From a bacterium EF100-94H03 bin56 (GTDB lineage: Bacteria > Pseudomonadota > Alphaproteobacteria > SP197), in the NCBI GenBank assembly GCA_002238685.1, contig MPMV01000001.1, positions 62,001 through 126,000 on the forward strand: 64,000 bases of DNA, read 5' to 3'. The notes beneath the pieces are model-generated. The model was not told the origin of the DNA, ran no database searches, and worked only from the letters and a program-made list of their open reading frames with translations. The translations under genes were made by a program, and so were the position numbers. Within the stretch, counting starts at the first letter, position 1, and each line of letters opens with the position of its first letter. Of this stretch, positions 1 to 64,000 are shown in pieces.

Positions 1-816
1 TGCGGCTACGTCAAAGACGAGATCCGCACCGGTCGCATGGAGCCGGGTGGACCCCGCGTGATCGCATCGTTCCACCGGGATGAAGGTCGTCGGCGGTTCA
101 CCGATGAAGTCGGCGACGAACATGTTGGCCGGACGGTTGTAGAGCGCGTTGCGGTCGCCAACCTGCTGAAGTTCGGCATTCGACATCACGGCAACCCTGT
201 CCGCCAGCGCCAGTGCCTCCACCTGATCGTGGGTGACATAGATCATGGTGCGCCGAAGTTCCTGGTGAAGCCGCTTGAGGTCAAACAACATCTGAAACTT
301 GAGGTGGGCATCGAGATGGCTCATCACCTCGTCGAGAATGAACACCGCCGGTTCGCGGATCAGTGCCCGGCCCAGGCTGACACGCTGCTGCTGGCCGCCA
401 GAGAGCACTGGCGGCTTGGCCGACAGGATTTCGGTGATGCGCAGGAGTTCCGCCAGTTCCCGGGCACGGCGGCGCCTGTCTGCAGGAGGAACGCCGCGCA
501 CCTCGAGAGGAAAGGCGAGATTCTCCTCGACGGTGAAATTTGGATAGAGGGCGTAGGTCTCGAAGGCCATGGCCACGTTGCGTTCCCTGGGTTCGAGATC
601 GTTGACGCGCACCTCGTCGAAGTGGATGTCGCCGGAGGTGATCGGTTCAAGGCCGACGATCATGCGCAGTGTCGACGTCTTGCCGCATCCGGATGGCCCC
701 AGCAATGCCATGAATTCACCATTGGGCACCGCGAGGTCGAGGTCGCGCACCGCGTGAACGCCCATCCGTCCGGTTCCGTAGATCTTGTTGACCTTGCTCA
801 GTGTCACGTTCGACAT
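1..816 (-). CDS. Sugar-type ABC transporter ATP-binding protein (3' end outside window)
   Basis: MalK/UgpC-like ATPase that would energise import of a carbohydrate or polyol at the inner membrane. The protein starts MSNVTLSKVNKIYG and shows the Walker A motif GPSGCGKTS near residue 40, the signature LSGGQQQR, Walker B VFILDEVMSHLD and the switch histidine in YVTHD. The frame stays open to base 1, so the C-terminal regulatory (TOBE) part is missing here. It starts one base after the stop of the second ATPase of the same operon. Both ATPases probably sit as a heterodimer under the two permeases upstream. The walker B run is followed by VMSHLD rather than the usual PLSNLD. The substrate cannot be read from the ATPase. 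Confidence 0.9.
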   Translation of the reverse strand, partial: MSNVTLSKVNKIYGTGRMGVHAVRDLDLAVPNGEFMALLGPSGCGKTSTLRMIVGLEPITSGDIHFDEVRVNDLEPRERNVAMAFETYALYPNFTVEENLAFPLEVRGVPPADRRRRARELAELLRITEILSAKPPVLSGGQQQRVSLGRALIREPAVFILDEVMSHLDAHLKFQMLFDLKRLHQELRRTMIYVTHDQVEALALADRVAVMSNAELQQVGDRNALYNRPANMFVADFIGEPPTTFIPVERCDHAGSTRLHATGADLVFDVAA

Positions 817-817
817 G

Positions 818-1912
818 TCACAACAGCAGGTTGCGCCCGTCGACTGGGCTGAAGAAGTAGAGGGCTGCGGGGTTCAATGCCAGCGTGACCACCTCACCGT
901 GGTCGAACGAGCGTTCGGGCCGCGTGAGCGCAGTCAGTCTGACGCCACCGGCATCCACGATCATGACGCCTGTGGAGCCCAGCGCCTCGAAGATGTCGAT
1001 ACGGCCCTCCAGTTCCATGCCCTGGGGGAGTTCATCTGCTGGACGCAGGTGCTGGGGCCTCAGACCGATGGTCACCTGGCGCTGCTGCATCTTCGTCAGG
1101 GCCGCACGGTGGGCCGGCGACACCGGCAGGCGAAGTGATCCGGCGTGGACCTCGAGACGGTCGTCCACGTCGACGAGTTCGGCCCCGATGGCATTGATGG
1201 TCGGCTGACCGAGATGTTCGGCGACAAACAGTGTTGCCGGCTGCTCGAAGAGGTTCCGCGGATTGCCAACCTGGACCAGGTGGCCGCCGTTGCCCATGAC
1301 GGCGATCCTGTCACCCAGCGATAGCGCTTCGGCATAGTCGTGGGTGACGTAGACAGTCGCCACCCGGCGCAGATCTTCCAGGGTATGGAACTGGCTGCGC
1401 AATTCGTGACGGATGCGTGCGTCGAGGTGGCTGATTGGCTCATCAAGCAGGAAGACCTGGGGATCGGCGACCAGAGTGCGTCCAAGGGCGGTGCGCTGTT
1501 TCTGGCCTCCGGAAATTTCTCCGGGCTTGCGCTCAAGCAGCATGTCGATGCGCAACAGGCGCGTCACCTCCCCGACACGCCGCCTGATTTCGTCCTCCGG
1601 AAGACCCCGCGCCTTCAGCGGTGAGGCGATGTTTCGTGCCACGGTCATGTGGGGGTAGAGGGCGTAGCTCTCGAAGGTCATCGCCACATCGCGCCGGTAG
1701 GGAGGAACCCGCGTGACATCGCGGTCACCGACGAGGATGCGCCCGCCATCCGGTGTTTCGAGGCCGGCCACGAGTCGCAGCAACGTGGTCTTGCCAATTC
1801 CGGAGGGACCGACAATGACCAGGAACTCGCCCTCCTCGACGGTGAGCGAGAGATCGTCGATGACCGGAAAGTCCCAGCCCTTGCACAGTCCTTCGATCGC
1901 CAGTCGCGCCAT
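818..1912 (-). CDS. Sugar-type ABC transporter ATP-binding protein
   Basis: Second MalK-type ATPase of the operon, 364 aa. It has Walker A GPSGIGKTT near residue 38, signature ISGGQKQR, Walker B VFLLDEPISHLD, switch histidine in YVTHD, and a C-terminal TOBE-like segment from about residue 240. The chosen ATG overlaps the stop of the permease gene in TGATG, so translation is likely coupled. The open frame runs 75 codons further upstream, but that part only reads antisense to the permease. Two different ATPases with two permeases in one operon is the arrangement known from rhizobial glycerol (Glp) and related polyol importers. That similarity is organisational only. Confidence 0.9.
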   Translation of the reverse strand: MARLAIEGLCKGWDFPVIDDLSLTVEEGEFLVIVGPSGIGKTTLLRLVAGLETPDGGRILVGDRDVTRVPPYRRDVAMTFESYALYPHMTVARNIASPLKARGLPEDEIRRRVGEVTRLLRIDMLLERKPGEISGGQKQRTALGRTLVADPQVFLLDEPISHLDARIRHELRSQFHTLEDLRRVATVYVTHDYAEALSLGDRIAVMGNGGHLVQVGNPRNLFEQPATLFVAEHLGQPTINAIGAELVDVDDRLEVHAGSLRLPVSPAHRAALTKMQQRQVTIGLRPQHLRPADELPQGMELEGRIDIFEALGSTGVMIVDAGGVRLTALTRPERSFDHGEVVTLALNPAALYFFSPVDGRNLLL

Positions 1913-2766
1913 CAGCCCTTGACCACTCCCAGAGACAGTCCGCGCACCATGTAGCGGCGCAGCAGGATGAACAGGGTCACGGGGGGAATCATGGCGATCA
2001 GCGAGAACGCCATCTGCAGGTTCCACAGTGTCTGGGACCCGTGTGTGAACGTCGGAATGACGATGGTGTAGGTGCGCACATCGGTGCCGACGAACAGGTT
2101 GGCGAACAGGTACTCGTTCCACGCGAAGATCCAGCACAACATCGCGACCGAGATCATTCCCGGCAACACCAGGGGCAGGGTGATGCGCATGAAGGCACGC
2201 AACGGAGTCCAGCCATCGAGATAGGCGGCCTCCTCCAGCTCACGGGGCGCATCACGGAAGAACACCATCATCAGCCAGGTGGCCAGTGGCAGGTTGAAGA
2301 CGAGGTAGAGGATGACAAGCGACCAGATCGAATCGGTGCCCCACGGCGTTGAATCAAAGAGAAAGAACATCGGCACAAGGATGGCGACCGGCGGGAACAT
2401 GCGGTTCGAGAGAATCCAGAAGGCGAGATTCTCTCCTCCGGCCTGGCGCGGGAAGCGGGCGAAGGCATAGCCGGCGAGAGTGCCGAGAAACAGCGACAGC
2501 AGGGTGTTGATCGTGGCGATGACGAAACTGTCGACCAGTGCATCGAAGTTGGTGGCTTCGGCGAAGACCGCGGCGAAATTGCCGAATGCCATGATCTCGG
2601 GCCAGAAGGTCGGCACCGTGAGATTGGTCTCCGCGGTCGTCTTGAGGGCCGTGATGATCATGAAATAGAGGGGAAACAGGGTGAACAGAAGCCACAGCCC
2701 CAGGAAGGCCAGGAACAGCACCCGGACGTGCCGCCAGCGGTCCTCCGGTCTTGTCTGGTCCACCAT
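1912..2766 (-). CDS. Carbohydrate ABC transporter permease (MalG type)
   Basis: Inner-membrane permease of 284 aa with six predicted membrane segments, beginning with a helix at about residues 13-35. The cytoplasmic EAA loop is visible as ELEEAAYLDGWTPLRAFMRITLPL near residue 180, the site that contacts the ATPase. It is the second permease of the operon, three bases downstream of the MalF-type partner and overlapping the next ATPase. It belongs to the CUT1-type carbohydrate uptake family. No binding protein gene is visible in the window; it may lie beyond the left edge. Confidence 0.9.
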   Translation of the reverse strand: MVDQTRPEDRWRHVRVLFLAFLGLWLLFTLFPLYFMIITALKTTAETNLTVPTFWPEIMAFGNFAAVFAEATNFDALVDSFVIATINTLLSLFLGTLAGYAFARFPRQAGGENLAFWILSNRMFPPVAILVPMFFLFDSTPWGTDSIWSLVILYLVFNLPLATWLMMVFFRDAPRELEEAAYLDGWTPLRAFMRITLPLVLPGMISVAMLCWIFAWNEYLFANLFVGTDVRTYTIVIPTFTHGSQTLWNLQMAFSLIAMIPPVTLFILLRRYMVRGLSLGVVKG

Positions 2767-2769
2767 CGT

Positions 2770-3744
2770 TCAGGCAAGCCCCTGGGCGCGCATGACGCGC
2801 TTCATGTACTGCAGGAAGAGCGTGACGAGAATCGCCGAGATGGCAAAGATGATGATCGCATAGGCAGCAGCTTCGCCGATCGCGAACTCGCGGATTCCGC
2901 GCTGGAAGGCGATGTAGGTCGGTAGCTCCGAAGTCTGTGCCGGTCCCCCCGATGTCATGACATACACGAGGTCGACAAACTTGAAGGCGTCCGTGAACCG
3001 CAGGATGAAGGCGATGGCGATGACTTCCTTCAGCATGGGAAGGGTGATGCGCCGCACCACTTTCCACTGGCTTGCGCCATCGACGCGCGCAGCCTCGTAG
3101 ACCGCCGGGGGCAGGCTGACACGCCCGGAATAGATGATCAGCAACGGCAGAGCCGTCCAGTTCCATACGTCGGCAATGATGATCGACCACAGTGAAACTC
3201 CGGCATTGAACCACTCGATGTGGGCGGAGATCAGGCCGAGGTCGAGGAGTGCCTGATTGACGGCGCCATTGGATGGCGTCAGCAGGAAACGCCAGAGAAC
3301 GCCGACAATCGAGGGTGGCAGCATCATGGGCAGGACCAGCAGGATCAGGATGATGGTGCGCCACAGGTTGGACTTGACGACTTCATAGAGAGTCAGCGCC
3401 AGGATACCGCCGAGGATGACCTGGAGTACGGCGCCGAACGAAAGGTACTGCAGGAGGTGGATCAGGCTGTCCTGGAAGCGGTCCGAACTGAACACCGTGC
3501 CGTAGTTGGCAAATCCGACATACGCGTGATTTCCGGTGAAGAGACCCGTGATGTTGGTGTCTCGAAGCGAGTGATAGAACATCCAGATGGTCGGGTAGAC
3601 GACGATGGCGAACAGCACGGCCACTGGAAGTCCGACCATGGCGATCGGCACCCAGCGGGCCACGATGAGAGGCCGCTGCCGCCGCTTGCCATCGAACCAG
3701 TCGGGATAAGTCGAGGGGTCACCCCTGACAATCGCCTGGCGCAC
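2770..3744 (-). CDS. Sugar ABC transporter permease (MalF type)
   Basis: First gene of the leftward importer operon; about 324 aa with six membrane helices and the EAA loop YEAARVDGASQWKVVRRITL. The frame also contains an upstream ATG at 3780, but that start has no Shine-Dalgarno sequence and adds a cysteine-rich dozen residues. The GTG at 3744 has GGAG eight bases upstream and is preferred. It pairs with the MalG-type permease to form the channel of a CUT1-like carbohydrate importer. The promoter must lie in the gap shared with the divergent mtnK gene. Confidence 0.85.
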   Translation of the reverse strand: MRQAIVRGDPSTYPDWFDGKRRQRPLIVARWVPIAMVGLPVAVLFAIVVYPTIWMFYHSLRDTNITGLFTGNHAYVGFANYGTVFSSDRFQDSLIHLLQYLSFGAVLQVILGGILALTLYEVVKSNLWRTIILILLVLPMMLPPSIVGVLWRFLLTPSNGAVNQALLDLGLISAHIEWFNAGVSLWSIIIADVWNWTALPLLIIYSGRVSLPPAVYEAARVDGASQWKVVRRITLPMLKEVIAIAFILRFTDAFKFVDLVYVMTSGGPAQTSELPTYIAFQRGIREFAIGEAAAYAIIIFAISAILVTLFLQYMKRVMRAQGLA

Positions 3745-3992
3745 GCTCAACACTCCACAGGAACAGACACACCGGCCCATCGTGAACCGGCACCCGATCC
3801 TGATGCATGCAAAACCAGAATGTCCCGGCCATCAGGGACGGACGGGCGACGCTACACGAGATCAGGGTGGGCGTAAATGTCGTTTCGGGCACCTGATGGT
3901 CGTCGGCCTATCGATGGAACGCGGCTCTGGACAGTTCGCCCGACTCTGGCGAATCTCTCCCGGGTTCGGCTCAGGCTGGAGGAGAATGCGAC
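3745..3992. promoter_or_regulatory. Divergent intergenic region between sugar importer and mtnK
   Basis: This stretch of about 250 bases separates two divergent transcription units, so promoters for both must lie here. A strong Shine-Dalgarno sequence, GGAGGAG at 3978-3984, precedes the GTG of mtnK. No clear operator palindrome, riboswitch or -35/-10 pair was recognised by eye. Confidence 0.4.
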
Positions 3993-5285
3993 GTGAACAT
4001 TGACGTGCCGGAGGCCTATGTGCCGCAGACACCGGAGAGCCTGCCCGGACTGCTCGGCGGCGTTGCGGCGATCCGCGGTCTCCTTGGGGGCACACCCGAC
4101 ATGTGGGCCGTCGAGGAGGTCGGTGACGGCAATCTCAATCTGGTTTTCAAGGTACGTGGCCCTTCCGGTGGCATTGCCGTCAAGCAGGCGCTTCCCTATG
4201 TCCGACTGGTCGGCGAGAGCTGGCCGCTTCCCCTGACGCGGGCGCACTTCGAGCATCTCGCTCTGGTCCGTCAGGCCCGCCACGCCCCGGGGCTCACTCC
4301 GGCGGTCATTCACTACGACGCCGACATGGCGCTCATCGCCATGGAACTTCTCGAACCCCACATCATCATGCGTCATGGCATGATCGACGGCGTTGTCTAT
4401 CCGTTGTTCGCAGAGGCCTTGTCGACGTTTGCCGCCTCGACCCTGTTCCACACGTCGGATCTTGCCATGGCGGCAGCCGACAAGAAGGCCCTCGTGGCCA
4501 ACTTCGCCGGCAACACCGCACTGTGCGGCATCACCGAGGACCTGATCTTTACCGAACCCTACATGATCGCCGAAAACAACAGGTGGACCTCGCCGCAACT
4601 TGACGGACTGGCAGCGTCCATTCGCGCCGACAGCGACCTCAAGATTGCCGTCTCGCGGCTCAAGGTGAAGTTCATGTCTTCAACCGAGGCCATGATTCAT
4701 GGTGATCTTCATACGGGGTCCATCATGGTGACGCAGACCGACACCCGGATCATCGATCCGGAGTTTGCCTTTGTCGGTCCGATGGGTTTCGACACCGGAG
4801 CCGTGATCGCCAACCTGTTGCTGAACTACTTCTCGCAGATTGGCCATGAGAAGCCCCCCGGAGCCAGGGATTCATACCGGAACTGGGTGCTTGGCAGTGT
4901 CGAGGAATTCTGGAACGGATTTTGTTCCAGGTTCCTCGCCTTGTGGCGAAGCGAAGGGAAGGGCGATGCCTATCCGGCGGCCCTCTTCGATGACGCGATT
5001 TCCGGCATACACCTGGCCCGCGAACAGGAACGCTACATGGCGGGGCTGTTCAGGGACACGCTCGGGTTTGCAGCCGCCAAGATGATCCGCCGCATCCTTG
5101 GACTTGCCCACAACATCGACCTCGAGAACATCGCCGATGCCGACGTGCGCGCAGTCGCCGAGGCAAGGTCCCTGATGATGGCGCGCTCGCTGATGACCGG
5201 CCCCGGCAACTTCGCGTCAATCGAGGATGTCACGACCGCGGCCCGTCAATGGAACGCCATCGACCCCTTCGGCGCGAAAGCCTGA
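3993..5285 (+). CDS. mtnK: S-methyl-5-thioribose kinase
   Basis: Phosphorylates 5-methylthioribose to its 1-phosphate in the methionine salvage pathway; cytoplasmic. The 430-aa length is typical. Family features are visible: GDGNLNLVFKV (nucleotide-binding loop), IAVKQALPYVR with the conserved lysine, the catalytic loop MIHGDLHTGSIMV and IDPEFAFVGPMGFD with the metal-binding aspartate. It starts at a GTG with GGAGGAG upstream. The usual partner mtnA (isomerase) is not next to it. The neighbour is instead a divergent sugar-type ABC importer, which suggests, without proof, that the importer brings in methylthioribose or a related sugar. Confidence 0.92.
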   Translation: MNIDVPEAYVPQTPESLPGLLGGVAAIRGLLGGTPDMWAVEEVGDGNLNLVFKVRGPSGGIAVKQALPYVRLVGESWPLPLTRAHFEHLALVRQARHAPGLTPAVIHYDADMALIAMELLEPHIIMRHGMIDGVVYPLFAEALSTFAASTLFHTSDLAMAAADKKALVANFAGNTALCGITEDLIFTEPYMIAENNRWTSPQLDGLAASIRADSDLKIAVSRLKVKFMSSTEAMIHGDLHTGSIMVTQTDTRIIDPEFAFVGPMGFDTGAVIANLLLNYFSQIGHEKPPGARDSYRNWVLGSVEEFWNGFCSRFLALWRSEGKGDAYPAALFDDAISGIHLAREQERYMAGLFRDTLGFAAAKMIRRILGLAHNIDLENIADADVRAVAEARSLMMARSLMTGPGNFASIEDVTTAARQWNAIDPFGAKA

Positions 5286-5292
5286 GGCACAA

Positions 5293-5314
5293 GGGGCGGA
5301 CTGCGGTCAGCCCC
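5293..5314. terminator. Weak hairpin between convergent genes
   Basis: GGGGC pairs with GCCCC around an inner GAC/GTC pair and a TGCG loop, with one G-A mismatch. It lies just after the mtnK stop and overlaps the end of the convergent esterase gene. There is no T-run, so it may only be an inefficient bidirectional terminator. Confidence 0.3.
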
Positions 5315-6224
5315 CGTCCAGGTGGCGCCGCAGGAAGGCCGCGATGTCACGCAGGGAACGGTCGGCTTCCGGCAGTTCGTCGTAGAATTCGAAGACGTGC
5401 CACAGGTCGTCCCAGACGCGGAGCGCGACGTCCGCTCCGGCGCTCTCGAGAACGGTGGCGAGAGCCCTGTTCTGATCAAGGAGGAGATCGCGTGTTCCCG
5501 TGGTGATAATGACCGGGGGAAGGGGTTCACTCCACGCGCCGCACAAGGGGGAAAGGTCCGGATGGGCCAGCTCACGTCCCCCTGAATAGAGCAGCGCCGC
5601 CTGGCGAGCCAGATCGCGGGTCAGTGTCGGATCACGACCGTCATTGCTGAAATGGCTGTCATCTTCGTGCGTAAGATCACTCCAGGGAGAGAGAAGGGCC
5701 ACGGCGACTGGCATGGTGGCGCCGGCTTTCATGGAACGTCTCAGCAGACAAAGTGCAGCATTGCCGCCCGCCGATTCGCCGGCGAGGGCCAGTGGACCAC
5801 ACGACGGGTCGGTCGTGATCACGGCGTGGACCGCCATGCAGTCGTCGATGGCTGCCGGATAGGGGTGTTCGGGCGCCAGGCGATACCAGGGTGCCACCAC
5901 CCGTGCCCCGGCATGCGCGGCGAGAGCGGCACTGACAATGAGATCCTCGCGTGGACTGCCCATGATGTATCCACCGCCGTAGCAATAGAGGATCGTTCCA
6001 GGCTTGCAGTCGCCACGGGGGACGATGTCAAGACAGTCGATGCCGCCCATCGTGGTCTCCCGCACCTCGACGGGATACCGGTCAAGGGCCCGCTCTATCC
6101 TGGGAGCATACTCGGCAGCGAGCCCCGCTCTTGTCGCTTCCAGGTTGTCTGGCGTCACCTCGCGGAGAGGCGCATCGAGACCGGCGGCGATGAAGGCGCG
6201 CGCCTCGTCGCTGCTCGGCGTCAT
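5307..6224 (-). CDS. Alpha/beta hydrolase, hormone-sensitive-lipase family esterase
   Basis: Cytoplasmic carboxylesterase-like protein of 305 aa. The nucleophile is Ser151 in GESAGG, with Asp246 in GTRDLLLD and His276 in DDLWHVF completing the triad. The oxyanion-hole motif that is HGGG in most family members reads YGGG (residues 82-85) here. The conserved YRLAPEHPYPAA follows at about residue 114. It is 18 bases downstream of the GMC oxidoreductase gene on the same strand and probably co-transcribed. The natural substrate is unknown. Confidence 0.88.
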   Translation of the reverse strand: MTPSSDEARAFIAAGLDAPLREVTPDNLEATRAGLAAEYAPRIERALDRYPVEVRETTMGGIDCLDIVPRGDCKPGTILYCYGGGYIMGSPREDLIVSAALAAHAGARVVAPWYRLAPEHPYPAAIDDCMAVHAVITTDPSCGPLALAGESAGGNAALCLLRRSMKAGATMPVAVALLSPWSDLTHEDDSHFSNDGRDPTLTRDLARQAALLYSGGRELAHPDLSPLCGAWSEPLPPVIITTGTRDLLLDQNRALATVLESAGADVALRVWDDLWHVFEFYDELPEADRSLRDIAAFLRRHLDGG

Positions 6225-6242
6225 CGTGGCACCATCTGGCGG

Positions 6243-7877
6243 TCAGTTTCTGAAAGCGGAGGCATGTGAAGGCTCCATCGGGTTGTGGCCACGCACGGCA
6301 TCGGCAAGTTTTTCGGCCATCATGAGCACCGGCGCGTTGAGGTTTGCCGTCACGTTGTGCGGCATGATCGAGGCGTCGACAACGCGCAACGCCTCGGTGT
6401 CGTGCACCCGTCCCTGGTGGTCTGTCACCGAATTGTCCCCGGTTCCCATGCGGCACGTCGAACAGGGGTGATACTCGGAAGAGCCCGTTTGCGCCAGCCA
6501 GGCGCGCAACTCGGCGTCGCTCCGGACATCCTCTCCGGGCATGAGTTCCTCGGCGCGCCACGGGTCGAACGCCGGCTGGCGTACCATCTCGCGGGTCCGC
6601 CCGAGAGCCTTCACCATCACGTCTGCATCGTCGTCGTGCTGGAGATAGTTGAAGACAATGGCCGGTGCATGGCGCGGATCGACCGTCGTCAACCATACTC
6701 GGCCGCGGCTCTTCGGGCGCATGAGTCCCATGGAGAACATGAAGCCCGGGGCCACGTTCGCCTCCTCGGCATCGGCGAAACCGCTCATGGGGTAGAACTC
6801 GTGCTGCATGTCGCAGTAGAGGGCGTCTGTGGAACTGGAAAAGAAGGCTCCAGTTTCCGAGAGTGTCGATCGTCCGACGCCGCGCTTCGCGAGCAGCCAC
6901 GCCAGACCGGTTCCGGCGCGCCGCCAGCCCCTGAACTGGTGCGATACCGACAGTGGCCGCTCTTCCGCATGGACGATCTGGACGATCAGGTGGTCCTCGA
7001 GACCGTGTCCGACATGGGGCACGTCGGCCACGAGTGGAATGCCGTGTTCGGCCAGATGAGCCGGGTCGCCGACTCCGGAAAGCAGCAGGAGCTGAGGCGA
7101 ATTGATGGCGCCGCCGGCGACGATCACCTCCTTGAGGGCCTCCAGACGGCGGACTTCCCCCCTGACCCCGACATCGACGCCGACCGCCCTCCTGCCGTCG
7201 AATACGATGCGATGGACCAGGGCCTTCGCCATCAGGGAGAAATTGGTCCGGCTGAGAGCCGGTTTCAGGTAGCCGGACGCCGCACTCCAGCGCTGTCCCC
7301 TGCGCGTGAAGCTCTGGGCGACATGAAATCCCTCGTGGTGTGCACCGTTCTGATCGTCGGTGACGTGGTATCCGGCCTCTTTGCCGGCCCTGAGGAAGGC
7401 CTGGTCATAAACGTGCTGCGCCGGGCAGGTCTCGATGAACTGCGGGCCTTGGTCACCCCGCCAGGCATCACCACCACGATCGAAGGTCTCGCTCTTGCGA
7501 AAGTAGGGAAGGCAATGGGCGAAGGACCAGTCGTCCAGGCCCTCGCTCGCCCAGGTGTCATAGTCCCGGGGATTGCCGCGATTGGCCACCATGCCGTTGA
7601 TCGATGACGATCCGCCCAGGACGCGTCCCCGGCGGGCCTGTATCCGTCGGCCATTCAGGAAGGGCTCCGGTTCGGTCACATACCCCCAGCCGAACCGGGG
7701 GTCACGGGCGACCAGCGCCGCGGCCGCCGGCATGGAGATGGAAAGCCCCCGGTCGCTGCCCCCCGCCTCGATCAGCAGCACCCGCACGCCCGGATCCTCG
7801 CTCAGGCGGTTCGCCAGCACGCATCCGGCAGTCCCCGCACCGATGATGATGATGTCGTGGCTTGCCGATCTCTTCAT
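6243..7877 (-). CDS. GMC family oxidoreductase (choline/alcohol dehydrogenase-like)
   Basis: FAD-dependent alcohol-oxidising enzyme of 544 aa. It has an N-terminal dinucleotide-binding fold (IIIIGAGTAGC), the GMC signature GRVLGGSSSINGM near residue 85, and the C-terminal catalytic pair His470 (YHPCSTCRMG) and Asn514 (TANLNAP). These are the His/Asn pair of choline oxidase-type enzymes. The start at MKRSASHD is chosen because the FAD motif follows directly; the frame extends 29 codons upstream without family similarity. It precedes an esterase gene on the same strand, so the two may act on an ester and the alcohol it releases (inference). Confidence 0.9.
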   Translation of the reverse strand: MKRSASHDIIIIGAGTAGCVLANRLSEDPGVRVLLIEAGGSDRGLSISMPAAAALVARDPRFGWGYVTEPEPFLNGRRIQARRGRVLGGSSSINGMVANRGNPRDYDTWASEGLDDWSFAHCLPYFRKSETFDRGGDAWRGDQGPQFIETCPAQHVYDQAFLRAGKEAGYHVTDDQNGAHHEGFHVAQSFTRRGQRWSAASGYLKPALSRTNFSLMAKALVHRIVFDGRRAVGVDVGVRGEVRRLEALKEVIVAGGAINSPQLLLLSGVGDPAHLAEHGIPLVADVPHVGHGLEDHLIVQIVHAEERPLSVSHQFRGWRRAGTGLAWLLAKRGVGRSTLSETGAFFSSSTDALYCDMQHEFYPMSGFADAEEANVAPGFMFSMGLMRPKSRGRVWLTTVDPRHAPAIVFNYLQHDDDADVMVKALGRTREMVRQPAFDPWRAEELMPGEDVRSDAELRAWLAQTGSSEYHPCSTCRMGTGDNSVTDHQGRVHDTEALRVVDASIMPHNVTANLNAPVLMMAEKLADAVRGHNPMEPSHASAFRN

Positions 7878-7976
7878 GAGGCAAAGGTTCTCGGTCGGGC
7901 CTCGCACTTCAACATCCGAACACGCAGTGTCGTCCGCTAGACGCGGGACTGTCGATTGTGCCACGCGCTTCCAGCT

Positions 7977-8594
7977 CTATGGAATGGCTGTGCCGAGATG
8001 CTCGCAGAAAACATGTGCATAGCTCTGAACAATGCCAGTCGCGGGATCAACGAAGTCGTCAATGTCCAGACCGTCTCGGTCGATATGGTCGAGAACGTCT
8101 GCCCTGTCCTTTCTGAATTCGGGGTGGTTCAGATTCAATACGTCGATCATCGATTCTGCAGGCGTATCACCGGCAAGGGCGGTCGCGACTTCGCCGGACA
8201 GCAGGAAGCGGAAGCGATGTGTGCACGAGGGATAGTTCGGTTCGACGCAACCGGTCTCGTCGAACCGGTCGGCCTTTGCGTGTCCGCATGTCTCCGAGGG
8301 CTTTCCGGCCTTTGCTTCCGGGCCACAACTCAAGAACAGATTGTCGAGATCCAGTTGGAGATCGGGGTAAGTGGATCGAGGTCGGAAGTGCTCAATGTGG
8401 AACTGCCCTGGCTGGCCCAAATGGAGCCGGCGACCGCAATAGACACACAGGCCGCGTTGGGCACAGCTCAACGCATCGACGACGAACACCCGGATATCGC
8501 CTGGAAGCGGGTACGAAGGCTCCCAGTCAGGACTTGCGAGAGCCAGCCAGGCTGCGAACTCGGAGGGCATCGTCTTCACGTGGCTACCTCTCAC
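7977..8594 (-). CDS. ptuB: HNH nuclease of a Septu-like (PtuB / TIGR02646) defence module
   Basis: Predicted HNH endonuclease of 205 aa. Zinc-type cysteines Cys50 and Cys53 (CVYCGRRL), the core HIEHFRP with His66 and His69, Asn85 in LDNLFLSC, and a distal Cys103/His105 pair match the PtuB family found in Septu and with some retrons. The GTG start overlaps the stop of the ATPase gene (GTGA), so the two are translationally coupled. Known Septu systems restrict phage by nuclease action of PtuB assembled with PtuA. No reverse transcriptase gene is visible, which argues for stand-alone Septu rather than a retron. Confidence 0.8.
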   Translation of the reverse strand: MRGSHVKTMPSEFAAWLALASPDWEPSYPLPGDIRVFVVDALSCAQRGLCVYCGRRLHLGQPGQFHIEHFRPRSTYPDLQLDLDNLFLSCGPEAKAGKPSETCGHAKADRFDETGCVEPNYPSCTHRFRFLLSGEVATALAGDTPAESMIDVLNLNHPEFRKDRADVLDHIDRDGLDIDDFVDPATGIVQSYAHVFCEHLGTAIP

Positions 8595-10147
8595 TCTGCG
8601 CGCCTCAACTTCTTCAGCCGTTTGCGCAGGAGAAGAAGGGTCGGCGCGTCACCCGCGATTTCCCGTTCAAGGCTGTCCAGCGTGTCCACTGCCGTTGCAG
8701 CGTCCTGCTTGTCGATGGCCGTGTTGAACGTGTCGATCAACTGGTCAATCGGCGGGAAACGCTCGCGTGCGCCTAGCACCCCTTCGAGAAGGTAGTTGCT
8801 GGTTCGTCCACGCGTGCTGAGAGGAACGGTGACTCTCCAGGACCAACCGGGTACGTCCTCTTCAATGATGCGCACCTTTCGGCTCTCCACGCCTGACAGC
8901 ACCTGGGGAGAATGCGTGGTCACGATGAACTGGCAGGCGCGGAAGACGTCCGTGAGGGTCGACAGAATGTCGCTTTGCCAACCTGGGTGCAGGTTAAGTT
9001 CGATCTCGTCGATCAGAACAATGGCCGAAATCTGTTCCAGAGGCTTGCCGGGAGCGAATGCCTGAAGTCGTCTTGCCAAATCGGCAAGCAAGATGATGTA
9101 GGAGCGTTCGCCGCCGGAAAGGCCGCTGACATGAACCGGAGTACCGTCGTTCTTGATGAAATGAAGACCCGGGGGCAACGTTGTCGAATTGAAGACAACA
9201 CCGGAGAAACTGTCGATCCTTTCGATGAGGCTTCGGATGGCTTCGAGTTGCGGGTCCCGGTAGTCGCGCTCGCCATCCCTGACCCGACGAGCTTCCTGTG
9301 CGTCAAGTTGGTCCCACCATGCTCCGAGATCTCTGATCGCTCTCAAGTTGACCCCGAGCGAGCGGTCCTGAACCGTGTCCGGGTCCAGGATGTCGCCGGT
9401 TGTCGTCGAGTGCGCAGAGTCATCCCCTGGTTCAAATCCCCTGTCTTGGCGATAGTAGACAAGGCGCGGCGGAGAGAGGACCTGTTCCGGTGGCTCCACA
9501 GTATCTTGCGGAGGATTGAATCTAGGCCGGCGACCGTCGCTGAAGATGCTGAGTGAAAGCGTGCTGCTTTGAGGTGTCTCCAACTGTAACTTCCTGACCT
9601 CGCAGGTCGCCTGCAACGTGGCACAGTCCTGACCTTCGCGAACGTCCTGAGCAGACGGTCGGAGACCAACTTCAGTTGTACCGCGTTTCCCTGGTTGAGT
9701 GCGTGAGAGATTGAAGATGATGGCCAGTGCATCCAGGATCGATGTCTTTCCCGCTCCGTTTCGGCCTACAATGACGGTCACATCGGGTTCAAAGCTGAGC
9801 ATCAGGTCTTTCGCGCCACGAAAATCTGTCAAGTGCAGATCTGTGAATCGCATCGTCCATGACGTTTGAATCTGGTCGTCTGGTGGCTCTACTGCGTCCG
9901 CGTTTCCTGCGCTCATGGCTGGTTGCTCCGGCGCCCGCCTGAATTTTTCATTGAACGCGTGGACACTGCCATACGTCTCGACAACTCGGGTCTGAACCTT
10001 GCGCATCATGTCCTGACCGCGTTCCGGCCAGCCGTGATACTCGAACATCTCAAGGTATCCACCGAATTGGCGCTCCGCAATCTCGGCGATGGCCTTTGCG
10101 TCTCCGCCCGGAAGAAATCTCCTCGGTGCCATACCGTCACCTTCCAT
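8591..10147 (-). CDS. ptuA: AAA/SMC-like ATPase of a Septu-like module (PtuA)
   Basis: ABC/RecF-like ATPase of 518 aa from the chosen start. Starting at residue 99 (MRFTDLHLTDFRG) it shows the typical N-terminus, Walker A GRNGAGKTS (128-136), signature LSGGE (343-347), Walker B IVLIDE (to about 381) and the histidine switch in TTHSPQVL (His412). About 98 residues precede the ATPase domain; they read as real coding sequence but resemble nothing recognised. The ATG at 10147 has GGAG six bases upstream. The frame is open to a TTG at 10240, so the extension could be longer. Coupled to the PtuB nuclease gene downstream. Confidence 0.8.
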   Translation of the reverse strand: MEGDGMAPRRFLPGGDAKAIAEIAERQFGGYLEMFEYHGWPERGQDMMRKVQTRVVETYGSVHAFNEKFRRAPEQPAMSAGNADAVEPPDDQIQTSWTMRFTDLHLTDFRGAKDLMLSFEPDVTVIVGRNGAGKTSILDALAIIFNLSRTQPGKRGTTEVGLRPSAQDVREGQDCATLQATCEVRKLQLETPQSSTLSLSIFSDGRRPRFNPPQDTVEPPEQVLSPPRLVYYRQDRGFEPGDDSAHSTTTGDILDPDTVQDRSLGVNLRAIRDLGAWWDQLDAQEARRVRDGERDYRDPQLEAIRSLIERIDSFSGVVFNSTTLPPGLHFIKNDGTPVHVSGLSGGERSYIILLADLARRLQAFAPGKPLEQISAIVLIDEIELNLHPGWQSDILSTLTDVFRACQFIVTTHSPQVLSGVESRKVRIIEEDVPGWSWRVTVPLSTRGRTSNYLLEGVLGARERFPPIDQLIDTFNTAIDKQDAATAVDTLDSLEREIAGDAPTLLLLRKRLKKLRRAE

Positions 10148-11031
10148 GTGGTGCTCCACTATGCCCATCTGCGTGTCGAACAGTTTTTCTGGAGCCTTTC
10201 CATCACGCAAGCCCCGGGGCGAACACCTGGAATCGGGCAAGCCATTTCACTGTGGTCATCGCTGGCCGCTTCTTGGCTCTGCGAGCGTCCCGTAGTGAGG
10301 TCATCGTTTCAACGCCTTGACATTACGATGCTTCTGTTCTCTCCAGCGGGTGTGACACAAGTGTGACAACAATGACGTTGCGACTTGCCGATTGCTCGAT
10401 ATTGAAAGTGTTGGTGCTCTCAGGTCAGACCCCAAACGCACAGGCCAGCAGGGTGTGGGCGCCGATACCGCGCCTAGGCTTGCGCGGTGCATTGGGACGG
10501 CACCGGAACTCCGGATGAACCTGCGGAAGACATGGGAGTTTTGTCGGGCGGCGAAATCGGGGGAGGGTGGCGCTTCGGCAAGTGGTGGAACAAGGTGCGC
10601 AAACCCGTTCCGCATCGACCGTCTTCGACACCGCGGCGCCCTTGCCAGGTGCATCTGCATCAGGAGATCCCAGCGAGCTCATTGTGCGAGCCTGAGAGTC
10701 ACAGCCGGGGCATCCCAACAAAGTCGGTTTCTGGAAACGAAGCCGTGGGCCATAGCCGTGCATTTTTCCGAATCGCCGACCCCCGCCTTCGGTGATCATG
10801 GCTGCCGGATGGCGCTGGTCCGCTCCACGCCCGTGGTGGCAGCCACATGCATAACCCCCTTGATCATGCTGTGTTCCGAAGTTCCGGGGCCAATCAACAT
10901 GCAAGAGCAATGCGCTTGGGTTGGTTGATGAGTCGCTCAAGCACGTGCCAACCCATCGCCGATGCGTTAAGCAGGGTCACCGCCACCCTCACGAGTGCGG
11001 GAACTCTCGAGCGGTGGCGAAGGAGCGTGCG
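10148..11031. other. Mostly non-coding region between ptuA and the aminotransferase operon
   Basis: About 880 bases separate two divergent units. Next to ptuA, on the minus strand, a 33-residue reading frame (about 10205-10306) ends at a TGA just before the ptuA frame. It could be a leader peptide or the displaced start of ptuA. The repeat GTGTGACA occurs twice in a row near 10350. The rest (10400-10990) holds only open frames with unnatural composition on both strands; nothing was recognised. AAGGAG at 11020-11025 serves the aminotransferase. Confidence 0.4.
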
Positions 11032-12177
11032 ATGGACTCAGGCAATGAACTCGAACAACGCAACAGGCACTTTGACGCCCTGGCCTCGCGATCGGGCCTG
11101 ATGTGGCTCGGTCAGAACACCAATCACTTCGAACCATGCCCGGCTGTCCGCCAGGCGATGATCGATTGCATTGATGCAGGGGAGTGTCATCGCTACGCAC
11201 CACCTCTTGGCGTCGAGGAGTTGCGAGGAGCCATCCTTGAAGACCTTGGCCTCGACCAAGATTTTTCCGTCATGGTGACCGACGGTGCGATCGAGGGACT
11301 CTACCACGCCTGCCATACATTGCTTGGCCAGGACGACGAATTCATCGTGACCGACCCTGGGTGGTTGTGGCCGAGGCGTTTCGCAGCCAGCCGAAAGGCG
11401 CGCGTTGTCGAGTTGCCGATTTATGACCGCGACGCGGGCTTTCGCCTGAAGCCGTCACAGCTGCGCGAAGCGATGACCGAGAGAACGCGTCTGATCTATC
11501 TGGTCGATCCGAACAACCCCATGGGTTCCATCCAGACCGCCGTCGAGATCGAGGAGATCGCCTCCATTGCCCGCGATGCCGGTGCGTTTCTCATTCACGA
11601 CTGTACCTATCGCGACTTCGCCGAGGGACACACCCTGGCCGCTCGCCATTATCCGCAAGGAACGATCACCACCTACAGTTTCTCGAAGTGGCTTGGATTG
11701 GCGGGTCTCAGGCTCGGGGCTGTGGTTGCCTCTCCCGAGACCATCGATCTGCTCGCCGCCGCCCCGCCGAACAACCTTGGCTCTTCCTTCCTTGCACAGC
11801 GCGCGGCGCTCGCGGGACTGCGCCACAAGGCGGAGTGGTTTCCTGGTGTCCAGGATCGCCAACGTGCCAACCAGACTTCGATCAAGCAGATGATCGACGA
11901 CCTCGAAGGGCCGGAAACAACAGTCTTTCCCTCGCATGGCAACTTTCTCGCCATCGACACCTGTAAGGCCGGGATCGCACCTGCTAGCCTTTGTGCATTC
12001 TATCTGGAGCGCGATATTCTCATCCGGCATGGCGGCTACCATTCGATCCGGTGTGGGGGCCGCTTCGTGAAGGTCAGCACGACCGTGCCTTCGGAGTGGA
12101 TCAACGCATTTTGCAGTCAGTTCGAAGAGGCTATCGAATGGAGCCGGAGTGCGCCGGTCGTCCAGACCCTGTACTGA
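11032..12177 (+). CDS. PLP-dependent aminotransferase, class I/II
   Basis: Cytoplasmic fold-type I aminotransferase, 381 aa. PLP contacts are visible: Asn162 in DPNNPMG, Asp190 and Tyr193 in HDCTYRDF, and the Schiff-base Lys219 in SFSKWLGLAGLRLG. The ATG at 11032 is chosen because AAGGAG lies six bases upstream; the longer frame from 10921 has unnatural sequence. It is the first gene of a ten-gene rightward operon with amidohydrolase, transporter and flavin dehydrogenase genes, so it probably handles the amino acid or keto acid that pathway produces. The amino donor and acceptor cannot be deduced. Confidence 0.88.
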   Translation: MDSGNELEQRNRHFDALASRSGLMWLGQNTNHFEPCPAVRQAMIDCIDAGECHRYAPPLGVEELRGAILEDLGLDQDFSVMVTDGAIEGLYHACHTLLGQDDEFIVTDPGWLWPRRFAASRKARVVELPIYDRDAGFRLKPSQLREAMTERTRLIYLVDPNNPMGSIQTAVEIEEIASIARDAGAFLIHDCTYRDFAEGHTLAARHYPQGTITTYSFSKWLGLAGLRLGAVVASPETIDLLAAAPPNNLGSSFLAQRAALAGLRHKAEWFPGVQDRQRANQTSIKQMIDDLEGPETTVFPSHGNFLAIDTCKAGIAPASLCAFYLERDILIRHGGYHSIRCGGRFVKVSTTVPSEWINAFCSQFEEAIEWSRSAPVVQTLY

Positions 12178-12237
12178 CATGTTCAACGTCGGGTCCATGC
12201 AAGGAACAGGATGGATGAATGACGTAGAGGAGGAGAT

Positions 12238-13020
12238 GTGGATCTCGGATTGACCGGCCGATGGGCCCTTGTGTCCGGCGCTTCTCAGGGCATTGGCGAG
12301 GGGTTGGCCGAAGCCTTCGCCTCGGAGGGCGTCAACCTGCATCTGACGGCGCGCAGTGCCGACCGGCTCCGGGACCTGCAGAAGCGCCTCCAGGACCGGA
12401 CGGGGGTCACGGTACACGTTCACCCGATGGACCTTGCCCGGTCCGGCGCGGTCGAGAAGCTGGTGGACGCGATCGGCGACATCGACATTCTGGTCAACAA
12501 CGCCGGCTCCATCCCTGGGGGAAGCCTTGACGCCATTGACGAGAAAACGTGGCGCGAGGGCTGGGAACTCAAGGTCTTCGGTTACATCAACCTGACGCGT
12601 GCGGTCTATCGCAGGATGCGGGACCGGGGCAGCGGGGTCATCATCAACAACATCGGTAATGCCGGCCAAGTCTATGACTCGCGCTATGTTTCAGGCACAA
12701 CCGGCAATGCAGGTCTCATCGCCTTCACTCGCGCGATGGGCGGGCGGAGCCTCGCCGACGGCATTCGCGTGGTCGGTATCAACCCCGGGCCCGTCGATAC
12801 CGAACGCATCTACAGACTGCTGAAGGTCCGCGCCAGGGACCTCTATGGCGATGAGGCGCGCTTCACGGAGTTGCTGAAGTCCTATCCTCTGGGACGCCCT
12901 GCCAAGGTCCGCGAGGTGGTGGACCTCATGGTCTTCCTTGCATCCGACCGTTCCGGCTACACCACCGGCACCGTCATTACGGTGGATGGCGGCATCTCGT
13001 CGCGTCACTCGATTGTATGA
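12238..13020 (+). CDS. Short-chain dehydrogenase/reductase with non-canonical active site
   Basis: Rossmann-fold SDR of 260 aa with the nucleotide motif SGASQGIG (13-20) and NNAG (87-90). At the usual YxxxK position the protein reads GTTGN (153-157), so both the catalytic tyrosine and lysine are missing, and the preceding serine region reads INNIGNAG. I recall a branch of SDR proteins with a similar GNAG pattern, so this may be a distinct subgroup rather than a dead copy. The C-terminus GYTTGTVITVDGG is normal. GTG start preceded by GAGGAGGAG. Overlaps the next gene by four bases. Confidence 0.85.
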   Translation: MDLGLTGRWALVSGASQGIGEGLAEAFASEGVNLHLTARSADRLRDLQKRLQDRTGVTVHVHPMDLARSGAVEKLVDAIGDIDILVNNAGSIPGGSLDAIDEKTWREGWELKVFGYINLTRAVYRRMRDRGSGVIINNIGNAGQVYDSRYVSGTTGNAGLIAFTRAMGGRSLADGIRVVGINPGPVDTERIYRLLKVRARDLYGDEARFTELLKSYPLGRPAKVREVVDLMVFLASDRSGYTTGTVITVDGGISSRHSIV

Positions 13021-13910
13021 GGGTGTGCCGGATGCCCTATGCAACGTGCGATGACGGCGTCAGGTTGTACTTCGAGACCGAAGGTAGCGGAACGCCGATC
13101 CTGTTCGTGCATGAGTTCGGCGGAAGTTACTGGAGCTGGGAACCCCAGGTGCACGCGTTTTCCCGGCGTCACCGATGCATCACCTTCGCCGCGCGCGGCT
13201 ACCCACCCTCCGACATCCCGGCGTCTGTCGATGCCTATTCCCAGGAGCGGGCCGCTCGGGACATCCTTTCGGTCATGGATGCGTGCGAACTCGATTCCGC
13301 CCATCTGGTCGGGCTGTCGATGGGCGGCTTTGCCGTCCTCCACGCAGCAATGCAGCGTCCCGAGCGTGTTCGTTCGCTTGTCATTGCGGGTACGGGCTAT
13401 GGCGCGGAAAAGGCACATGAAGACTACTTCCGCAGGATTTCCTGCGAGGTCGCCGATGGATTCGAAAGCGGCGCGGTCAACTTTGCTCGGACCTACGCCG
13501 AAGGCGCATCGCGCGTGCAATTCCAGGCAAAGGATCCGGCTGGATGGCGCCTGTTCGCCGAGCGACTGGCCAGGCATTCGGAGCGCGGCGCGGCCAACAC
13601 CATGCGTGGCGTTCAGGCACGGAGGCCCTCGCTCTACGATCTCGAGGACGATCTCTCCCGGATCTCGGTTCCAGCACTCATCGTGTGCGGGGACGAAGAC
13701 GATCACTGCCTGCAGCCCGGCATTTTCCTGAAGCGGGCCATTCGCACCAGCGGCCTCGCGGTGCTCCCGAAAAGCGGCCATACCGTCAATCTTGAAGAGC
13801 CGGAACTTTTCAATCGCCTCCTGGCCGATTTCCTCGCCGCTGCCGAAGCCGGCCGCTGGGGCACGCGAGACCCGCGCGCCGATCCGGACCAGATCATGAG
13901 AACACGGTGA
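13017..13910 (+). CDS. Alpha/beta fold hydrolase
   Basis: Hydrolase of 297 aa resembling enol-lactonases and other carbon-bond or ester hydrolases. Nucleophile Ser101 in GLSMGG, acid in VCGDEDDH, and histidine in KSGHTVNLEEP form the triad; the oxyanion region is VHEFGG. The start overlaps the SDR stop (ATGA); Met6 is a possible alternative. Within this operon it could open a lactone or cleave an amide or ester intermediate, but the substrate is not evident. The last 30 residues are arginine- and proline-rich and look like a loose tail. Confidence 0.85.
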   Translation: MRVCRMPYATCDDGVRLYFETEGSGTPILFVHEFGGSYWSWEPQVHAFSRRHRCITFAARGYPPSDIPASVDAYSQERAARDILSVMDACELDSAHLVGLSMGGFAVLHAAMQRPERVRSLVIAGTGYGAEKAHEDYFRRISCEVADGFESGAVNFARTYAEGASRVQFQAKDPAGWRLFAERLARHSERGAANTMRGVQARRPSLYDLEDDLSRISVPALIVCGDEDDHCLQPGIFLKRAIRTSGLAVLPKSGHTVNLEEPELFNRLLADFLAAAEAGRWGTRDPRADPDQIMRTR

Positions 13911-15172
13911 TGTCGGCCGTGGAGCGGGGCGGCACGCGCCCTTCCGATCTGGTTGATGTCGACCGCCTGTGGCGTCGACTGATGCGCCTGGCCGAATTCG
14001 GCGCCACGTCTGCCGGCGGCGTGAACCGGCAGGCGCTTTCGGAACAGGAGATTGCCGCAAGGAAGACTCTTGCGGCCTGGGCTCGCGAGGCTGGCCTGAA
14101 TGTCCTAAACGATCCGATCGGCAACATGTTCTTCCGACTGGAAGGTGCCGACCCGGACGCGGCCCCGGTCCTTTCGGGCTCCCACATCGACTCGCAACCC
14201 ACGGGCGGAAAGTTCGACGGCACCTTCGGAGTTCTCGCCGCGCTGGAAGCACTCTGCGCGCTTGCACTCTCTGCCAGGAAACCCCGGCGTTCCATCGAGG
14301 CCGTTGCCTGGACCAACGAGGAGGGGTCCCGCTTTGCTCCTGGAATGATGGGTTCGGAAGCCTTCACAGGACAAAGGGCGCTCGAGCGCATGCTCGCGGT
14401 CGAAGATGTCGACGGTACAAGCGTCAGGTCAGCCTTGGCGCAAGTCATCGCGGCCGAGCCGGAAATCAGCCGTCGTCCGTTGGGCTTTCCGGTTCATGCC
14501 TATGTTGAAGCCCATATCGAGCAGGGACCGATCCTGGAACGCGAAGAGACGTCCATCGGAGTCGTCTCCGGCATCCAGGGCAGCCGGCGTTTTCGTGTCA
14601 CGGTCACGGGCGAGGCGGCGCATGCCGGCACCACACCGCGCAGGGACCGCAAGGACGCGGTGCTGGCCGCAGTCGGCATGATCGACGCGCTTGCCGGGCT
14701 TGTGTGCGATCCGGAGGACGTCATGTTCACGGTCGGCCTGTTCCGGGTACAGCCCAATGCTCCTTCGGTCGTTCCCCGGGAGGCCTATTTCTCCATCGAT
14801 CTGAGGCATCCTGACAATGACGTGCTCACCCGGCTGGGTGATGCCGTATCCGACTGCTGCCACGCGAACAGAGGGGCCTGCACGGTTGGGGTCGAGGAAA
14901 TTGCGCATGCGCCGTCACTGGGGTTTCCCGGGAGCCTCCGCGAAACGATATCCGCCGCCGCGGAACGGCTTGAGTTGTCGTGGCGGGAAATCCCTTCCGC
15001 CGCCGGGCACGACGCCCGGCAGCTTCACTACCACTGCGACAGCGGCATGATCTTCATCCCGTGCAGGGACGGGATCAGCCACAATGAAAGCGAATGGACC
15101 GAACCCCATCAGGTGGCGGACGGCAGTCGCGTTCTCGCGGATGTCCTTTGGGAGCTTGCGGATGCCCGTTGA
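13910..15172 (+). CDS. Zn-dependent amidohydrolase, M20 family (N-carbamoyl-amino-acid hydrolase / allantoate amidohydrolase type)
   Basis: Binuclear-metal hydrolase of about 420 aa that typically removes a carbamoyl or ureido group. Metal ligands are visible: His92 in GSHIDSQP, Asp103 in GGKFDGTFG, Glu137/Glu138 in TNEEGSRF and the histidine in VEAHIEQGP near residue 205. A dimerisation insert contains AHAGTTPRRDRKDA. The C-terminal GHDARQ motif is present. ATG overlaps the previous stop; a GTG one codon earlier is equally possible. The family acts on N-carbamoyl beta- or alpha-amino acids, ureidoglycolate and allantoate, which hints that the pathway substrate carries a urea-like group. Confidence 0.88.
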   Translation: MSAVERGGTRPSDLVDVDRLWRRLMRLAEFGATSAGGVNRQALSEQEIAARKTLAAWAREAGLNVLNDPIGNMFFRLEGADPDAAPVLSGSHIDSQPTGGKFDGTFGVLAALEALCALALSARKPRRSIEAVAWTNEEGSRFAPGMMGSEAFTGQRALERMLAVEDVDGTSVRSALAQVIAAEPEISRRPLGFPVHAYVEAHIEQGPILEREETSIGVVSGIQGSRRFRVTVTGEAAHAGTTPRRDRKDAVLAAVGMIDALAGLVCDPEDVMFTVGLFRVQPNAPSVVPREAYFSIDLRHPDNDVLTRLGDAVSDCCHANRGACTVGVEEIAHAPSLGFPGSLRETISAAAERLELSWREIPSAAGHDARQLHYHCDSGMIFIPCRDGISHNESEWTEPHQVADGSRVLADVLWELADAR

Positions 15173-15280
15173 CGTCGTTGGGGCGTCGCGCCTGCGTGAA
15201 GCGCTTCAAGCCGCCATCGGCGCGGGCGGGCACATTACCCGCGATACGCCATGCGCCCCTGAACCGTCGCGGACGTCATC

Positions 15281-16078
15281 GTGACCGTCGGAGCCACGCC
15301 GGCGCCGCTCGTGGAACTGGGCGGTGTTTCGGTAACCTATGACGTGCCAAGGCAACACGCGGTGGTGGAAGCCCTGCAGAGTGTGGATCTCGCCATTGCG
15401 AGAGGCAGCTTTACCTCGCTTATCGGTCCCTCCGGGTGCGGCAAGAGCACCCTGCTCAGGGTGGTGGCAGATCTCATGGCACCCACCTCCGGGCAGGTGC
15501 TGATCGAGGGCCAGACGCCCGCTTGTGCCCGACGTGCACGCCAGATCGGCTTTGTCTTTCAGGAGCCTGCCCTGCTCGAGTGGCGTAGTGTGCTCGAGAA
15601 TGTCGCCCTTCCGCTGGAACTGCAGGGAATCGGGCGCGCGAAACGTGAAGCGGAAGCCGGGCGATTGATCGATCTTGTCGGATTGAGTGGCTTCGAGGCG
15701 GTGTGGCCTTCGCAGCTCTCGGGCGGCATGAAGCAACGTGCCTCCATTGCCCGTGCCCTGTCGACGTCGCCGCACGTGATGCTGATGGACGAGCCATTCG
15801 GTGCGCTTGATCAGATCACGCGGGACCGCATGAATCTGGAGTTGGCGCGTGTTTTCGAAGAAACCGGCGTTACCGTCCTGTTTGTCACCCATTCCATCCG
15901 GGAGGCCGTGTTCCTGTCGGACAACGTGATCGTGATGTCGCCACGGCCGGGCCGCATTGTCCGCAACATCGAGGTCGAACTGCCCCGTCCACGCAACCTC
16001 CTTGTGCGCGACAGCCAAACCTTCGGCGAGTTGGTCCGCATCGGCGCCCGCGAACTCGAGCAGGGCTATGACGCCTAG
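15281..16078 (+). CDS. ABC transporter ATP-binding protein (SsuB/TauB/ThiZ type)
   Basis: ATPase of 265 aa for the nitrate/sulfonate/taurine/pyrimidine-precursor class of importers. Walker A GPSGCGKST (49-57), Q-loop VFQEPALLEWRSV, signature LSGGMKQR, Walker B VMLMDEPFGALD and switch FVTHSIREAVFLSD are all present; the LxW-R-SV-NV run is typical of this class. GTG start, 108 bases after the amidohydrolase stop with no gene between. Its last eleven bases overlap the permease start, so assembly of the pair is likely coupled. Confidence 0.9.
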   Translation: MTVGATPAPLVELGGVSVTYDVPRQHAVVEALQSVDLAIARGSFTSLIGPSGCGKSTLLRVVADLMAPTSGQVLIEGQTPACARRARQIGFVFQEPALLEWRSVLENVALPLELQGIGRAKREAEAGRLIDLVGLSGFEAVWPSQLSGGMKQRASIARALSTSPHVMLMDEPFGALDQITRDRMNLELARVFEETGVTVLFVTHSIREAVFLSDNVIVMSPRPGRIVRNIEVELPRPRNLLVRDSQTFGELVRIGARELEQGYDA

Positions 16079-16889
16079 CACGCGGCCGGTGGGTTTGCCC
16101 GAGGCTGGCATGGCCCAACGGTTCGGGACCCTGGCACGCATGGCGGGGCCACCGGTCGTGGCAGCCATCGTCATGGTGAGCCTGTGGGAGGGAGTTTGCC
16201 ACCTCTTCAGCATTGCGCCCTACATCGTGCCGGCGCCGTCGAGGATCTGGGCAGCCTTCATATCGAAACCCGGATCGCTGCTATTCAACGGGGGAGTCAC
16301 CTTCCTTGAGGCGATCACGGGCTTTGTCATTGGCTCCGTTCTGGGAGCCTGCCTTGGGACGGCCTTCGCCTACTCGCGTCTCCTTGCACGCGGTCTCATG
16401 CCCTACATCATCGCCGCCAACACGATCCCCGTCGTTGCCATCGCTCCGATCATCATCCTCTGGTTCGGACACGGCATGCAGTCGAAAGTGGCCGTCACCG
16501 CCTTTCTTTCCTTCTTCCCGTTGGCGCTCAACATGATGAAGGGACTGCAATCCTATGACCGGGTGGTCATGGACGTGTTCCATGTATCTGCCGCCAGCGA
16601 GTGGCAGCGCTTCTTCAAGATGCGCCTTCCAAATGCGCTCCCCTACGTCTTCGTCGGTCTGAAGCTCAACGTCACGTTTTCTGTCATCGGCGCCATCGTG
16701 GCGGAGTTCGTGCAGGCCGACAAAGGGCTCGGCTTCGTGATCATGACCACCTACCGCACTCTCAACATGCCGCGTCTGTGGGCAGCGATGCTGCTGTCGG
16801 CCCTTATCGGAATTCTCTTCTTCGCATTGATCGCCTGGATCGAGAAGCGGACGATCCCGTGGCACAGCTCCATGCGGGATGACAAGTAA
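16068..16889 (+). CDS. ABC transporter permease (SsuC/TauC/ThiX type)
   Basis: Inner-membrane permease of 273 aa with about six helices. The ATPase-contact loop reads VSAASEWQRFFKMRLPNALPYVF near residue 170. The conserved start of the first helix block and PAPSRIWAAF are typical of the family. The ATG at 16068 lies within the end of the ATPase gene; the reading frame upstream of it is antisense-like and ignored. Works with the ATPase just before it and the binding protein just after it. Confidence 0.9.
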   Translation: MTPSTRPVGLPEAGMAQRFGTLARMAGPPVVAAIVMVSLWEGVCHLFSIAPYIVPAPSRIWAAFISKPGSLLFNGGVTFLEAITGFVIGSVLGACLGTAFAYSRLLARGLMPYIIAANTIPVVAIAPIIILWFGHGMQSKVAVTAFLSFFPLALNMMKGLQSYDRVVMDVFHVSAASEWQRFFKMRLPNALPYVFVGLKLNVTFSVIGAIVAEFVQADKGLGFVIMTTYRTLNMPRLWAAMLLSALIGILFFALIAWIEKRTIPWHSSMRDDK

Positions 16890-16950
16890 GGTGCTAGAAT
16901 GAACTCTTGGACATGACCGTCTAGATGGGGAAGCAAGGAGGAACGACATC

Positions 16951-17964
16951 ATGAAATCGATAAAGACGGCCGCACTGTCCGTGCTTGCTGTCATCACGGG
17001 AGTGGCTTTTTCGGCGAGCCCGCAAGCCGAAGAGACGTTGCGCCTTGAGTGGGTCATGCAGGGACAGTTTGCGGGACCGATCGTGGCCTACGACAAGGGC
17101 TACTACGAGGAGGCGGGCGTCGCCATCGAACTCTTGCCGGCCGGGCCCGACATCAAGCCGGCCGTCACCGTGGCACAGGGTTCCGACACGTTCGGTCTGG
17201 GCCATCCCAACCAGATCATTGCTGCGCGCTCGAACGGCGTGCCGCTGGTGATGGTGATGCAGTTTGGCCAGAAGAGCGCAACGACCTATGTCGTCCGCAA
17301 GGAAGCCGGCATTTCAAGTGTCAGCGACATGCCGGGACACAGTGTGGGGCTCTGGTTCGGAGGTGACGAGCACGAGTTCCTCGCCATGCTGAATGCGGCA
17401 GGCGTCGGTCAGGAAGACGTGCAGATCATTTCCCAGGGTTTCGACATCATCTCCTGGCTCAACGGCGAGTACGAAGTGATGCAGGTCACGCGCTTCAACG
17501 AGCTTCTCCAGGTCTACGACAATGGCTTCAGTCCCGAGGACCTGGTCCTGCTCAACCCGGAGGATTATGGCGTCGCGTTGATATCGGGCGGGCTCTTCAC
17601 GACAGAAAGGGTCATCAACGAGAAACCGGATGTCGTTCAAGGTGTGGTCGAAGCGACCATGCGCGGATGGAAGGACGCCCTGGCTGATCCCGGTGCGGCG
17701 GCGGAAATCGTGCTGAAGTACAATGAGGAACTGACTCTCGAAAGTCAGGTCAACCAGATCAAGGCAATGGCTGATCTCATTTGTGCCGGACCGACTCTCG
17801 AGGGTGCTTTCGGCAAGTCGGTGCTCGCGGACTGGGAAACTTCGCAGTCCGTCATTCTTGAGGCCGGAGTCATCGATTCGACGATCGATCTCGAGGAGGG
17901 CTTCACCAACGGGTTCTGGGACATGGTTTCTGCGGATTACAAGCAGGTCATGTGTTCGATGTAG
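16951..17964 (+). CDS. ABC transporter substrate-binding protein, NMT1/THI5-like
   Basis: Periplasmic binding protein of 337 aa. A signal peptide (lysines then a hydrophobic stretch, cleavage near residue 22-26) precedes LRLEWVMQGQFAGPIVAYDKGYYEEAGV, the ligand-facing start of the NMT1/THI5 fold. The family binds thiamine pyrimidine precursors, riboflavin, sulfonates or related small molecules. GGAGGA lies just upstream of the start. Together with the ATPase and permease before it this makes a complete importer, and its position inside a catabolic operon suggests the imported compound is the pathway substrate. Confidence 0.9.
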   Translation: MKSIKTAALSVLAVITGVAFSASPQAEETLRLEWVMQGQFAGPIVAYDKGYYEEAGVAIELLPAGPDIKPAVTVAQGSDTFGLGHPNQIIAARSNGVPLVMVMQFGQKSATTYVVRKEAGISSVSDMPGHSVGLWFGGDEHEFLAMLNAAGVGQEDVQIISQGFDIISWLNGEYEVMQVTRFNELLQVYDNGFSPEDLVLLNPEDYGVALISGGLFTTERVINEKPDVVQGVVEATMRGWKDALADPGAAAEIVLKYNEELTLESQVNQIKAMADLICAGPTLEGAFGKSVLADWETSQSVILEAGVIDSTIDLEEGFTNGFWDMVSADYKQVMCSM

Positions 17965-18041
17965 GGACCGCTACTTCGGCCGGCGCTGCTCGCGGCGGTG
18001 TCGGCCGGGTCCGCTTCGGGGAGAGGATTGGGCCTGATTCC

Positions 18042-18971
18042 ATGGACGTGCGCATTCGTCTTCTGTGGCTCCCACAGGCTCAGTTCGCCGGCTATCTCCT
18101 CGCGGAACAGGAAACCCGCTTCCAGGGGAAGGGGCCACGCATCATCTGCCAGGGTGCCGACTTTTCGACCGGGCCGACCGATGCCGTGCTGCGGGGAGAA
18201 TGCGAGTTTGCCGTCGCAAGTCCGGCGCACATTCTGGAATCCGGGGCGTCGGCGGATCTTGTCTGGCTGCTCACCATCCAGCAGGAAAGCCCCCTGGTCT
18301 ATCCGGTATCCCGGACCAGCGGCATCGAGGGCCCAGGCGACCTGGCCGGGTGCCGTGTCGCGGTCTGGCCGGGCAGCGAGGACCTGGAACTGCAATGGAT
18401 GATCGCGAGAGCAGGCCTTGATGCGAATCGGGTACGGCGACTTCCGGTTGCGGACACTGTCGCCGCCTATCTCTCAGGCGAGGCCGATTGCGCCCAGATG
18501 ACCAGCTATCATGAGCTGCACCTGCTTGAGGCTGCACTGCCGGGTGAGGGGGAATTCCGTCTCCTGAGGGCGGCGGACCAGGGTATCGGCATTCTCAAGG
18601 ATGGCTTGATTGCGCGACGCGATTTTGTCGAGAAGAACGGGACTCTGGTCGAAGACGTCGTCTGCGCGGTGCTTGCCGGGTGGACTTTGGCCTTCACCGA
18701 CACGAAGGCGGCAATCGAGGCCTGTCTGGCAACCAGGCCGGAACTGGACAGCGAGGGTCAGGCGCGACAGCTCGAGGATATCCGGATGCTGAGCCGGCGT
18801 GGAGCGACACGGAGTCATGGGCTTGGTTATCCCGATCCCGTGCATGCGGATAACGCACTTGCCGCAGCGAGGGAGACCGGGCTGCCCGGACCGTTGGTGA
18901 CGGCATCCGAGATGACGATGCAACGATTCTGGCATTCGGCACCACCTGCCTTGCGCCGGCAAGCCATTTGA
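18042..18971 (+). CDS. Second NMT1/THI5-like protein, no signal peptide
   Basis: About 309 aa from the chosen ATG; the frame also opens at a GTG (17952) inside the previous gene. It starts almost directly with RLLWLPQAQFAGYLLAEQE, the same ligand-binding opening as the preceding protein, and contains the family's hinge-like VAVWPGSEDLELQWM. No secretion signal or lipobox is present with either start. It might be cytoplasmic, for example a ligand sensor, a THI5-like enzyme, or a binding protein that lost its leader. The two proteins share the fold but differ greatly in sequence. Overlaps the next gene start (TTGA). Confidence 0.75.
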   Translation: MDVRIRLLWLPQAQFAGYLLAEQETRFQGKGPRIICQGADFSTGPTDAVLRGECEFAVASPAHILESGASADLVWLLTIQQESPLVYPVSRTSGIEGPGDLAGCRVAVWPGSEDLELQWMIARAGLDANRVRRLPVADTVAAYLSGEADCAQMTSYHELHLLEAALPGEGEFRLLRAADQGIGILKDGLIARRDFVEKNGTLVEDVVCAVLAGWTLAFTDTKAAIEACLATRPELDSEGQARQLEDIRMLSRRGATRSHGLGYPDPVHADNALAAARETGLPGPLVTASEMTMQRFWHSAPPALRRQAI

Positions 18972-20122
18972 GCAGGACGGCCGAAGTCATTGTTGTGGGC
19001 GCGGGCATCGTCGGTTCGGCGATCGGGGCGGAATTGGCCCTGCTCGGCCACGACGTGATGATCGTGGAACAGGGCGTGCCAGGTGCCGCCGTATCCGGTG
19101 CAAGCCTGGCCTGCATCGGCTCTCACATGATCGACGTGGAGGAACTTCCTTTACTCGCCTGGGCCCGCGACGCGTGGCGGACACTGGACGAGGAGGTAGG
19201 AGGCTTCGACTACAACCCATGCGGACAGCTTCGCTTTGTCCTGAACAAGCAGGATCTGGCAGTGGCGCGGGCCTGGATCGAAGTCGAGCGGAGCGCCGGA
19301 CTGAATGTGGAACTCCTTGTGCCCGCCCAAGTGCGCGAGGTGGAACCGTCGCTGACCGGTCCGGTCTTGGCGGCCTCATGGTCGAGGGATGATGCGGTGG
19401 TCAATCCGTTTCTTGCGGTTCGCGCCCTTCTCGACAGGGCCCGTGATTGTGGCGCCCGCCTCGAGACACACTGCCGAGTGGACTCGCTCATCGAACGCGA
19501 GGGCAAGATTGCGGGTGTACGCTGTGCGACGACCGACATGTCGGCCGAGCACGTCGTGCTGGCGGCAGGCCCCTGGACCGCGCGGCTCGCAGCCGGTCTT
19601 GGCATGAACCTGCCGATCCGGCCTCGCAAGGCCCAGTGTCTTGCGACGGTGCGCATTCCTCCCTCGATCCGTCGCGTCGTCGGCGCCTGCGAGAGCGATG
19701 GCGGTGTCGAGGCAGGTTACACGCAGATCCAGCAAACCAGGAACGGGCAGGTGCTGTTCAATACGGTGCTCGCGGACGGACTTGTCGACGACGGGGCACA
19801 AGACCGCATTCCTGAAGTCGATGCAGCCTTTATCCGGGATTCTGTCGGGACGTTGCTGTTTCTCTTTCCTGATCTCCGGAGTGTCCGTCTCTTGCGTTCC
19901 TGGGTGCGCTTCGAGGCTGTCACGCCCGACAACCGTTTCCTCATCGGCCCCCTTGGACCTGAAGGTCTCTGGGTCGCCGCAGGAGACTGTGGCGCCGGTT
20001 TCACACGGGCACCGGCCATCGCCCGATTGATCGGCCAGATGCTTGGTGACGATCGTCCTGCCTTCGACACGACACTCTATGCACCTGATCGTTTCTCCTG
20101 CGAGTCCCCGACTTCGACATGA
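18968..20122 (+). CDS. FAD-dependent amine/amino-acid dehydrogenase, HcnC/opine-oxidase beta-subunit type
   Basis: DAO-family flavoprotein of 384 aa starting from TTG, with dinucleotide motif VIVVGAGIVGSAIGAELALLGHDV near the N-terminus and the C-terminal FAD contact GPLGPEGLWVAAGDCGAGFTRAP. It would oxidise the C-N bond of an amino acid, opine or glycine-like substrate. Followed directly by a small [2Fe-2S] protein and a second flavoprotein with an Fe-S tail. This trio matches the subunit pattern of HcnABC, nopaline/octopine oxidase and D-hydroxyproline dehydrogenase. Electrons probably pass to the membrane quinone pool, as known for these complexes. Confidence 0.85.
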   Translation: MSRTAEVIVVGAGIVGSAIGAELALLGHDVMIVEQGVPGAAVSGASLACIGSHMIDVEELPLLAWARDAWRTLDEEVGGFDYNPCGQLRFVLNKQDLAVARAWIEVERSAGLNVELLVPAQVREVEPSLTGPVLAASWSRDDAVVNPFLAVRALLDRARDCGARLETHCRVDSLIEREGKIAGVRCATTDMSAEHVVLAAGPWTARLAAGLGMNLPIRPRKAQCLATVRIPPSIRRVVGACESDGGVEAGYTQIQQTRNGQVLFNTVLADGLVDDGAQDRIPEVDAAFIRDSVGTLLFLFPDLRSVRLLRSWVRFEAVTPDNRFLIGPLGPEGLWVAAGDCGAGFTRAPAIARLIGQMLGDDRPAFDTTLYAPDRFSCESPTST

Positions 20123-20370
20123 AGCGACTGCGAATCTTGATCGACGGCGTGTCGCTTGATGTTCCCCCGGGGACAACCGTTGCGGCGGCAATGGTCGAAG
20201 CCGGCCGACTTGTCGTCCACCGCAGCACCCGGCTGGGACACCCGCGCGGAATGTTCTGCGGGATGGGGGTCTGTTTTGCCTGTCTGCTCTCGATCAATGG
20301 ACGTCCCGACGTGCGGGCATGCCTGACCGAGGTAAAGGAAGGCATGGTGGTCGAGACACAACAGTCATGA
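20119..20370 (+). CDS. (2Fe-2S)-binding small subunit, HcnA type
   Basis: Small plant-type ferredoxin-like protein of 83 aa. Four cysteines bind the cluster in CGMGVCFACLL plus the distal cysteine of DVRACLTEV, spaced C-x4-C-x2-C-x11-C. The N-terminal beta-grasp reads RILIDGVSLDVPPGTTVAAAMVEAG. Start and stop overlap both neighbours by four bases. It serves as the electron-transfer subunit between the two flavoproteins, as in HcnA and the gamma subunit of hydroxyproline dehydrogenase. Confidence 0.88.
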   Translation: MKRLRILIDGVSLDVPPGTTVAAAMVEAGRLVVHRSTRLGHPRGMFCGMGVCFACLLSINGRPDVRACLTEVKEGMVVETQQS

Positions 20371-21755
20371 GGCGACGGCACACATGTGACATCGTGGTTG
20401 TGGGAGCAGGGCCCGCAGGTCTGTCAGCGGCGCAGGCAGCAGCGGAGAAGGGCCTTGATGTCGTGGTTGTGGACGCCAACAGCCGTCCCGGCGGTCAGTA
20501 CTACATGCAGCCACTGGCTGCGGGATCCGCTTTCGCCAGGTCGACACAGGTCATGCGAGGCAAGACCGAAGTCCGGAACGCAACGGCTGCCGGGGTGACG
20601 ATGCTGCTGGCAACAGAAGTTTGGGGGGCGTTTCCGGGCTTCGTGTTTCATGCCCAGGATCCCGACGGTGCCGTCTGCATTGAGTCGAAAGCCGTCATCG
20701 TCGCGACGGGAGCGCACGATCGGGTTCAGGCTTTTCCGGGCTGGACCCTGCCCGGCGTCATGACACCGGGCGCCGGCCAGCGTCTGGCCAAGACCTCTGG
20801 TGTTCCACCCGGCCGGCGGACAGTGCTGGCGGGCAGCGGACCGTTTCTCCTTCCGGTTGCGGGAACCGTCCTCAAGGCTGGCGGCACGCTTGTGGAAGTG
20901 GTCGAGGCAAGGTCATCTCTCCTGCCCACGCTGCCGCTCATCGCGGTTCATCCGGACAAGTGGCTGGAGACGCTGCGACTGGTGTTTCCGATTCTTGCGG
21001 CTCGTACCAGGCTCCGGTTCGGCGAAGTCGTCGTGGCAGCGTCAGGTGAGGAAAGGGTGAGAGAGGTCGAGCTGGCGCCACTCGATGCTGGCGGCCAGCC
21101 CGACCTCGCAAGAAGACGCGTCGTTTCGGACATCGACGCGTTGCTCGTCGGTTTCGGTTTTCAGCCGCAGATCGAACTCACCGCAGTACTGGGTTGCCGG
21201 CATCATTTTGACGAAGAGGCGGGCGGCTGGTGCTGCACGGTGATGAGGGATTGTGGTGCAACAGACATTTGCGGCGTGTTTGCGGCCGGTGAAGTATGTG
21301 GCGTGGGTGGTGCTGTTCCTGCTGCGCTTTCAGGCCGCATAGCCGGACTTGCAGCTGCCGGACAGATTCTTGACGAGGAAACCGCACTCGAACGACGCTC
21401 CCTGGTGAGGCGCCTGCAGCGTGCCCGCAGATTCGCTGGCGGACTCAACCGCCGGTTCATGCCTCCTTCCGGGGTGGCCGAAATTCTCTCGGACGAAACG
21501 ATCATATGCCGGTGCGAAGACGTAACGGCCGGCGAGATCAGGAAAGAGATCGCGGGAGGAATGGACACCATCCACGGCGTCAAGCTCTGGACTCGCGCTG
21601 GGATGGGCCCGTGCCAGGCTCGTTTCTGCGGCTGGTCGCTGGCCCGGCTGGTTGCTGAAGAGACCGGAAAAACCATGGGGGAAATCGGCTTCAGCCGTCC
21701 CCGCATTCCTCTCAGACCGGTACCGTTGAACGTTGTTCGCGACTCAATCCTGTAA
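20367..21755 (+). CDS. NAD(P)/FAD-dependent oxidoreductase with BFD-like [2Fe-2S] domain, HcnB type
   Basis: Flavoprotein of 462 aa: FAD motif IVVVGAGPAGLSAAQAA near residue 10, second nucleotide motif around residue 150, and a C-terminal BFD-like domain with cysteines in IICRCEDVTAGEI and GPCQARFC that would hold a second [2Fe-2S] cluster. The start overlaps the stop of the small Fe-S gene; the frame upstream is spurious. It is the alpha-type subunit of the HcnABC/opine-oxidase-like complex and the last gene of the operon. Substrate unknown. Confidence 0.87.
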   Translation: MRRRHTCDIVVVGAGPAGLSAAQAAAEKGLDVVVVDANSRPGGQYYMQPLAAGSAFARSTQVMRGKTEVRNATAAGVTMLLATEVWGAFPGFVFHAQDPDGAVCIESKAVIVATGAHDRVQAFPGWTLPGVMTPGAGQRLAKTSGVPPGRRTVLAGSGPFLLPVAGTVLKAGGTLVEVVEARSSLLPTLPLIAVHPDKWLETLRLVFPILAARTRLRFGEVVVAASGEERVREVELAPLDAGGQPDLARRRVVSDIDALLVGFGFQPQIELTAVLGCRHHFDEEAGGWCCTVMRDCGATDICGVFAAGEVCGVGGAVPAALSGRIAGLAAAGQILDEETALERRSLVRRLQRARRFAGGLNRRFMPPSGVAEILSDETIICRCEDVTAGEIRKEIAGGMDTIHGVKLWTRAGMGPCQARFCGWSLARLVAEETGKTMGEIGFSRPRIPLRPVPLNVVRDSIL

Positions 21756-21868
21756 GTGAATGATGCGTAATCGGCGCCGTGCTGCTGCCCGGTTCAGCCG
21801 TTCGCCGTTATCGTCCATGACAACGCCAATGCGTAGCCGGCGCCAATGGCAAGGCGACCGGTTGCGTG

Positions 21869-22582
21869 TCACAGGGTCACGTCATTGCGGCAGTTGATGA
21901 CGAGTTCGGCGATGGAGGCGGTGTTCGAGAGGGCGATCAGGGTGGCCGCAAGTTCGGCGATGTCGCCGGGCTCCATCATCTGTTCGTGCGGGAATGTGGT
22001 GACATCGGCGGTCATGTCGGTGGCAACGAATCCGGGACACAGCGCCGTGCAGCGCACCCCGTCATCCCAGCCGCAATGACGGGTCGCATGGGAAAGGGCA
22101 ACGGCGGCGAACTTGGTCATCGCATAGCCGACATTGTTATTGTAGACGGCCTTTCCGGCGATCGAGGCGACATTGATGATGCGTCCCGCACCGCTCTTCC
22201 TGAGATGCGGCAGGGCGAGGCGGATCATCGACAGCGGCGCCTTCACGTTGACTGCCCACATGCGGTCGAGCTCTTCGTCCCTGTCGATCTCGACCGTGAC
22301 CCGCACCACCATGCCCGCGTTGTTGACGAGACCGTCGATGCGCCCGAAGCGCGTTATCGTGTCGTCCACCCACAAGCGGTGGGTGTCCTTGTCCTCGGCG
22401 TCATAGTGGTGACAGAAAAGGCGGTCGGGACTCCAGCCATGGGTCATGTCGGTGAGCGAACCGGGGTCGCGAACGCCCAGGCTCAGCGTGTAGCCGGCAT
22501 CATGGAGGCGTTCGGCGATGGCGCGGCCGATCCCGCGGTTGGCACCGGACACCATGATGACGCGACCTTCAGGGGCAAGCAT
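21869..22582 (-). CDS. Short-chain dehydrogenase/reductase (canonical)
   Basis: Classical SDR of 237 aa: cofactor motif SGANRGIG (12-19), NNAG, serine in INVASIAG and YAMTK as the YxxxK catalytic pair. It lacks the C-terminal TDGG found in many SDRs and ends at INCRNDVTL. It lies 18 bases downstream of the CmcJ-family gene on the same strand, so the two probably form one transcript. Substrate not deducible. Its intact active site contrasts with the degenerate SDR at 12.2 kb. Confidence 0.88.
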   Translation of the reverse strand: MLAPEGRVIMVSGANRGIGRAIAERLHDAGYTLSLGVRDPGSLTDMTHGWSPDRLFCHHYDAEDKDTHRLWVDDTITRFGRIDGLVNNAGMVVRVTVEIDRDEELDRMWAVNVKAPLSMIRLALPHLRKSGAGRIINVASIAGKAVYNNNVGYAMTKFAAVALSHATRHCGWDDGVRCTALCPGFVATDMTADVTTFPHEQMMEPGDIAELAATLIALSNTASIAELVINCRNDVTL

Positions 22583-22600
22583 GGACTGTTTCCTCCAGAC

Positions 22601-23569
22601 TCAGGACCACAGCGCGACGCAACGGACCTCGATGCTCCAGCGGTCGGGTGCGTCGTCCGGTGTTGACGGATCCTCGAAGGCACTGTGAAAGCTGAAGGTG
22701 GACGTCGCGTCCCCGTCACCGCACTGGCCGCCGGACGACGCGAGCGTCCCTTGTGAATCCCATTGCTTGAGGATCAGGACCTCGTCACGGGTGAGCGCCG
22801 TGTAGAAGGACCACCGGTGGGTGTCGGCATGCCTGGCGAAGTAGTTCTCTCCGATGCGGTCGGCGTAGTGAATCTCGAAGACGACCAGGTCGTCCGGATT
22901 CACGCTGGTGGCGTCGCACAGCGCCAGGGGATGGGTGGCGACCGGTTCCGGCCTCACGTTGCGCCATACGTTGATGATGGCAAAGCGTCCGGAGGCGAGA
23001 ACGCAGTCGACCTCGTCCATGTCGAGCAGCGACGTGCCGGCGGCAAGCACCGTGGAGAGAGTGTCGTTCTTGCCGGGCGGCCGTGTCAGGTCGCGAAGCC
23101 TTTGCGGTGCACTGGTGAGGGTGTAATCGCCGTGGACGACATGCGCCGGCCCCTGCACCTGCTGGCCGCCCCTGATGCGGCTGCGGCTGGACTTGCCGCC
23201 AGCCGAACGCACGTTGTGATCGAAGGCGGCGGCGAAGGATGCGCCACTCGCCTCGCGCACGATATCGGCACACTCCGGATAGTAGCGGTGCACCACCTCG
23301 TCGTGACTGAGAAAGTCGAAATCGGGAGGTGCCAAGGGACTTCGGGTCATGCAGAAACCGTTGCGTGCGAGTGTCGGACGTTGCGCGGCATCGAGGTGGC
23401 GGGCGTCGCATACCGGCATCGGGTATTCCCGGAGGTCGACGCCGGTCCAGTGGTCGTCGCTGCCATCCCGGTCACGGCGGGTCAGGACCTTGCCATTGCG
23501 GAAGAGGGAGGGCTCCACCGACGCGACGAGATAGTTGAAGCGTCCGGTGCCTGGTGATTGTGTCATCAT
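22601..23569 (-). CDS. CmcJ/NvfI-family oxidoreductase
   Basis: About 322 aa. Family hallmarks are visible: VHGDYT with the histidine and aspartate near residue 140, FAIINVWRNV, DRIGENYFARHADTHRWSFYTALTRDEVLILKQWDS and FHSAFEDP. The family includes CmcJ of cephamycin synthesis and the fungal iron/2-oxoglutarate endoperoxidase NvfI, and is common but poorly studied in proteobacteria. Start at the double methionine; a longer frame exists to 23602. Downstream SDR on the same strand and divergent GST suggest a detoxification or small-molecule modification role (inference). Confidence 0.8.
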   Translation of the reverse strand: MMTQSPGTGRFNYLVASVEPSLFRNGKVLTRRDRDGSDDHWTGVDLREYPMPVCDARHLDAAQRPTLARNGFCMTRSPLAPPDFDFLSHDEVVHRYYPECADIVREASGASFAAAFDHNVRSAGGKSSRSRIRGGQQVQGPAHVVHGDYTLTSAPQRLRDLTRPPGKNDTLSTVLAAGTSLLDMDEVDCVLASGRFAIINVWRNVRPEPVATHPLALCDATSVNPDDLVVFEIHYADRIGENYFARHADTHRWSFYTALTRDEVLILKQWDSQGTLASSGGQCGDGDATSTFSFHSAFEDPSTPDDAPDRWSIEVRCVALWS

Positions 23570-23646
23570 GCGGTTCCCGATGATTGGCGTAACCCTGGCC
23601 ATTCTGCCACGATGGAATTTCTGGAACCATGAATCTGGAGGACACG

Positions 23647-24291
23647 ATGGAACTCTTTGCCGACCCGATCACCGTGAACTGCCGCAAGGTGTTTGCCGGT
23701 CTGCACCTGCTCGGCGCTGACTACGCGCTTACCAAGGTCGATTACTTCGCCGGTGAGCAGGCGGGCGAGGCATACCGGAAGATCAATCCGAATGCAGCCC
23801 TGCCGGCACTCAAGGATGGTGACCTTGTGCTCTGGGAGTCGAACGCCATCCTGCAATACGCTGCCGAGAAGACAGGTCGCGAGGACTGCTATCCCGTGGA
23901 GCCCGCAGCCCGTGCCGATGTCAATCGCTGGCTTCTGTGGGAAGCCGCTTCGTGGTTCCCTTCCTGCTACATCTACCTGGTCGAGAACTGCGTGAAGCCA
24001 CTGCTCGGCGATACCACCGATCCTGCCGTGATCGCCGGAGAGGCTGACAACTTCCACAAGCTTGCCGGCATTCTCGATGATCGTCTGGCGGACAATTCAT
24101 GGCTCACGGGCGATGCCGTCACGATTGCGGATATCGCAGTGGCAGCGCCCATGCATCTCCATGAGTGGGCACAGTTGCCGCTGGATAACCATCCCAATCT
24201 GGTTCGCTGGATGACCGAAGGCGTCGAACAGCTTGAATGCTGGAAAGCCACCCATGTGGGCGAGGGATTTGTCGCCGGCGCCCCGGCTTGA
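23647..24291 (+). CDS. Glutathione S-transferase
   Basis: Soluble GST of 214 aa with an N-terminal thioredoxin-like domain (to about residue 75) and the C-terminal helical domain. The glutathione-binding WESNAILQYAAEK motif and the cis-proline in AALPALKDGD are visible; the helix-capping TIADIAVAAP follows. The ATG at 23647 has GGAGG five bases upstream, although an in-frame ATG occurs six codons earlier. Divergent from the CmcJ-family gene with only a short gap. Confidence 0.9.
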   Translation: MELFADPITVNCRKVFAGLHLLGADYALTKVDYFAGEQAGEAYRKINPNAALPALKDGDLVLWESNAILQYAAEKTGREDCYPVEPAARADVNRWLLWEAASWFPSCYIYLVENCVKPLLGDTTDPAVIAGEADNFHKLAGILDDRLADNSWLTGDAVTIADIAVAAPMHLHEWAQLPLDNHPNLVRWMTEGVEQLECWKATHVGEGFVAGAPA

Positions 24292-24308
24292 TCCCGGGGT
24301 AGGGAAGG

Positions 24309-25202
24309 TCAGCGCCCAAGGACGAGGACAAGGATCCCGGCGACAATCGCCAGAATGCCCATGAACTCCGCGATGCTGGTGTGTTCCCGGAAGATCACCC
24401 GCGAGGCGATGAAGGTGAAGACAAGCTCGACCTGGCCCATGGCGCGCACGTAGGCGGCATTCTCGATGGTCATGGCCGTGAACCAGCAGGCCGATGCCAT
24501 CATGCCGGTCAGTCCGACGAGCCCGGAGACCCGCCAGCTGCCGAAAGCCTCGGCGAGAACCTGCCGCCGCCGCGCGAACAGCCACGCGGTCATGATCACG
24601 GTTTGCCAGGCGGTGACGACGAGGAGGGTGAAGGCGGCCTGCATCAGGAAACCATCGCCACCCAGCGACAGCGAGGCGGCACGCACCGACACCGCCGTCA
24701 AGGCGAAGAGCGCCCCGGATGCAAGGCCGAAGGGAATGGCGCGGCCGGACAGTTCCCGAGCGCCCGCGGTGGTGCGCGCGATGCTGAGAACCAGCACGCC
24801 GACAAGGCTGACGACGATCCCGGCCAGTGCCCCGACGCTCAGGGGATCTCCCAGGATGAGAAGACCGATGATGGCCGCCTGGACCGTTTCCGTCTTGGAA
24901 TAGGCCGTGCCCGCGGCGAAGGTCCGCAGCGAAAAGAGCGCCACGAGAAAGAGGGTGGCGAGAATCTGCGACAGGCCGGCGATGCCGGCAAAGACCAGGA
25001 ACGTGCTGTCAGGAAGGGGGAGCGGGTGGCCGCCAACGACGAGCAGTGTGGCGACCCAGACCAGGGTGAAAGGCACCGCATAGACGAAGCGGACGTAGGT
25101 GGCGCCGACGGTATCCAGTCTGCTGCGCAGGTGTTTCTGCAGGGCCGAGCGGGCGTTCTGCAGAAACGCCGCGGCAATGGTGACCGGAATCCACAACTCC
25201 AT
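24309..25202 (-). CDS. EamA/DMT-family transporter
   Basis: Inner-membrane protein of 297 aa with ten predicted helices arranged as two EamA repeats (about residues 5-135 and 150-295). The repeats end in similar motifs: SKTETVQAAIIGLLILGDPLSVGALAG and MGQVELVFTFIASRVIFREHTSIAEFMGI. The family exports metabolites or amino acids by antiport. Convergent with the GST gene, 17 bases apart. The 180 bases upstream to the FN3-like gene contain no recognisable gene. Confidence 0.85.
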   Translation of the reverse strand: MELWIPVTIAAAFLQNARSALQKHLRSRLDTVGATYVRFVYAVPFTLVWVATLLVVGGHPLPLPDSTFLVFAGIAGLSQILATLFLVALFSLRTFAAGTAYSKTETVQAAIIGLLILGDPLSVGALAGIVVSLVGVLVLSIARTTAGARELSGRAIPFGLASGALFALTAVSVRAASLSLGGDGFLMQAAFTLLVVTAWQTVIMTAWLFARRRQVLAEAFGSWRVSGLVGLTGMMASACWFTAMTIENAAYVRAMGQVELVFTFIASRVIFREHTSIAEFMGILAIVAGILVLVLGR

Positions 25203-25381
25203 CAGCGACGGTCTCCTGCCGCCGGCACACTGTGACGGCCAGGGACGATTGGGGCGCGGACAGGCGCGGCCTGTGCCGTGATCAACCTGGTCGGGCGATT
25301 CGCGCCGGCACCAGAGACGTCACGGGGACAAGGCAGGTGGCGTCCGTCGTCGGCCGGCAGGTGCATCGATTCCACCGGACA

Positions 25382-25711
25382 TCAGCGCTTCGGGAAGGGA
25401 ATGACGTTCCCCTTGTCGCCGGTCTCGTTCGTGTGAACCGTGATGGGCAACGGGTCGCCCTCTCCATCTGCGGTTTTCGGACGGATCTCCACTTCGTACT
25501 CGATCCCGGGCTTGAGATCGACAAAGGTGCATGTGGGTAGCGGCGTCTCGAAGCCAGGCCCCCACGGGCCCGATTCCTTCTCGCGTATGCGGATCACATA
25601 GGTGACAGACGATTCCCACCGGACATCGATCGTCTGTCCGTCATGGACCGGAAGTGATGCGTGCCAGGTCTTGCCATCCCATGTGACCTTCGGGTTCCTG
25701 GTGTCGGTCAT
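25382..25711 (-). CDS. Small fibronectin type III-like protein
   Basis: 109-aa protein with one FN3-like beta-sandwich: a conserved W near the start, VTYVIRIRE, GPWGPGFETPL, then the typical TCTFVDLKPGIEYEVEIRP turn. No signal peptide, so probably cytoplasmic. The ATG overlaps the stop of the methyltransferase-HNH gene (ATGA), so the products are likely made together. An FN3 domain would suit protein-protein binding, for instance recognition of the fusion enzyme or of a foreign protein (inference). Confidence 0.8.
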   Translation of the reverse strand: MTDTRNPKVTWDGKTWHASLPVHDGQTIDVRWESSVTYVIRIREKESGPWGPGFETPLPTCTFVDLKPGIEYEVEIRPKTADGEGDPLPITVHTNETGDKGNVIPFPKR

Positions 25712-27423
25712 GGTGGCGCCCATTCCTCGATCCGGTGCTCCGTGCGCAACATCTGCCGGCGGCCCTGAAGTCCTTCAAAGACCTTGTCGGCATCCGCAAC
25801 CCCGGACGGATCGAGCATCAGGGAGGAGCGTGCTTCGGCAAAGAACCGGTCGCTCGCCCGCTGCACGTAGCCCTTCTGCCACCATGTGCAGATCCGGTCC
25901 CGGGCGTCGTCGAGAGCATCTGCAGAGGGAAGCCGGGCGCGTTTCTGGTGCTGGTTGACGCGCCTGTCGGTGGGCAGAAGGTTCCACAGGGCATCGCACG
26001 GCCATGCTGCCCACGGCATGCAGTGATCGATGTTGATCTGTTTTCTGTCGAGTTTGCGGCCGGTCCAGACGCAATGGAGACTGCCTTCCTCGAAGAGTTC
26101 CTGGGAGACTCTGCGGGCGAATCCGACGTCTCGGTCGGGATCGGACCACTGCATGGCGGCCTCGACGCGCCGATGATCGAGTTCGTTGCCCCGTGTCGTG
26201 GCCCAGTCCGTCATCAGCTTCATCCATTCTGAGATCAGTGCGGGCTCGATCCACGCGTCATGGCGCATGAGGGAGTTCCACAGATGGAGTGGAATGCGAA
26301 GATCGCCGAACTGCGCCAGATACTCCCGATCGACGAGAACGGAGCCGGGTGCCGTGCCGACCCTGGATGTGTGTGCCTCGAACACCTGCTCATCGGAACC
26401 GGGAAGGGTCATGTAGTGAATCGGCATTGTGACGAGCGTACCCACGGCATCGCGAAGCGCCTGGTGCAGGCCACGGGCGTGGGCGCCTGAAAAGTACTGG
26501 CCGACACGCAGGTCGAAGGCGGGGAGATCGCCGATGGCGCGCCAGCCCTTCTTGACAAATCCAAGATTGGTCACGCCATCCTTGCCGGGGCGCTGCGGCA
26601 GTCCGGCTTCGACCAACGACTTGTAGAGTCTGAGCCAGTTGAGGGCGACAAGACCGAGAGGCACGGTCACGCTGTCGTCATCCGGATGGCGTGCCATGCC
26701 GGGAGCGCTGTCGGCGGCCCGCGCCACGGCGCGGAGCAGGCCGAGCTTGTAGGTCGAAGACTTCCTGTCATTGAGAATGATGTGGCGGAGCAGGGGCAGC
26801 GCGCCGGTGCCGTCATCGGGGAGCTGCAGGGCCACCTGCTCCCAGTGGATGCCGGGACGGCCCAGACTGTCCGGGCTGGTGCTGCCTGGAAGTGCCATGG
26901 CGCCGTGTCGACGGGCGAGGGATTCGACCTCGGCTGCGCTGGAGGGAAACATGCCATCGTCGGCATCGTCGCCGCCGACACGCAGCGCAAAGATGATGAG
27001 TCCGCCGGGCTTGAGAATGCCGACGAGCTTGCGAAAGGCACGCTGCCGTTCATCCGGATGGACGTGCATCCACACGGCGTTGAGCAGAATGACGTCATAG
27101 CTCAGGCCCCGCTCCACAGTGCGGCCGAGGGAAGGCAGGCAATCGCGGAACCAGGTGACTCTCGGTGTCGGGTGCCGTCGGCGCGCTTCGGCGAGCATCG
27201 TCGCCGAGGGGTCGACTGCCACGACCTCGTAGCCCTTTGCGGCAAACCACGAGGCGTCACGGCCCGATCCGGCGCCGACGTCGAGCACGGCTGCTGGTGG
27301 CGGCGGCAGGTGATCGGCAAACCAGCCATGAATCTCGTCGGGGTCAATCGACTCGTAGCGCTCGGCAAGAGCGCGGCCGGTGGCGTTCTCGTACCGCGTC
27401 AGTTGTCCAGGCGGCCCTTTCAT
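25708..27423 (-). CDS. Fusion of class I SAM-dependent methyltransferase with C-terminal HNH nuclease
   Basis: 571 aa. Residues 1-200: Rossmann methyltransferase with motif I VLDVGAGSGRD (46-56), acidic residue in VVAVDPS, and LKPGGLIIFALR. Residues about 205-330: an unassigned helical region with NDRKSSTYKLGLLRAVARA. Residues about 440-520: HNH core with HCVWTGRKL, INIDHCMPWAAWP (His467) and LWNLLPTDRRVN (Asn481). The second cysteine of a CxxC zinc pair is replaced (CVWT). The methyltransferase part most resembles small-molecule or Tellurite-type enzymes rather than a DNA base methylase. Co-translated with an FN3-like protein. Possibly a defence or genome-conflict module; function not known to me. 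Confidence 0.8.
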   Translation of the reverse strand: MKGPPGQLTRYENATGRALAERYESIDPDEIHGWFADHLPPPPAAVLDVGAGSGRDASWFAAKGYEVVAVDPSATMLAEARRRHPTPRVTWFRDCLPSLGRTVERGLSYDVILLNAVWMHVHPDERQRAFRKLVGILKPGGLIIFALRVGGDDADDGMFPSSAAEVESLARRHGAMALPGSTSPDSLGRPGIHWEQVALQLPDDGTGALPLLRHIILNDRKSSTYKLGLLRAVARAADSAPGMARHPDDDSVTVPLGLVALNWLRLYKSLVEAGLPQRPGKDGVTNLGFVKKGWRAIGDLPAFDLRVGQYFSGAHARGLHQALRDAVGTLVTMPIHYMTLPGSDEQVFEAHTSRVGTAPGSVLVDREYLAQFGDLRIPLHLWNSLMRHDAWIEPALISEWMKLMTDWATTRGNELDHRRVEAAMQWSDPDRDVGFARRVSQELFEEGSLHCVWTGRKLDRKQINIDHCMPWAAWPCDALWNLLPTDRRVNQHQKRARLPSADALDDARDRICTWWQKGYVQRASDRFFAEARSSLMLDPSGVADADKVFEGLQGRRQMLRTEHRIEEWAPP

Positions 27424-27536
27424 CGGAAAAGGATAGACCCGTCGGTCTCCCGGAAGAAGGTTTCGCGGATGATCGGCGGGGGATGTTCCGCAGGCCTGTC
27501 GCAGCTATTGTGAGGGCGGGAAACCGGAGAGACACC

Positions 27537-28658
27537 ATGGACCAGGGGATGATCAGTTTCGCCAGCGGCAACGCCAATCCGCAGACCTTTCCGGCAGCGG
27601 GTTTTGCCGAGGCCGCTGCCGACGTGATGCGCACCATGGCGGTGGATCTCACCACCTATCCTGGAAGTCTCGGTCATGAAGGATTGCGCCAGCTGATGGC
27701 CAGACGCGAGATGGACCGTGAGGGGGTGACGGTTGATCCCGAACACGTGCTGATCACAAACGGGTCGATGCAGGCCGTCACCCTGGCTGTGGAGACACTA
27801 TGCACCGGTGAGGACGACCTGGTTGTCATGGAGGAGCTCAGCTACTCGGGGAGCATCGTTGCCTTCGACTCCATGGGCATCGAGATGGCGGGTGTGCCGG
27901 TCGATGATGATGGCATGGTGATGGAGGCCCTCGAGGAGACTCTTCAGTCGCTGGCGAGTCAGGGACGTCGACCCCGCTGCATCTACACCCTCGCCACCTA
28001 CCAGAATCCGACCGGCACGGTGATGCCGCGGTCCCGCCGCCTCGAGATGATTGCCATTGCCGGGCGTCATGGTGTTCCGATTGTCGAGGACAACTGTTAC
28101 GGAGATGTCCACTTCGACGGTGACGTTCCTCCGGCACTCTACGCGCTCGATCCGTCCCCCTCGATGATCTACCTGTGTTCGCTTTCCAAGATCTTCGCTC
28201 CCGGCGTGCGTCTCGGCTACATGGTGGCGCGGCCACCCATGCTCGACCGCGTGCTGGCGAAGCGTCATGACGCGGGGCCCAACACCCTGGCGTCCGCCAT
28301 CACCCATGCGTACCTGAAGGATTGCCTGTGGGACCATGTCGCCATGGCCAACCAGGCACTGAAGATCAAGCGCGACACCATGATGAGTGCCCTCAGGCGG
28401 GAACTGGGCAACGCATGTTCCGTTGTTCGGCCTCCAGGTGGCCTCTTTATCTGGGTCCGCCTGCCCGATGATGTCGATCCCGCCCGGCTCGTCGACGTGG
28501 CCCATGACGAGGGAGTGGAAGTCGTCGACGGTTCGGCCTTCCACGTGAGGAACGACGCCGGTGCGGTCATTCGCCTGGCCTTCGGTTTCCCGACGGTTGA
28601 GGAAATCGACGAAGGTGTCAGTCGCCTCGGCGTCAGCCTGCGAAAGGTTCGCGGTTAA
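27537..28658 (+). CDS. PLP-dependent aminotransferase, MocR/LysN-like
   Basis: Fold-type I aminotransferase of 373 aa, similar to 2-aminoadipate transaminases and the catalytic part of MocR regulators, but without a GntR DNA-binding domain. PLP contacts: YQNPTG with the asparagine near residue 155, IVEDNCYGD and the Schiff-base lysine in CSLSKIFAPGVRLGY. The ATG at 27537 has GGAGAG six bases upstream; the longer frame is antisense to the methyltransferase gene. The M24 hydrolase gene follows after 11 bases and is probably co-transcribed. Confidence 0.9.
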   Translation: MDQGMISFASGNANPQTFPAAGFAEAAADVMRTMAVDLTTYPGSLGHEGLRQLMARREMDREGVTVDPEHVLITNGSMQAVTLAVETLCTGEDDLVVMEELSYSGSIVAFDSMGIEMAGVPVDDDGMVMEALEETLQSLASQGRRPRCIYTLATYQNPTGTVMPRSRRLEMIAIAGRHGVPIVEDNCYGDVHFDGDVPPALYALDPSPSMIYLCSLSKIFAPGVRLGYMVARPPMLDRVLAKRHDAGPNTLASAITHAYLKDCLWDHVAMANQALKIKRDTMMSALRRELGNACSVVRPPGGLFIWVRLPDDVDPARLVDVAHDEGVEVVDGSAFHVRNDAGAVIRLAFGFPTVEEIDEGVSRLGVSLRKVRG

Positions 28659-28669
28659 CCAGCCGAGCC

Positions 28670-29857
28670 ATGAGGACTCTCTTCACACGAGAGGAATACG
28701 AGGAACGCTGGCGCCGCGTGCACGAAGACATGCGTCGGCGTGGCCATGCCGCAGCCCTTGTCATCGGTCGCGGCGGCGGTTCCTACGACCGCTGCGGCGA
28801 TGTCCTCTACCTCGCCAATCACTATTCTCCGGCATCCGGTCACGAAGTCGACAACCCACTCAACACGGCACGCTCGTTCTCGGCGGTCCTGCTCGAGGAA
28901 GGCCGCGAACCGCAACTCCTGATCGATGATCCGGAGCCACGCCGTGATCGTCTTGCCACGGGCCATGTCAGTGGTCACAACGATCCCATGTCCGCTGCCG
29001 GCCGGGCACTGGCGGAACGCGCCATAGATGGCACCATCGCCCTGGTAGGGGCCGACTTCCTGCCTCTCAAGTACTGGCGGCTCATCCGGTCTGCCGCCGG
29101 GAATGTTGCCTGGACCGAGGATGACACTCTCATCCAGCGTGCCCGCCGCATCAAGAGTCCGGCCGAGATGGAGGTCTTTCGCGAAGCAGGGGAGATCGCG
29201 ACGCGTTCTCTCGACCTTCTCATGGCGGGTCTCGTGGGTGGCATGTCCGAGGCGGAAGCCGTGGGCGAGGCGATCCGCGAATTGCGCCGGTCAGGAGCGG
29301 TGTCGCAGATGATTCCGGTAGCCCACGGACATCACATCAGGCACTGGACGTCGGAGCCGCTGACCGGGGCCAGCCGTGACGTGCCGCGCCCGGGCGACCT
29401 CGTCAGGGGCTGGCTCGACAGCATCATCTACCAGGGATACTGGCTCGATCCCGGTCGCACCGCGGTCGCCGGCGGCAGGCCGTCAGCCCGGCAGCGGTCC
29501 CTTGTCGAGAACTGCGTGACGATCGTCGACGCGTTGATCGAGGCCATCCGGCCGGGTGTCCTGGTCCACGATGTGGCGCGTCTCGGGGATCGATTGACAG
29601 CCTGCCATCGGCAGGGCTCCAGCCAGATGAGTACCCAGTGGCCGCTCTATGGACACGGCACCGGGCTCTACTGGGAGCATCCCTACATCGGCCTGACAAT
29701 GTGTGAAGCCGACGATCGCTTCGAAGCAGGCATGGTTCTCGGCGTCGAGGTCTTTCTTGACAGTGAGGGAACCGGCACCGCTGCGCACGAACAGAATCTC
29801 ATTGTTCATGCCGGTGGAAACGAAGTTCTCACCCACTCTCCCGATTTCTGGTGGTAG
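28670..29857 (+). CDS. M24-family metallohydrolase (Xaa-Pro peptidase / creatinase-like)
   Basis: 395-aa pita-bread-fold enzyme. Metal ligands expected for an active M24 peptidase are present: aspartates in VRGWLDSI and YWLDPGRT, histidine in YGHGTGLYWEHP and glutamates in MVLGVEVF and AAHEQNLIV. The N-terminal domain spans about residues 1-155. M24 members include proline peptidases and C-N hydrolases of small compounds such as ectoine hydrolase and creatinase. Pairing with an aminotransferase favours small-molecule breakdown (inference). Confidence 0.85.
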   Translation: MRTLFTREEYEERWRRVHEDMRRRGHAAALVIGRGGGSYDRCGDVLYLANHYSPASGHEVDNPLNTARSFSAVLLEEGREPQLLIDDPEPRRDRLATGHVSGHNDPMSAAGRALAERAIDGTIALVGADFLPLKYWRLIRSAAGNVAWTEDDTLIQRARRIKSPAEMEVFREAGEIATRSLDLLMAGLVGGMSEAEAVGEAIRELRRSGAVSQMIPVAHGHHIRHWTSEPLTGASRDVPRPGDLVRGWLDSIIYQGYWLDPGRTAVAGGRPSARQRSLVENCVTIVDALIEAIRPGVLVHDVARLGDRLTACHRQGSSQMSTQWPLYGHGTGLYWEHPYIGLTMCEADDRFEAGMVLGVEVFLDSEGTGTAAHEQNLIVHAGGNEVLTHSPDFWW

Positions 29858-29873
29858 ATGCCGGTGGTCAGGG

Positions 29874-29889
29874 CAGGCGTCACCGCCTG
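29874..29889 (+). terminator. Short hairpin after the M24 gene
   Basis: CAGGCG and CGCCTG pair around a TCAC loop 17 bases after the stop codon. No T-run follows, so termination strength is doubtful. It lies in the gap before the ammonium transporter gene, where a new promoter is expected; an A-rich patch sits at 29931-29937. Confidence 0.3.
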
Positions 29890-30041
29890 TGGAGGACTCT
29901 TCAGTGCTGCGTTGACAGCAATTCGGCAAAAAAATACCGTCATTCACGAGATTGTTCGGACCGTGTGTGACAGGCGTCACGCCGGCAATTCAGACTCGAA
30001 TTAGGCGTGCCAGGCGGCCGCCGGTGTCATCGGAGGTGTTC

Positions 30042-31427
30042 ATGAACCCGACTATTAATCTTGCCGTCCGTCGAATGGGACAGGGTCTTTTCCTGGCAGC
30101 CGTTCTTCTGGTTGCCGTGCCAGGCGAGGCGGCGGCAGCGGTATCCGACGAAACGCAGTTCGTCTTCAACACCTTCTCCTTCCTGGTGTGGGGTGCACTT
30201 GTGATGTGGATGTGCGCCGGCTTCACGATGCTGGAGTCGGGCTCGGTGCGCACCAAGAACGCCTCGGTCATCTGTCTCAAGAACATCGGCCTCTATTCCA
30301 TCGCCGGTCTCGCCTTCTACTTCATCGGCTACAATCTCATGTACGTCGACGTCTCCGGATGGATCGGCACCGTCACCTTCTTTTACGGTCCGTCAGCCGA
30401 TGAACTGGCGCTGCTCGACGGTGACGAGGGAGCGGCGGAAGCCGTTGTGTCCAACGGCTATTCGGTGATGTCGGACTGGTTTTTCCAGATGGTCTTCGTC
30501 GCCACCGCCGCCTCGATTGTTTCCGGCGCTCTTGCCGAACGTGTCAAGCTGTGGTCCTTCTTTGCCTTCATCACCGTTCTGACGGCCATCATCTACCCCA
30601 TCATCGGCTCCTGGACCTGGGGTGGCGGGTGGCTTGCCGAGATGGGCTTCCAGGATTTTGCCGGGTCCACCATCGTTCATTCGACAGGTGGCTGGGCAGC
30701 CCTTGCCGGCACCATCGTGGTGGGCGCGCGCCGGAACAAGTTCCGGGTGGATGGTAGCGTCAAGCCCACTCCGCCATCGAATGTTCCGGTGGTGACTCTG
30801 GGTGTCTTCATCCTCTGGCTGGGCTGGTTCGGTTTCAACGGCGGTTCACAGCTCGCTCTTGGTGGTGCTGTCGATGCGGTCGCCATGAGCAACGTTCTCG
30901 TCAACACGAATCTCGCCGCGGCAGCAGGCGTCATGGCGGCGATCAGCACCGCCCGTCCGATTTTCGGCCGCCTCGATCTTCTGGCGGGCCTCAATGGCGC
31001 CATCGCCGGCCTCGTCGCCATCACGGCAGGCCCGGATTTGGTCGATCACTACTGGGCGGTCATCATCGGTGCGGTGGGTGGCGTTGTCTGCACGGTCGGC
31101 ATGAAGATCATGGAACTGCTGAAGCTCGACGACGTGGTGGGTGCGGTACCGGCACATCTCGTCGCCGGCGTGTGGGGTACCCTTGCCGTGTGCATCACTT
31201 CCGGCGGCGACTTCGGGGTCCAGCTCATCGGCGTGCTTGCCATCGGCGCCTTCGTCTTTGGCGTGTCGCTCCTCCTGTGGTTCGTGCTCCAGAAGACGAT
31301 AGGCGTCCGGGTTAACGAGACCGTGGAGGAAATTGGCCAGGATTCCGCCGAGCTTGGCATCGAGGCCTATCCGGAGTTCGTGCTCATGCCCGATGCGGAC
31401 GACGTGGAGGAGTTGAGACGGTCCTGA
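30042..31427 (+). CDS. amt: Ammonium transporter (AmtB family)
   Basis: Inner-membrane ammonium channel of 461 aa with a signal-like N-terminus (hydrophobic stretch and AAA near residue 30) and eleven expected helices. Family signatures include FNTFSFLVWGALVMWMCAGF, the pore-lining DFAGSTIVHSTGGWAALAG and the second pore histidine region VVGAVPAHLVAGVWGTLAV. The ATG at 30042 has GGAGGT four bases upstream; the frame before it is spurious. No glnK gene is adjacent. An amidase gene follows 30 bases later, so ammonia release and ammonium capture may be co-expressed. Confidence 0.93.
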   Translation: MNPTINLAVRRMGQGLFLAAVLLVAVPGEAAAAVSDETQFVFNTFSFLVWGALVMWMCAGFTMLESGSVRTKNASVICLKNIGLYSIAGLAFYFIGYNLMYVDVSGWIGTVTFFYGPSADELALLDGDEGAAEAVVSNGYSVMSDWFFQMVFVATAASIVSGALAERVKLWSFFAFITVLTAIIYPIIGSWTWGGGWLAEMGFQDFAGSTIVHSTGGWAALAGTIVVGARRNKFRVDGSVKPTPPSNVPVVTLGVFILWLGWFGFNGGSQLALGGAVDAVAMSNVLVNTNLAAAAGVMAAISTARPIFGRLDLLAGLNGAIAGLVAITAGPDLVDHYWAVIIGAVGGVVCTVGMKIMELLKLDDVVGAVPAHLVAGVWGTLAVCITSGGDFGVQLIGVLAIGAFVFGVSLLLWFVLQKTIGVRVNETVEEIGQDSAELGIEAYPEFVLMPDADDVEELRRS

Positions 31428-31456
31428 GGGAAACGGACCGCCCTGAAGACCGGGGC

Positions 31457-32869
31457 GTGCCGTTGATGAAGCACTGGTGGCAGAGGAGCGCCGCTGAGAC
31501 GGTGTCGGCGATCAGCCGACGGGAGGTGAGTGCTCTCGAGGTGGTGGAGAGCCACATCGCCCGCATGGACGAGGTCAATGGGCATGTGAACGCCGTCACG
31601 GTGCGCATGGATGACGAGGCACGCCGTGCGGCGCGCACCGCCGATGAGGTCATGGCGGCCGGAACTCCTGTCGGACCACTGCATGGCGTTCCTGTCACCA
31701 TCAAGGAGAATGTCGACGTGGCCGGGCAGGCGACCACCAACGGCATTCCAGCCTTCTCGGATCATGTGGCCAGCGAGGACTCTCCGGTCGTTGCCCATCT
31801 CAGGAAGGCCGGCGCCATCATCATCGGCCGCACCAACACTCCGGAATTCAGCTTCCGGTGGTTCACCGACAATCCGTTGCGTGGCGCCACGCTCAATCCC
31901 TGGAACCGGAATGTCACGCCCGGTGGTTCGGGAGGCGGTGGCAGCGCGTCCCTGGCCGTGGGGATCGGCTGCATCGCCCATGGAAACGACGTTGGCGGTT
32001 CCCTGCGCTACCCCGCCTATGCCTGCGGCGTGGCGACCGTTCGCCCGACGCTCGGACGTGTTCCCGCGTTCAATCCATCGGCGGCAGCCGAACGCCCGCC
32101 CATGTTCCAGCTGATGTCGGTCCAGGGGCCGTTGGCGCGCGAGGTGAAGGATGTACGCCTTGCCCTCGAGGTGATGGCGGCGCGTGATCCCCGGGATCCG
32201 TGGTGGGTGCCGGCACCGGTCACACGTCCACCTCCCGATCGCAAGCCCAGGGTTGCCGTCACCCCTGATCCGGGCGCCCTCGGGGTCCACCCGCGTGCCC
32301 GCGACGCGGTGACGACGGCCGCTGATGCCCTTGCCGCGGCCGGATACGATGTCGTCGAAGCCGAACCTCCTCGGGTTGGCGACGCCATGCGGTGCTGGGA
32401 ACGCCAGATTGCCACCGAACTGACCTTCTTCATGGAACGCGACATCCGCCGCCATGGTGGCCATGCGATCAACCGCAAGCTCGATTTCATCAGGACCAAC
32501 GTGCCGACGCTCGACCTCGAATCCTATCTCGCGGTGCTGTGCGAACGGCAGACCCTGTTGCGTGAATGGCTCCTTTTCCTCGAGGACCATCCCCTGGTTC
32601 TCGGTCCGGTGTCCACGGAACCGCAGTTCCCGGTGGACGACGATCTTGTGAGCGCCGCACGGCTTGGCGAGATCTTTGTTGCCAATCGGCTGCTGACGAC
32701 CGTCAATTTCCTTGGTCTGCCGGCAGCCGGCGTACCGGTGGGACTCGCCGACGGCCTGCCGCTCGGCGTGCAGATCATTGGTAACCGGTACCGCGAGGAC
32801 ATGACCCTCGATGCTGCCGAAGCCATCGAGAACGCGACAGGGATACTCACGCCGCTCAACCCGCGCTGA
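31457..32869 (+). CDS. Amidase (amidase signature family)
   Basis: 470-aa Ser-cisSer-Lys amidase. Catalytic lysine in VTIKENVDV, the serine-rich loop GGSGGGGSASLAVG and nucleophile serine in DVGGSLRYP are present; one of the two serines usual in GGSSGG is replaced by Gly. Starts at GTG 31457 (an ATG three codons later is possible). Lies 30 bases downstream of the ammonium transporter on the same strand. The substrate amide is unknown; the paralogue near 60 kb differs strongly. Confidence 0.88.
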   Translation: MPLMKHWWQRSAAETVSAISRREVSALEVVESHIARMDEVNGHVNAVTVRMDDEARRAARTADEVMAAGTPVGPLHGVPVTIKENVDVAGQATTNGIPAFSDHVASEDSPVVAHLRKAGAIIIGRTNTPEFSFRWFTDNPLRGATLNPWNRNVTPGGSGGGGSASLAVGIGCIAHGNDVGGSLRYPAYACGVATVRPTLGRVPAFNPSAAAERPPMFQLMSVQGPLAREVKDVRLALEVMAARDPRDPWWVPAPVTRPPPDRKPRVAVTPDPGALGVHPRARDAVTTAADALAAAGYDVVEAEPPRVGDAMRCWERQIATELTFFMERDIRRHGGHAINRKLDFIRTNVPTLDLESYLAVLCERQTLLREWLLFLEDHPLVLGPVSTEPQFPVDDDLVSAARLGEIFVANRLLTTVNFLGLPAAGVPVGLADGLPLGVQIIGNRYREDMTLDAAEAIENATGILTPLNPR

Positions 32870-32920
32870 TCCGTCACAGCCACCGTGACGCCACGGCCGG
32901 GCATCGGGCATGATGGGGCC

Positions 32921-35848
32921 ATGCCCCGATGGCTCAAACGACCCGGAAGAACCGTCGCGCTCGTCGTGCTTGTGACCGGCGCGGCCATGATCGCCGGTCT
33001 CCATGGTACCCGCCACGAGATCGCAGGTTGGCTGATCAGCCGCAACCTGGGCGATGCGGTTGCCGGTTTCGAGGTGGCGGAGGTGACATTGGGGACCGTC
33101 ACCATGACCAATGTCGTGTTCAATCCGCAAGGCACACTCGAAGAGGCCCGGGCGCTGTGGAGTCTGGACGGACTCGCCACCGGCCACCTCGACCGGTTGA
33201 TGCTGAGGGGGTGGAAGACGGACTGGTCCACCCTGTCGGAAATGGCTGCCGGCATGACCACGCTGGCGGCAGACGTTGTCGTCGAGGACACGCACGTCGA
33301 CATTTCCGGGCCATGGGGCGCCATCATCCTTCGTTTCGACGCAAAGCTCACCGATCAGCGGACCGGATTGACAGGCACCGGGGAATGGCAGGCAGCGCTG
33401 ATGGGATTGGAGGGTGCCGGTGACCTTGCCTTCACCTGGCACGGTGACGATGACCAGGTGGTGATTGATGTCGTGCCGAGGGGAGATGGCGCGGCGAAGG
33501 GTGCCGGTGGCCGTATCGTGGTGGAGGATGTGACGAGCCATCAGCCGGAGGCCAGGATTCGCCTGGCGTGGCCCGGCCTTGCAGCAGGTGACCTCGACAT
33601 AGAAGGAACCGTTGACGGCACGGGCCTCGCGGGGACGGCTTCGATGTCCGGCGGTGGAGTTTCTCTCACCGCCGACGTCGGCGTCACGGGCGAAGGCGGG
33701 AGCTGGCAGGTGGAGGGGATGGTGACCTCAGGCACGTCGCTCCATGCCGCCTTGCGCCTCGACGCCCAAATCGCTGATGTTTCCGAACCGGCGAGCTGGA
33801 CGATCACGGGCGACGGGGTCGTAGAGACAGCGGACCTGCGCCTGGGGCCATGGCTGGCCATGGAGGGCGCGAGCGCCGCCGTGGATCTCTCTCTCGAGGA
33901 TGGTCGATGGCGGGCATCGCTTGGCACGCCCATTCCCCTCGTTCTCTATCTCGGCGATGGCCTGCGCCTTGATCTTGCCGTTGAGGCGGCCTCGATGGAG
34001 GCATGGCGGCAGGGGGACGGCCTCGATCTCGCCGTGGCCCTTGAAACGTCGGGCGAGGTGGCAGGCCGGGGGCAGGGGCGGGTTCTCGTCAGGGCCGATA
34101 TCGCATTCGACAGCGCCGGTCGTGTCGTCGCACTCAGGATTCCAGGCCTCGATCTTGTCATGGAGGGTGATGTGTCGGGTCATGTCACCGGATCGGCCGA
34201 CGTGACCGGTGGACCGGATGCATGGCGGGGAGGTATCGGGATTCACGGTCTCCTGGATGAGGTGGTGATGGCTGACGCCACCTTCTACAACATCGCTCTC
34301 GATTTGCCGCTGACACTGGCGACCGGGAACGGCGACCATCTTCTCGGCAGTAACTCTTCGGCTCTCCTGCATGTTGGTGAAATTCGTAGCCATGCCCTGG
34401 TCGTGGGCGGTGTGGACCTGGAGTTACCGTTCCGTATCGATCTCATGGAACGCGGTATCGAGGTCCGTCAGAACGATACCGGCTGGATCGACATGCAGAC
34501 GTTTGCACATGGTCCCGTGCGCCTGGTGGGGCCGGTTTCCGTCAAGCTCGAAAAGGAACCGCTCCCTCTCTTCGTCCTTGAACAGCTGGGAAATGATCTT
34601 TCCTGGGACCTGCGTCTGCAGCTCAACGATACACCGCTGCATGCTGTCGTTCCCGTCGACACACCGCGTCCCGTGGTGATCGAGGGGGTCCTGCCGGATC
34701 TCGGGATACGACTTGAGAGCCTCGGCACTCATTACCTGCAGGCAACCATGGAGGCAGAAGGTGGTGATCTCGTCGTCAGGGGACCGGATCTCAGGATCAG
34801 GGACGTCCGTGCCCTCCTCAACTACAATTCGGGTCTGTCGCCCTGGCCACAGTTCAGTGCCGATGTACGAACGATCGAGGATTTGAGAGATCCGCAACGC
34901 TTTACCCGAATGTCGGTGGATGTGGTGGCGACACCGGTGTGGCCGGCCGGCGACGATGCACGGCTGTCGATGACCCTTCACGCCGACAAGGCGCGATTCC
35001 TCGGAGCCGTCGATGCCCGCTACATGCCGGACCGAGACCGTCTCGAGGCTTCCGTCAAGACTGTCGGGGCGCTGTTCGAGGTCCCGGGCCTGCAGCCGGC
35101 GGATCTCTCCCCCCTCTATGGTGCGCCCTTCAGCGATGTCCGTGGAGGCGTGGTTGTCACGGGAACACTCTGGTTCGAAGGAGAAGAGTCCGGTGCCGAC
35201 CTTGCTGTCACCATCGATGACGTCTCCGCCAGGATTGCTGGTGTTCAGGTGCGGCATGCCTCCGGCACCACAACCTTTACCCACCTCCTGCCGCTGGAGA
35301 CGTCGTCTGCCCAGACCTTCACGATGGCCGGTCTCGATGCCCTCCTGCCGCTCCATGACGTCGAAGTGTCGGTGTCCTGGCCTGGTGACGGCAGGGTGGT
35401 GGTGGAGAGCGCGGTGGCTCGTTTGCCAACCGGTCAGCCCTTCAGGGTCGAACCCGTGGGCCGTGACGGACGCGCGATGAAATTCCGTGTTTCAGGTCTC
35501 GATGCCGGATCGCTGCTCGGTCATGCCGGGGTGACGGGTCTCGGTCTGGAAAGCCGTCTCGATGGCGAGGTCGAGGTGTCTCCTGGCGAGGCTGGACTTG
35601 TGATTGACATGGCAGAACTCCGCACCTCGTCGCCGGGGATCGTCGTCTTCGCCGGCAGCGAAGTGCGGGCCTACGATGCACTGGTGTTCCACTACGATCG
35701 TGGAGAAGGGACATCCGGCTCAATGCATGTCACGATGACGGAAGGCCGATGCCGGTTGCTCCGGGAGTTCTCCCTCGGTCACGGTATCGACGCGCTGGCC
35801 GGCGCAATCGCGGCATGGATGGATGACGCCCGATGCGACAGCACGTGA
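32921..35848 (+). CDS. YdbH/AsmA-like envelope protein
   Basis: 975-aa protein with a single N-terminal membrane anchor (about residues 8-25, TVALVVLVTGAAMIAG) and a long periplasmic beta-rich body. The C-terminal region, with DVRGGVVVTGTLWF and later GVTGLGLESRLDGEVEV, resembles YdbH, one of the AsmA-like proteins implicated in phospholipid transfer between inner and outer membrane. The upstream GTG (32885) lacks a ribosome site, so ATG 32921 is preferred. Its end overlaps the MoxR ATPase gene by 16 bases. YdbH is normally unlinked to molybdenum-enzyme genes, so the operon link may be incidental. Confidence 0.75.
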   Translation: MPRWLKRPGRTVALVVLVTGAAMIAGLHGTRHEIAGWLISRNLGDAVAGFEVAEVTLGTVTMTNVVFNPQGTLEEARALWSLDGLATGHLDRLMLRGWKTDWSTLSEMAAGMTTLAADVVVEDTHVDISGPWGAIILRFDAKLTDQRTGLTGTGEWQAALMGLEGAGDLAFTWHGDDDQVVIDVVPRGDGAAKGAGGRIVVEDVTSHQPEARIRLAWPGLAAGDLDIEGTVDGTGLAGTASMSGGGVSLTADVGVTGEGGSWQVEGMVTSGTSLHAALRLDAQIADVSEPASWTITGDGVVETADLRLGPWLAMEGASAAVDLSLEDGRWRASLGTPIPLVLYLGDGLRLDLAVEAASMEAWRQGDGLDLAVALETSGEVAGRGQGRVLVRADIAFDSAGRVVALRIPGLDLVMEGDVSGHVTGSADVTGGPDAWRGGIGIHGLLDEVVMADATFYNIALDLPLTLATGNGDHLLGSNSSALLHVGEIRSHALVVGGVDLELPFRIDLMERGIEVRQNDTGWIDMQTFAHGPVRLVGPVSVKLEKEPLPLFVLEQLGNDLSWDLRLQLNDTPLHAVVPVDTPRPVVIEGVLPDLGIRLESLGTHYLQATMEAEGGDLVVRGPDLRIRDVRALLNYNSGLSPWPQFSADVRTIEDLRDPQRFTRMSVDVVATPVWPAGDDARLSMTLHADKARFLGAVDARYMPDRDRLEASVKTVGALFEVPGLQPADLSPLYGAPFSDVRGGVVVTGTLWFEGEESGADLAVTIDDVSARIAGVQVRHASGTTTFTHLLPLETSSAQTFTMAGLDALLPLHDVEVSVSWPGDGRVVVESAVARLPTGQPFRVEPVGRDGRAMKFRVSGLDAGSLLGHAGVTGLGLESRLDGEVEVSPGEAGLVIDMAELRTSSPGIVVFAGSEVRAYDALVFHYDRGEGTSGSMHVTMTEGRCRLLREFSLGHGIDALAGAIAAWMDDARCDST

Positions 35849-36753
35849 AGGACGGCACCGGTGTTCTCCCCGGGTCGATTGACGAGACCGTTCACCTTCT
35901 CGAATCGGAAGGCTACGTCACGGGACGGGGTCTCGCCTGCGCCATCTACCTTGCGCTCGCCATGGAAAGACCGCTCTTTCTCGAAGGCGAGGCCGGTGTT
36001 GGCAAGACGGAGACGGCGAAGGTGCTGGCGATGGCGCTCGGCCGCCGGCTGATCCGTCTGCAGTGCTATGAGGGCCTCGATGTGGCCCAGGCGGTCTATG
36101 AGTGGAACTATCCGCGCCAGATGGTGGAGATCCGGCTGGCAGAGGCTGCCGGGGCGGTTGATCGTGATGCGGTCTCCGGTGCGATCTATCGCGACGAATT
36201 CCTGCTCAGCCGGCCTGTCCTGGAGGCGTTGCGCCCTCACGAGGAGGGACCACCAGTTCTTCTCATCGACGAGATTGACCGCACGGACGAACCTTTCGAG
36301 GCTTACCTGCTGGAGGTGTTGTCCGACTGGCAGGTCAGTATCCCCGAACTGGGCACGGTGACGGCCGGGCGGCCGCCGGTCGTCATCATCACCTCCAACC
36401 GGACACGCGAAGTGCATGACGCACTCAAGCGTCGCTGCTTCTACCACTGGGTCGATTTCCCCTCGCCTGAGCGGGAGATCGAGATCGTGGAGCGCAAGGT
36501 GCCCGGATGCGCGGACCGGCTCGGAACTGAAATCGTCAGGTTTGTCCAGACCCTGCGTCGCCAGGATCTCTACAAGACCCCGGGAGTTGCCGAGACCCTC
36601 GACTGGGCGATGGCCCTCGAGCACTTCAGCACCCGGTCACTGGAACCGGGAATTGTCGACAGCTCGCTTGGCGTGCTGCTCAAGCACCAGGATGATATCC
36701 GGACCATCAGGGACACCGGCATCGAGGTGCTGCTGAAGGAGGCCGGCACGTGA
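35833..36753 (+). CDS. coxD: MoxR-family AAA+ ATPase, CoxD type
   Basis: 306-aa AAA+ ATPase thought to act as a chaperone in maturation of molybdenum hydroxylases. Walker A GEAGVGKTE (about 52-60), Walker B VLLIDEID, sensor 1 IITSNRT and the arginine-rich ALKRRCFYHWVDFP region are present. The CoxD hallmark LQCYEGLDVAQAVYEWNYPRQ lies near residue 80. Overlaps the VWA gene by four bases. CoxD in CO-dehydrogenase systems helps build the CuSMoO2 centre; here no structural hydroxylase gene is in view, so the client enzyme is unknown. Confidence 0.9.
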   Translation: MRQHVKDGTGVLPGSIDETVHLLESEGYVTGRGLACAIYLALAMERPLFLEGEAGVGKTETAKVLAMALGRRLIRLQCYEGLDVAQAVYEWNYPRQMVEIRLAEAAGAVDRDAVSGAIYRDEFLLSRPVLEALRPHEEGPPVLLIDEIDRTDEPFEAYLLEVLSDWQVSIPELGTVTAGRPPVVIITSNRTREVHDALKRRCFYHWVDFPSPEREIEIVERKVPGCADRLGTEIVRFVQTLRRQDLYKTPGVAETLDWAMALEHFSTRSLEPGIVDSSLGVLLKHQDDIRTIRDTGIEVLLKEAGT

Positions 36754-37937
36754 GCGCGTTCCTGGCAAACGTGGTGCGCTTTGCCGGTTCCCTGCGTGCC
36801 GCCGGCCTGGCGGCGGGACCGGACAGGGTGCCTGATGCCGTCCGGGCCCTGGAGTTGGCGGGCGTCGGCCGGCGGGAGGATGTCTTCTGGATGTGGCATG
36901 CCATCTTTGTCTCAGACGCGCAGGAAAGCGATCTCTTTGCCAGGATATTTGATCGCTTCTGGTCCGGGGAAGCCGGTGACCGGAACGTCATGCAGGAGTC
37001 CGTCGTCGAGGCCGGCGCCACGAACCCGGGTCTGCCCGACAACAGCAACAGGCAAGACGGGGGACGCAGCCCGCAAACCGGTGAGCAGGGAACCTGGTCG
37101 GCCGCCGAGGCACTGCGCACGATGGACTTCGCCGACATGGACGAAGACGAGATGGCGCGGGCGCGCCTGGTGGTGGCAAGGATGTCGGTTGCCTTTGCCC
37201 CGCTCGCCGGCCGCCGCTTCAGGTCTTCGCCATCGGGCCGTCGCATCGATCTGAGGGCGGCTCTGCAGGGGGGCGTGCGTCAGCCGGGCGGCATGATCAC
37301 GCTGCCTCTCGTCCGGCGGGTCGACAAGCCACCTGGAGTGGTGCTGCTGTGCGATATCTCCGGTTCCATGATCGACTATGCCCGCATGCTGATCTGTTTC
37401 GCCCATGCCCTGTCCGCGCATGGCCGCAAGGCGGACACTCGCCGATGGATTGCCGGCGCGATGAGGGTCCATACCTTCACCTTCGGCACCCGGTTGACCG
37501 ATGTCACCCGCGATCTGGTGACGCGGGATGCGGCGGCGGGCTTGCGTGCGGTTGCCCAGCGTGTGGAGGACTGGTCCGGCGGCACCCGCATCGGCGAGTG
37601 CCTGGGAACCTTCAATCGCGGTTGGGGCCGGCGTCTTCCCGGTCAGGGTACGATCGTCATTCTCGTCACCGACGGGCTTGACCGCGATGTCGGTGGAAAG
37701 CTCGGGACCGAGATGGCGATGCTCAGGCGCTCGTGCCGGAAACTGGTGTGGCTCAACCCCCTGTTGCGTTGGCATGAGTTCCGTCCCCGCACATGGGGGA
37801 TCCGGACGATGCTGCCGCATGTCGACAGATTCCTTCCATGCCATAATCTTGCGAGTCTCGAGGGCTTGGCGGAGGTGCTGGCCAGACCGGGACGTGGATC
37901 TGCGGAGGGCATGGCAGGATGGCTGAGAGCGGTCTGA
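36750..37937 (+). CDS. coxE: VWA domain-containing protein, CoxE type
   Basis: 395-aa partner of the MoxR ATPase. The N-terminal half holds a conserved helical part; the C-terminal half is a von Willebrand A domain whose metal-ion-dependent adhesion site is visible as LLCDISGSM near residue 200 and ILVTDGLDRD near residue 305. The pair MoxR plus VWA works as a metallochaperone or activation module. It overlaps both neighbours and is clearly part of the operon. Confidence 0.88.
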   Translation: MSAFLANVVRFAGSLRAAGLAAGPDRVPDAVRALELAGVGRREDVFWMWHAIFVSDAQESDLFARIFDRFWSGEAGDRNVMQESVVEAGATNPGLPDNSNRQDGGRSPQTGEQGTWSAAEALRTMDFADMDEDEMARARLVVARMSVAFAPLAGRRFRSSPSGRRIDLRAALQGGVRQPGGMITLPLVRRVDKPPGVVLLCDISGSMIDYARMLICFAHALSAHGRKADTRRWIAGAMRVHTFTFGTRLTDVTRDLVTRDAAAGLRAVAQRVEDWSGGTRIGECLGTFNRGWGRRLPGQGTIVILVTDGLDRDVGGKLGTEMAMLRRSCRKLVWLNPLLRWHEFRPRTWGIRTMLPHVDRFLPCHNLASLEGLAEVLARPGRGSAEGMAGWLRAV

Positions 37938-38248
37938 TGGAGGATATTCTCGAGACGGCAGAGGCTTGGTCCGGCGACGGCCACCAGGTGGCGCTGGCCA
38001 CCGTGACCAGGACATGGGGATCGAGCCCACGTCCTGTGGGGAGTCAGCTTGTGGTGCGCCAGGATGGCTCGTTCCGGGGCTCCGTGTCGGGTGGTTGCAT
38101 CGAGGCTGCTGTCGTCGCAGGGGCACGCGAGGCGATGGCGGACGGGAAGGTGCGCACCCTCGAGTTTACCGTCTCCAACGAACGTGCCTGGGAAGTGGGG
38201 CTGACCTGCGGAGGTACGGTTCAGGTCTTCATTGCGCCACTGAAATGA
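37919..38248 (+). CDS. XdhC-family protein, N-terminal (XdhC/CoxI) domain only
   Basis: 109-aa protein carrying just the first XdhC domain: VTRTWGSSPRPVGSQLVV, GSVSGGCIEAAVV and VGLTCGGTVQVFI. XdhC proteins bind molybdenum cofactor and help sulfurate it before insertion into xanthine dehydrogenase-type enzymes. The ATG at 37937 right on the previous stop is an alternative start. The C-terminal domain is a separate gene immediately downstream (ATGA overlap), as seen in other cox-type clusters; this is a split gene, not a damaged one. Confidence 0.88.
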   Translation: MAESGLMEDILETAEAWSGDGHQVALATVTRTWGSSPRPVGSQLVVRQDGSFRGSVSGGCIEAAVVAGAREAMADGKVRTLEFTVSNERAWEVGLTCGGTVQVFIAPLK

Positions 38249-38928
38249 AGGGCGCCACGCTCAGGGTTCTCAACGAGATCCGAAGGAAGCGGGAAGGCGT
38301 CATTCACGCGACCTGGCTTGACAATGGCGAGTCATGGTTGATCGGTCGCGATGACGCTCCCGATGCCGCCCTGGCCCGGGACATCAGGCAGGCGTTCCGG
38401 CTCGATCAGTCCCGGACGCTTGAGGTGAAGGGCCGGCCACTGTTCCTTCATGTCTTCAATCCGCCGGTGCGACTCGTCATTGTCGGCGCCGTTCATGTCG
38501 CGCAGTCACTGGCGGTCCTTGCCAGAACAACGGGAATCGACCCGGTGATCGTCGACCCCCGGCGCGCCTGGGCCGATGCCCGGCGATTTCCTGATGTCCG
38601 CATGATCGAGGCCTGGCCGGACGATGCACTGGCACAGCTGAAACCGGATCACCGCACGGCAGTGGCGGCACTGACCCACGATCCCCGCATCGATGATCCG
38701 GCGCTGATCGCCGCACTCAGGTCGCCGGCCTTCTACGTCGGCGCCCTGGGCAGCCGGCGTAGCCACGCAAGGCGCTTGGAACGCCTCGCGGATGAGGGAC
38801 TCGACGGCCTTGCGATGGCGCGGATTCACGGGCCCGTCGGTCTCGATATCGGGGCGCGTTCGGCAGAGGAGATCGCACTTTCGATCATGGCGGAAGTCGT
38901 CGCCGCCCGGAACGGAAAGGTGCAATGA
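38245..38928 (+). CDS. XdhC-family protein, C-terminal Rossmann domain
   Basis: 227 aa with the Rossmann-like XdhC_C fold: VRLVIVGAVHVAQSLAVLARTTGIDPVIVDPR and the diagnostic FYVGALGSRRSHARRLERL near residue 170, ending GLDIGARSAEEIALSIMAEVVAARNG. Translated in overlap with the N-terminal XdhC protein, with which it should form one functional unit for Moco sulfuration or delivery. Overlaps the next gene by four bases. Confidence 0.88.
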   Translation: MKGATLRVLNEIRRKREGVIHATWLDNGESWLIGRDDAPDAALARDIRQAFRLDQSRTLEVKGRPLFLHVFNPPVRLVIVGAVHVAQSLAVLARTTGIDPVIVDPRRAWADARRFPDVRMIEAWPDDALAQLKPDHRTAVAALTHDPRIDDPALIAALRSPAFYVGALGSRRSHARRLERLADEGLDGLAMARIHGPVGLDIGARSAEEIALSIMAEVVAARNGKVQ

Positions 38929-40611
38929 AGTTCGGAAACATGCCGTTGCGCGACGCCCAGGGCGGCATACTTGCCCACAGTGTCACGATTGAAGGGCGTT
39001 CCGTGAGGAAAGGGCGCCGTCTTGACGAGGCGCTCGTCAACGAGCTTCTGGCAGCCGGTGTCACCTCGCTGTTCGTCGCCATGCCCGAAGCGGGAGATGT
39101 CCTGGAGGACGAAGCGGCAACCGGGGTGGCCCGGTCCCTTGCAGGGCCGCATCTGCTGGTGCAACCCGCCTCGAGGGGGCGGGTCGACATCGTTGCCCGA
39201 CAGGCGGGCCTTGTGATGGTCGACACGGTTGCGCTGCAGGCCGTGAACAGTGTCGACGAGGCGGGGACGGTTGCCACGTTGCCCGGATTCGAGCCGGGGG
39301 GGGGGGGGGGGGGGGGGGCGGGCATCGAGGGTTGCCACGTTGCCGGGATTCGAGCCGGTGGGTGAGGGTGAGCGAGTGGCGACCATCAAGATCATTCCCT
39401 TCGCCGTGCCATGGGCCACCGTTGCGGCATGCATTGACCTGGTGGAGGCGCCGGCACTCGAGGTCGCCCCCTTCAGCGCCTGGCGCACCGGTCTCGTCAT
39501 GACCACCTCACCGGCGGTGAAGCCCCGGGTTCTCGACCGCACCACCAGTGTGGTGACCGCGAGAATTGAGGGTTTCGGATTGTGTCTCGGCGACAGCGTC
39601 AGGACTCCCCACCGGACTCCGGACCTCGCGGACACCATCACCCGCATGGCCAGGAGCCACGATATCGTTCTCGTCTACGGCGCCTCTGCCATCTCGGACC
39701 GCAAGGATGTCATTCCGGCCGCGGTCGAGGCCGCGGGAGGTGTGGTCGATCACCTCGGCATGCCGGTCGATCCGGGCAATCTCCTGCTTCTCGCCCACAT
39801 CGGCAGTACCCGCCTTCTCGGCCTGCCGGGGTGCGCGAGGTCACCGCAGCCCAACGGACTCGATCTCGTTCTGGGGCGTCTTGCCGCAGGCGTCGGGGTG
39901 ACCGGCACGGACATCCAGGCCATGGGAGTCGGTGGCCTCCTCAAGGGGCGGCCCTCGGGCGTCCTTCCCGTGGCGGGAAGCCGCAGGGAGATGCCTGCTG
40001 CGATCGTCCTGGCGGCCGGACGCAGCCGGCGCATGGGCGGGCGCAACAAGCTCCTGATGACGATCGATGGTGTGCCCATGGTGCGCCACGTGGTGAACGC
40101 ACTTCTTTCGGCCGGAATCATGGTCATCCGGGTGGTGACCGGTCATCAGGCCGGTGCTGTGCGTGCGGCCCTGGAAGGCTGTCCTGTCTCGTTTGTCGAC
40201 AACAGCGATCACGAGGCCGGGCTCAGCACGTCACTGAAGGCGGGGCTCGATGCGCTTCCCGCTTCCTGTGGTGCGGCACTCGTCTGTCTGGGCGACATGC
40301 CGGCGGTCAACGGTGCGGCGCTGCGGTCCCTTGCCCGTGCATGGCAGGGTTCGCAGACCAAGGCGATCATCGTGCCGACGTGGAACGGCCGTCGCGGCAA
40401 TCCCGTCCTGTGGGACAGCAGCTTCTTCCAGGCGATGCGCAGGGTCACGGGTGACGCCGGTGCCAGACACCTGATCGGCGAGTACGGGGACTACGTGATC
40501 GAGGTGGCGATGGACGATGGAGCCGTTCTTGTGGATATCGACACGCCGGAAGACGCGCGCGGTATCGTCATGGCCGGCGGGACGGCAGACCAGGAGAAGC
40601 GCGAACGATGA
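38925..40611 (+). pseudogene. MoCF-domain/MobA-like nucleotidyltransferase fusion, split by poly-G and duplication
   Basis: Encodes a molybdopterin-binding (MoeA/CinA-like) domain followed by an NTP-transferase of MocA/MobA type (IVLAAGRSRRMGGRNKLLM, CLGDMPAV, WNGRRGNPV), known from cox/xdh clusters, probably Moco cytidylylation or guanylylation. The frame is broken at 39296-39318: 23 consecutive G are flanked by two near-identical 29-base copies 61 bases apart. The first frame ends at 39365; the second carries on to 40611. Deleting one 61-base unit restores one frame of 541 codons reading TVATLPGFEPVGEGERV. Either a real inactivating lesion or an assembly artefact. Confidence 0.85.
39269..39358. 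repeat. 29-base direct repeat flanking a 23-G homopolymer
   Basis: Copy one is 39269-39297 and copy two 39330-39358, differing at one base (CCCGG versus CCGGG). Between them lies an uninterrupted run of 23 G (39296-39318) and a short linker. The repeat distance of 61 is not a multiple of three, hence the frameshift. Confidence 0.95.
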
Positions 40612-41837
40612 GCGTGACGATCGACTCCATCAACCTGGCCTCAGGCGTGATCGCAGGGCATGTCGTCAGGACGCCCTGCGTCCATTCGCGCACATTGTCG
40701 ACGATGAGCGGCGCCGACGTGTTCGTGAAGTTCGAAAATCAACAGTTCACGGCGTCCTTCAAGGATCGTGGCGCCCTGGTGAAGATCGCCTCTCTTGGAG
40801 ACGAGGAACGCTCACGCGGCGTCATTGCGATGTCAGCCGGCAATCATGCCCAGGCCGTCGCCTACCATGCCCAGCGTCTGGGTATTCCGGCGACCATCGT
40901 CATGCCCGAGGGGGCGTCGGTGGTGAAAGTCCGGAACACCGAGCGCTTTGGCGCCCGGGTCATCCTGACCGGCGAAACCATCGACGATGCGGCAGTGTCC
41001 GCTCATCTCATGGCGGCCGATGAGAATCTCGTCTTTGTCCATCCCTATCATGATGATCACGTCATGGCAGGGCAGGGGACCCTTGCCCTCGAGATGCTTG
41101 AGGATGCACCTGATCTTGATGTCATCATCGTCCCCATCGGTGGCGGAGGGCTGATCGGCGGCATTGCCATTGCCGCCAGAGCCATCCGTCCGGAGGTCGA
41201 AATCGTCGGCGTCGAGGCCGAGATGTTCCCCTCGATGTACCAGCAGCTCAAGGGACTGGAGGTGAAGGCGGGAGGCCGCACCATCGCTGACGGCATCGCG
41301 GTAAAGACGCCCGGAAGGAACGCCATTCCGATTGTACGGGATCTGGTGTCGGATATTGTCCTGGTGAGCGAAAGCCAGCTTGAACATGCCGTCCAGACTT
41401 ATCTGGAAATCGAGAAGACGGTGGCGGAGGGCGGAGGGGCAGCGCCGCTCGCCTGCCTTCTCGCCCGGCCGGAACGCTTCCGCGGGCGCAAGGTGGGCCT
41501 TGTCCTGTCGGGCGGCAATATCGACAGCCGATTGCTGTCGATGGTGATTGAGCACGGTCTTGTGCGTGATGGCCGCATGGTCCGTCTCGGCCTGGAGATT
41601 CCCGATGCGCCGGGCGTATTGGCCAGGGTGACCGCCATCATCGGTGAAACCGGAGCGAACATCATCGAGGTGCACCACCAGAGGGCCTTCTCCAATCTCT
41701 CGGTCAAGCTCGCCGACCTCGACATTGTCCTGGAGACCCTGGACGGGGAACACATCAACCGCATCGCCATGAGCCTGAGGAAAGCAGGATTTCGCGTCCA
41801 GCCCAGCCAGCCCGACGCGGCCCTGCGGGGTTTCTGA
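40608..41837 (+). CDS. Threonine ammonia-lyase (threonine dehydratase) with ACT domain
   Basis: PLP enzyme of 409 aa converting threonine to 2-oxobutanoate and ammonia. The PLP lysine lies in TASFKDRGAL near residue 50, SAGNHAQAVAYHA binds the phosphate region, and the glycine-rich PIGGGGLIGGIA loop is near residue 170. A C-terminal ACT domain (about 325-400, MVRLGLEIPDAPGVLARVTAIIGETGANIIEV) suggests allosteric control. It is of the catabolic/short class rather than the long IlvA. The ATG overlaps the stop of the damaged MobA-like gene; a frameshift upstream could affect its translation. Confidence 0.92.
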   Translation: MSVTIDSINLASGVIAGHVVRTPCVHSRTLSTMSGADVFVKFENQQFTASFKDRGALVKIASLGDEERSRGVIAMSAGNHAQAVAYHAQRLGIPATIVMPEGASVVKVRNTERFGARVILTGETIDDAAVSAHLMAADENLVFVHPYHDDHVMAGQGTLALEMLEDAPDLDVIIVPIGGGGLIGGIAIAARAIRPEVEIVGVEAEMFPSMYQQLKGLEVKAGGRTIADGIAVKTPGRNAIPIVRDLVSDIVLVSESQLEHAVQTYLEIEKTVAEGGGAAPLACLLARPERFRGRKVGLVLSGGNIDSRLLSMVIEHGLVRDGRMVRLGLEIPDAPGVLARVTAIIGETGANIIEVHHQRAFSNLSVKLADLDIVLETLDGEHINRIAMSLRKAGFRVQPSQPDAALRGF

Positions 41838-41969
41838 CCAGAAATCCCGTCACCTGGGACAATTGCGCGTGCGGCAATCATCCACCAGTGACCGTATGCG
41901 GGTATGCGCCGGTGCCGGAATCGGTTATGTGTGCGGCGTTTCGGGAAAGGCGTTGACGGGCCGCATGTC

Positions 41970-42686
41970 ATGAATGGTGGGAAGGGCTGTTCGCGGCCGA
42001 AGGTGGTCTCGATTGTCCACGCCGAGTGGTCGACGACCGGGCGAATCGGCCGCACCCTGGGCGAAATGGGCTACGAGGAAGTGCGTTGTTGTCCGAGCGC
42101 CGGGGACCGGCTGCCCGAAGACCTCCGGGACATCGCCGGTGCCGTCATCTTCGGCGGCCCGATGAGCGCCAACGACGACGACAAACTGGACTTCATCGCT
42201 GCCGAACTGCGCTGGATCGAGCGCGTCCTTGAAGCCGGCACCCCCTTCTTCGGGGTGTGCCTCGGAGCGCAGATGCTGGCCCGTTGCCTCGGTGCGTCAG
42301 TGAAGCCGCACGACGACGGCTGGCACGAGATCGGTTTCATGGAAGTTCTCCCCACGTCTGCCGGCAAGCCGGTCCTGCGCGACCTGCGCCATGTCTACCA
42401 GTGGCACGGTGAAGGGTTCGATCTTCCTTCAGGGTGCGAACTTCTGGCGACCAGCGCGTGCGAACACTTTCCCAACCAGATGTTCCGCGCCAACGGGAAC
42501 GTCTACGGAGTGCAGTTTCACCCGGAATGCACCATCGAAATGATATGCTCATGGATGAAGGAAGGTTCGGAAGAACTCGACTATCCGGGCGCTCAGCAGC
42601 CCGCCGAGCAGTACGCCAGGGCAAGGCAGTACGATCATCTCGTCGATGATTGGCTGCCGGGCTTCCTCGATCTCTGGCTCGGTTGA
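41970..42686 (+). CDS. Class I glutamine amidotransferase-like protein
   Basis: 238-aa GATase1 domain protein resembling stand-alone GMP-synthase-type amidotransferases. Nucleophile cysteine in GVCLGAQML and the His/Glu pair in GVQFHPECT complete the catalytic triad; AVIFGGPMSAND forms the oxyanion strand. The start ATG at 41970 is preferred; an upstream frame extends 22 codons. Such proteins can be gamma-glutamyl hydrolases (PuuD-like) or amidotransferases. Convergent with the DsbA-like gene four bases away. Confidence 0.85.
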   Translation: MNGGKGCSRPKVVSIVHAEWSTTGRIGRTLGEMGYEEVRCCPSAGDRLPEDLRDIAGAVIFGGPMSANDDDKLDFIAAELRWIERVLEAGTPFFGVCLGAQMLARCLGASVKPHDDGWHEIGFMEVLPTSAGKPVLRDLRHVYQWHGEGFDLPSGCELLATSACEHFPNQMFRANGNVYGVQFHPECTIEMICSWMKEGSEELDYPGAQQPAEQYARARQYDHLVDDWLPGFLDLWLG

Positions 42687-42690
42687 AGAC

Positions 42691-43320
42691 TCAGAAACTG
42701 CCTTCGAGAGCAGCCTCGAGAAGGACCAGACGATCGTTACCCCAGAAGAGCCTGCCATCGAAGTGGAAGGAAGGGACACCGAAGGCGCCAAGGGAAGCCG
42801 CTTCGCTGACCCTTGCCTCGTTCATCTCCTCGACTTCATTGCCCTCCAGATCGCGCCGGAAGCGATCGACGTCGAGTCCCTCGACTGCTGCCGCCTCCGT
42901 CAGATCCGTGATGTCGATTGCCGTGCGTTCGTCGATGAAGATGAGAGCCATGACGCGGCGGCTCATGGCCTCGACAGCACCCTGGCGTTCACCGGCAAGG
43001 CAGGCATGCGCTGTCAGCCGGTGATCGAAGGTGAGACGGTCGACGGGTTCGTTGTAGGGGACACGGTAGTGACGGGCCCACATCAGGGCATCCCGCTTGC
43101 GGTAGTCCCAGTCGTATTGCCCTGACGGTGGCGCCTTCACGCCCTTTCCGTCCACCGGAACAAAGGGGTCCCTCGCGTCACGGCAGATGAGGGCCCTGCT
43201 GTTCAGCGGCAGCCAGCGAAAGCGGCAATCCAGCCGTTCGGACATCGCAGACACCTGTGTGGATGCAAGGTACGAGTAACGGCTGCCCGCACCGAAATAG
43301 AAATCGACCGACCGGCTCAC
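42691..43320 (-). CDS. DsbA-family thioredoxin-like protein, 2-hydroxychromene-2-carboxylate isomerase type
   Basis: 209-aa kappa-GST/DsbA fold protein. The N-terminal VDFYFGAGSRYSYLASTQ has a serine-centred active site instead of CxxC, as in HCCA isomerase of naphthalene degradation. Conserved C-terminal LGAFGVPSFHFDGRLFWGNDRL marks the glutathione/cis-Pro region. The GTG start overlaps the Rieske oxygenase stop (GTGA), so the two are co-translated. A glutathione-dependent step after ring or amine oxidation is plausible. Confidence 0.82.
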   Translation of the reverse strand: MSRSVDFYFGAGSRYSYLASTQVSAMSERLDCRFRWLPLNSRALICRDARDPFVPVDGKGVKAPPSGQYDWDYRKRDALMWARHYRVPYNEPVDRLTFDHRLTAHACLAGERQGAVEAMSRRVMALIFIDERTAIDITDLTEAAAVEGLDVDRFRRDLEGNEVEEMNEARVSEAASLGAFGVPSFHFDGRLFWGNDRLVLLEAALEGSF

Positions 43321-44468
43321 TCGGCTGCCTGGGGCACGGGCAAGGGGCCCCCTTCCATCGCCTGCATGACCAGCATGTGGAAATGATGCACGGCATGCTC
43401 GCTGATGTGGCTGCGCGAGCTGTCGACAATGAAGCGGCCACGGTCGTAACCGCGGGATTTCAGGCCCATGTGGACGCTCTCGCACAGCGCGATGTCCTCG
43501 GGCTGCAGGACATCGACAACATAGTCGACGGCAGCACGTGACTGATCGGTCAGTGTGCCTCCCAGAGAGTGCCAGTGAAGATGCTCGATGCAGCGTTCCG
43601 GACCATCGGGGATCATCTGAAGGGTCATGAGATTGGGCTCGCCCGGCATCAGCCAGATCGTCAGGTTCGGCCACACGAAGTAACCGGCGTATCCGAAGTC
43701 GACATCTCCCGACTCGAAATCATAAGCCTGGTTGGTCTGAGAGCGCGGCTTGTCCGATGTCTGTCCGGACCAGTACTGGTGGGTGCGGTTCCGGTACGAC
43801 GGCATCGCCACCATGTCGACGAAGGCCGGATGTGCCGGTTCGCAGTGGTAGCACTCCTGGAAGTTGTCGATGACCACCTTCCAGTTGGCCTTCAGGGTGA
43901 AGTCCCTGTGACACGCCGGCTCGAGAGATGCGGCCCGGGGCATCCAGCGCAGGATGTCTTCCTCGAGTCCGGCGTACTGTTCGCTGAACGGGAGGGCTTG
44001 CGCGTCGAGATTGACGAAGACGAGGCCGAGCATCGTGTCGACCCTGACCTGCTTCAGCGAAAACTCCGACTTCTCGAAATCGCGGACATTCTCGCAACCA
44101 CGCGCCGTTCTCAGGGACCCGTCGAGGTTGTAGGCCCAGGCGTGGTAGGGGCATGTCATGACGGGCCCCAGGGTCCCGTTGCCCTTGAGGACGCGGTGCG
44201 CCCGGTGCTGGCAGACATTGTAGAAGCAGCGCAGGGCGCCATCACGCCCCCTCACCAGAGCGAGGCTCTCGTCAGCGATGTCCACCACCCGATAGCTGCC
44301 CGGCGCCCTGAGGGTGCTCTCGTGGCCGACAAACAGCCATGAGCGGGCGAAGATTCGCTCCTTTTCCTCGTCGAAGATCAAGGGATCGGTGTAGTAGCGC
44401 GACGCCATCGTGAAGGAACGGGAAGGGTCGCCGTGGAGGCCTCCCGGAAGGGTATCATGGAGTGTCAT
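43317..44468 (-). CDS. Rieske non-heme iron oxygenase, large subunit
   Basis: 383 aa. The Rieske [2Fe-2S] site reads CQHRAH then CPYHAW, giving C-x-H and C-x2-H spacing. The mononuclear iron and bridging residues lie in DNFQECYHCEPAHPAF near residue 185. The sequence is of the GbcA/CntA-type that oxidises N-methylated compounds or small aromatics, but the substrate is not certain. No reductase gene is adjacent. The start ATG at 44468 is chosen; the frame extends upstream to 44579. A decayed copy of its first about 45 codons lies at 46.3 kb. Confidence 0.87.
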   Translation of the reverse strand: MTLHDTLPGGLHGDPSRSFTMASRYYTDPLIFDEEKERIFARSWLFVGHESTLRAPGSYRVVDIADESLALVRGRDGALRCFYNVCQHRAHRVLKGNGTLGPVMTCPYHAWAYNLDGSLRTARGCENVRDFEKSEFSLKQVRVDTMLGLVFVNLDAQALPFSEQYAGLEEDILRWMPRAASLEPACHRDFTLKANWKVVIDNFQECYHCEPAHPAFVDMVAMPSYRNRTHQYWSGQTSDKPRSQTNQAYDFESGDVDFGYAGYFVWPNLTIWLMPGEPNLMTLQMIPDGPERCIEHLHWHSLGGTLTDQSRAAVDYVVDVLQPEDIALCESVHMGLKSRGYDRGRFIVDSSRSHISEHAVHHFHMLVMQAMEGGPLPVPQAAE

Positions 44469-44786
44469 CGTGGCAGTCCGCTGACCATCGTCATTACCGT
44501 ACCCTTCTTGATCTCCAGTCCGGGCTGTGACCTCGGTATAGTGTCTGAACAGGCCACATTCAATCGAGATGTGTTGCACCCGTCCATCAAGAATATCTCA
44601 ATGAATGAGCGTGTGCCCGATGAATGCCTCCCGACATTGGCAAGCCTGGCTGACGGCTTGACATTGGAGCAATCGAGTCCGGATCATCGGGCCAGGAGGC
44701 GGCGACCATGGCATTGAAGAGGCCGCGGGTGGAAGCTGACCTTCTGCTTGTGATCGAAGTCCAGAACGACTTTTGTCCCGGTGGCG
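44303..44786. repeat. Segmental duplication, copy A (Rieske 5' end, intergenic, pncA 5' end)
   Basis: About 484 bases resemble 46255-46599 in the same orientation. Shared blocks include AAACAGCC(A/G)TGA followed by GGGCGAAGAT, AGGAACGGGAAGGG, GTGGCAGTCCG, GAATGCCTCCCGA, GTCCGGATCAT and the first about 78 bases of pncA. Copy A keeps the Rieske gene intact and holds about 115 extra intergenic bases. Confidence 0.85.
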
Positions 44787-44863
44787 ACTGCACTGTGGCC
44801 GACATCAAGCAGGCGATGACCCGGCCCGGCATCCCGACCCGCCTCGAGAGTGAGCGGTGGTAG
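44708..44863 (+). pseudogene. Truncated nicotinamidase (pncA 5' fragment)
   Basis: Reads MALKRPRVEADLLLVIEVQN then DFCPGG, matching the first about 26 residues of the intact pncA at 46.5 kb, then continues into unrelated sequence to a stop at 44861-44863. The catalytic aspartate has changed to Glu in VIEVQNDF. Preceded by the same GGAGGCGGCGA ribosome-site region as the intact gene. A relic of the duplication; it overlaps the MFS start by seven bases. Confidence 0.8.
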
Positions 44864-46068
44864 ACCGCGTTCCGCCGGCCGATACCGGCGCAGGACGGCG
44901 TCTTCCGATCCTGGCCTTCTGTGCCGGCCACATGGCCGTCGACTGGCCCCACGGCGCGCTCTGGATCCTGATTCCGGCGATCGGCGTTGCCATGGACCTT
45001 TCGCCGTCCGACCTCGGGTTGATGGTGAGCCTTACGGCAATCGGGGGCACGCTGAGCCTGATCCCCGCCGGGATGCTCAGCGACCACACCCGACGCCGGG
45101 GTACACTCTTCGTCAGCACCTTCGTCTGGGTAGCGGCGGGCTACGGCCTTGCCAGCATGGCGCCGGATTTCTGGTCCCTCACGCTGTTGCTTGCTGTCGC
45201 CGGGATGGGCACCTCGGCCTGGCATCCCCTGGCCACGGGGACGCTGACGCAGACCCTGCCGGCGCAGCGGGCGCGGGTGCTGGGTATCCATGCCATGGGC
45301 GGCACCCTTGCCGAAGTCTTTGCGCCCGTGCTGACCGGTGCCCTGCTGGTCCACGTCGATTGGCGGCAGGGCCTGTTTCTGTCCGTCGTTCCCGCCGTTG
45401 CCCTTGGCATCGTCTTCTTTGCCGTCCGCGGCCGCCTGACGGTCCCCGTCGAATCGGGGGCGCGCATGGTGGATCTCAAGGACCTCGCGCAGCGCTGGCT
45501 CAGTCGAGCCGGCCTCCTGCTCGTGGCGATGATCAGCGTCTACAACATGGCCATCATGGCGATGCTCGCGATGGCAACGCTCTTCATCGTCAACGATCTC
45601 GGCATTTCCGAGTTCTGGGCCGGCATCGCATTCGCTGCGATGATCCTGGCCGGCGCGGTGCTGCAACCGGTGATGGGGCAGCTTTCCGACACGCTGGGCC
45701 GGCGCAAGATCTTCGCCTTCTCGCTCCTGGCTGCCGCGCCTCTTGGCTTCTTGATGCCCCTGGTCGAGGCGCCATGGCTCGCCCTGGCCTTCCTGATAAT
45801 CATGATCGGGGCTTTCTACGGCGTTCGCTCGGTCGTGCTCGCTTCGGCCTTGGATTTCGCCGGCAAGCGTGAGGGAACGACGCTGGCGCTGGCCTTCGCG
45901 CTTATGGACGGTGTCGGTGCGTTGGGCGCCTTCCTGGGCGGCTACGTTGGCGACCTTGACCTCGCCTATGCCTTCTCGCTCGCCTCGGCGTTTGCCGTGG
46001 TGGCAGCGATCCTCGCCGCGGCCTCGTCGCTTGTCTCCCCGCGCACACGGACAGGGCCGGCAACATGA
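44857..46068 (+). CDS. MFS transporter
   Basis: 403-aa twelve-helix major facilitator, of the fosmidomycin-resistance-like type. A conserved GMLSDHTRRRGTL loop between helices 2 and 3 and its echo GQLSDTLGRRKIF between helices 8 and 9 identify the two halves. GTG start at 44857; FCAGHMAVDWPHGALWILIPAI begins helix 1. It lies between the two copies of a segmental duplication and its stop overlaps the start of a truncated hisA-like gene, so it came with that gene from another context (inference). Confidence 0.87.
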   Translation: MVDRVPPADTGAGRRLPILAFCAGHMAVDWPHGALWILIPAIGVAMDLSPSDLGLMVSLTAIGGTLSLIPAGMLSDHTRRRGTLFVSTFVWVAAGYGLASMAPDFWSLTLLLAVAGMGTSAWHPLATGTLTQTLPAQRARVLGIHAMGGTLAEVFAPVLTGALLVHVDWRQGLFLSVVPAVALGIVFFAVRGRLTVPVESGARMVDLKDLAQRWLSRAGLLLVAMISVYNMAIMAMLAMATLFIVNDLGISEFWAGIAFAAMILAGAVLQPVMGQLSDTLGRRKIFAFSLLAAAPLGFLMPLVEAPWLALAFLIIMIGAFYGVRSVVLASALDFAGKREGTTLALAFALMDGVGALGAFLGGYVGDLDLAYAFSLASAFAVVAAILAAASSLVSPRTRTGPAT

Positions 46069-46262
46069 TCCTGCCCTCCATCGAACTCATGGACGGTCGT
46101 GCCGTGCAGATCTTGGTTGGCAGGGAGACGGCCATCATCGCCGGCGACCCCAGACCGGTCGCCAAACACTCCGGCTCGCTTGCGAGATTGCCGTGATCGA
46201 TCTCGATGCCGCCCTCGGACAGGGCAACAACCGCGCGCTGATCGAGGAACTCGTGCGCCTTG
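46065..46262 (+). pseudogene. Truncated, frameshifted hisA-like gene (N-terminal fragment)
   Basis: ATG overlaps the MFS stop (ATGA). Reads MILPSIELMDGRAVQILVGR, then AGDPRPVAK, matching the start of HisA-type (beta-alpha)8 isomerases; the frame then shifts and continues as EIAVIDLDAALGQGNNRALI before running into the duplicated Rieske segment. About 65 of the expected about 240 codons remain. Not functional. Confidence 0.8.
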
Positions 46263-46599
46263 AGTGCGCTTTCGTGTCCGGCAAACAGCCGTGAACGGGC
46301 GAAGATGCGTTCCAGTTTCTCCTCGAAGATCACAGGATCGGCGTCGCAGCCCGAAGCCATGGTGCAGGAACGGGAAGGGAATGACGGAATGTCATTGTGG
46401 CAGTCCGCCGACCGTCGTCATCTCTGTGCCTCAAGAATGCCTCCCGATGTCGGCGGCTCGGCGGATTGCTTGACATCGGGGCGATCAGGTCCGGATCATT
46501 GGCTGGGGAGGCGGCGAACCATGGCATTGATGAGGCCGCTGGCGGAAGCTGATCTTCTGCTTGTGATCGACGTCCAGAACGACTTTTGTCCCGGCGGCG
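46255..46599. repeat. Segmental duplication, copy B
   Basis: Direct-orientation counterpart of 44303-44786, about 345 bases, with an internal deletion of roughly 115 bases in the intergenic part. Here the pncA end is intact and the Rieske end is cut. The two copies bracket 1.47 kb holding the MFS gene and the hisA fragment. Similarity by eye is clear but well below identity, so the event is old. Confidence 0.85.
46262..46395 (-). pseudogene. Rieske oxygenase 5' remnant
   Basis: On the minus strand a short frame reads DPVIFEEKLERIFARSRLFA, then GHESAL, matching DPLIFDEEKERIFARSWLFV and GHESTL of the intact Rieske gene. The original start codon is kept at 46393-46395 but is out of frame with this block, so at least one indel has occurred, and the homology stops at the hisA fragment. 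No cluster-binding residues remain. Confidence 0.8.
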
Positions 46600-47162
46600 C
46601 GCTCGGTGTTCCCGGGGGAGATGAGGTGGTCGCCGTCATCAACCGGATGGCGCCGCACTTTCATCATTGCGTCGTCACCCAGGACTGGCATCCGGCGGAT
46701 CATCTCTCCTTTGCCAGCAGTCACCCCGGCCGCCAGCCCCTCGAGACGGTCACCCTCGATTATGGTGAACAGGTGCTGTGGCCCGATCACTGCGTTCAGG
46801 GTAGTCACGGCGCGTGCTTCCACCGCGACCTCGATTGGCGCGGTGCCGACCTCGTCCTGCGCAAGGGATTCCACCGCGCCATCGATTCCTATTCGGCGTT
46901 CCAGGAGAACGACAGGGCCACTCCCACCGGACTTGCCGGCTACCTGCGCGAACGGGGTTCCAGGCGTCTGTTCATCGCCGGCCTGGCGACGGATTTCTGT
47001 GTTGCCTGGACGGCACTCGATGCGGTGGCGGCAGGTTTCGACGCCGTCCTCGTCGAGGATGCCTGCCGGGCCATCGACCTCGATGGTTCACTCGCCGCCG
47101 CCATGGGGGCCATGACCAGCGCCGGGGTCACGATCACCCGCTCCACCGCGGTCACCGGCTGA
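46521..47162 (+). CDS. pncA: Nicotinamidase
   Basis: Hydrolyses nicotinamide to nicotinate and ammonia for NAD salvage; cytoplasmic, 213 aa. The isochorismatase-fold triad is visible: aspartate in VIDVQNDF, lysine in LVLRKGFH and cysteine in ATDFCVAWTA. Metal-binding residues in TQDWHPADHLSF and WPDHCVQGSHGA are conserved. Upstream GGAGGCGGCGAACC provides a ribosome site. Its 5' end and upstream region are duplicated at 44.3-44.8 kb. Confidence 0.92.
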   Translation: MALMRPLAEADLLLVIDVQNDFCPGGALGVPGGDEVVAVINRMAPHFHHCVVTQDWHPADHLSFASSHPGRQPLETVTLDYGEQVLWPDHCVQGSHGACFHRDLDWRGADLVLRKGFHRAIDSYSAFQENDRATPTGLAGYLRERGSRRLFIAGLATDFCVAWTALDAVAAGFDAVLVEDACRAIDLDGSLAAAMGAMTSAGVTITRSTAVTG

Positions 47163-47164
47163 GA

Positions 47165-48439
47165 TCAGCCGGCTGCCGCCGAGCGCAAGCCTGCGTTCTG
47201 CCAGAAATCCGTTGTGGCGCCAACGTGGGCCGCGAGATGGCGTGTCAGATCGCACGCATCGTCTCCCGCCCCGTGGATGAAACTCGACTTGCGGCGACGC
47301 AGGAATGTCAGTCCGATGCGGTAGAGCCCCGGTGCCACCACACCTCCGTCGTGACGCAGCCGGCCCTTGCGATCGAACACCGGAAGATGGAGCCACGAAT
47401 GGTCGGCCTCGAATCCTGTGGTCCAGATCACGCTTCGAATACCCTCCCGGGCGAAATCGAGAACGAGATCCGGTGACTCGGGAAGGCGCGTCGGGTCCGG
47501 CCGCTCCGGTGCCTCCACCACGCCGTCAAGCCCGTGGCAGGTGGCCCACTCGTCAAAGGTGTCGAGAAGACGGCCCTGCTTGAGGTCCGCAAGGGCACAC
47601 TTGTTGGCCAGTGAGCCGGAGAACTGGGCCCGTCCGTCCGCGATGCCTGCAAGACGTCCCACCAGCCGCACGCCTCTTGCCGTCAGCGCGTTGAGGTCGA
47701 GCGTGCTCCTGGGGACGCTGCCAACGAGTTGCGGTGACGGCACGCGGCGGGCCCGCGCAACATCCTCGATCTCGTCCCAGCGTTCGTCGTGAAGACCCGT
47801 GCGGTCGAACCACCAGAAGATATCCCGTCCCCGGTACAGTCTCGGCATGCGCACATGCTCTCCCACGGCGAGGGTGACCGGGCGTCCCGAGCGCTGCACC
47901 TCGTCTGCAATCTGGACGCCGCTTGCCGATGCACCGACCACCAGGACGCCTCCCGGAGGCAGGCTGGAAGGAGAGGTGTAGTCGAAGGGCGTCAGCGACT
48001 CGACGTCGACAGGCAGGGATGGAGCGAAGGCCGGAATCCGGGCGATGTCGAATCCGCCCGAAGCGATGACCACAGCGGAACACGCGATGGTGCCCCGGTC
48101 GGTGATCACCTGGTAGCCGTCCGCCAATGCCGTCACCGATTCGACGTTCGTGCGTGTCCACAGCGCCGGGCTGACGAGACCTGCGTAGCGTTCCAGGAAG
48201 GCGACGACTCCTGCCATGTCCATGTAGCCATCGGGGTCGTCACCGTCATAGGCCAGTCCCGGCAGGCGGGTCAGCCAGTTCGGTGTGAGCAGCCTGAGCG
48301 ACTCCCAGCGCCCGGTGCGCCAGGAGTGGCCCACCTCGCCGCGCTCGATGACCACGTGGTCGATGCCGAGCGCGGCGAGGCAGTGACTCGTCGCAAGGCC
48401 GGACTGGCCGGCGCCTATGACGACTGCGGTCGTGCGCAT
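47165..48439 (-). CDS. Flavin-containing monooxygenase-like NAD(P)/FAD oxidoreductase (CzcO type)
   Basis: 424-aa flavoprotein with FAD motif VVIGAGQSGLATSHCLAALG near the N-terminus, the WRTGRWESLRLLTPNW segment typical of CzcO/YUCCA-like proteins, and a second dinucleotide motif VLVVGASASGVQIADEV near residue 165. Likely NADPH-dependent oxygenation of a small molecule. Seven bases downstream of the OsmC gene on the same strand, hence probably co-transcribed. Convergent with pncA, two bases between stops. Confidence 0.87.
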   Translation of the reverse strand: MRTTAVVIGAGQSGLATSHCLAALGIDHVVIERGEVGHSWRTGRWESLRLLTPNWLTRLPGLAYDGDDPDGYMDMAGVVAFLERYAGLVSPALWTRTNVESVTALADGYQVITDRGTIACSAVVIASGGFDIARIPAFAPSLPVDVESLTPFDYTSPSSLPPGGVLVVGASASGVQIADEVQRSGRPVTLAVGEHVRMPRLYRGRDIFWWFDRTGLHDERWDEIEDVARARRVPSPQLVGSVPRSTLDLNALTARGVRLVGRLAGIADGRAQFSGSLANKCALADLKQGRLLDTFDEWATCHGLDGVVEAPERPDPTRLPESPDLVLDFAREGIRSVIWTTGFEADHSWLHLPVFDRKGRLRHDGGVVAPGLYRIGLTFLRRRKSSFIHGAGDDACDLTRHLAAHVGATTDFWQNAGLRSAAAG

Positions 48440-48446
48440 GGCGCGT

Positions 48447-49010
48447 TCAGGTCACCTCGACGGTGATGTTGGTCGGATTGGTCACGATGTCGAAGACCGC
48501 CGAACGCTTTTGCGACTGGGCGACAAGAGCCCTGATGTCATCGGGAGTGGCATCGGCATCGATGTCATAGGTGACACGGATGTGGCTGAAGCCGTTCCTG
48601 ACATCCGAATCGGCTCCCAGGATACCCTGGATATCCATGTCGCCCTCGACCGTGGCCTTGACCGAGTTCAGCTGGATTTCCCGGTTCTGGGCCACCGCGG
48701 CCACACCGGCCGTGAGGCAGCTTGCCAGTCCGACGAGGACGATCTCGACGGGTGTCGCCGCATTGTCTTCGGCTGCGAAGACGAGGGGGTGGTCGGCTTC
48801 GAAGTCGAATTCCGACTTGTGCTCATGTTCGTCGCCGAGCCCGTAGTAGCCCCTGACCGACGAGCGGGAGTGGGTGCCATGGACCCACTCGTTGGTGGCA
48901 CGCCAGACGAAACGGCCGGCCTCCGGAGTTTCGGCAAGGGCGTTGCGGGCACCGAGCAGGGCCTCGACGTTGACGCCGTTTTCTGCTGATTTGACCTGTA
49001 CTTCAGTCAT
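48447..49010 (-). CDS. OsmC family protein
   Basis: 187-aa OsmC-like protein of the group that reduces organic hydroperoxides. One conserved cysteine lies in VGLASCLTAGVAAVA near residue 100; a second, resolving cysteine is not evident, so peroxidase activity is uncertain. ATG at 49010 has AAGGAG seven bases upstream; the frame extends eleven codons further without a ribosome site. Forms an apparent operon with the flavin monooxygenase. Confidence 0.85.
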   Translation of the reverse strand: MTEVQVKSAENGVNVEALLGARNALAETPEAGRFVWRATNEWVHGTHSRSSVRGYYGLGDEHEHKSEFDFEADHPLVFAAEDNAATPVEIVLVGLASCLTAGVAAVAQNREIQLNSVKATVEGDMDIQGILGADSDVRNGFSHIRVTYDIDADATPDDIRALVAQSQKRSAVFDIVTNPTNITVEVT

Positions 49011-49340
49011 CACTGTCTCCTTTTCAGGGATCGGGGTTGGCAACGCAGGAACGCGTCCTCCCGAACGGCAGGAAAGGAGCCCGATGCGAACTGGGCACGC
49101 AGCAGCCGAGTGTGAAAAACCTGGAATTTCAAGACGGATTCATTCATCCGACGGCACTCCACTCTCAACTCCTACGCGCTCAGAAGAGCGCCGAGAGCGG
49201 TGTGACCGCATATCGGCTGACTCATCGATCAGGCATTGGCACCGTCGAGACGGTTGCCGCGGCTTCAAAGGGCCTGTCCCTCCACCGCTCTGGATGAGCG
49301 CGTCCTGAATCGTCACTCTGGAATCAGCTCCGTGACATTG
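49011..49340. other. Intergenic region upstream of osmC
   Basis: About 330 bases with no supported gene. The promoter of the leftward osmC operon should lie near its left end. No tRNA fold, palindromic operator or terminator was recognised. Confidence 0.4.
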
Positions 49341-49660
49341 TCAAGTGGTTTGTTCGGGTCCGTCGAGACGCCTGATGCGGCTTTCGCGAATCACGGAAAT
49401 GATGTCGGCCGCAGATATGTCGTCGGCCTGGAGATCGACCAGCGCCGCATCGATGATCACGTCAGCCGTCTCGAGTACACGGTATCCGTCGCCACCGCCG
49501 GCAAGGTCATGTCACCGTTGAACGTGACGAGGGCCGCGCTGCCCAGGGATGCCGCGCGCGCCCTTGTCCGGGCGACCACCGCAGCGATGCGGGGTGCAGC
49601 GGTCATGTCGTCCCGGTCGTTCAGGTGAATGACAGTCAGTCGCTCCGTCCCGTGGCCAAC
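49341..49660 (-). pseudogene. 5'-nucleotidase (UshA-like) relic with internal deletion
   Basis: On the minus strand the start of a metallophosphoesterase is readable: LTVIHLNDRDDMTAAPRIAA, then ALVTFNGDM. In a shifted frame the tail of the 5'-nucleotidase C-terminal domain follows at once: LAGGGDGYRVLETADVIIDA, then DDIS and ending RIRRLDGPEQTT with a stop at 49341. The about 400 residues normally in between are missing, so a large deletion joined both ends. No active-site metal motifs beyond the first remain. Confidence 0.65.
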
Positions 49661-49936
49661 AGACCGAAGGCAAGAGCCAGCGCCGGAAAAGCCCGGCACG
49701 GAATTCGGCCGGGTATGGGGCAACTCCACGGAACAACCTCTCACGGATCGTCCCGCAATGCGGACTGCCAGGGAGTGCGCGAGGCGTGGGGAGCGGACGG
49801 TTCGGGGTCCGCCGAAGCGAAATCCCGGGGCGTTCCCTCTGTCTGGTATTCCGTGGCCGGGATCAGGCACCCGGTGGCACAACGCTGCCAGTGCTATCCG
49901 GTGGCCAGTTGGCCCGTCGTGCGGCCCCTTGGGAGG
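49661..49936. other. Intergenic region, no gene recognised
   Basis: About 275 bases between the nucleotidase relic and the DUF1127 gene. Open frames exist on both strands but have the repetitive Arg/Pro/Ser composition of chance frames at high GC. Confidence 0.4.
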
Positions 49937-50104
49937 CTATGGCCCGGTGAGGGGTGTCCGACGGGGGAGCGAGCGGACCAAGCGGGCAACCTGGTCACGC
50001 TCGATCCCGATGTCTCGCAACTGTTCGTCGGAGAGAGTCGCGAGTTGACGGCGGGTACGCCGGACGTTCCAGGCGTGGCGAATGTGATCGAGAAGGCCTG
50101 ACAT
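49937..50104 (-). CDS. DUF1127 small protein
   Basis: 55-aa basic protein typical of alphaproteobacteria: LDHIRHAWNVRRTRRQLATL, followed by SDEQLRDIGIERDQVARLV, the core of the DUF1127 (YjiS-like) domain, with an Arg/Pro tail. A GGGA run eight bases before the ATG may act as ribosome site. Family members in Agrobacterium and Rhodobacter affect phosphate or stress-related RNA turnover, but the role of this copy is unknown. Too short for automatic 60-residue cut-offs. Confidence 0.8.
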   Translation of the reverse strand: MSGLLDHIRHAWNVRRTRRQLATLSDEQLRDIGIERDQVARLVRSLPRRTPLTGP

Positions 50105-50249
50105 GGATGGTATCCCGGTTACGGTCGTTGAACCTGTGTCTCAGATAGGTCGCCGCGCACCGGGCCGCCAGCGCTGTTATGACACCTCGGACATGCCTGG
50201 CATGCATACCGGGACCGTCCTCGGGGCAGCGCCATGCGTTTGTCCGTGG

Positions 50250-52343
50250 TCAGCCTTGCACAGGGTTCGCATCTCTCTTGCAGCGGACAAGAACGTCGAC
50301 TGCCATGGCTCCACGGGAATGGACGATCAGCGGATTGACGTCGAACTCTTCCAGGCAGTCGCCAAGAGAGGCGGCAAGACGGGAAAGACGTGACACGGCA
50401 TCGGCAAGGGCCAGTCGGGCGAGAGGTGGCCGTCCGCGCACCCCGTCAAGGACTGCCGAAACCTTCAGCCGGCCGATCAGTGCATCGGCCTCCTCGATGC
50501 CGACCGGCGGAACGAACATGATGGCATCGTCGAGAACCTCGACCAGGATGCCGCCGGCGCCGATGGTCATGACCGGTCCGAACACCGGGTCGGTGATCAT
50601 GCCGACAATCATCTCGACGCCGTCAGGCGCGGTCTCCTGGACAAGGACCTCCGGGCCGAGGGAGGGGGACATGGCGCGCCACGCATGTTGGACCGCGGCA
50701 TCGCTTGTGAGTCCCGTGACCACTCCGCCAGCCTCCGTCTTGTGAGCGATATCGCGGTTTGCCGTCTTCAGGACAGCCGGGCAGCCAGTGAACGTCAGGG
50801 CCGGGGCGAGATCATCTTCGCGGCAGCATGTGCGTGTTCGTGGAACCTCGAGACCGAGGGCGGCCAGGAGATCGAGGAGAATCTCGGGTTGAGGCGGACC
50901 GGAGGTGAGCTGACGGCGCCAGTGCCCGAGAGTGTCCTGTGGCAGGGGCGGGACAGGCTTGTGACAGGTGCGCCGTGCGGCGTGCCAGGTGATGAGGTGG
51001 CGAATGGCCCTGAGGCCCGTCAACGTGCCGCAGAGCACGGGAATTCCCGCCTCGCGCAGTCGCCGGGCTTCATCGTCATCGATCGACGAGGTGATGTTCC
51101 CCATCATCATGCACGGCTTCCTCGACGTGCGGTGTGCCGTCTCCAGGGCTTCGCTGGACCGGTAGAGGAGTTCCCGGCCGCTCACCATGTTGGTGGCGAA
51201 CACCACCACGCCGGCTTCATCGGCGCTGCCGAGAATGCTGGTGACCCGAGGCAGGGACTCAAAGCCGCTCTCGCCCCAGTAGTCGACCGGGTTGTCGGAA
51301 TCGAGACCGGGGTCAAGAACCCTGGAGAGTGCCAGGCGTGTGGCGGCGGAAAACGTGGCGAGGGGCACGTTCTCGCGCTCGGCAAGGTCGGTGATGAGCT
51401 GGCGCTCGCCTCCGGAATCCGTCTGCACGGCGACTGTGTCGACCGGCGGAACCCGGCCGCAGGCGACGGCCTCCAGCGTGTCCATCATCTCGTCAAGTGT
51501 ATCGACCGCAATGACATTGTGGCGTCGGAAGACGGCATCGAGAACCCTCTCGTCGCCGGCAAGAGCGCCACTGTGGGTGAAGGCGAAGGCGCGGGATGTC
51601 GCGGACCGGGCCAGCTTGAGAGCGACAAGGGGGATGCCGGCGGAGTCGGCGGCTTCGATGGCGGCAAGAAAGCGTTCGCCGTCACGCACGGTTTCCAGGA
51701 TCATGGCAATGGCCGACGTGGTCTCCTGGGCAACGAGATGGTCGAGGTAGTCGGCGATGCCTGTCACAAGTTCGTTTCCGGCCGACACGCCGGTGGAAAA
51801 GTGCATGGAGCGCTTGTTGGCGCCAAGGCCGGACCATGTCGAACCGCTGTGGGAGACAAGTCCGATGCGTCCTGGCTGGTCCAGTCCCGGAAGATCGGAC
51901 AGCGAAAGACGGACATCCGCCCTGGTGTTGAAGAGACCCATGCAGTTGGCGCCGCAGACCGCCATGCCCGCTTCCCTGGCAATGGCCGCGATTCGGCCCG
52001 GCAATGTCCGGCCACCATCTTCGGCGGTGACGAGGCGGCCGAGCAGAACGGCGCCCTTCACACCCGCGGCGGCGGCATCCTCCATGGCCGTGGCGATCCT
52101 GGAGTCCGACACCGCCATGATGGCGCAGTGAGGGGGGTCGGGAACGTCTGCGAGGGACGCATGGCAGGGGCGTCCCAGCACCTCGTCATAGCGTGGATTG
52201 ATGGCAACGACGGTGCCCTTGAATCGCGGTCCTCCGGCATGTTCGATGATCCGCCGGCCTGCCGCATTCTCTCTGGGTGTGGCTCCGACAACGGCCACTC
52301 GTAGCGGGTTCAGCAGGGCTTCGAGAGCAGTCATCCTCGACAT
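50250..52343 (-). CDS. ADP-forming acyl-CoA synthetase (acetate-CoA ligase family)
   Basis: 697-aa fused enzyme interconverting an acyl-CoA, ADP and phosphate with acid, CoA and ATP. Domain order: CoA-binding Rossmann (VAVVGATPRENAAGRRI), succinyl-CoA-ligase-like flavodoxin domains with SHSGSTWSGL and the phospho-histidine loop FAFTHSGALAGDE, then an ATP-grasp domain from about residue 480 (CPAVLKTANRDIAHKTEAGGV, EFDVNPL). Met4 is an alternative start. Related proteins act on acetate, pimelate, carnitine or aryl acids; the substrate is open. Divergent from rsmI. Confidence 0.88.
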   Translation of the reverse strand: MSRMTALEALLNPLRVAVVGATPRENAAGRRIIEHAGGPRFKGTVVAINPRYDEVLGRPCHASLADVPDPPHCAIMAVSDSRIATAMEDAAAAGVKGAVLLGRLVTAEDGGRTLPGRIAAIAREAGMAVCGANCMGLFNTRADVRLSLSDLPGLDQPGRIGLVSHSGSTWSGLGANKRSMHFSTGVSAGNELVTGIADYLDHLVAQETTSAIAMILETVRDGERFLAAIEAADSAGIPLVALKLARSATSRAFAFTHSGALAGDERVLDAVFRRHNVIAVDTLDEMMDTLEAVACGRVPPVDTVAVQTDSGGERQLITDLAERENVPLATFSAATRLALSRVLDPGLDSDNPVDYWGESGFESLPRVTSILGSADEAGVVVFATNMVSGRELLYRSSEALETAHRTSRKPCMMMGNITSSIDDDEARRLREAGIPVLCGTLTGLRAIRHLITWHAARRTCHKPVPPLPQDTLGHWRRQLTSGPPQPEILLDLLAALGLEVPRTRTCCREDDLAPALTFTGCPAVLKTANRDIAHKTEAGGVVTGLTSDAAVQHAWRAMSPSLGPEVLVQETAPDGVEMIVGMITDPVFGPVMTIGAGGILVEVLDDAIMFVPPVGIEEADALIGRLKVSAVLDGVRGRPPLARLALADAVSRLSRLAASLGDCLEEFDVNPLIVHSRGAMAVDVLVRCKRDANPVQG

Positions 52344-52402
52344 TCCGGCGAAACACGGGCATGGAACGGTCTTGCAGTCCCGGGGTCAAGAGCGAAACAG
52401 GC

Positions 52403-53116
52403 ATGACAGGCCGACTCATCCTGATCGGTACACCGATCGGCAATCTCGGTGACCTGTCGCCACGCGCCCAAGACGCTCTGGGATCGCTCGATGCCCTCGT
52501 CTGCGAGGATACCCGCCGTACGCGCACGATCCTCGAGCGTTTCGGTATCGTGCGTCCACGCATCGTGTTCTCCTGTCACGAACACAACGAGGAACGTTCC
52601 GTAGCCCGCATGGAGCGGCTTCTCGATGAAGGGCTGACGGTCGGTCTGGTGAGCGACGCCGGGATGCCGGGCATCAGTGATCCCGGCTATCTCGCGGTAC
52701 GGATGGCGACCGGTCGCGGCTACCCGGTCGAGGTCATCCCCGGTCCCTGTGCTGTCATCGCGGCACTCTCGGTATCGGGTCTGCCCATGTCGAGTTTCTC
52801 GTTTCTCGGCTTTGCGCCCCGCAAGACGGCGCGGCGCCGCAGATTCCTGGAACCCCTGGCCGGCCTGGAATCGACACTCGTGCTCTTCGAATCACCCCGG
52901 CGTCTCGGCGCCCTCCTTGCCGACGCACTGGTGGTGCTCGGCGACCGCCGTGCCTCGGTGTCGATTGAACTCACCAAGATGTTCGAGGGAACCGAACGTG
53001 GCTGGCTTGCCGATCTGGCCGATCACTTCGCCGGGACGGTTCCGAAAGGGGAAGTCACCGTCGTCATCGCCGGCAACAACGCCAAGTTCATCCGCTCGGA
53101 AGGGCAGAAGGGCTGA
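52403..53116 (+). CDS. rsmI: 16S rRNA (cytidine-1402 2'-O)-methyltransferase
   Basis: SAM-dependent methylase of the tetrapyrrole-methylase fold that modifies C1402 in the ribosomal P site. Hallmarks: LIGTPIGNLGDLSPRAQDAL, CEDTRRTRTILERFGI, SCHEHNE, GLVSDAGMPGISDPGYLAV, PGPCAVIAALSVSGLP and the GFAPRK loop. 237 aa, a little shorter than many homologues at the C-terminus. The true start is ATG 52403; longer frame upstream is spurious. Convergent with the aldo/keto reductase. Confidence 0.92.
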   Translation: MTGRLILIGTPIGNLGDLSPRAQDALGSLDALVCEDTRRTRTILERFGIVRPRIVFSCHEHNEERSVARMERLLDEGLTVGLVSDAGMPGISDPGYLAVRMATGRGYPVEVIPGPCAVIAALSVSGLPMSSFSFLGFAPRKTARRRRFLEPLAGLESTLVLFESPRRLGALLADALVVLGDRRASVSIELTKMFEGTERGWLADLADHFAGTVPKGEVTVVIAGNNAKFIRSEGQKG

Positions 53117-53134
53117 CAGTATCACCAGCTCCGG

Positions 53135-54178
53135 TCAGGGACAGGGATAGGTGTAGCGGCGGTGGGTTTCCTCGATGGCCTCGACCAGTTCTTCCGGCAG
53201 CTCGACGTCGACGCTGGCGAGGTCGCTGTCAAGCTGCTCGGCGTTCATCGCACCGATGATGGTCGAGGTCGTGAAAGGCTGCTGGTTGACCCAGGCCAGC
53301 GCCATGATGCCAGGCTCGAGGTCGAAGCGGCGCGCCAGATCGACGTAGGATCGGATCGCCGGTTCGGCGTTGGGCGGACCGAGATAGCGCCGGTTCGAAG
53401 GATACATGGTCATGCGGGCGCCGGCCGGCCGGGCGCCGTCGAGGTACTTGCCCGAGAGGGCTCCGGCGGCCATGGGCGCATAGGCAAGAAGCCCGACCTG
53501 TTCATACCGCGTGATCTCGGCGCACCCCGCCTCGAACGACCTGTTGAGCAGGCTGTAGGGATTCTGGTTCGAGACGATGCGCGGCAGCCCCAGGGTCTCG
53601 GAGAGATGGAGAAAGCGCATGGTGCCCCAGGGCGTTTCGTTGGACACGCCGATGAAGCGCACCTTTCCAGCCTTCACGAGGCCGTCGAGGGCTTCCAGGG
53701 TTTCCTCGAGGGGTGTCGAGTCATCGGTCTCGGGATAGTGGTACCCCAGGCGTCCGAAGGTGGATGTGGGCCGTTCCGGCCAGTGAAGCTGGTAGAGATC
53801 GACGTAATCGGTTTGCAGGCGCCGGAGACTGGCATCGATGGCCCGCTTGATATGCCACCTGGTGAAGCGTGGCTTGCCGTCGCGGATGTATGTGAAGTGA
53901 GCGCCCGGTCCGGCGACCTTCGTGGCGAGGATCACGCGGTCACGGTTCGCCCGGCTCTTCATCCAGGTGCCGATGACCTCCTCGCTCCGGCCGTAGTGTT
54001 CGGCGCTTGACGGCACCGCATACATTTCGGCGGTGTCGATGAAATTGACGCCGTATTCGAAGGCCCGGTCCATCTGCCGGTGGCCCTCGGCCTCTGTGCT
54101 GTTGCTGCCCCAGTTCATGCTGCCGAGACAAAGCAGGGAGACATCGACCCCGGTACGTCCAAGTTTCCGATACTTCAT
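53135..54178 (-). CDS. Aldo/keto reductase (Tas-like)
   Basis: 347-aa TIM-barrel NADPH-dependent reductase. The start MKYRKLGRTGVDVSLLCLGS and catalytic FIDTAEMY (Asp and Tyr), the lysine in ILATKVAGPG and histidine in LYQLHWPER form the AKR tetrad. The long loop FGRLGYHYPETDDSTPLEETLEAL is typical of the Tas/YghZ-like branch. The frame extends 33 codons upstream without a ribosome site, so 54178 is used. Confidence 0.9.
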   Translation of the reverse strand: MKYRKLGRTGVDVSLLCLGSMNWGSNSTEAEGHRQMDRAFEYGVNFIDTAEMYAVPSSAEHYGRSEEVIGTWMKSRANRDRVILATKVAGPGAHFTYIRDGKPRFTRWHIKRAIDASLRRLQTDYVDLYQLHWPERPTSTFGRLGYHYPETDDSTPLEETLEALDGLVKAGKVRFIGVSNETPWGTMRFLHLSETLGLPRIVSNQNPYSLLNRSFEAGCAEITRYEQVGLLAYAPMAAGALSGKYLDGARPAGARMTMYPSNRRYLGPPNAEPAIRSYVDLARRFDLEPGIMALAWVNQQPFTTSTIIGAMNAEQLDSDLASVDVELPEELVEAIEETHRRYTYPCP

Positions 54179-54887
54179 GCTGACCAGACTTCCCACTCGT
54201 GATGCGGGCGCAATCATGGCCCGGGTTTCCCGGACCGTCCACCACGGCCGCGATCGATGTTTGTGTTCGCCGGGCAAAAGGATGCGCCACGCCTGGTGAC
54301 CCGCGCTTCCATTGACAGGCCTGAACCCGCGCCAGCACGCACGGCAGCGGTGACGGGCAAGGGGCGCTCTCCATGTGGACCGTCACCATGCGCGAAGCCA
54401 GGACGCACCTGTTGCTTGGGAGATCGCCATAATGAACCGACCCGGGCGATCCGCATCTTCTGTGCCACGGTTTGCTGGACGACGGCCGTGCCGAACTTCC
54501 CGTGACCCGTGCGTAGGCAGAGAAGGAAAGCTTGCTGCCGTCGCTTGACGGTGACCCCTATGAACGCCCAGACGCATTTCGCGCGCATCGTCTTGCCGTC
54601 GCCCAGGCAAGACTCCGGGGCGCCATGCAGGTCTCAACCACATATTGCGGACGAATCTTTCCAGAGGCGATTTGCGCCATGTCTTCGAGTGGCAGGGTGC
54701 GCAGATCGGTCCGGCTGTCGCCGGACAGCCTGGAGGCGTCTTTGCAATCGCTGATGGCCGTGATGTAGAGTTCACCGTTCGTGAAGCAGGACATGTCAAA
54801 CCGGAAATGACCGGTTGATCGGTCGTCATCCCGTGCCTGTTGTCACGTGTCATGCAGACCGATGGCGATCACAAGGGAGGAACAATC
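54179..54887. other. Large intergenic region before the amide importer operon
   Basis: About 700 bases with no recognised gene. A 78-codon minus-strand frame (54558-54794) has a less random look near residues 25-50 but no ribosome site and no known family. The operon promoter should lie near the right end; the ribosome site GGGAGGAAC is at 54875-54883. It may contain an erased gene. Confidence 0.4.
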
Positions 54888-56108
54888 ATGCGAGACCGTT
54901 TGAAGGGCACGAGAATGGCGCGGGCAGCCGCCGTCGTGCTGGCGCTCACCATGGCAACCGGGGCCTGGGCCGACGACGACGTCAAGGTCGGTGCGATCTT
55001 CGATTTGACCGGTGGACTCAACATTTACGGTATTCAGCAGAGTCAGGCGCTGCACCTTGCCGTCGACAGCATCAATGCCGGCGGCGGCGTGCTGGGCAAC
55101 CAGATCACCGTCATCGAGAACGATGCACAGTCCGATCTCGCCAAGTACACGCAATACACCAACACACTCATTCTGCGCGATCAGATCGATGTCCTGTTTG
55201 CCGGGCTGACGAGTTCGTCGCGGGAAGCCATCCGGCCGATCGTGAGGCAGAAGAAGGTTCCCTATTTCTACAGTGCCCTCTATGAGGGTGGCGCCTGCGA
55301 CAAGCAAACATTCATCACCGGCGCTTCGGCGTCGCAGCAATTGAGCGTGCTCATCGACTGGGCAGTGAAGGAATACGGGCCGAGGATCTACATCATGGCG
55401 CCCGACTACAACTTCGGCACCATCTCGGCCCATTGGGTGGAATATTATGCCGAGCAGTTCGGCGCCGAGGTTCTCGGAGCGGACTTTCTGCCCCTCACAG
55501 TGACCGACTATTCACCAACGATCCAGAAGATCCAGGGGGCAAACCCGGACTTTGTCGTCGCTCTGCCGGTGGGCGCCAACCAGACGGGATTCCTGGAACA
55601 GTTCGCGGCTGCAGGACTGAAGGACAAGATGGGGATCGTTTCGACCAACTACGGTTCGGGCAACCAGCAGGTGGTTGTCTCGCCGGATGCCGGCGAGGGC
55701 ATCGTCGCCTCCCAGGAGTACTTCATGTGGATCGACGAGCCGAACAACGAACCGTTCATGGCCCGGTGGGAGGAGGCCTACGGTCTGGATGAGCCCATCA
55801 TTTCCGAGGCGGCCGACGTCTGGAATGCGGTTCACATCTGGGCAGCAGCCGTCGAGATCGCAGGCTCCACGGACAATGATGCCGTGATTGCCGCGCTCGA
55901 GGGCGGTGTCTCCTTTGAGGGTCCGAACGGAACGGTCTCCATGCAACCCGGTTCCCACCACCTGCGGCAGAACATCTATATCGTCCGCGGCAATCGCGAA
56001 CATGCCTTCGATGTCATCCAGAAATTCGAGTACGTGGTGCCGAGTTTCGAGGACGAGGTGTGCGATCTGATCGCCAATCCCGATACGGCGGAACATTTCG
56101 TTCCCTGA
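54888..56108 (+). CDS. ABC transporter substrate-binding protein, amide/urea (AmiC/UrtA) type
   Basis: Periplasmic binding protein of 406 aa with a clear signal peptide (RMARAAAVVLALTMATGAWA, cleavage near residue 30). The mature start DVKVGAIFDLTGGLNIYGIQ and the FLPLTVTDYSPTIQKIQGANPDF segment fit the short-chain amide/urea branch of the branched-chain amino acid binding family. The ATG at 54888 has GGGAGGAAC upstream. First gene of an operon with permeases, ATPases and an AtzEG-like amidase, so the ligand is probably an amide or ureido compound. Confidence 0.9.
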   Translation: MRDRLKGTRMARAAAVVLALTMATGAWADDDVKVGAIFDLTGGLNIYGIQQSQALHLAVDSINAGGGVLGNQITVIENDAQSDLAKYTQYTNTLILRDQIDVLFAGLTSSSREAIRPIVRQKKVPYFYSALYEGGACDKQTFITGASASQQLSVLIDWAVKEYGPRIYIMAPDYNFGTISAHWVEYYAEQFGAEVLGADFLPLTVTDYSPTIQKIQGANPDFVVALPVGANQTGFLEQFAAAGLKDKMGIVSTNYGSGNQQVVVSPDAGEGIVASQEYFMWIDEPNNEPFMARWEEAYGLDEPIISEAADVWNAVHIWAAAVEIAGSTDNDAVIAALEGGVSFEGPNGTVSMQPGSHHLRQNIYIVRGNREHAFDVIQKFEYVVPSFEDEVCDLIANPDTAEHFVP

Positions 56109-56122
56109 TTCCTGGAGAGGAA

Positions 56123-56152
56123 CGCGGGCGGCTGCAGGAGCAGCCGCCCGCG
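56123..56152 (+). terminator. Strong intercistronic stem-loop after the binding-protein gene
   Basis: A perfect 13-base-pair GC stem (CGCGGGCGGCTGC with its complement) closes an AGGA loop 15 bases after the stop codon. No T-run follows. Such structures between binding-protein and permease genes usually protect the upstream mRNA or partially stop transcription, giving excess binding protein. Confidence 0.6.
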
Positions 56153-56196
56153 CCTTCTCAACCTGACCCGGCGCCAGTACGCGGAGAGTCCCGACC

Positions 56197-57063
56197 GTGG
56201 AACTCGACTATCTCGCGACAGTTCTGCTGTCATCACTGTCGAGCGCCTCTGTTCTGCTCATTGCCACCGTCGGACTCGCCATCGTCTTCGGATTGATGGG
56301 GGTCATCAATCTCGCCCACGGCGAGTTCATCATGTTCGGAGCCTACGTGGCTCTGTTCGCCACGCGAAACGGTGTTCCGTTTCCCCTGGCGGTTGTTCTG
56401 GCCAGTGTTGTCACGGCCCTGTTCGGCGCCATCGTCGAGAGGGCGATTATCCGACATCTCTACGGGCGCATTCTCGACACTCTGCTCGCGACCTGGGGTC
56501 TCTCTCTGGTGCTTTACCAGTCGGCGGTGTTGATATTCGGCACGGTCACGCCCGGTGTCGGCATGCCGCAGTCCAACATCGAGATCGGAAACTACACGCT
56601 TTCCACCTACCTGCTCTTCCTCATTCTCGTGGCGGTTGTCCTGATCGGGCTTCTCTACTGGCTGCTGACGCGCACCGGCTACGGCATTGTTGCTCGGGCG
56701 GCCATTCAGGATCCACAGACCGCGGCAACAATCGGGATCGAGTCCGGACGCATCAACACGGCAACCTTCGCTCTGGGTTCGGGACTCGCCGGATTTGCCG
56801 GCGCCATCCTGCTTCCCGCGTTTCCGGCGACGCCGAGCATGGGTTTCGCCTTCGTGATCAAGGCATTTCTTGCCGTTGTCGCGGCGGGTCCCGTCACCCT
56901 GTCGGGAACAGTTGTTGCCGGCGGCGCCCTGGGCTCCATCGCCAGCATGACGGCGAGTTTCTATACGACCGTCATGGGAGATGTCGTGTTCTTCCTCGCG
57001 ACCATCACGATCCTGCGGATCTTCCCTCTGGGGATCTCCGCTCGCTGGCGCCTGAAACTCTGA
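56197..57063 (+). CDS. Branched-chain/amide ABC transporter permease (LivH/UrtB type)
   Basis: 288-aa inner-membrane permease with about eight helices. GVINLAHGEFIMFGAYVA near residue 30 and GLAGFAGAILLP near residue 200 are family signatures; the ATPase-contact part RAAIQDPQTAATIGI is present. GTG start. Five bases before the fused permease-ATPase gene. Confidence 0.9.
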   Translation: MELDYLATVLLSSLSSASVLLIATVGLAIVFGLMGVINLAHGEFIMFGAYVALFATRNGVPFPLAVVLASVVTALFGAIVERAIIRHLYGRILDTLLATWGLSLVLYQSAVLIFGTVTPGVGMPQSNIEIGNYTLSTYLLFLILVAVVLIGLLYWLLTRTGYGIVARAAIQDPQTAATIGIESGRINTATFALGSGLAGFAGAILLPAFPATPSMGFAFVIKAFLAVVAAGPVTLSGTVVAGGALGSIASMTASFYTTVMGDVVFFLATITILRIFPLGISARWRLKL

Positions 57064-57067
57064 CCCG

Positions 57068-58912
57068 ATGGCAAAGGCCGTGAAAGCGGACATGCCCAGG
57101 GTGGCGCGCTTCGAACCATTCTCGCTCGTCTGGTTTTGCGGGTTGGTCGGCCTGGCGATTGTCGCCAGCCTCGCCTTCGATCCCTACCTCGCCTATGTCG
57201 CGACGTCGTGGGTCATCTTCGGACTGCTGGGTCTCAGCCTTGACCTGGTGTGGGGCAGGGGCGGCATCCTGAGTTTCGGACAGACCGCGTTCTACGGTCT
57301 CGGCGGCTACCTTGGCAGTATCACGGCGATCAATTTTGCGTCCCTCACCGGGAACACCCTTGTCTGGTCGCTGCCGGTGGGCATGGCGACGGGAGCGGCA
57401 ACGGCGTTCCTGATCGGTGGCCTCACATTCTACGGTCGTCTGGGTCCGCTTCAGACGACAATCATCACCTACACCTTCACCCTGGTGCTTTGGACCGTCG
57501 CGGTATCGTTCACGGCGACAGTAGGCGAAGCCGTTGTTGGCGGCGACAACGGCATGTCGAACATCCCGGGGTACGTCCTCGGTCTCGGACGTGATGCTCC
57601 GTTGCTAGAGCCTGGCGCGATGTTCCTCACCGTCGCCGTCATCGCCACCATCGCGTGGTATGCCAGTCATGTCCTGATGCGCTCGCCCTTCGGACTGGTT
57701 GTCGACTGCATACGCATGGATCCGGTCAAGGCCGAACTTCTCGGTTACGACGTCCGACTCTACCAGTTGCTTCTTTTCACGATCGCCGGGGCTGTTGCGG
57801 GTCTTGCCGGGGCCCTGTTCGGCGCCTGGGCCAACTATCTCAACCCTTCCGTCTTCAGTGTCCAGGAGGCCCTGCTGGTGCCCATCTATGTCCTCGTCGG
57901 CGGCAGGGGAACACTGGTGGGAGCCTTTATCGGAGCTCTCGCGGTGGGAGGTCTGTCCTTCTGGCTTGGCGGGGGTGTCATCGGCGGCCAGACCACACTT
58001 GTCATGGGCGCCTGCCTCATCCTGCTGGTGATATTCCTGCGCAACGGGTTGACCGGCGGCCTCAAGGATCTCATGGAGCTGGCGAGACGCCTGGCGAGGC
58101 GCCGCGACCAGGGTGAGGAGGCCGAAGCGCGCAAATCCAGTCTCAGCGTGGACTTCGAGCGTCTCGACCTGCTGCGCACGGCGGGCGGAGAACCGGTGGT
58201 TCTGGAGACCGAGGACACGTTCAAGCGTTTCGGCGGAGTGACCCCGGTGAGGCATATCTCCCAGTCCTTCTCCCGTGGCAGGGTACGGTGCCTCATCGGC
58301 CCCAACGGCGCCGGAAAGAGCTCCTATCTCAAGGCCTGCACGGGTGTTTACAAGCCCGATGGCGGGAGCATCACGCTGGCCGGGCAGGACATCACGAAGA
58401 CCGACCCCTTTCGCCGGGTGCGCATGGGGCTGGGCATCAAGAACCAGAGGGCACAGGTGTTCGCCGGTCTCGATGTGCGCCGCAACCTGTGGGTTGCTGC
58501 GTACAGCCGCAGCCGGGACGCGCGAATGGCCGACTGGATCACGACGGAGATGCTCCACATGCTTGGCATGCGGAACTCGGCGTCAAGACCCGCCAGTGAA
58601 CTTTCCCACGGGGAGCAGCAGTGGCTGGATCTCGGCATGGTGCTTGCCCTGGCCCCCGATGTCATCCTGCTCGACGAACCTGCGGCGGGCATGACAAACG
58701 AGGAGCGCCGTCAGCTGTCACACATGGTCCGGGCACTCGCCAGGACTGCCTCCGTGGTGGTGGTGGAGCACGACATGGATTTCGTGCGCACACTCGATGC
58801 CGATGTCACGGTGCTTCACCAGGGTGAAGTGTTTGCCCGCGGTGACATCGAGTCGTTGCGCCAGGACGACCGGGTGCTCGACATCTACCTGGGTCGTCGT
58901 CAGCATGTTTGA
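57068..58912 (+). CDS. Fused LivM-type permease and LivG-type ATPase
   Basis: 614 aa in one frame. Residues about 20-330 form the LivM/UrtC permease (WGRGGILSFGQTAFYGLGGYL, VRLYQLLLFTIAGAVAGLAGALFG). A charged linker (about 338-372) leads to the ATPase: Walker A GPNGAGKSS near residue 417, SHGEQQWLDLGM as signature, Walker B VILLDEPAAGM and switch VVEHDMDFV. Q-loop reads IKNQRAQVF. Separate genes are the rule in this family, so the fusion is notable but the motifs look intact. Overlaps livF-like by eight bases. Confidence 0.9.
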   Translation: MAKAVKADMPRVARFEPFSLVWFCGLVGLAIVASLAFDPYLAYVATSWVIFGLLGLSLDLVWGRGGILSFGQTAFYGLGGYLGSITAINFASLTGNTLVWSLPVGMATGAATAFLIGGLTFYGRLGPLQTTIITYTFTLVLWTVAVSFTATVGEAVVGGDNGMSNIPGYVLGLGRDAPLLEPGAMFLTVAVIATIAWYASHVLMRSPFGLVVDCIRMDPVKAELLGYDVRLYQLLLFTIAGAVAGLAGALFGAWANYLNPSVFSVQEALLVPIYVLVGGRGTLVGAFIGALAVGGLSFWLGGGVIGGQTTLVMGACLILLVIFLRNGLTGGLKDLMELARRLARRRDQGEEAEARKSSLSVDFERLDLLRTAGGEPVVLETEDTFKRFGGVTPVRHISQSFSRGRVRCLIGPNGAGKSSYLKACTGVYKPDGGSITLAGQDITKTDPFRRVRMGLGIKNQRAQVFAGLDVRRNLWVAAYSRSRDARMADWITTEMLHMLGMRNSASRPASELSHGEQQWLDLGMVLALAPDVILLDEPAAGMTNEERRQLSHMVRALARTASVVVVEHDMDFVRTLDADVTVLHQGEVFARGDIESLRQDDRVLDIYLGRRQHV

Positions 58913-59603
58913 GATCACCGACGCCACCGGCGGCTACGGCAAGACGCGGATCATCCGCAGCGTGTCGATGAGCGTGAAAACCGGGGAAGTTGTGGCGCTT
59001 CTGGGGAGGAATGGAGTCGGCAAGACGACGTTGCTGAAGTACATCATGGGACTGATCGATGTCTTCGGTGGACAGGTGTCACTCGACGGCGCACCGCTTC
59101 CCGCTTCCACCGCGCGGCGCGCCCGCGCCGGACTCGGTTACGTGCCGCAGGGCCGCTACGTCTTCCCGCGTCTCACCGTGACGGAGAACATCGCGGCGGC
59201 GGCCATCGGTTGCGGCCTCGGCAGGAAGGAGGCGGTCGAACGGGCGCTTGCTAACTTCCCCATCCTCCGCGACAAGGCCGAGGCGTTGGCCGGCAGCCTG
59301 AGCGGCGGCCAGCAGCAGATCCTCGCCATCGCCCGTGCCCTGGCCACGCGTCCCAGGGTGCTGATGCTCGATGAGCCCAGCGAGGGCGTCCAGCCATCCA
59401 TTGTCGATGAGATCGCCGGAATCCTGATGGCGATGAAGGATGAGGCGACGCTCTCGATCATCATCGCCGAGCAAAATCTCGACTTTTGCCTCTCTCTTGC
59501 CGAGCGGGCCTACGTCATGGCGGGCGGTACCATCGCCCGGGAGGTCACACGCGATGAACTCATCGGCGATCGCGAACTGCTGCATGACCTGCTCGGGGTA
59601 TGA
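58905..59603 (+). CDS. Branched-chain/amide ABC transporter ATP-binding protein (LivF/UrtE type)
   Basis: 232-aa ATPase with Walker A GRNGVGKTT near residue 35, GYVPQGRYVFPRLTV, signature LSGGQQQILAIARAL and Walker B VLMLDEPSEGVQPSIVDEI, the last being typical of UrtE/LivF. Partner of the ATPase half of the fused protein. Its ATG overlaps the fused gene's end, and its stop overlaps a possible start of the small AtzG-like gene (ATGA). Confidence 0.92.
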   Translation: MFEITDATGGYGKTRIIRSVSMSVKTGEVVALLGRNGVGKTTLLKYIMGLIDVFGGQVSLDGAPLPASTARRARAGLGYVPQGRYVFPRLTVTENIAAAAIGCGLGRKEAVERALANFPILRDKAEALAGSLSGGQQQILAIARALATRPRVLMLDEPSEGVQPSIVDEIAGILMAMKDEATLSIIIAEQNLDFCLSLAERAYVMAGGTIAREVTRDELIGDRELLHDLLGV

Positions 59604-59632
59604 CGGCACACGATGAAGGAGAATCAGTCACC

Positions 59633-59818
59633 ATGACACGCGTGACGGGTGAGCAGGTGATCGGCCATCGCCGGGCCATGGGCTGGCCGGAACTTGCGGA
59701 TGCCGATGTCGACCGGGTGGTCGACATCCTCAACGATGCGCTTGGGGCGCTCGCCGGTCTCGACGATGCATGGTGGGTCGAGCCGGCGCATCGCTTCCGG
59801 GTCGAGCGTCATGACTGA
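59633..59818 (+). CDS. AtzG-like small amidase subunit (DUF4089 type)
   Basis: 61 aa from ATG 59633 (72 aa if the ATG at 59600, overlapping the LivF stop, is used). Helical, acidic: LADADVDRVVDILNDALGAL then AGLDDAWW. It resembles the AtzG/GatC-like subunits that stabilise the AtzE amidase in the cyanuric-acid/biuret pathway. Ends eight bases inside the amidase gene, so the two are coupled. AAGGAG lies eleven bases before the chosen start. Confidence 0.72.
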   Translation: MTRVTGEQVIGHRRAMGWPELADADVDRVVDILNDALGALAGLDDAWWVEPAHRFRVERHD

Positions 59819-61208
59819 GGTCCCTCTCAACGAACTGGAAGTCGGCGAACTCGTCCGTCGCCTGCATCGACGTGACATCTCCGCCGTCGCCCTCGCCGAG
59901 GCCTGTCTTGCCGCCTCGGCGAGTGTGCGTGACACGATCAATGCCCATGTTGCCCTTGACGAAGGGAAGGTTCTTGCCGAGGCCAGGGCACTCGACAACA
60001 TGAGGGAAGGTGGTGTCGTTGCCGGCCCGCTCCACGGCATCCCGGTGGCGATCAAGGACAACTTCTGGACCCGGGACTATCCGACAACGGCATGCTCCCG
60101 GGTTCTCGCGGATTCACCCGCCGGCATCGATGCGACGGTTGTGGGGCGCTTGAGGGCCGCCGGCGCCATCATCTTCGGCAAGACCAACATGCACGAGTGG
60201 GCCTATGGGGCGACGAACACGTCGTCGGCGTTCGGTCCCGTGCGCAATCCGTGGAATCCCGATCATATCTCGGGAGGGTCGAGTGGTGGATCCGCAGCCG
60301 CTCTGGCGGCCCGTGTCGTGCCTGCGGCCCTGGGCAGTGATACCGGCGGGTCGGTGAGAATACCCGCAGCGGCATGTGGCGTCTGCGGTCTCAAACCGAC
60401 CTACGGGCGTGTCAGCCGCTTCGGCGTCCTGCCGCTCTCGTTCTCGCTCGATGTCGCGGGACCCATGGCCCGTTCGGCGCGGGATCTCGGAATTCTCCTC
60501 GACGTACTGTCCGGCGAGGATCCCAGGGATCCCACGACCCGCGTCGACAGGCATGCCGTCAGCAGGTCGCCAGGAACACGGCTCGCGGTGTTGCGCGGCG
60601 AAGGAATTCTCTGCGACGAGGACGTCGGGCGCGCCTTCGAGAACGCTCTTGGCGAGTTCCGGGAAGCGGGCTTCATGCTCACCGATGTCGAGGTTCCCGG
60701 GCTCGAACGGGGGTTTGGCATCTGGAAGGTCATCATGCTCGCCGAGGCGTCCGCCTGGCATGCACGGTACCTCGAGACCCATGCCGCATCATACGGAGAG
60801 GACGTCAGGGTCCAGCTGCAGGCCGGGCAGCACATCGCCGCCGTCGACTATCTCGGAGCCCAGCAGTTCAGAACCCGCCTTGTCACCGGGTTTCAGGACA
60901 TTCTCAAGCACCACGATGCCGTGTGCCTGCCGACACTGCCCGTTGCCGCACCGGCGCATGGAGAGACGAACATCACAGTCGGCAAGAAACGCATCTCCGC
61001 GCAGGACGCGATGACGGTGATGCCCTGGATCGCCAATCTGACCGGCCTGCCGGCGGTCTCGATCCCCTCGGGGAGCAATGCAGCGGGGCTACCGGTCGCG
61101 CTGACCGTGATGGGTCGCCCCTTCGGCGAAGAGACCATTCTCGACATTGCCGGAACATTCCAGTCCGTCACCGACTGGCATACCCTCAAGCCCCGCATGG
61201 TGGCATGA
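59811..61208 (+). CDS. Amidase, AtzE/biuret-hydrolase-like
   Basis: 465-aa amidase-signature enzyme. Catalytic lysine in [10 protein letters not shown], cis-serine in [13 protein letters not shown] and nucleophile serine in [11 protein letters not shown] are all canonical. With the small subunit before it and an amide/urea-type importer in the same operon, it is likely to hydrolyse an imported ureido or carboxybiuret-like compound and release ammonia. Start at [10 protein letters not shown]; the upstream frame is antisense-like. Compare the amidase at 31.5 kb, whose serine loop is altered. Confidence 0.87.
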
Positions 61209-61274
61209 CCTCCTGCGCTGATTCGGAGGATGCAAACGGTCTCGATCACCCTGGGCACCGGGTAGGCGTGAGGG

Positions 61275-61870
61275 ATGGACAAGAGACTTCTTGAACTGAT
61301 GACCCGTTCGCAACGGGACAGGGTGATGGCGCCGATCGGCGAGGCCATGACACTTCCCTCCCAGGCGGCGCATGGCATGCGCTTGAGGTGGAACGCGTCT
61401 TTGCGCGGAACAGGACCGCCGTCATGTTCGCCGTGGAGTTCCCGTGTGCCGGAGACGCCCGGCCCTTCGATCTCTTCGATCAGCCGCTGCTGGCTGTCAG
61501 GGGAAGCGACGGGAGGTTGCGCATCTTTCACAACATCGTCCCTCATTTTCATCGCCGCGCTCGGTCGCTCATCACAGAGGCCGGGAAGGAGGGTCTCGCT
61601 CTCCACCAGAGCGCCGCATACGAGTACTGGCACGATCAGACCCGGTACTGGGCCCGGGAAGTTCGCCGGGTTCTCGGGCGTGAAGGACCCCACGGCGAGG
61701 TGCTTGCCGACGGCAGCAAGACGGCCCGCGGCATGGCCGAAGCCATGGCCGCCTTCGAGAAGATCAGGAAGGCTCATGGTCCGCCCGATGACAGCGTACG
61801 GATGGAGCGGCGGCGCGAGGAGCGAAAGCAGGAGCAGTCGCGATCCCGGGGCCGCGGGTTCTCCATGTAA
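61275..61870 (+). pseudogene. Rieske oxygenase N-terminal relic with unrelated tail
   Basis: Frame one reads MDKRLLELMTRSQ with APIGEAMTLPSQAAHG; after a frameshift the next frame reads HALEVERVFARNRTAVMFAV then PFDLFDQPLLAVRGSDG and LRIFHNIVPH, the opening of a Rieske oxygenase. The CxH of the Rieske site has become VPH and homology stops there; the remaining 100 residues (to 61870) are charged and match nothing recognised. Third Rieske-type sequence in the window, unrelated to the 46-kb relic in detail. Confidence 0.6.
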
Positions 61871-62009
61871 CGTGAACGTGTCTTGCCCCTCGTTCGTGTG
61901 CCATGGAGCAGCTATCCACAAGGGCATGGCCATAGTGGGTCTGACGGCCTTGGAGGCTCCACCGTCTAACCCCAAGTGCCGGACGGGAACAAGAAAAGGT
62001 TCAGATCAA

Positions 62010-62273
62010 GTGCCTGCTCACAGCGAGATACTCAAGTCATACGGTTTGCCCGATCAGGAGACCTTCGAGATTCGGACGGAGCGTCCGGACTTTGAGGGTC
62101 TCGAGGGACTATGGATGGTTGTTGTCAGTACCCGTAGCGCCGGCGCCAGGGTTATGTTTCATGAGGATGCAAAGCGCTTCGCCGACGCGGTCCGCATTGT
62201 GGACCCAACATTAGCGGACCAACTGGATGAAGGTGTCGAACGGGCAAAGCGTTACGCCAGAAACAAGGACTAA
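62010..62273 (+). CDS. Hypothetical small protein
   Basis: 87 aa from GTG 62010, with AAAAGG about ten bases upstream. Sequence composition is natural: ILKSYGLPDQETFEIRTERP, then LWMVVVSTRSAGARVMFHED and a helical, charged C-terminus. Cytoplasmic, no membrane segment. No family recognised. It stands alone between relics, and could be a survivor of an island. Confidence 0.5.
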   Translation: MPAHSEILKSYGLPDQETFEIRTERPDFEGLEGLWMVVVSTRSAGARVMFHEDAKRFADAVRIVDPTLADQLDEGVERAKRYARNKD

Positions 62274-63201
62274 CTCTCCGACGGTCCAATGGAAGTTGGT
62301 AGGCTTGGTCACCAAGCGGAACCTTCCCGGCCGTGACCTCTTCTATACGACGGGCGTGGTCACCCGCCAAATCAGCTATTGCCCCTTGGAGTGATGTGTC
62401 GTTTGTTCCAAACACGCTCAGCAACGTCAACGCGCCTACCAGGACGGTCGCAAGTACGAAGCCCGCGAAATGCTGGAACCGAAAGGAATGATTGAGCCGC
62501 GGCCGGCCTCGTTCCACACTCTTGAAACGCTCGCTCGTTTCGACAAGCGGTAGCGCGATCTCAAGGCTGTACCATAGAACCATCCACCGCGGAGCGTCGA
62601 CCGCTCGCTGTGCTGTACAACGACGATGCGCCTTGAACAATCAGCCATGTCCTGAATTCTGGGGCTGGCGAGACGGATCTCCCTGAAGACGCAACAGCTC
62701 TCTGATCACATGGCGCTCGCCTGGGAGGTATCCGATCATGCAGTCGGTCATTCGTCGTGTGTGACTCCAGCCATTCCGATCTTGTTCTTCGGCGATCTCG
62801 ACGCGTATCGCGCTTCGTGAAAGCCTGCACGTCGCCGGACGACTGCTCGGACATCGGCGCGCCCTCATCACCCGCCAACCGCCATGTGACATCTCGATGA
62901 CACCACACTCAACGAGACCGTTGAACTGGTGACGGCAATTCAGCGGAAACTGTTCGCAACGGTTCCGTGGTGCATGCACACGGTCAGCAGAAGCCTAAAT
63001 TCGTTGGAATTACATATAACACACATCTAATATTCGATAGTTCACATATTATATTTATGGACAGCTTGCTGCACCACTGTGTAGAGTGACTTCGGGTCGC
63101 TCGCCGAAGCGAGGGCTTGGTCCAACTCGCCGGACACCGCGATGGACGCCAGGTTCTTACACCACGCCGCGGGACAAGATCCAAGCATCCCGGAGATTCC
63201 G
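62274..63201. other. Poorly coding region with AT-rich core
   Basis: About 930 bases. A minus-strand frame 62152-62640 contains one membrane-like stretch (FAGFVLATVLVGALTLL) but overlaps the small gene and lacks a ribosome site. A 61-codon minus-strand frame at 63042-63227 is also possible. Bases 62995-63060 are strikingly AT-rich (runs such as TATATAACACACATCTAATA) in an otherwise high-GC window and may hold a promoter or a transfer boundary. GGAG at 63191-63194 serves the next gene. Confidence 0.4.
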
Positions 63202-64000
63202 ATGTATTTCCTGACGGGCGTCGACATTCAGACACAGGTGCGGACGATCGCGTCGCGCAGCGGCAAGGTCATGGTAGCTGTCGCATACTGGGGTAAAGGC
63301 GCCGCCGAGCGGACCGGCCTCAGCGGGCATGAAGACCCGGCGAGCGTCCGAATCATATGCGACCTGCTTAGCGGCGCCTGCAACCCGAACGAAATCAAGG
63401 CGCTCCAACAGTGCGGTTTCCGCGTCAGGACTCTGGACCGCCTTCACGCCAAGGTCTGGATCGGTGGCGACGATGTCATCGTAGGTTCCGCCAATGCTTC
63501 CCAGAACGGGCTTCTCGGCGAGGGCGAAAAGGCCGCCGATGCCAACGTGGAAGCAGCGGTCATATCGCACGACCCGGCCATGGCCCGTCGACTGGCGGCT
63601 TGGTTCGAACTGCAGTGGGACGCTTCGACCGAGATCGAAAGGCGGCATTTGGTCCGGGCGTGGCAGATTTGGAAACGGCATCGGCGGTCGGGCGGCCGCG
63701 GCTTCACCTCGACGCTTGGCGAGAAGATCCGCAATCCCGGACCGCTCGACCGATTTTCCGCTCTTCGCCTGATCGCATATCCATATCCCGACGAAGGCGT
63801 GAACCCGGAAGCTATAGAGCACGTCCATGAGAACGCCCGACGCTATTACACCGCTGAAGAATGGGACGAATTCGGCGCCGAACATCCCTGGTACGAGTGG
63901 CCGATTGGCGTTCCCGTATGGTCGCACAGGCCCGGGACCGTGTTCGCGGATTTCGACTGCCCAGTGGAAGGCGGTCAATTCAGGTTCAACGGTTTCTGGC
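63202..64000 (+). CDS. PLD-family nuclease-like protein (3' end outside window)
   Basis: 266 codons are visible and the frame is open at the edge. One HKD-type motif is present: His82, Lys84 in LHAKVWIGGDD and Ser96, Asn98 in VGSANAS, as in phospholipase D-like nucleases, where two such motifs or a dimer build the site. The N-terminal part (VAVAYWGKGAAE, VRIICDLLSGACN) fits the same fold. Downstream residues (about 150-266) are an unassigned domain. ATG 63202 has GGAG six bases upstream. Proteins of this kind are frequent in defence islands, but the partner genes are not in view. Confidence 0.75.
   Translation, partial: MYFLTGVDIQTQVRTIASRSGKVMVAVAYWGKGAAERTGLSGHEDPASVRIICDLLSGACNPNEIKALQQCGFRVRTLDRLHAKVWIGGDDVIVGSANASQNGLLGEGEKAADANVEAAVISHDPAMARRLAAWFELQWDASTEIERRHLVRAWQIWKRHRRSGGRGFTSTLGEKIRNPGPLDRFSALRLIAYPYPDEGVNPEAIEHVHENARRYYTAEEWDEFGAEHPWYEWPIGVPVWSHRPGTVFADFDCPVEGGQFRFNGFW

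Follow-up and report, generated by a model that had tools for sequence, protein, structure and literature searches.

Modification-dependent (type IV) restriction enzymes such as the EVE-HNH enzyme VcaM4I, the SRA-HNH enzyme TagI and the SBD-HNH enzyme SprMcrA carry an HNH_2 domain together with a recognizable reader. These enzymes have been described as working without a methyltransferase, and VcaM4I, a restriction enzyme whose activity depends on 5mC/5hmC, restricts T4gt (PMC7897488). The gene analyzed here, located in the window (the whole stretch of 64,000 nucleotides under analysis), encodes a fusion of a methyltransferase, a middle region and an HNH nuclease domain (Table 1), which differs from the modification-dependent enzymes in having an HNH_4 domain and no recognizable reader; members of that enzyme class repeatedly adjoin the fusion in other genomes, and both presumably belong to the same biological context. 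Type IIC/IIG enzymes likewise hold a methyltransferase and a nuclease in one polypeptide, but they carry DNA-methyltransferase motifs and target-recognition domains, neither of which is visible in the fusion. With Cas9 and other HNH_4 nucleases the fusion shares the HNH_4 profile, above its cut-off, and its best structural match; in contrast to Cas9, it has no RuvC, bridge helix or guide RNA, and its HNH domain stands behind a new middle domain and a methyltransferase. With moderate confidence, we read the fusion as a DNA nuclease of the restriction type that keeps company with modification-dependent (type IV) HNH restriction enzymes and belongs to a widespread but undescribed family.

On sequence criteria, we file the fusion with the HNH restriction nucleases and outside type II, type IV and MADS, since one tested defining feature of each of these was missing. 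A type IV reader domain fused to the nuclease was not found, the readers of the relatives lying in the neighboring HNH_2 gene, and EVE, SRA, SBD and YTH domains gave no match to the fusion in either Pfam or Foldseek. Regarding MADS, the PADLOC model for Mad2 (PDLC04134) matches the methyltransferase region (7.9e-21), but membership was rejected because this match reflects the generic SAM fold only and is unspecific; two neighbor genes match mad2, the same number as match Methyltransf_25, and no MADS gene set was recognized beside the fusion in the window. The mad3 and mad8 models (PDLC04135 and PDLC04140) each match 5-6 of 139 control genes, and single-gene MADS matches are thus unreliable, given that these two models match many random genes. 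An identity as the PtuB component of Septu was also discarded, the fusion being a weak match (0.0083) over its HNH part only and having no adjacent PtuA. The window does hold a Septu system of its own, 15 kb from the fusion and in a stretch of lower G+C content (57-59%), in which the PtuA-like and PtuB-like genes overlap by 4 bases (Table 1). No model of PADLOC-DB 2.0.0 (2023) matches the fusion over its full length, the matches being partial ones to the methyltransferase or the HNH part, and no description of the fusion or of its pairing with HNH_2 genes was found in the open-access literature, most subscription papers and preprints lying beyond the scope of the search. Within the open literature and the PADLOC release covered, the family and its HNH_4/HNH_2 pairing are therefore undescribed.

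The initial annotation had described the protein as a methyltransferase joined to an unassigned middle region and an HNH core with His467 and Asn481, and this architecture is borne out by the open reading frame, by Pfam and by the homologs. Pfam identifies Methyltransf_25 (E 4.5e-17, residues about 46-145) and HNH_4 (PF13395; 1.5e-6, 28.5 bits against a curated cut-off of 22, residues 451-499), the latter profile being matched by all seven members of set A1, while residues ~200-440 had no match in sequence searches of Pfam, PDB and PADLOC. In an alignment of 72 full-length homologs, glycines G50, G52 and G54 of the SAM motif are invariant, as are D466, H467, N481 and N490 of the HNH core, the spacing of which is that of D839, H840, N854 and N863 in SpCas9. 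The NDRKSSTYKL segment, which had merely looked conserved in the single sequence, is so in the family, with K221 and T224 retained in 72 of 72 homologs and Y225 and K226 in 71. Moreover, each of the three parts of the fusion shows a dN/dS of 0.12-0.25 among congeners, indicating purifying selection.

Table 1. Features of the fusion locus and of the Septu system in the window (positions are those of the window).
Feature	Position	Strand	Basis
FN3 protein, 109 aa	25382-25711	(-)	Pfam fn3 1.2e-5, just above cut-off
Fusion ORF, 571 aa	25708-27423	(-)	ORF list and translation
C-terminal HNH nuclease domain, HNH_4 / Cas9-HNH-like, residues 441-571	25711..26103	(-)	Pfam, Foldseek, model
HNH_4 core, residues 451-499 (D466-H467, N481, N490)	25927..26073	(-)	Pfam and invariance
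Middle region, residues 197-440, without known family or fold	26104..26835	(-)	
NDRKSSTYKL segment, a hallmark at the N terminus of the HNH_4 module (residues 218-227)	26743..26772	(-)	Conservation
SAM-dependent methyltransferase domain of class I at the N terminus, residues 1-196	26836..27423	(-)	Pfam, Foldseek, invariant glycines
PtuB-like HNH protein (Septu)	7977-8594	(-)	PADLOC 6.9e-37
PtuA-like ATPase (Septu)	8591-10240	(-)	PADLOC 3.7e-75

Structure prediction gave confident models both for the whole fusion with the 72-row alignment (AlphaFold2, pLDDT 89.9, pTM 0.88) and for its C-terminal 375 residues alone (pLDDT 90.1, pTM 0.90). The best PDB matches of the C-terminal model in Foldseek are Cas9 HNH domains (8f43, E=0.017, prob 1.00), and the modeled HNH part consists of strands 463-467 and 482-486 followed by a helix at 487-494. 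The HNH site, the failure of which to form had been named as evidence against the original reading, is thus predicted to form, with a confident model that has Cas9 HNH domains as its best match. With no Foldseek match of the C-terminal model at E<=1e-3, the middle domain lacks a recognized fold, and a target-recognition domain was not apparent, the middle domain having matched nothing in sequence or fold searches.

Foldseek searches with the methyltransferase domain return small-molecule and RNA class I enzymes (best match 3e23, at 1.3e-8), and by family and fold comparison the domain resembles UbiG, CmoM, TehB and METTL6-type enzymes. The earlier remark that no DNA-methylase motif is visible stands: motif IV, either of the DPPY type or PC, is absent from the fusion, the corresponding strand reads DxILLxAVWMH, and the families and folds matched are those of non-DNA class I methyltransferases. 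Relatives of the domain that stand alone, without an HNH part, are exemplified by Orf3 of Escherichia phage phi458 and by a further protein (L007), with 33-40% identity over ~190 aa, and the fused domain probably derives from this type of stand-alone methyltransferase; in phi458, the orf3 gene lies behind the integrase and overlaps one that encodes a probable membrane protein. Since stand-alone HNH_4 proteins exist as well, the fusion joins two modules that are also found apart. Among 5426 complete E. coli genomes, 29 carry a nearly identical version of the two-gene unit of phi458 (OP434518; L172, 2336-3519), which is formed by the probable membrane protein Orf2 and the methyltransferase relative Orf3 (33%) and looks like prophage cargo. 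Among viral proteins, one of Vibrio phage VAP7 (BFVD A0A4Y5TVG5, E 1.3e-10, TM 0.81 on the phage protein) comes closest in fold to the methyltransferase domain, clearly ahead of the others.

A search of GTDB genomes with a profile built on the last 388 residues of the fusion retrieved 283 relatives, of which the best 80, and hence only the closest ones, were analyzed as loci (L021-L100), using a simple ORF procedure for gene calling and a quick tree. They belong to Pseudomonadota, Acidobacteriota, Nitrospirota and Rhodothermota, with one cyanobacterium and one actinomycete bin, bin assignments being liable to error. Virtually every one of the 80 loci that is not cut by a contig end has the methyltransferase fused, as do the full-length loci from a separate search of Pseudomonadota. 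Given these 283 relatives, the fused state of virtually all those examined and the low dN/dS, the fusion is genuine and not a chance joining. Its distribution is sporadic: 17 of 398 Pseudomonadota genomes hold a copy or a clear remnant, one further genome having a short HNH match only. Members of the family, the stand-alone form included, occur on 23 plasmid records; IMG/VR yielded one relative (L180, C-terminal and incomplete), INPHARED yielded none of the HNH part, and a DNA search of E. coli genomes found no relative.

An HNH domain, plasmid carriage and broken copies, such as the frameshifted ones in L061, in L069 and at a second site in the congener G007, are what one might expect of a selfish element, that is, a homing-type or plasmid-maintenance nuclease moving between replicons. 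We consider this very unlikely, as no intron, intein or insertion boundaries were seen, the congeners share the genomic neighborhood of the gene at low dN/dS, and the linkage to HNH_2 genes reported below would be left unexplained. The second copy in G007 (G007:C77; L101, 3238-4952) is 64-67% identical and frameshifted at the junction of the methyltransferase and middle parts; close to it lie a gene resembling PIN-type toxins and one resembling ribosomal L25, and the fusion copy of L025 also lies near an L25-like gene.

The companion originally proposed for the fusion was the small FN3 gene, the ATG of which overlaps the TGA of the fusion gene (ATGA), an arrangement suggesting that the two may be co-translated. 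That these genes form a two-gene functional unit would also be in agreement with the purifying selection on FN3 where it is kept (dN/dS 0.08 on 59 codons, in G006). However, FN3 is present at the locus in only two of four congeners, the genome of the window (G000) and G006, where 59 residues at 90% identity precede the end of the contig; it is reduced to a deletion remnant in G007 and absent in G001. The fusion itself is kept in all four, G006 having only residues 1-450 on its contig, and FN3 is missing from all 80 homologous loci outside the congeners. The two-gene unit is thus extremely improbable; we rejected FN3 as a functional partner and judge it to be a genus-level passenger, an incidental neighbor and not a component of the system. 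The initial annotation had set against itself homologs that never keep FN3 and always sit in housekeeping operons; the former is what was found outside the genus, and the latter was not.

Clustering of the genes flanking the fusion brought out a different neighbor, an HNH protein of the HNH_2 type (PF13391), copies of which occur in 13 of the 80 loci (12 intact and one as a split gene), always adjoining the fusion; a partner-profile search of the ~1060 flanking genes found none at non-adjacent positions. When 48 carrier genomes were searched whole, 13 of their 46 HNH_2 genes adjoined the fusion against 0.02 expected (Poisson P 3e-32 if genes are independent), figures that ignore relatedness and to which the 11 changes of this trait on the tree and the six sensor types of the partners are a better guide. 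These 11 changes imply that the adjacency is not one inherited arrangement and that it arose or was lost many times, and the 67 of 80 loci without an adjacent HNH_2 gene indicate that the pair is not obligatory. The partner in L024 matches the crystallized VcaM4I over its whole length (3.5e-90), and the HNH part of nine out of ten tested partners is matched by the NCBIfam model NF045808, 'phosphorothioated DNA-binding restriction endonuclease' (1e-10 to 1e-36), all of these matches falling short of the curated cut-off of the model. Comparison of the N-terminal parts of the partners reveals at least six unrelated sensor types, among them EVE and the sulfur-binding domain, which are interchangeable. 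Small upstream ORFs were considered as a conserved third component and judged spurious, only two pairs being alike and both coming from close relatives.

The same pairing is found where the methyltransferase is not. Plasmid searches uncovered separate HNH_4 proteins of ~380-390 aa in Nostoc, Tolypothrix, Deinococcus and Hymenobacter (L161, L162 and L163 among them), which start just before the 'TYK' segment and keep the D, K and YK of NDRKSSTYKL. An HNH_2 gene adjoins the stand-alone HNH_4 gene, in divergent orientation, on four Nostocales plasmids, overlaps it in Deinococcus NW-56 and lies about 0.6 kb from it in a cyanobacterial genome (G874); the HNH_2 partner in Nostoc C052 combines a sulfur-binding domain like SBDHga1 (7e-16) with a TagI-like HNH domain (2e-5). 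Because these methyltransferase-free forms share the HNH_2 neighbor, the pairing is a property of the HNH_4 module and not of the methyltransferase. The cyanobacterial plasmid loci L161, L176, L177 and L178 share a conserved cluster that may represent a larger restriction locus: genes for a DUF262 protein (not listed for Tolypothrix L176), a ~285-aa protein and an HNH_2 protein of the PT-reader type run in one direction, and those for a 79-aa protein and the stand-alone HNH_4 protein run divergently from them, with a DUF3696 protein downstream. In Hymenobacter L162, the stand-alone HNH_4 gene lies between genes for a helix-turn-helix protein and an NTP-pyrophosphohydrolase (7135-7452 and 5612-5896), another candidate partner set.

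The stand-alone proteins also bear on the notion of a self-contained enzyme akin to restriction-modification systems, in which the HNH domain would cut DNA lacking a mark that the methyltransferase places on the DNA of the host (or on an unusual base), the type IV enzymes being mere co-residents of defence islands. The presence of methyltransferase and nuclease on one chain in virtually all sampled proteobacterial members and the defence-rich neighborhoods would suit such an enzyme, which we nonetheless regard as unlikely: the methyltransferase has no motif IV, no target-recognition domain was recognized, the best relatives of the domain are small-molecule/RNA enzymes, and in cyanobacteria, Deinococcus and Hymenobacter no annotated methyltransferase gene lies beside the nuclease gene. 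The existence of these methyltransferase-free forms means that protection by the methyltransferase is not required.

The wider surroundings of the family are rich in defence genes. The 141 nearest neighbors match 149 PADLOC families, as compared to 18 for 139 control genes, a coarse measure in that one protein can match many models and the control set is small and drawn from those carrier genomes that are isolates. The control matches are mostly to generic models, and the neighbor matches include HNH, ThsA, SspD, AbiLi, SoFic, DpdF and type II methyltransferases. In addition, McrBC is found about 2 kb from the copy on a Roseomonas plasmid, and a C5-methylase (Dcm-type) and a Vsr-like gene, read from the sequence, stand alongside the fusion in L046. 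The copy in the window has no HNH_2 neighbor and is flanked by genes for an EamA transporter and an aminotransferase, among metabolic genes and not in a defence island; the EamA gene holds the same place beside the fusion in G007 and G001, the locus thus being common to congeners, and is missing in congeners without the fusion. The restriction or anti-phage link first suggested for this gene hence holds for the family, with its HNH_2-adjacent loci (13/80), PADLOC-rich neighbors, McrBC and Vsr/Dcm-type genes, and not for the immediate setting of the window copy, the function of which is extrapolated from the family.

This metabolic setting, together with the likeness of the methyltransferase to UbiG, CmoM, TehB and METTL6-type enzymes, could also speak for an RNA or nucleotide modification or processing enzyme that incidentally carries an HNH domain and has no part in defence. 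This explanation, too, is unlikely in view of the sporadic distribution, the carriage on plasmids, the defence-gene neighborhoods and the repeated linkage to modification-dependent restriction enzymes.

Returning to the restriction-type nuclease, the fusion is probably part of bacterial anti-virus defence, and its core would be a module of ~380 aa made up of a middle domain that may bind DNA or a partner and a Cas9-like HNH domain that would cut DNA, to which a SAM-dependent methyltransferase of ~200 aa is joined in most proteobacterial, acidobacterial and nitrospiral members. Most likely, the neighboring HNH_2 enzyme would recognize invading DNA by a modified base or backbone, and the fusion would add a second HNH cut, either independently or in cooperation with its neighbor. 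As for the SAM-binding domain, it might gate cleavage in response to SAM or methylate the target or the partner. More specifically, the pair might constitute a two-nuclease type IV system of a swappable reader-HNH_2 enzyme and an HNH_4 protein whose SAM domain controls cleavage or methylates the modified base into a cut site, in which case SAM-controlled cleavage would be triggered by phages that attack SAM or the reader; we advance this tentatively and hold it to be unlikely.

If the restriction-type reading is true, the type IV arsenal would gain a family of Cas9-HNH-like nucleases whose middle domain matched no known family or fold. Modification-dependent enzymes, which are usually thought to stand alone, could then be accompanied by a dedicated protein that persists as readers are exchanged, and a SAM methyltransferase without DNA-methylase motifs would gain a testable role within a nuclease.
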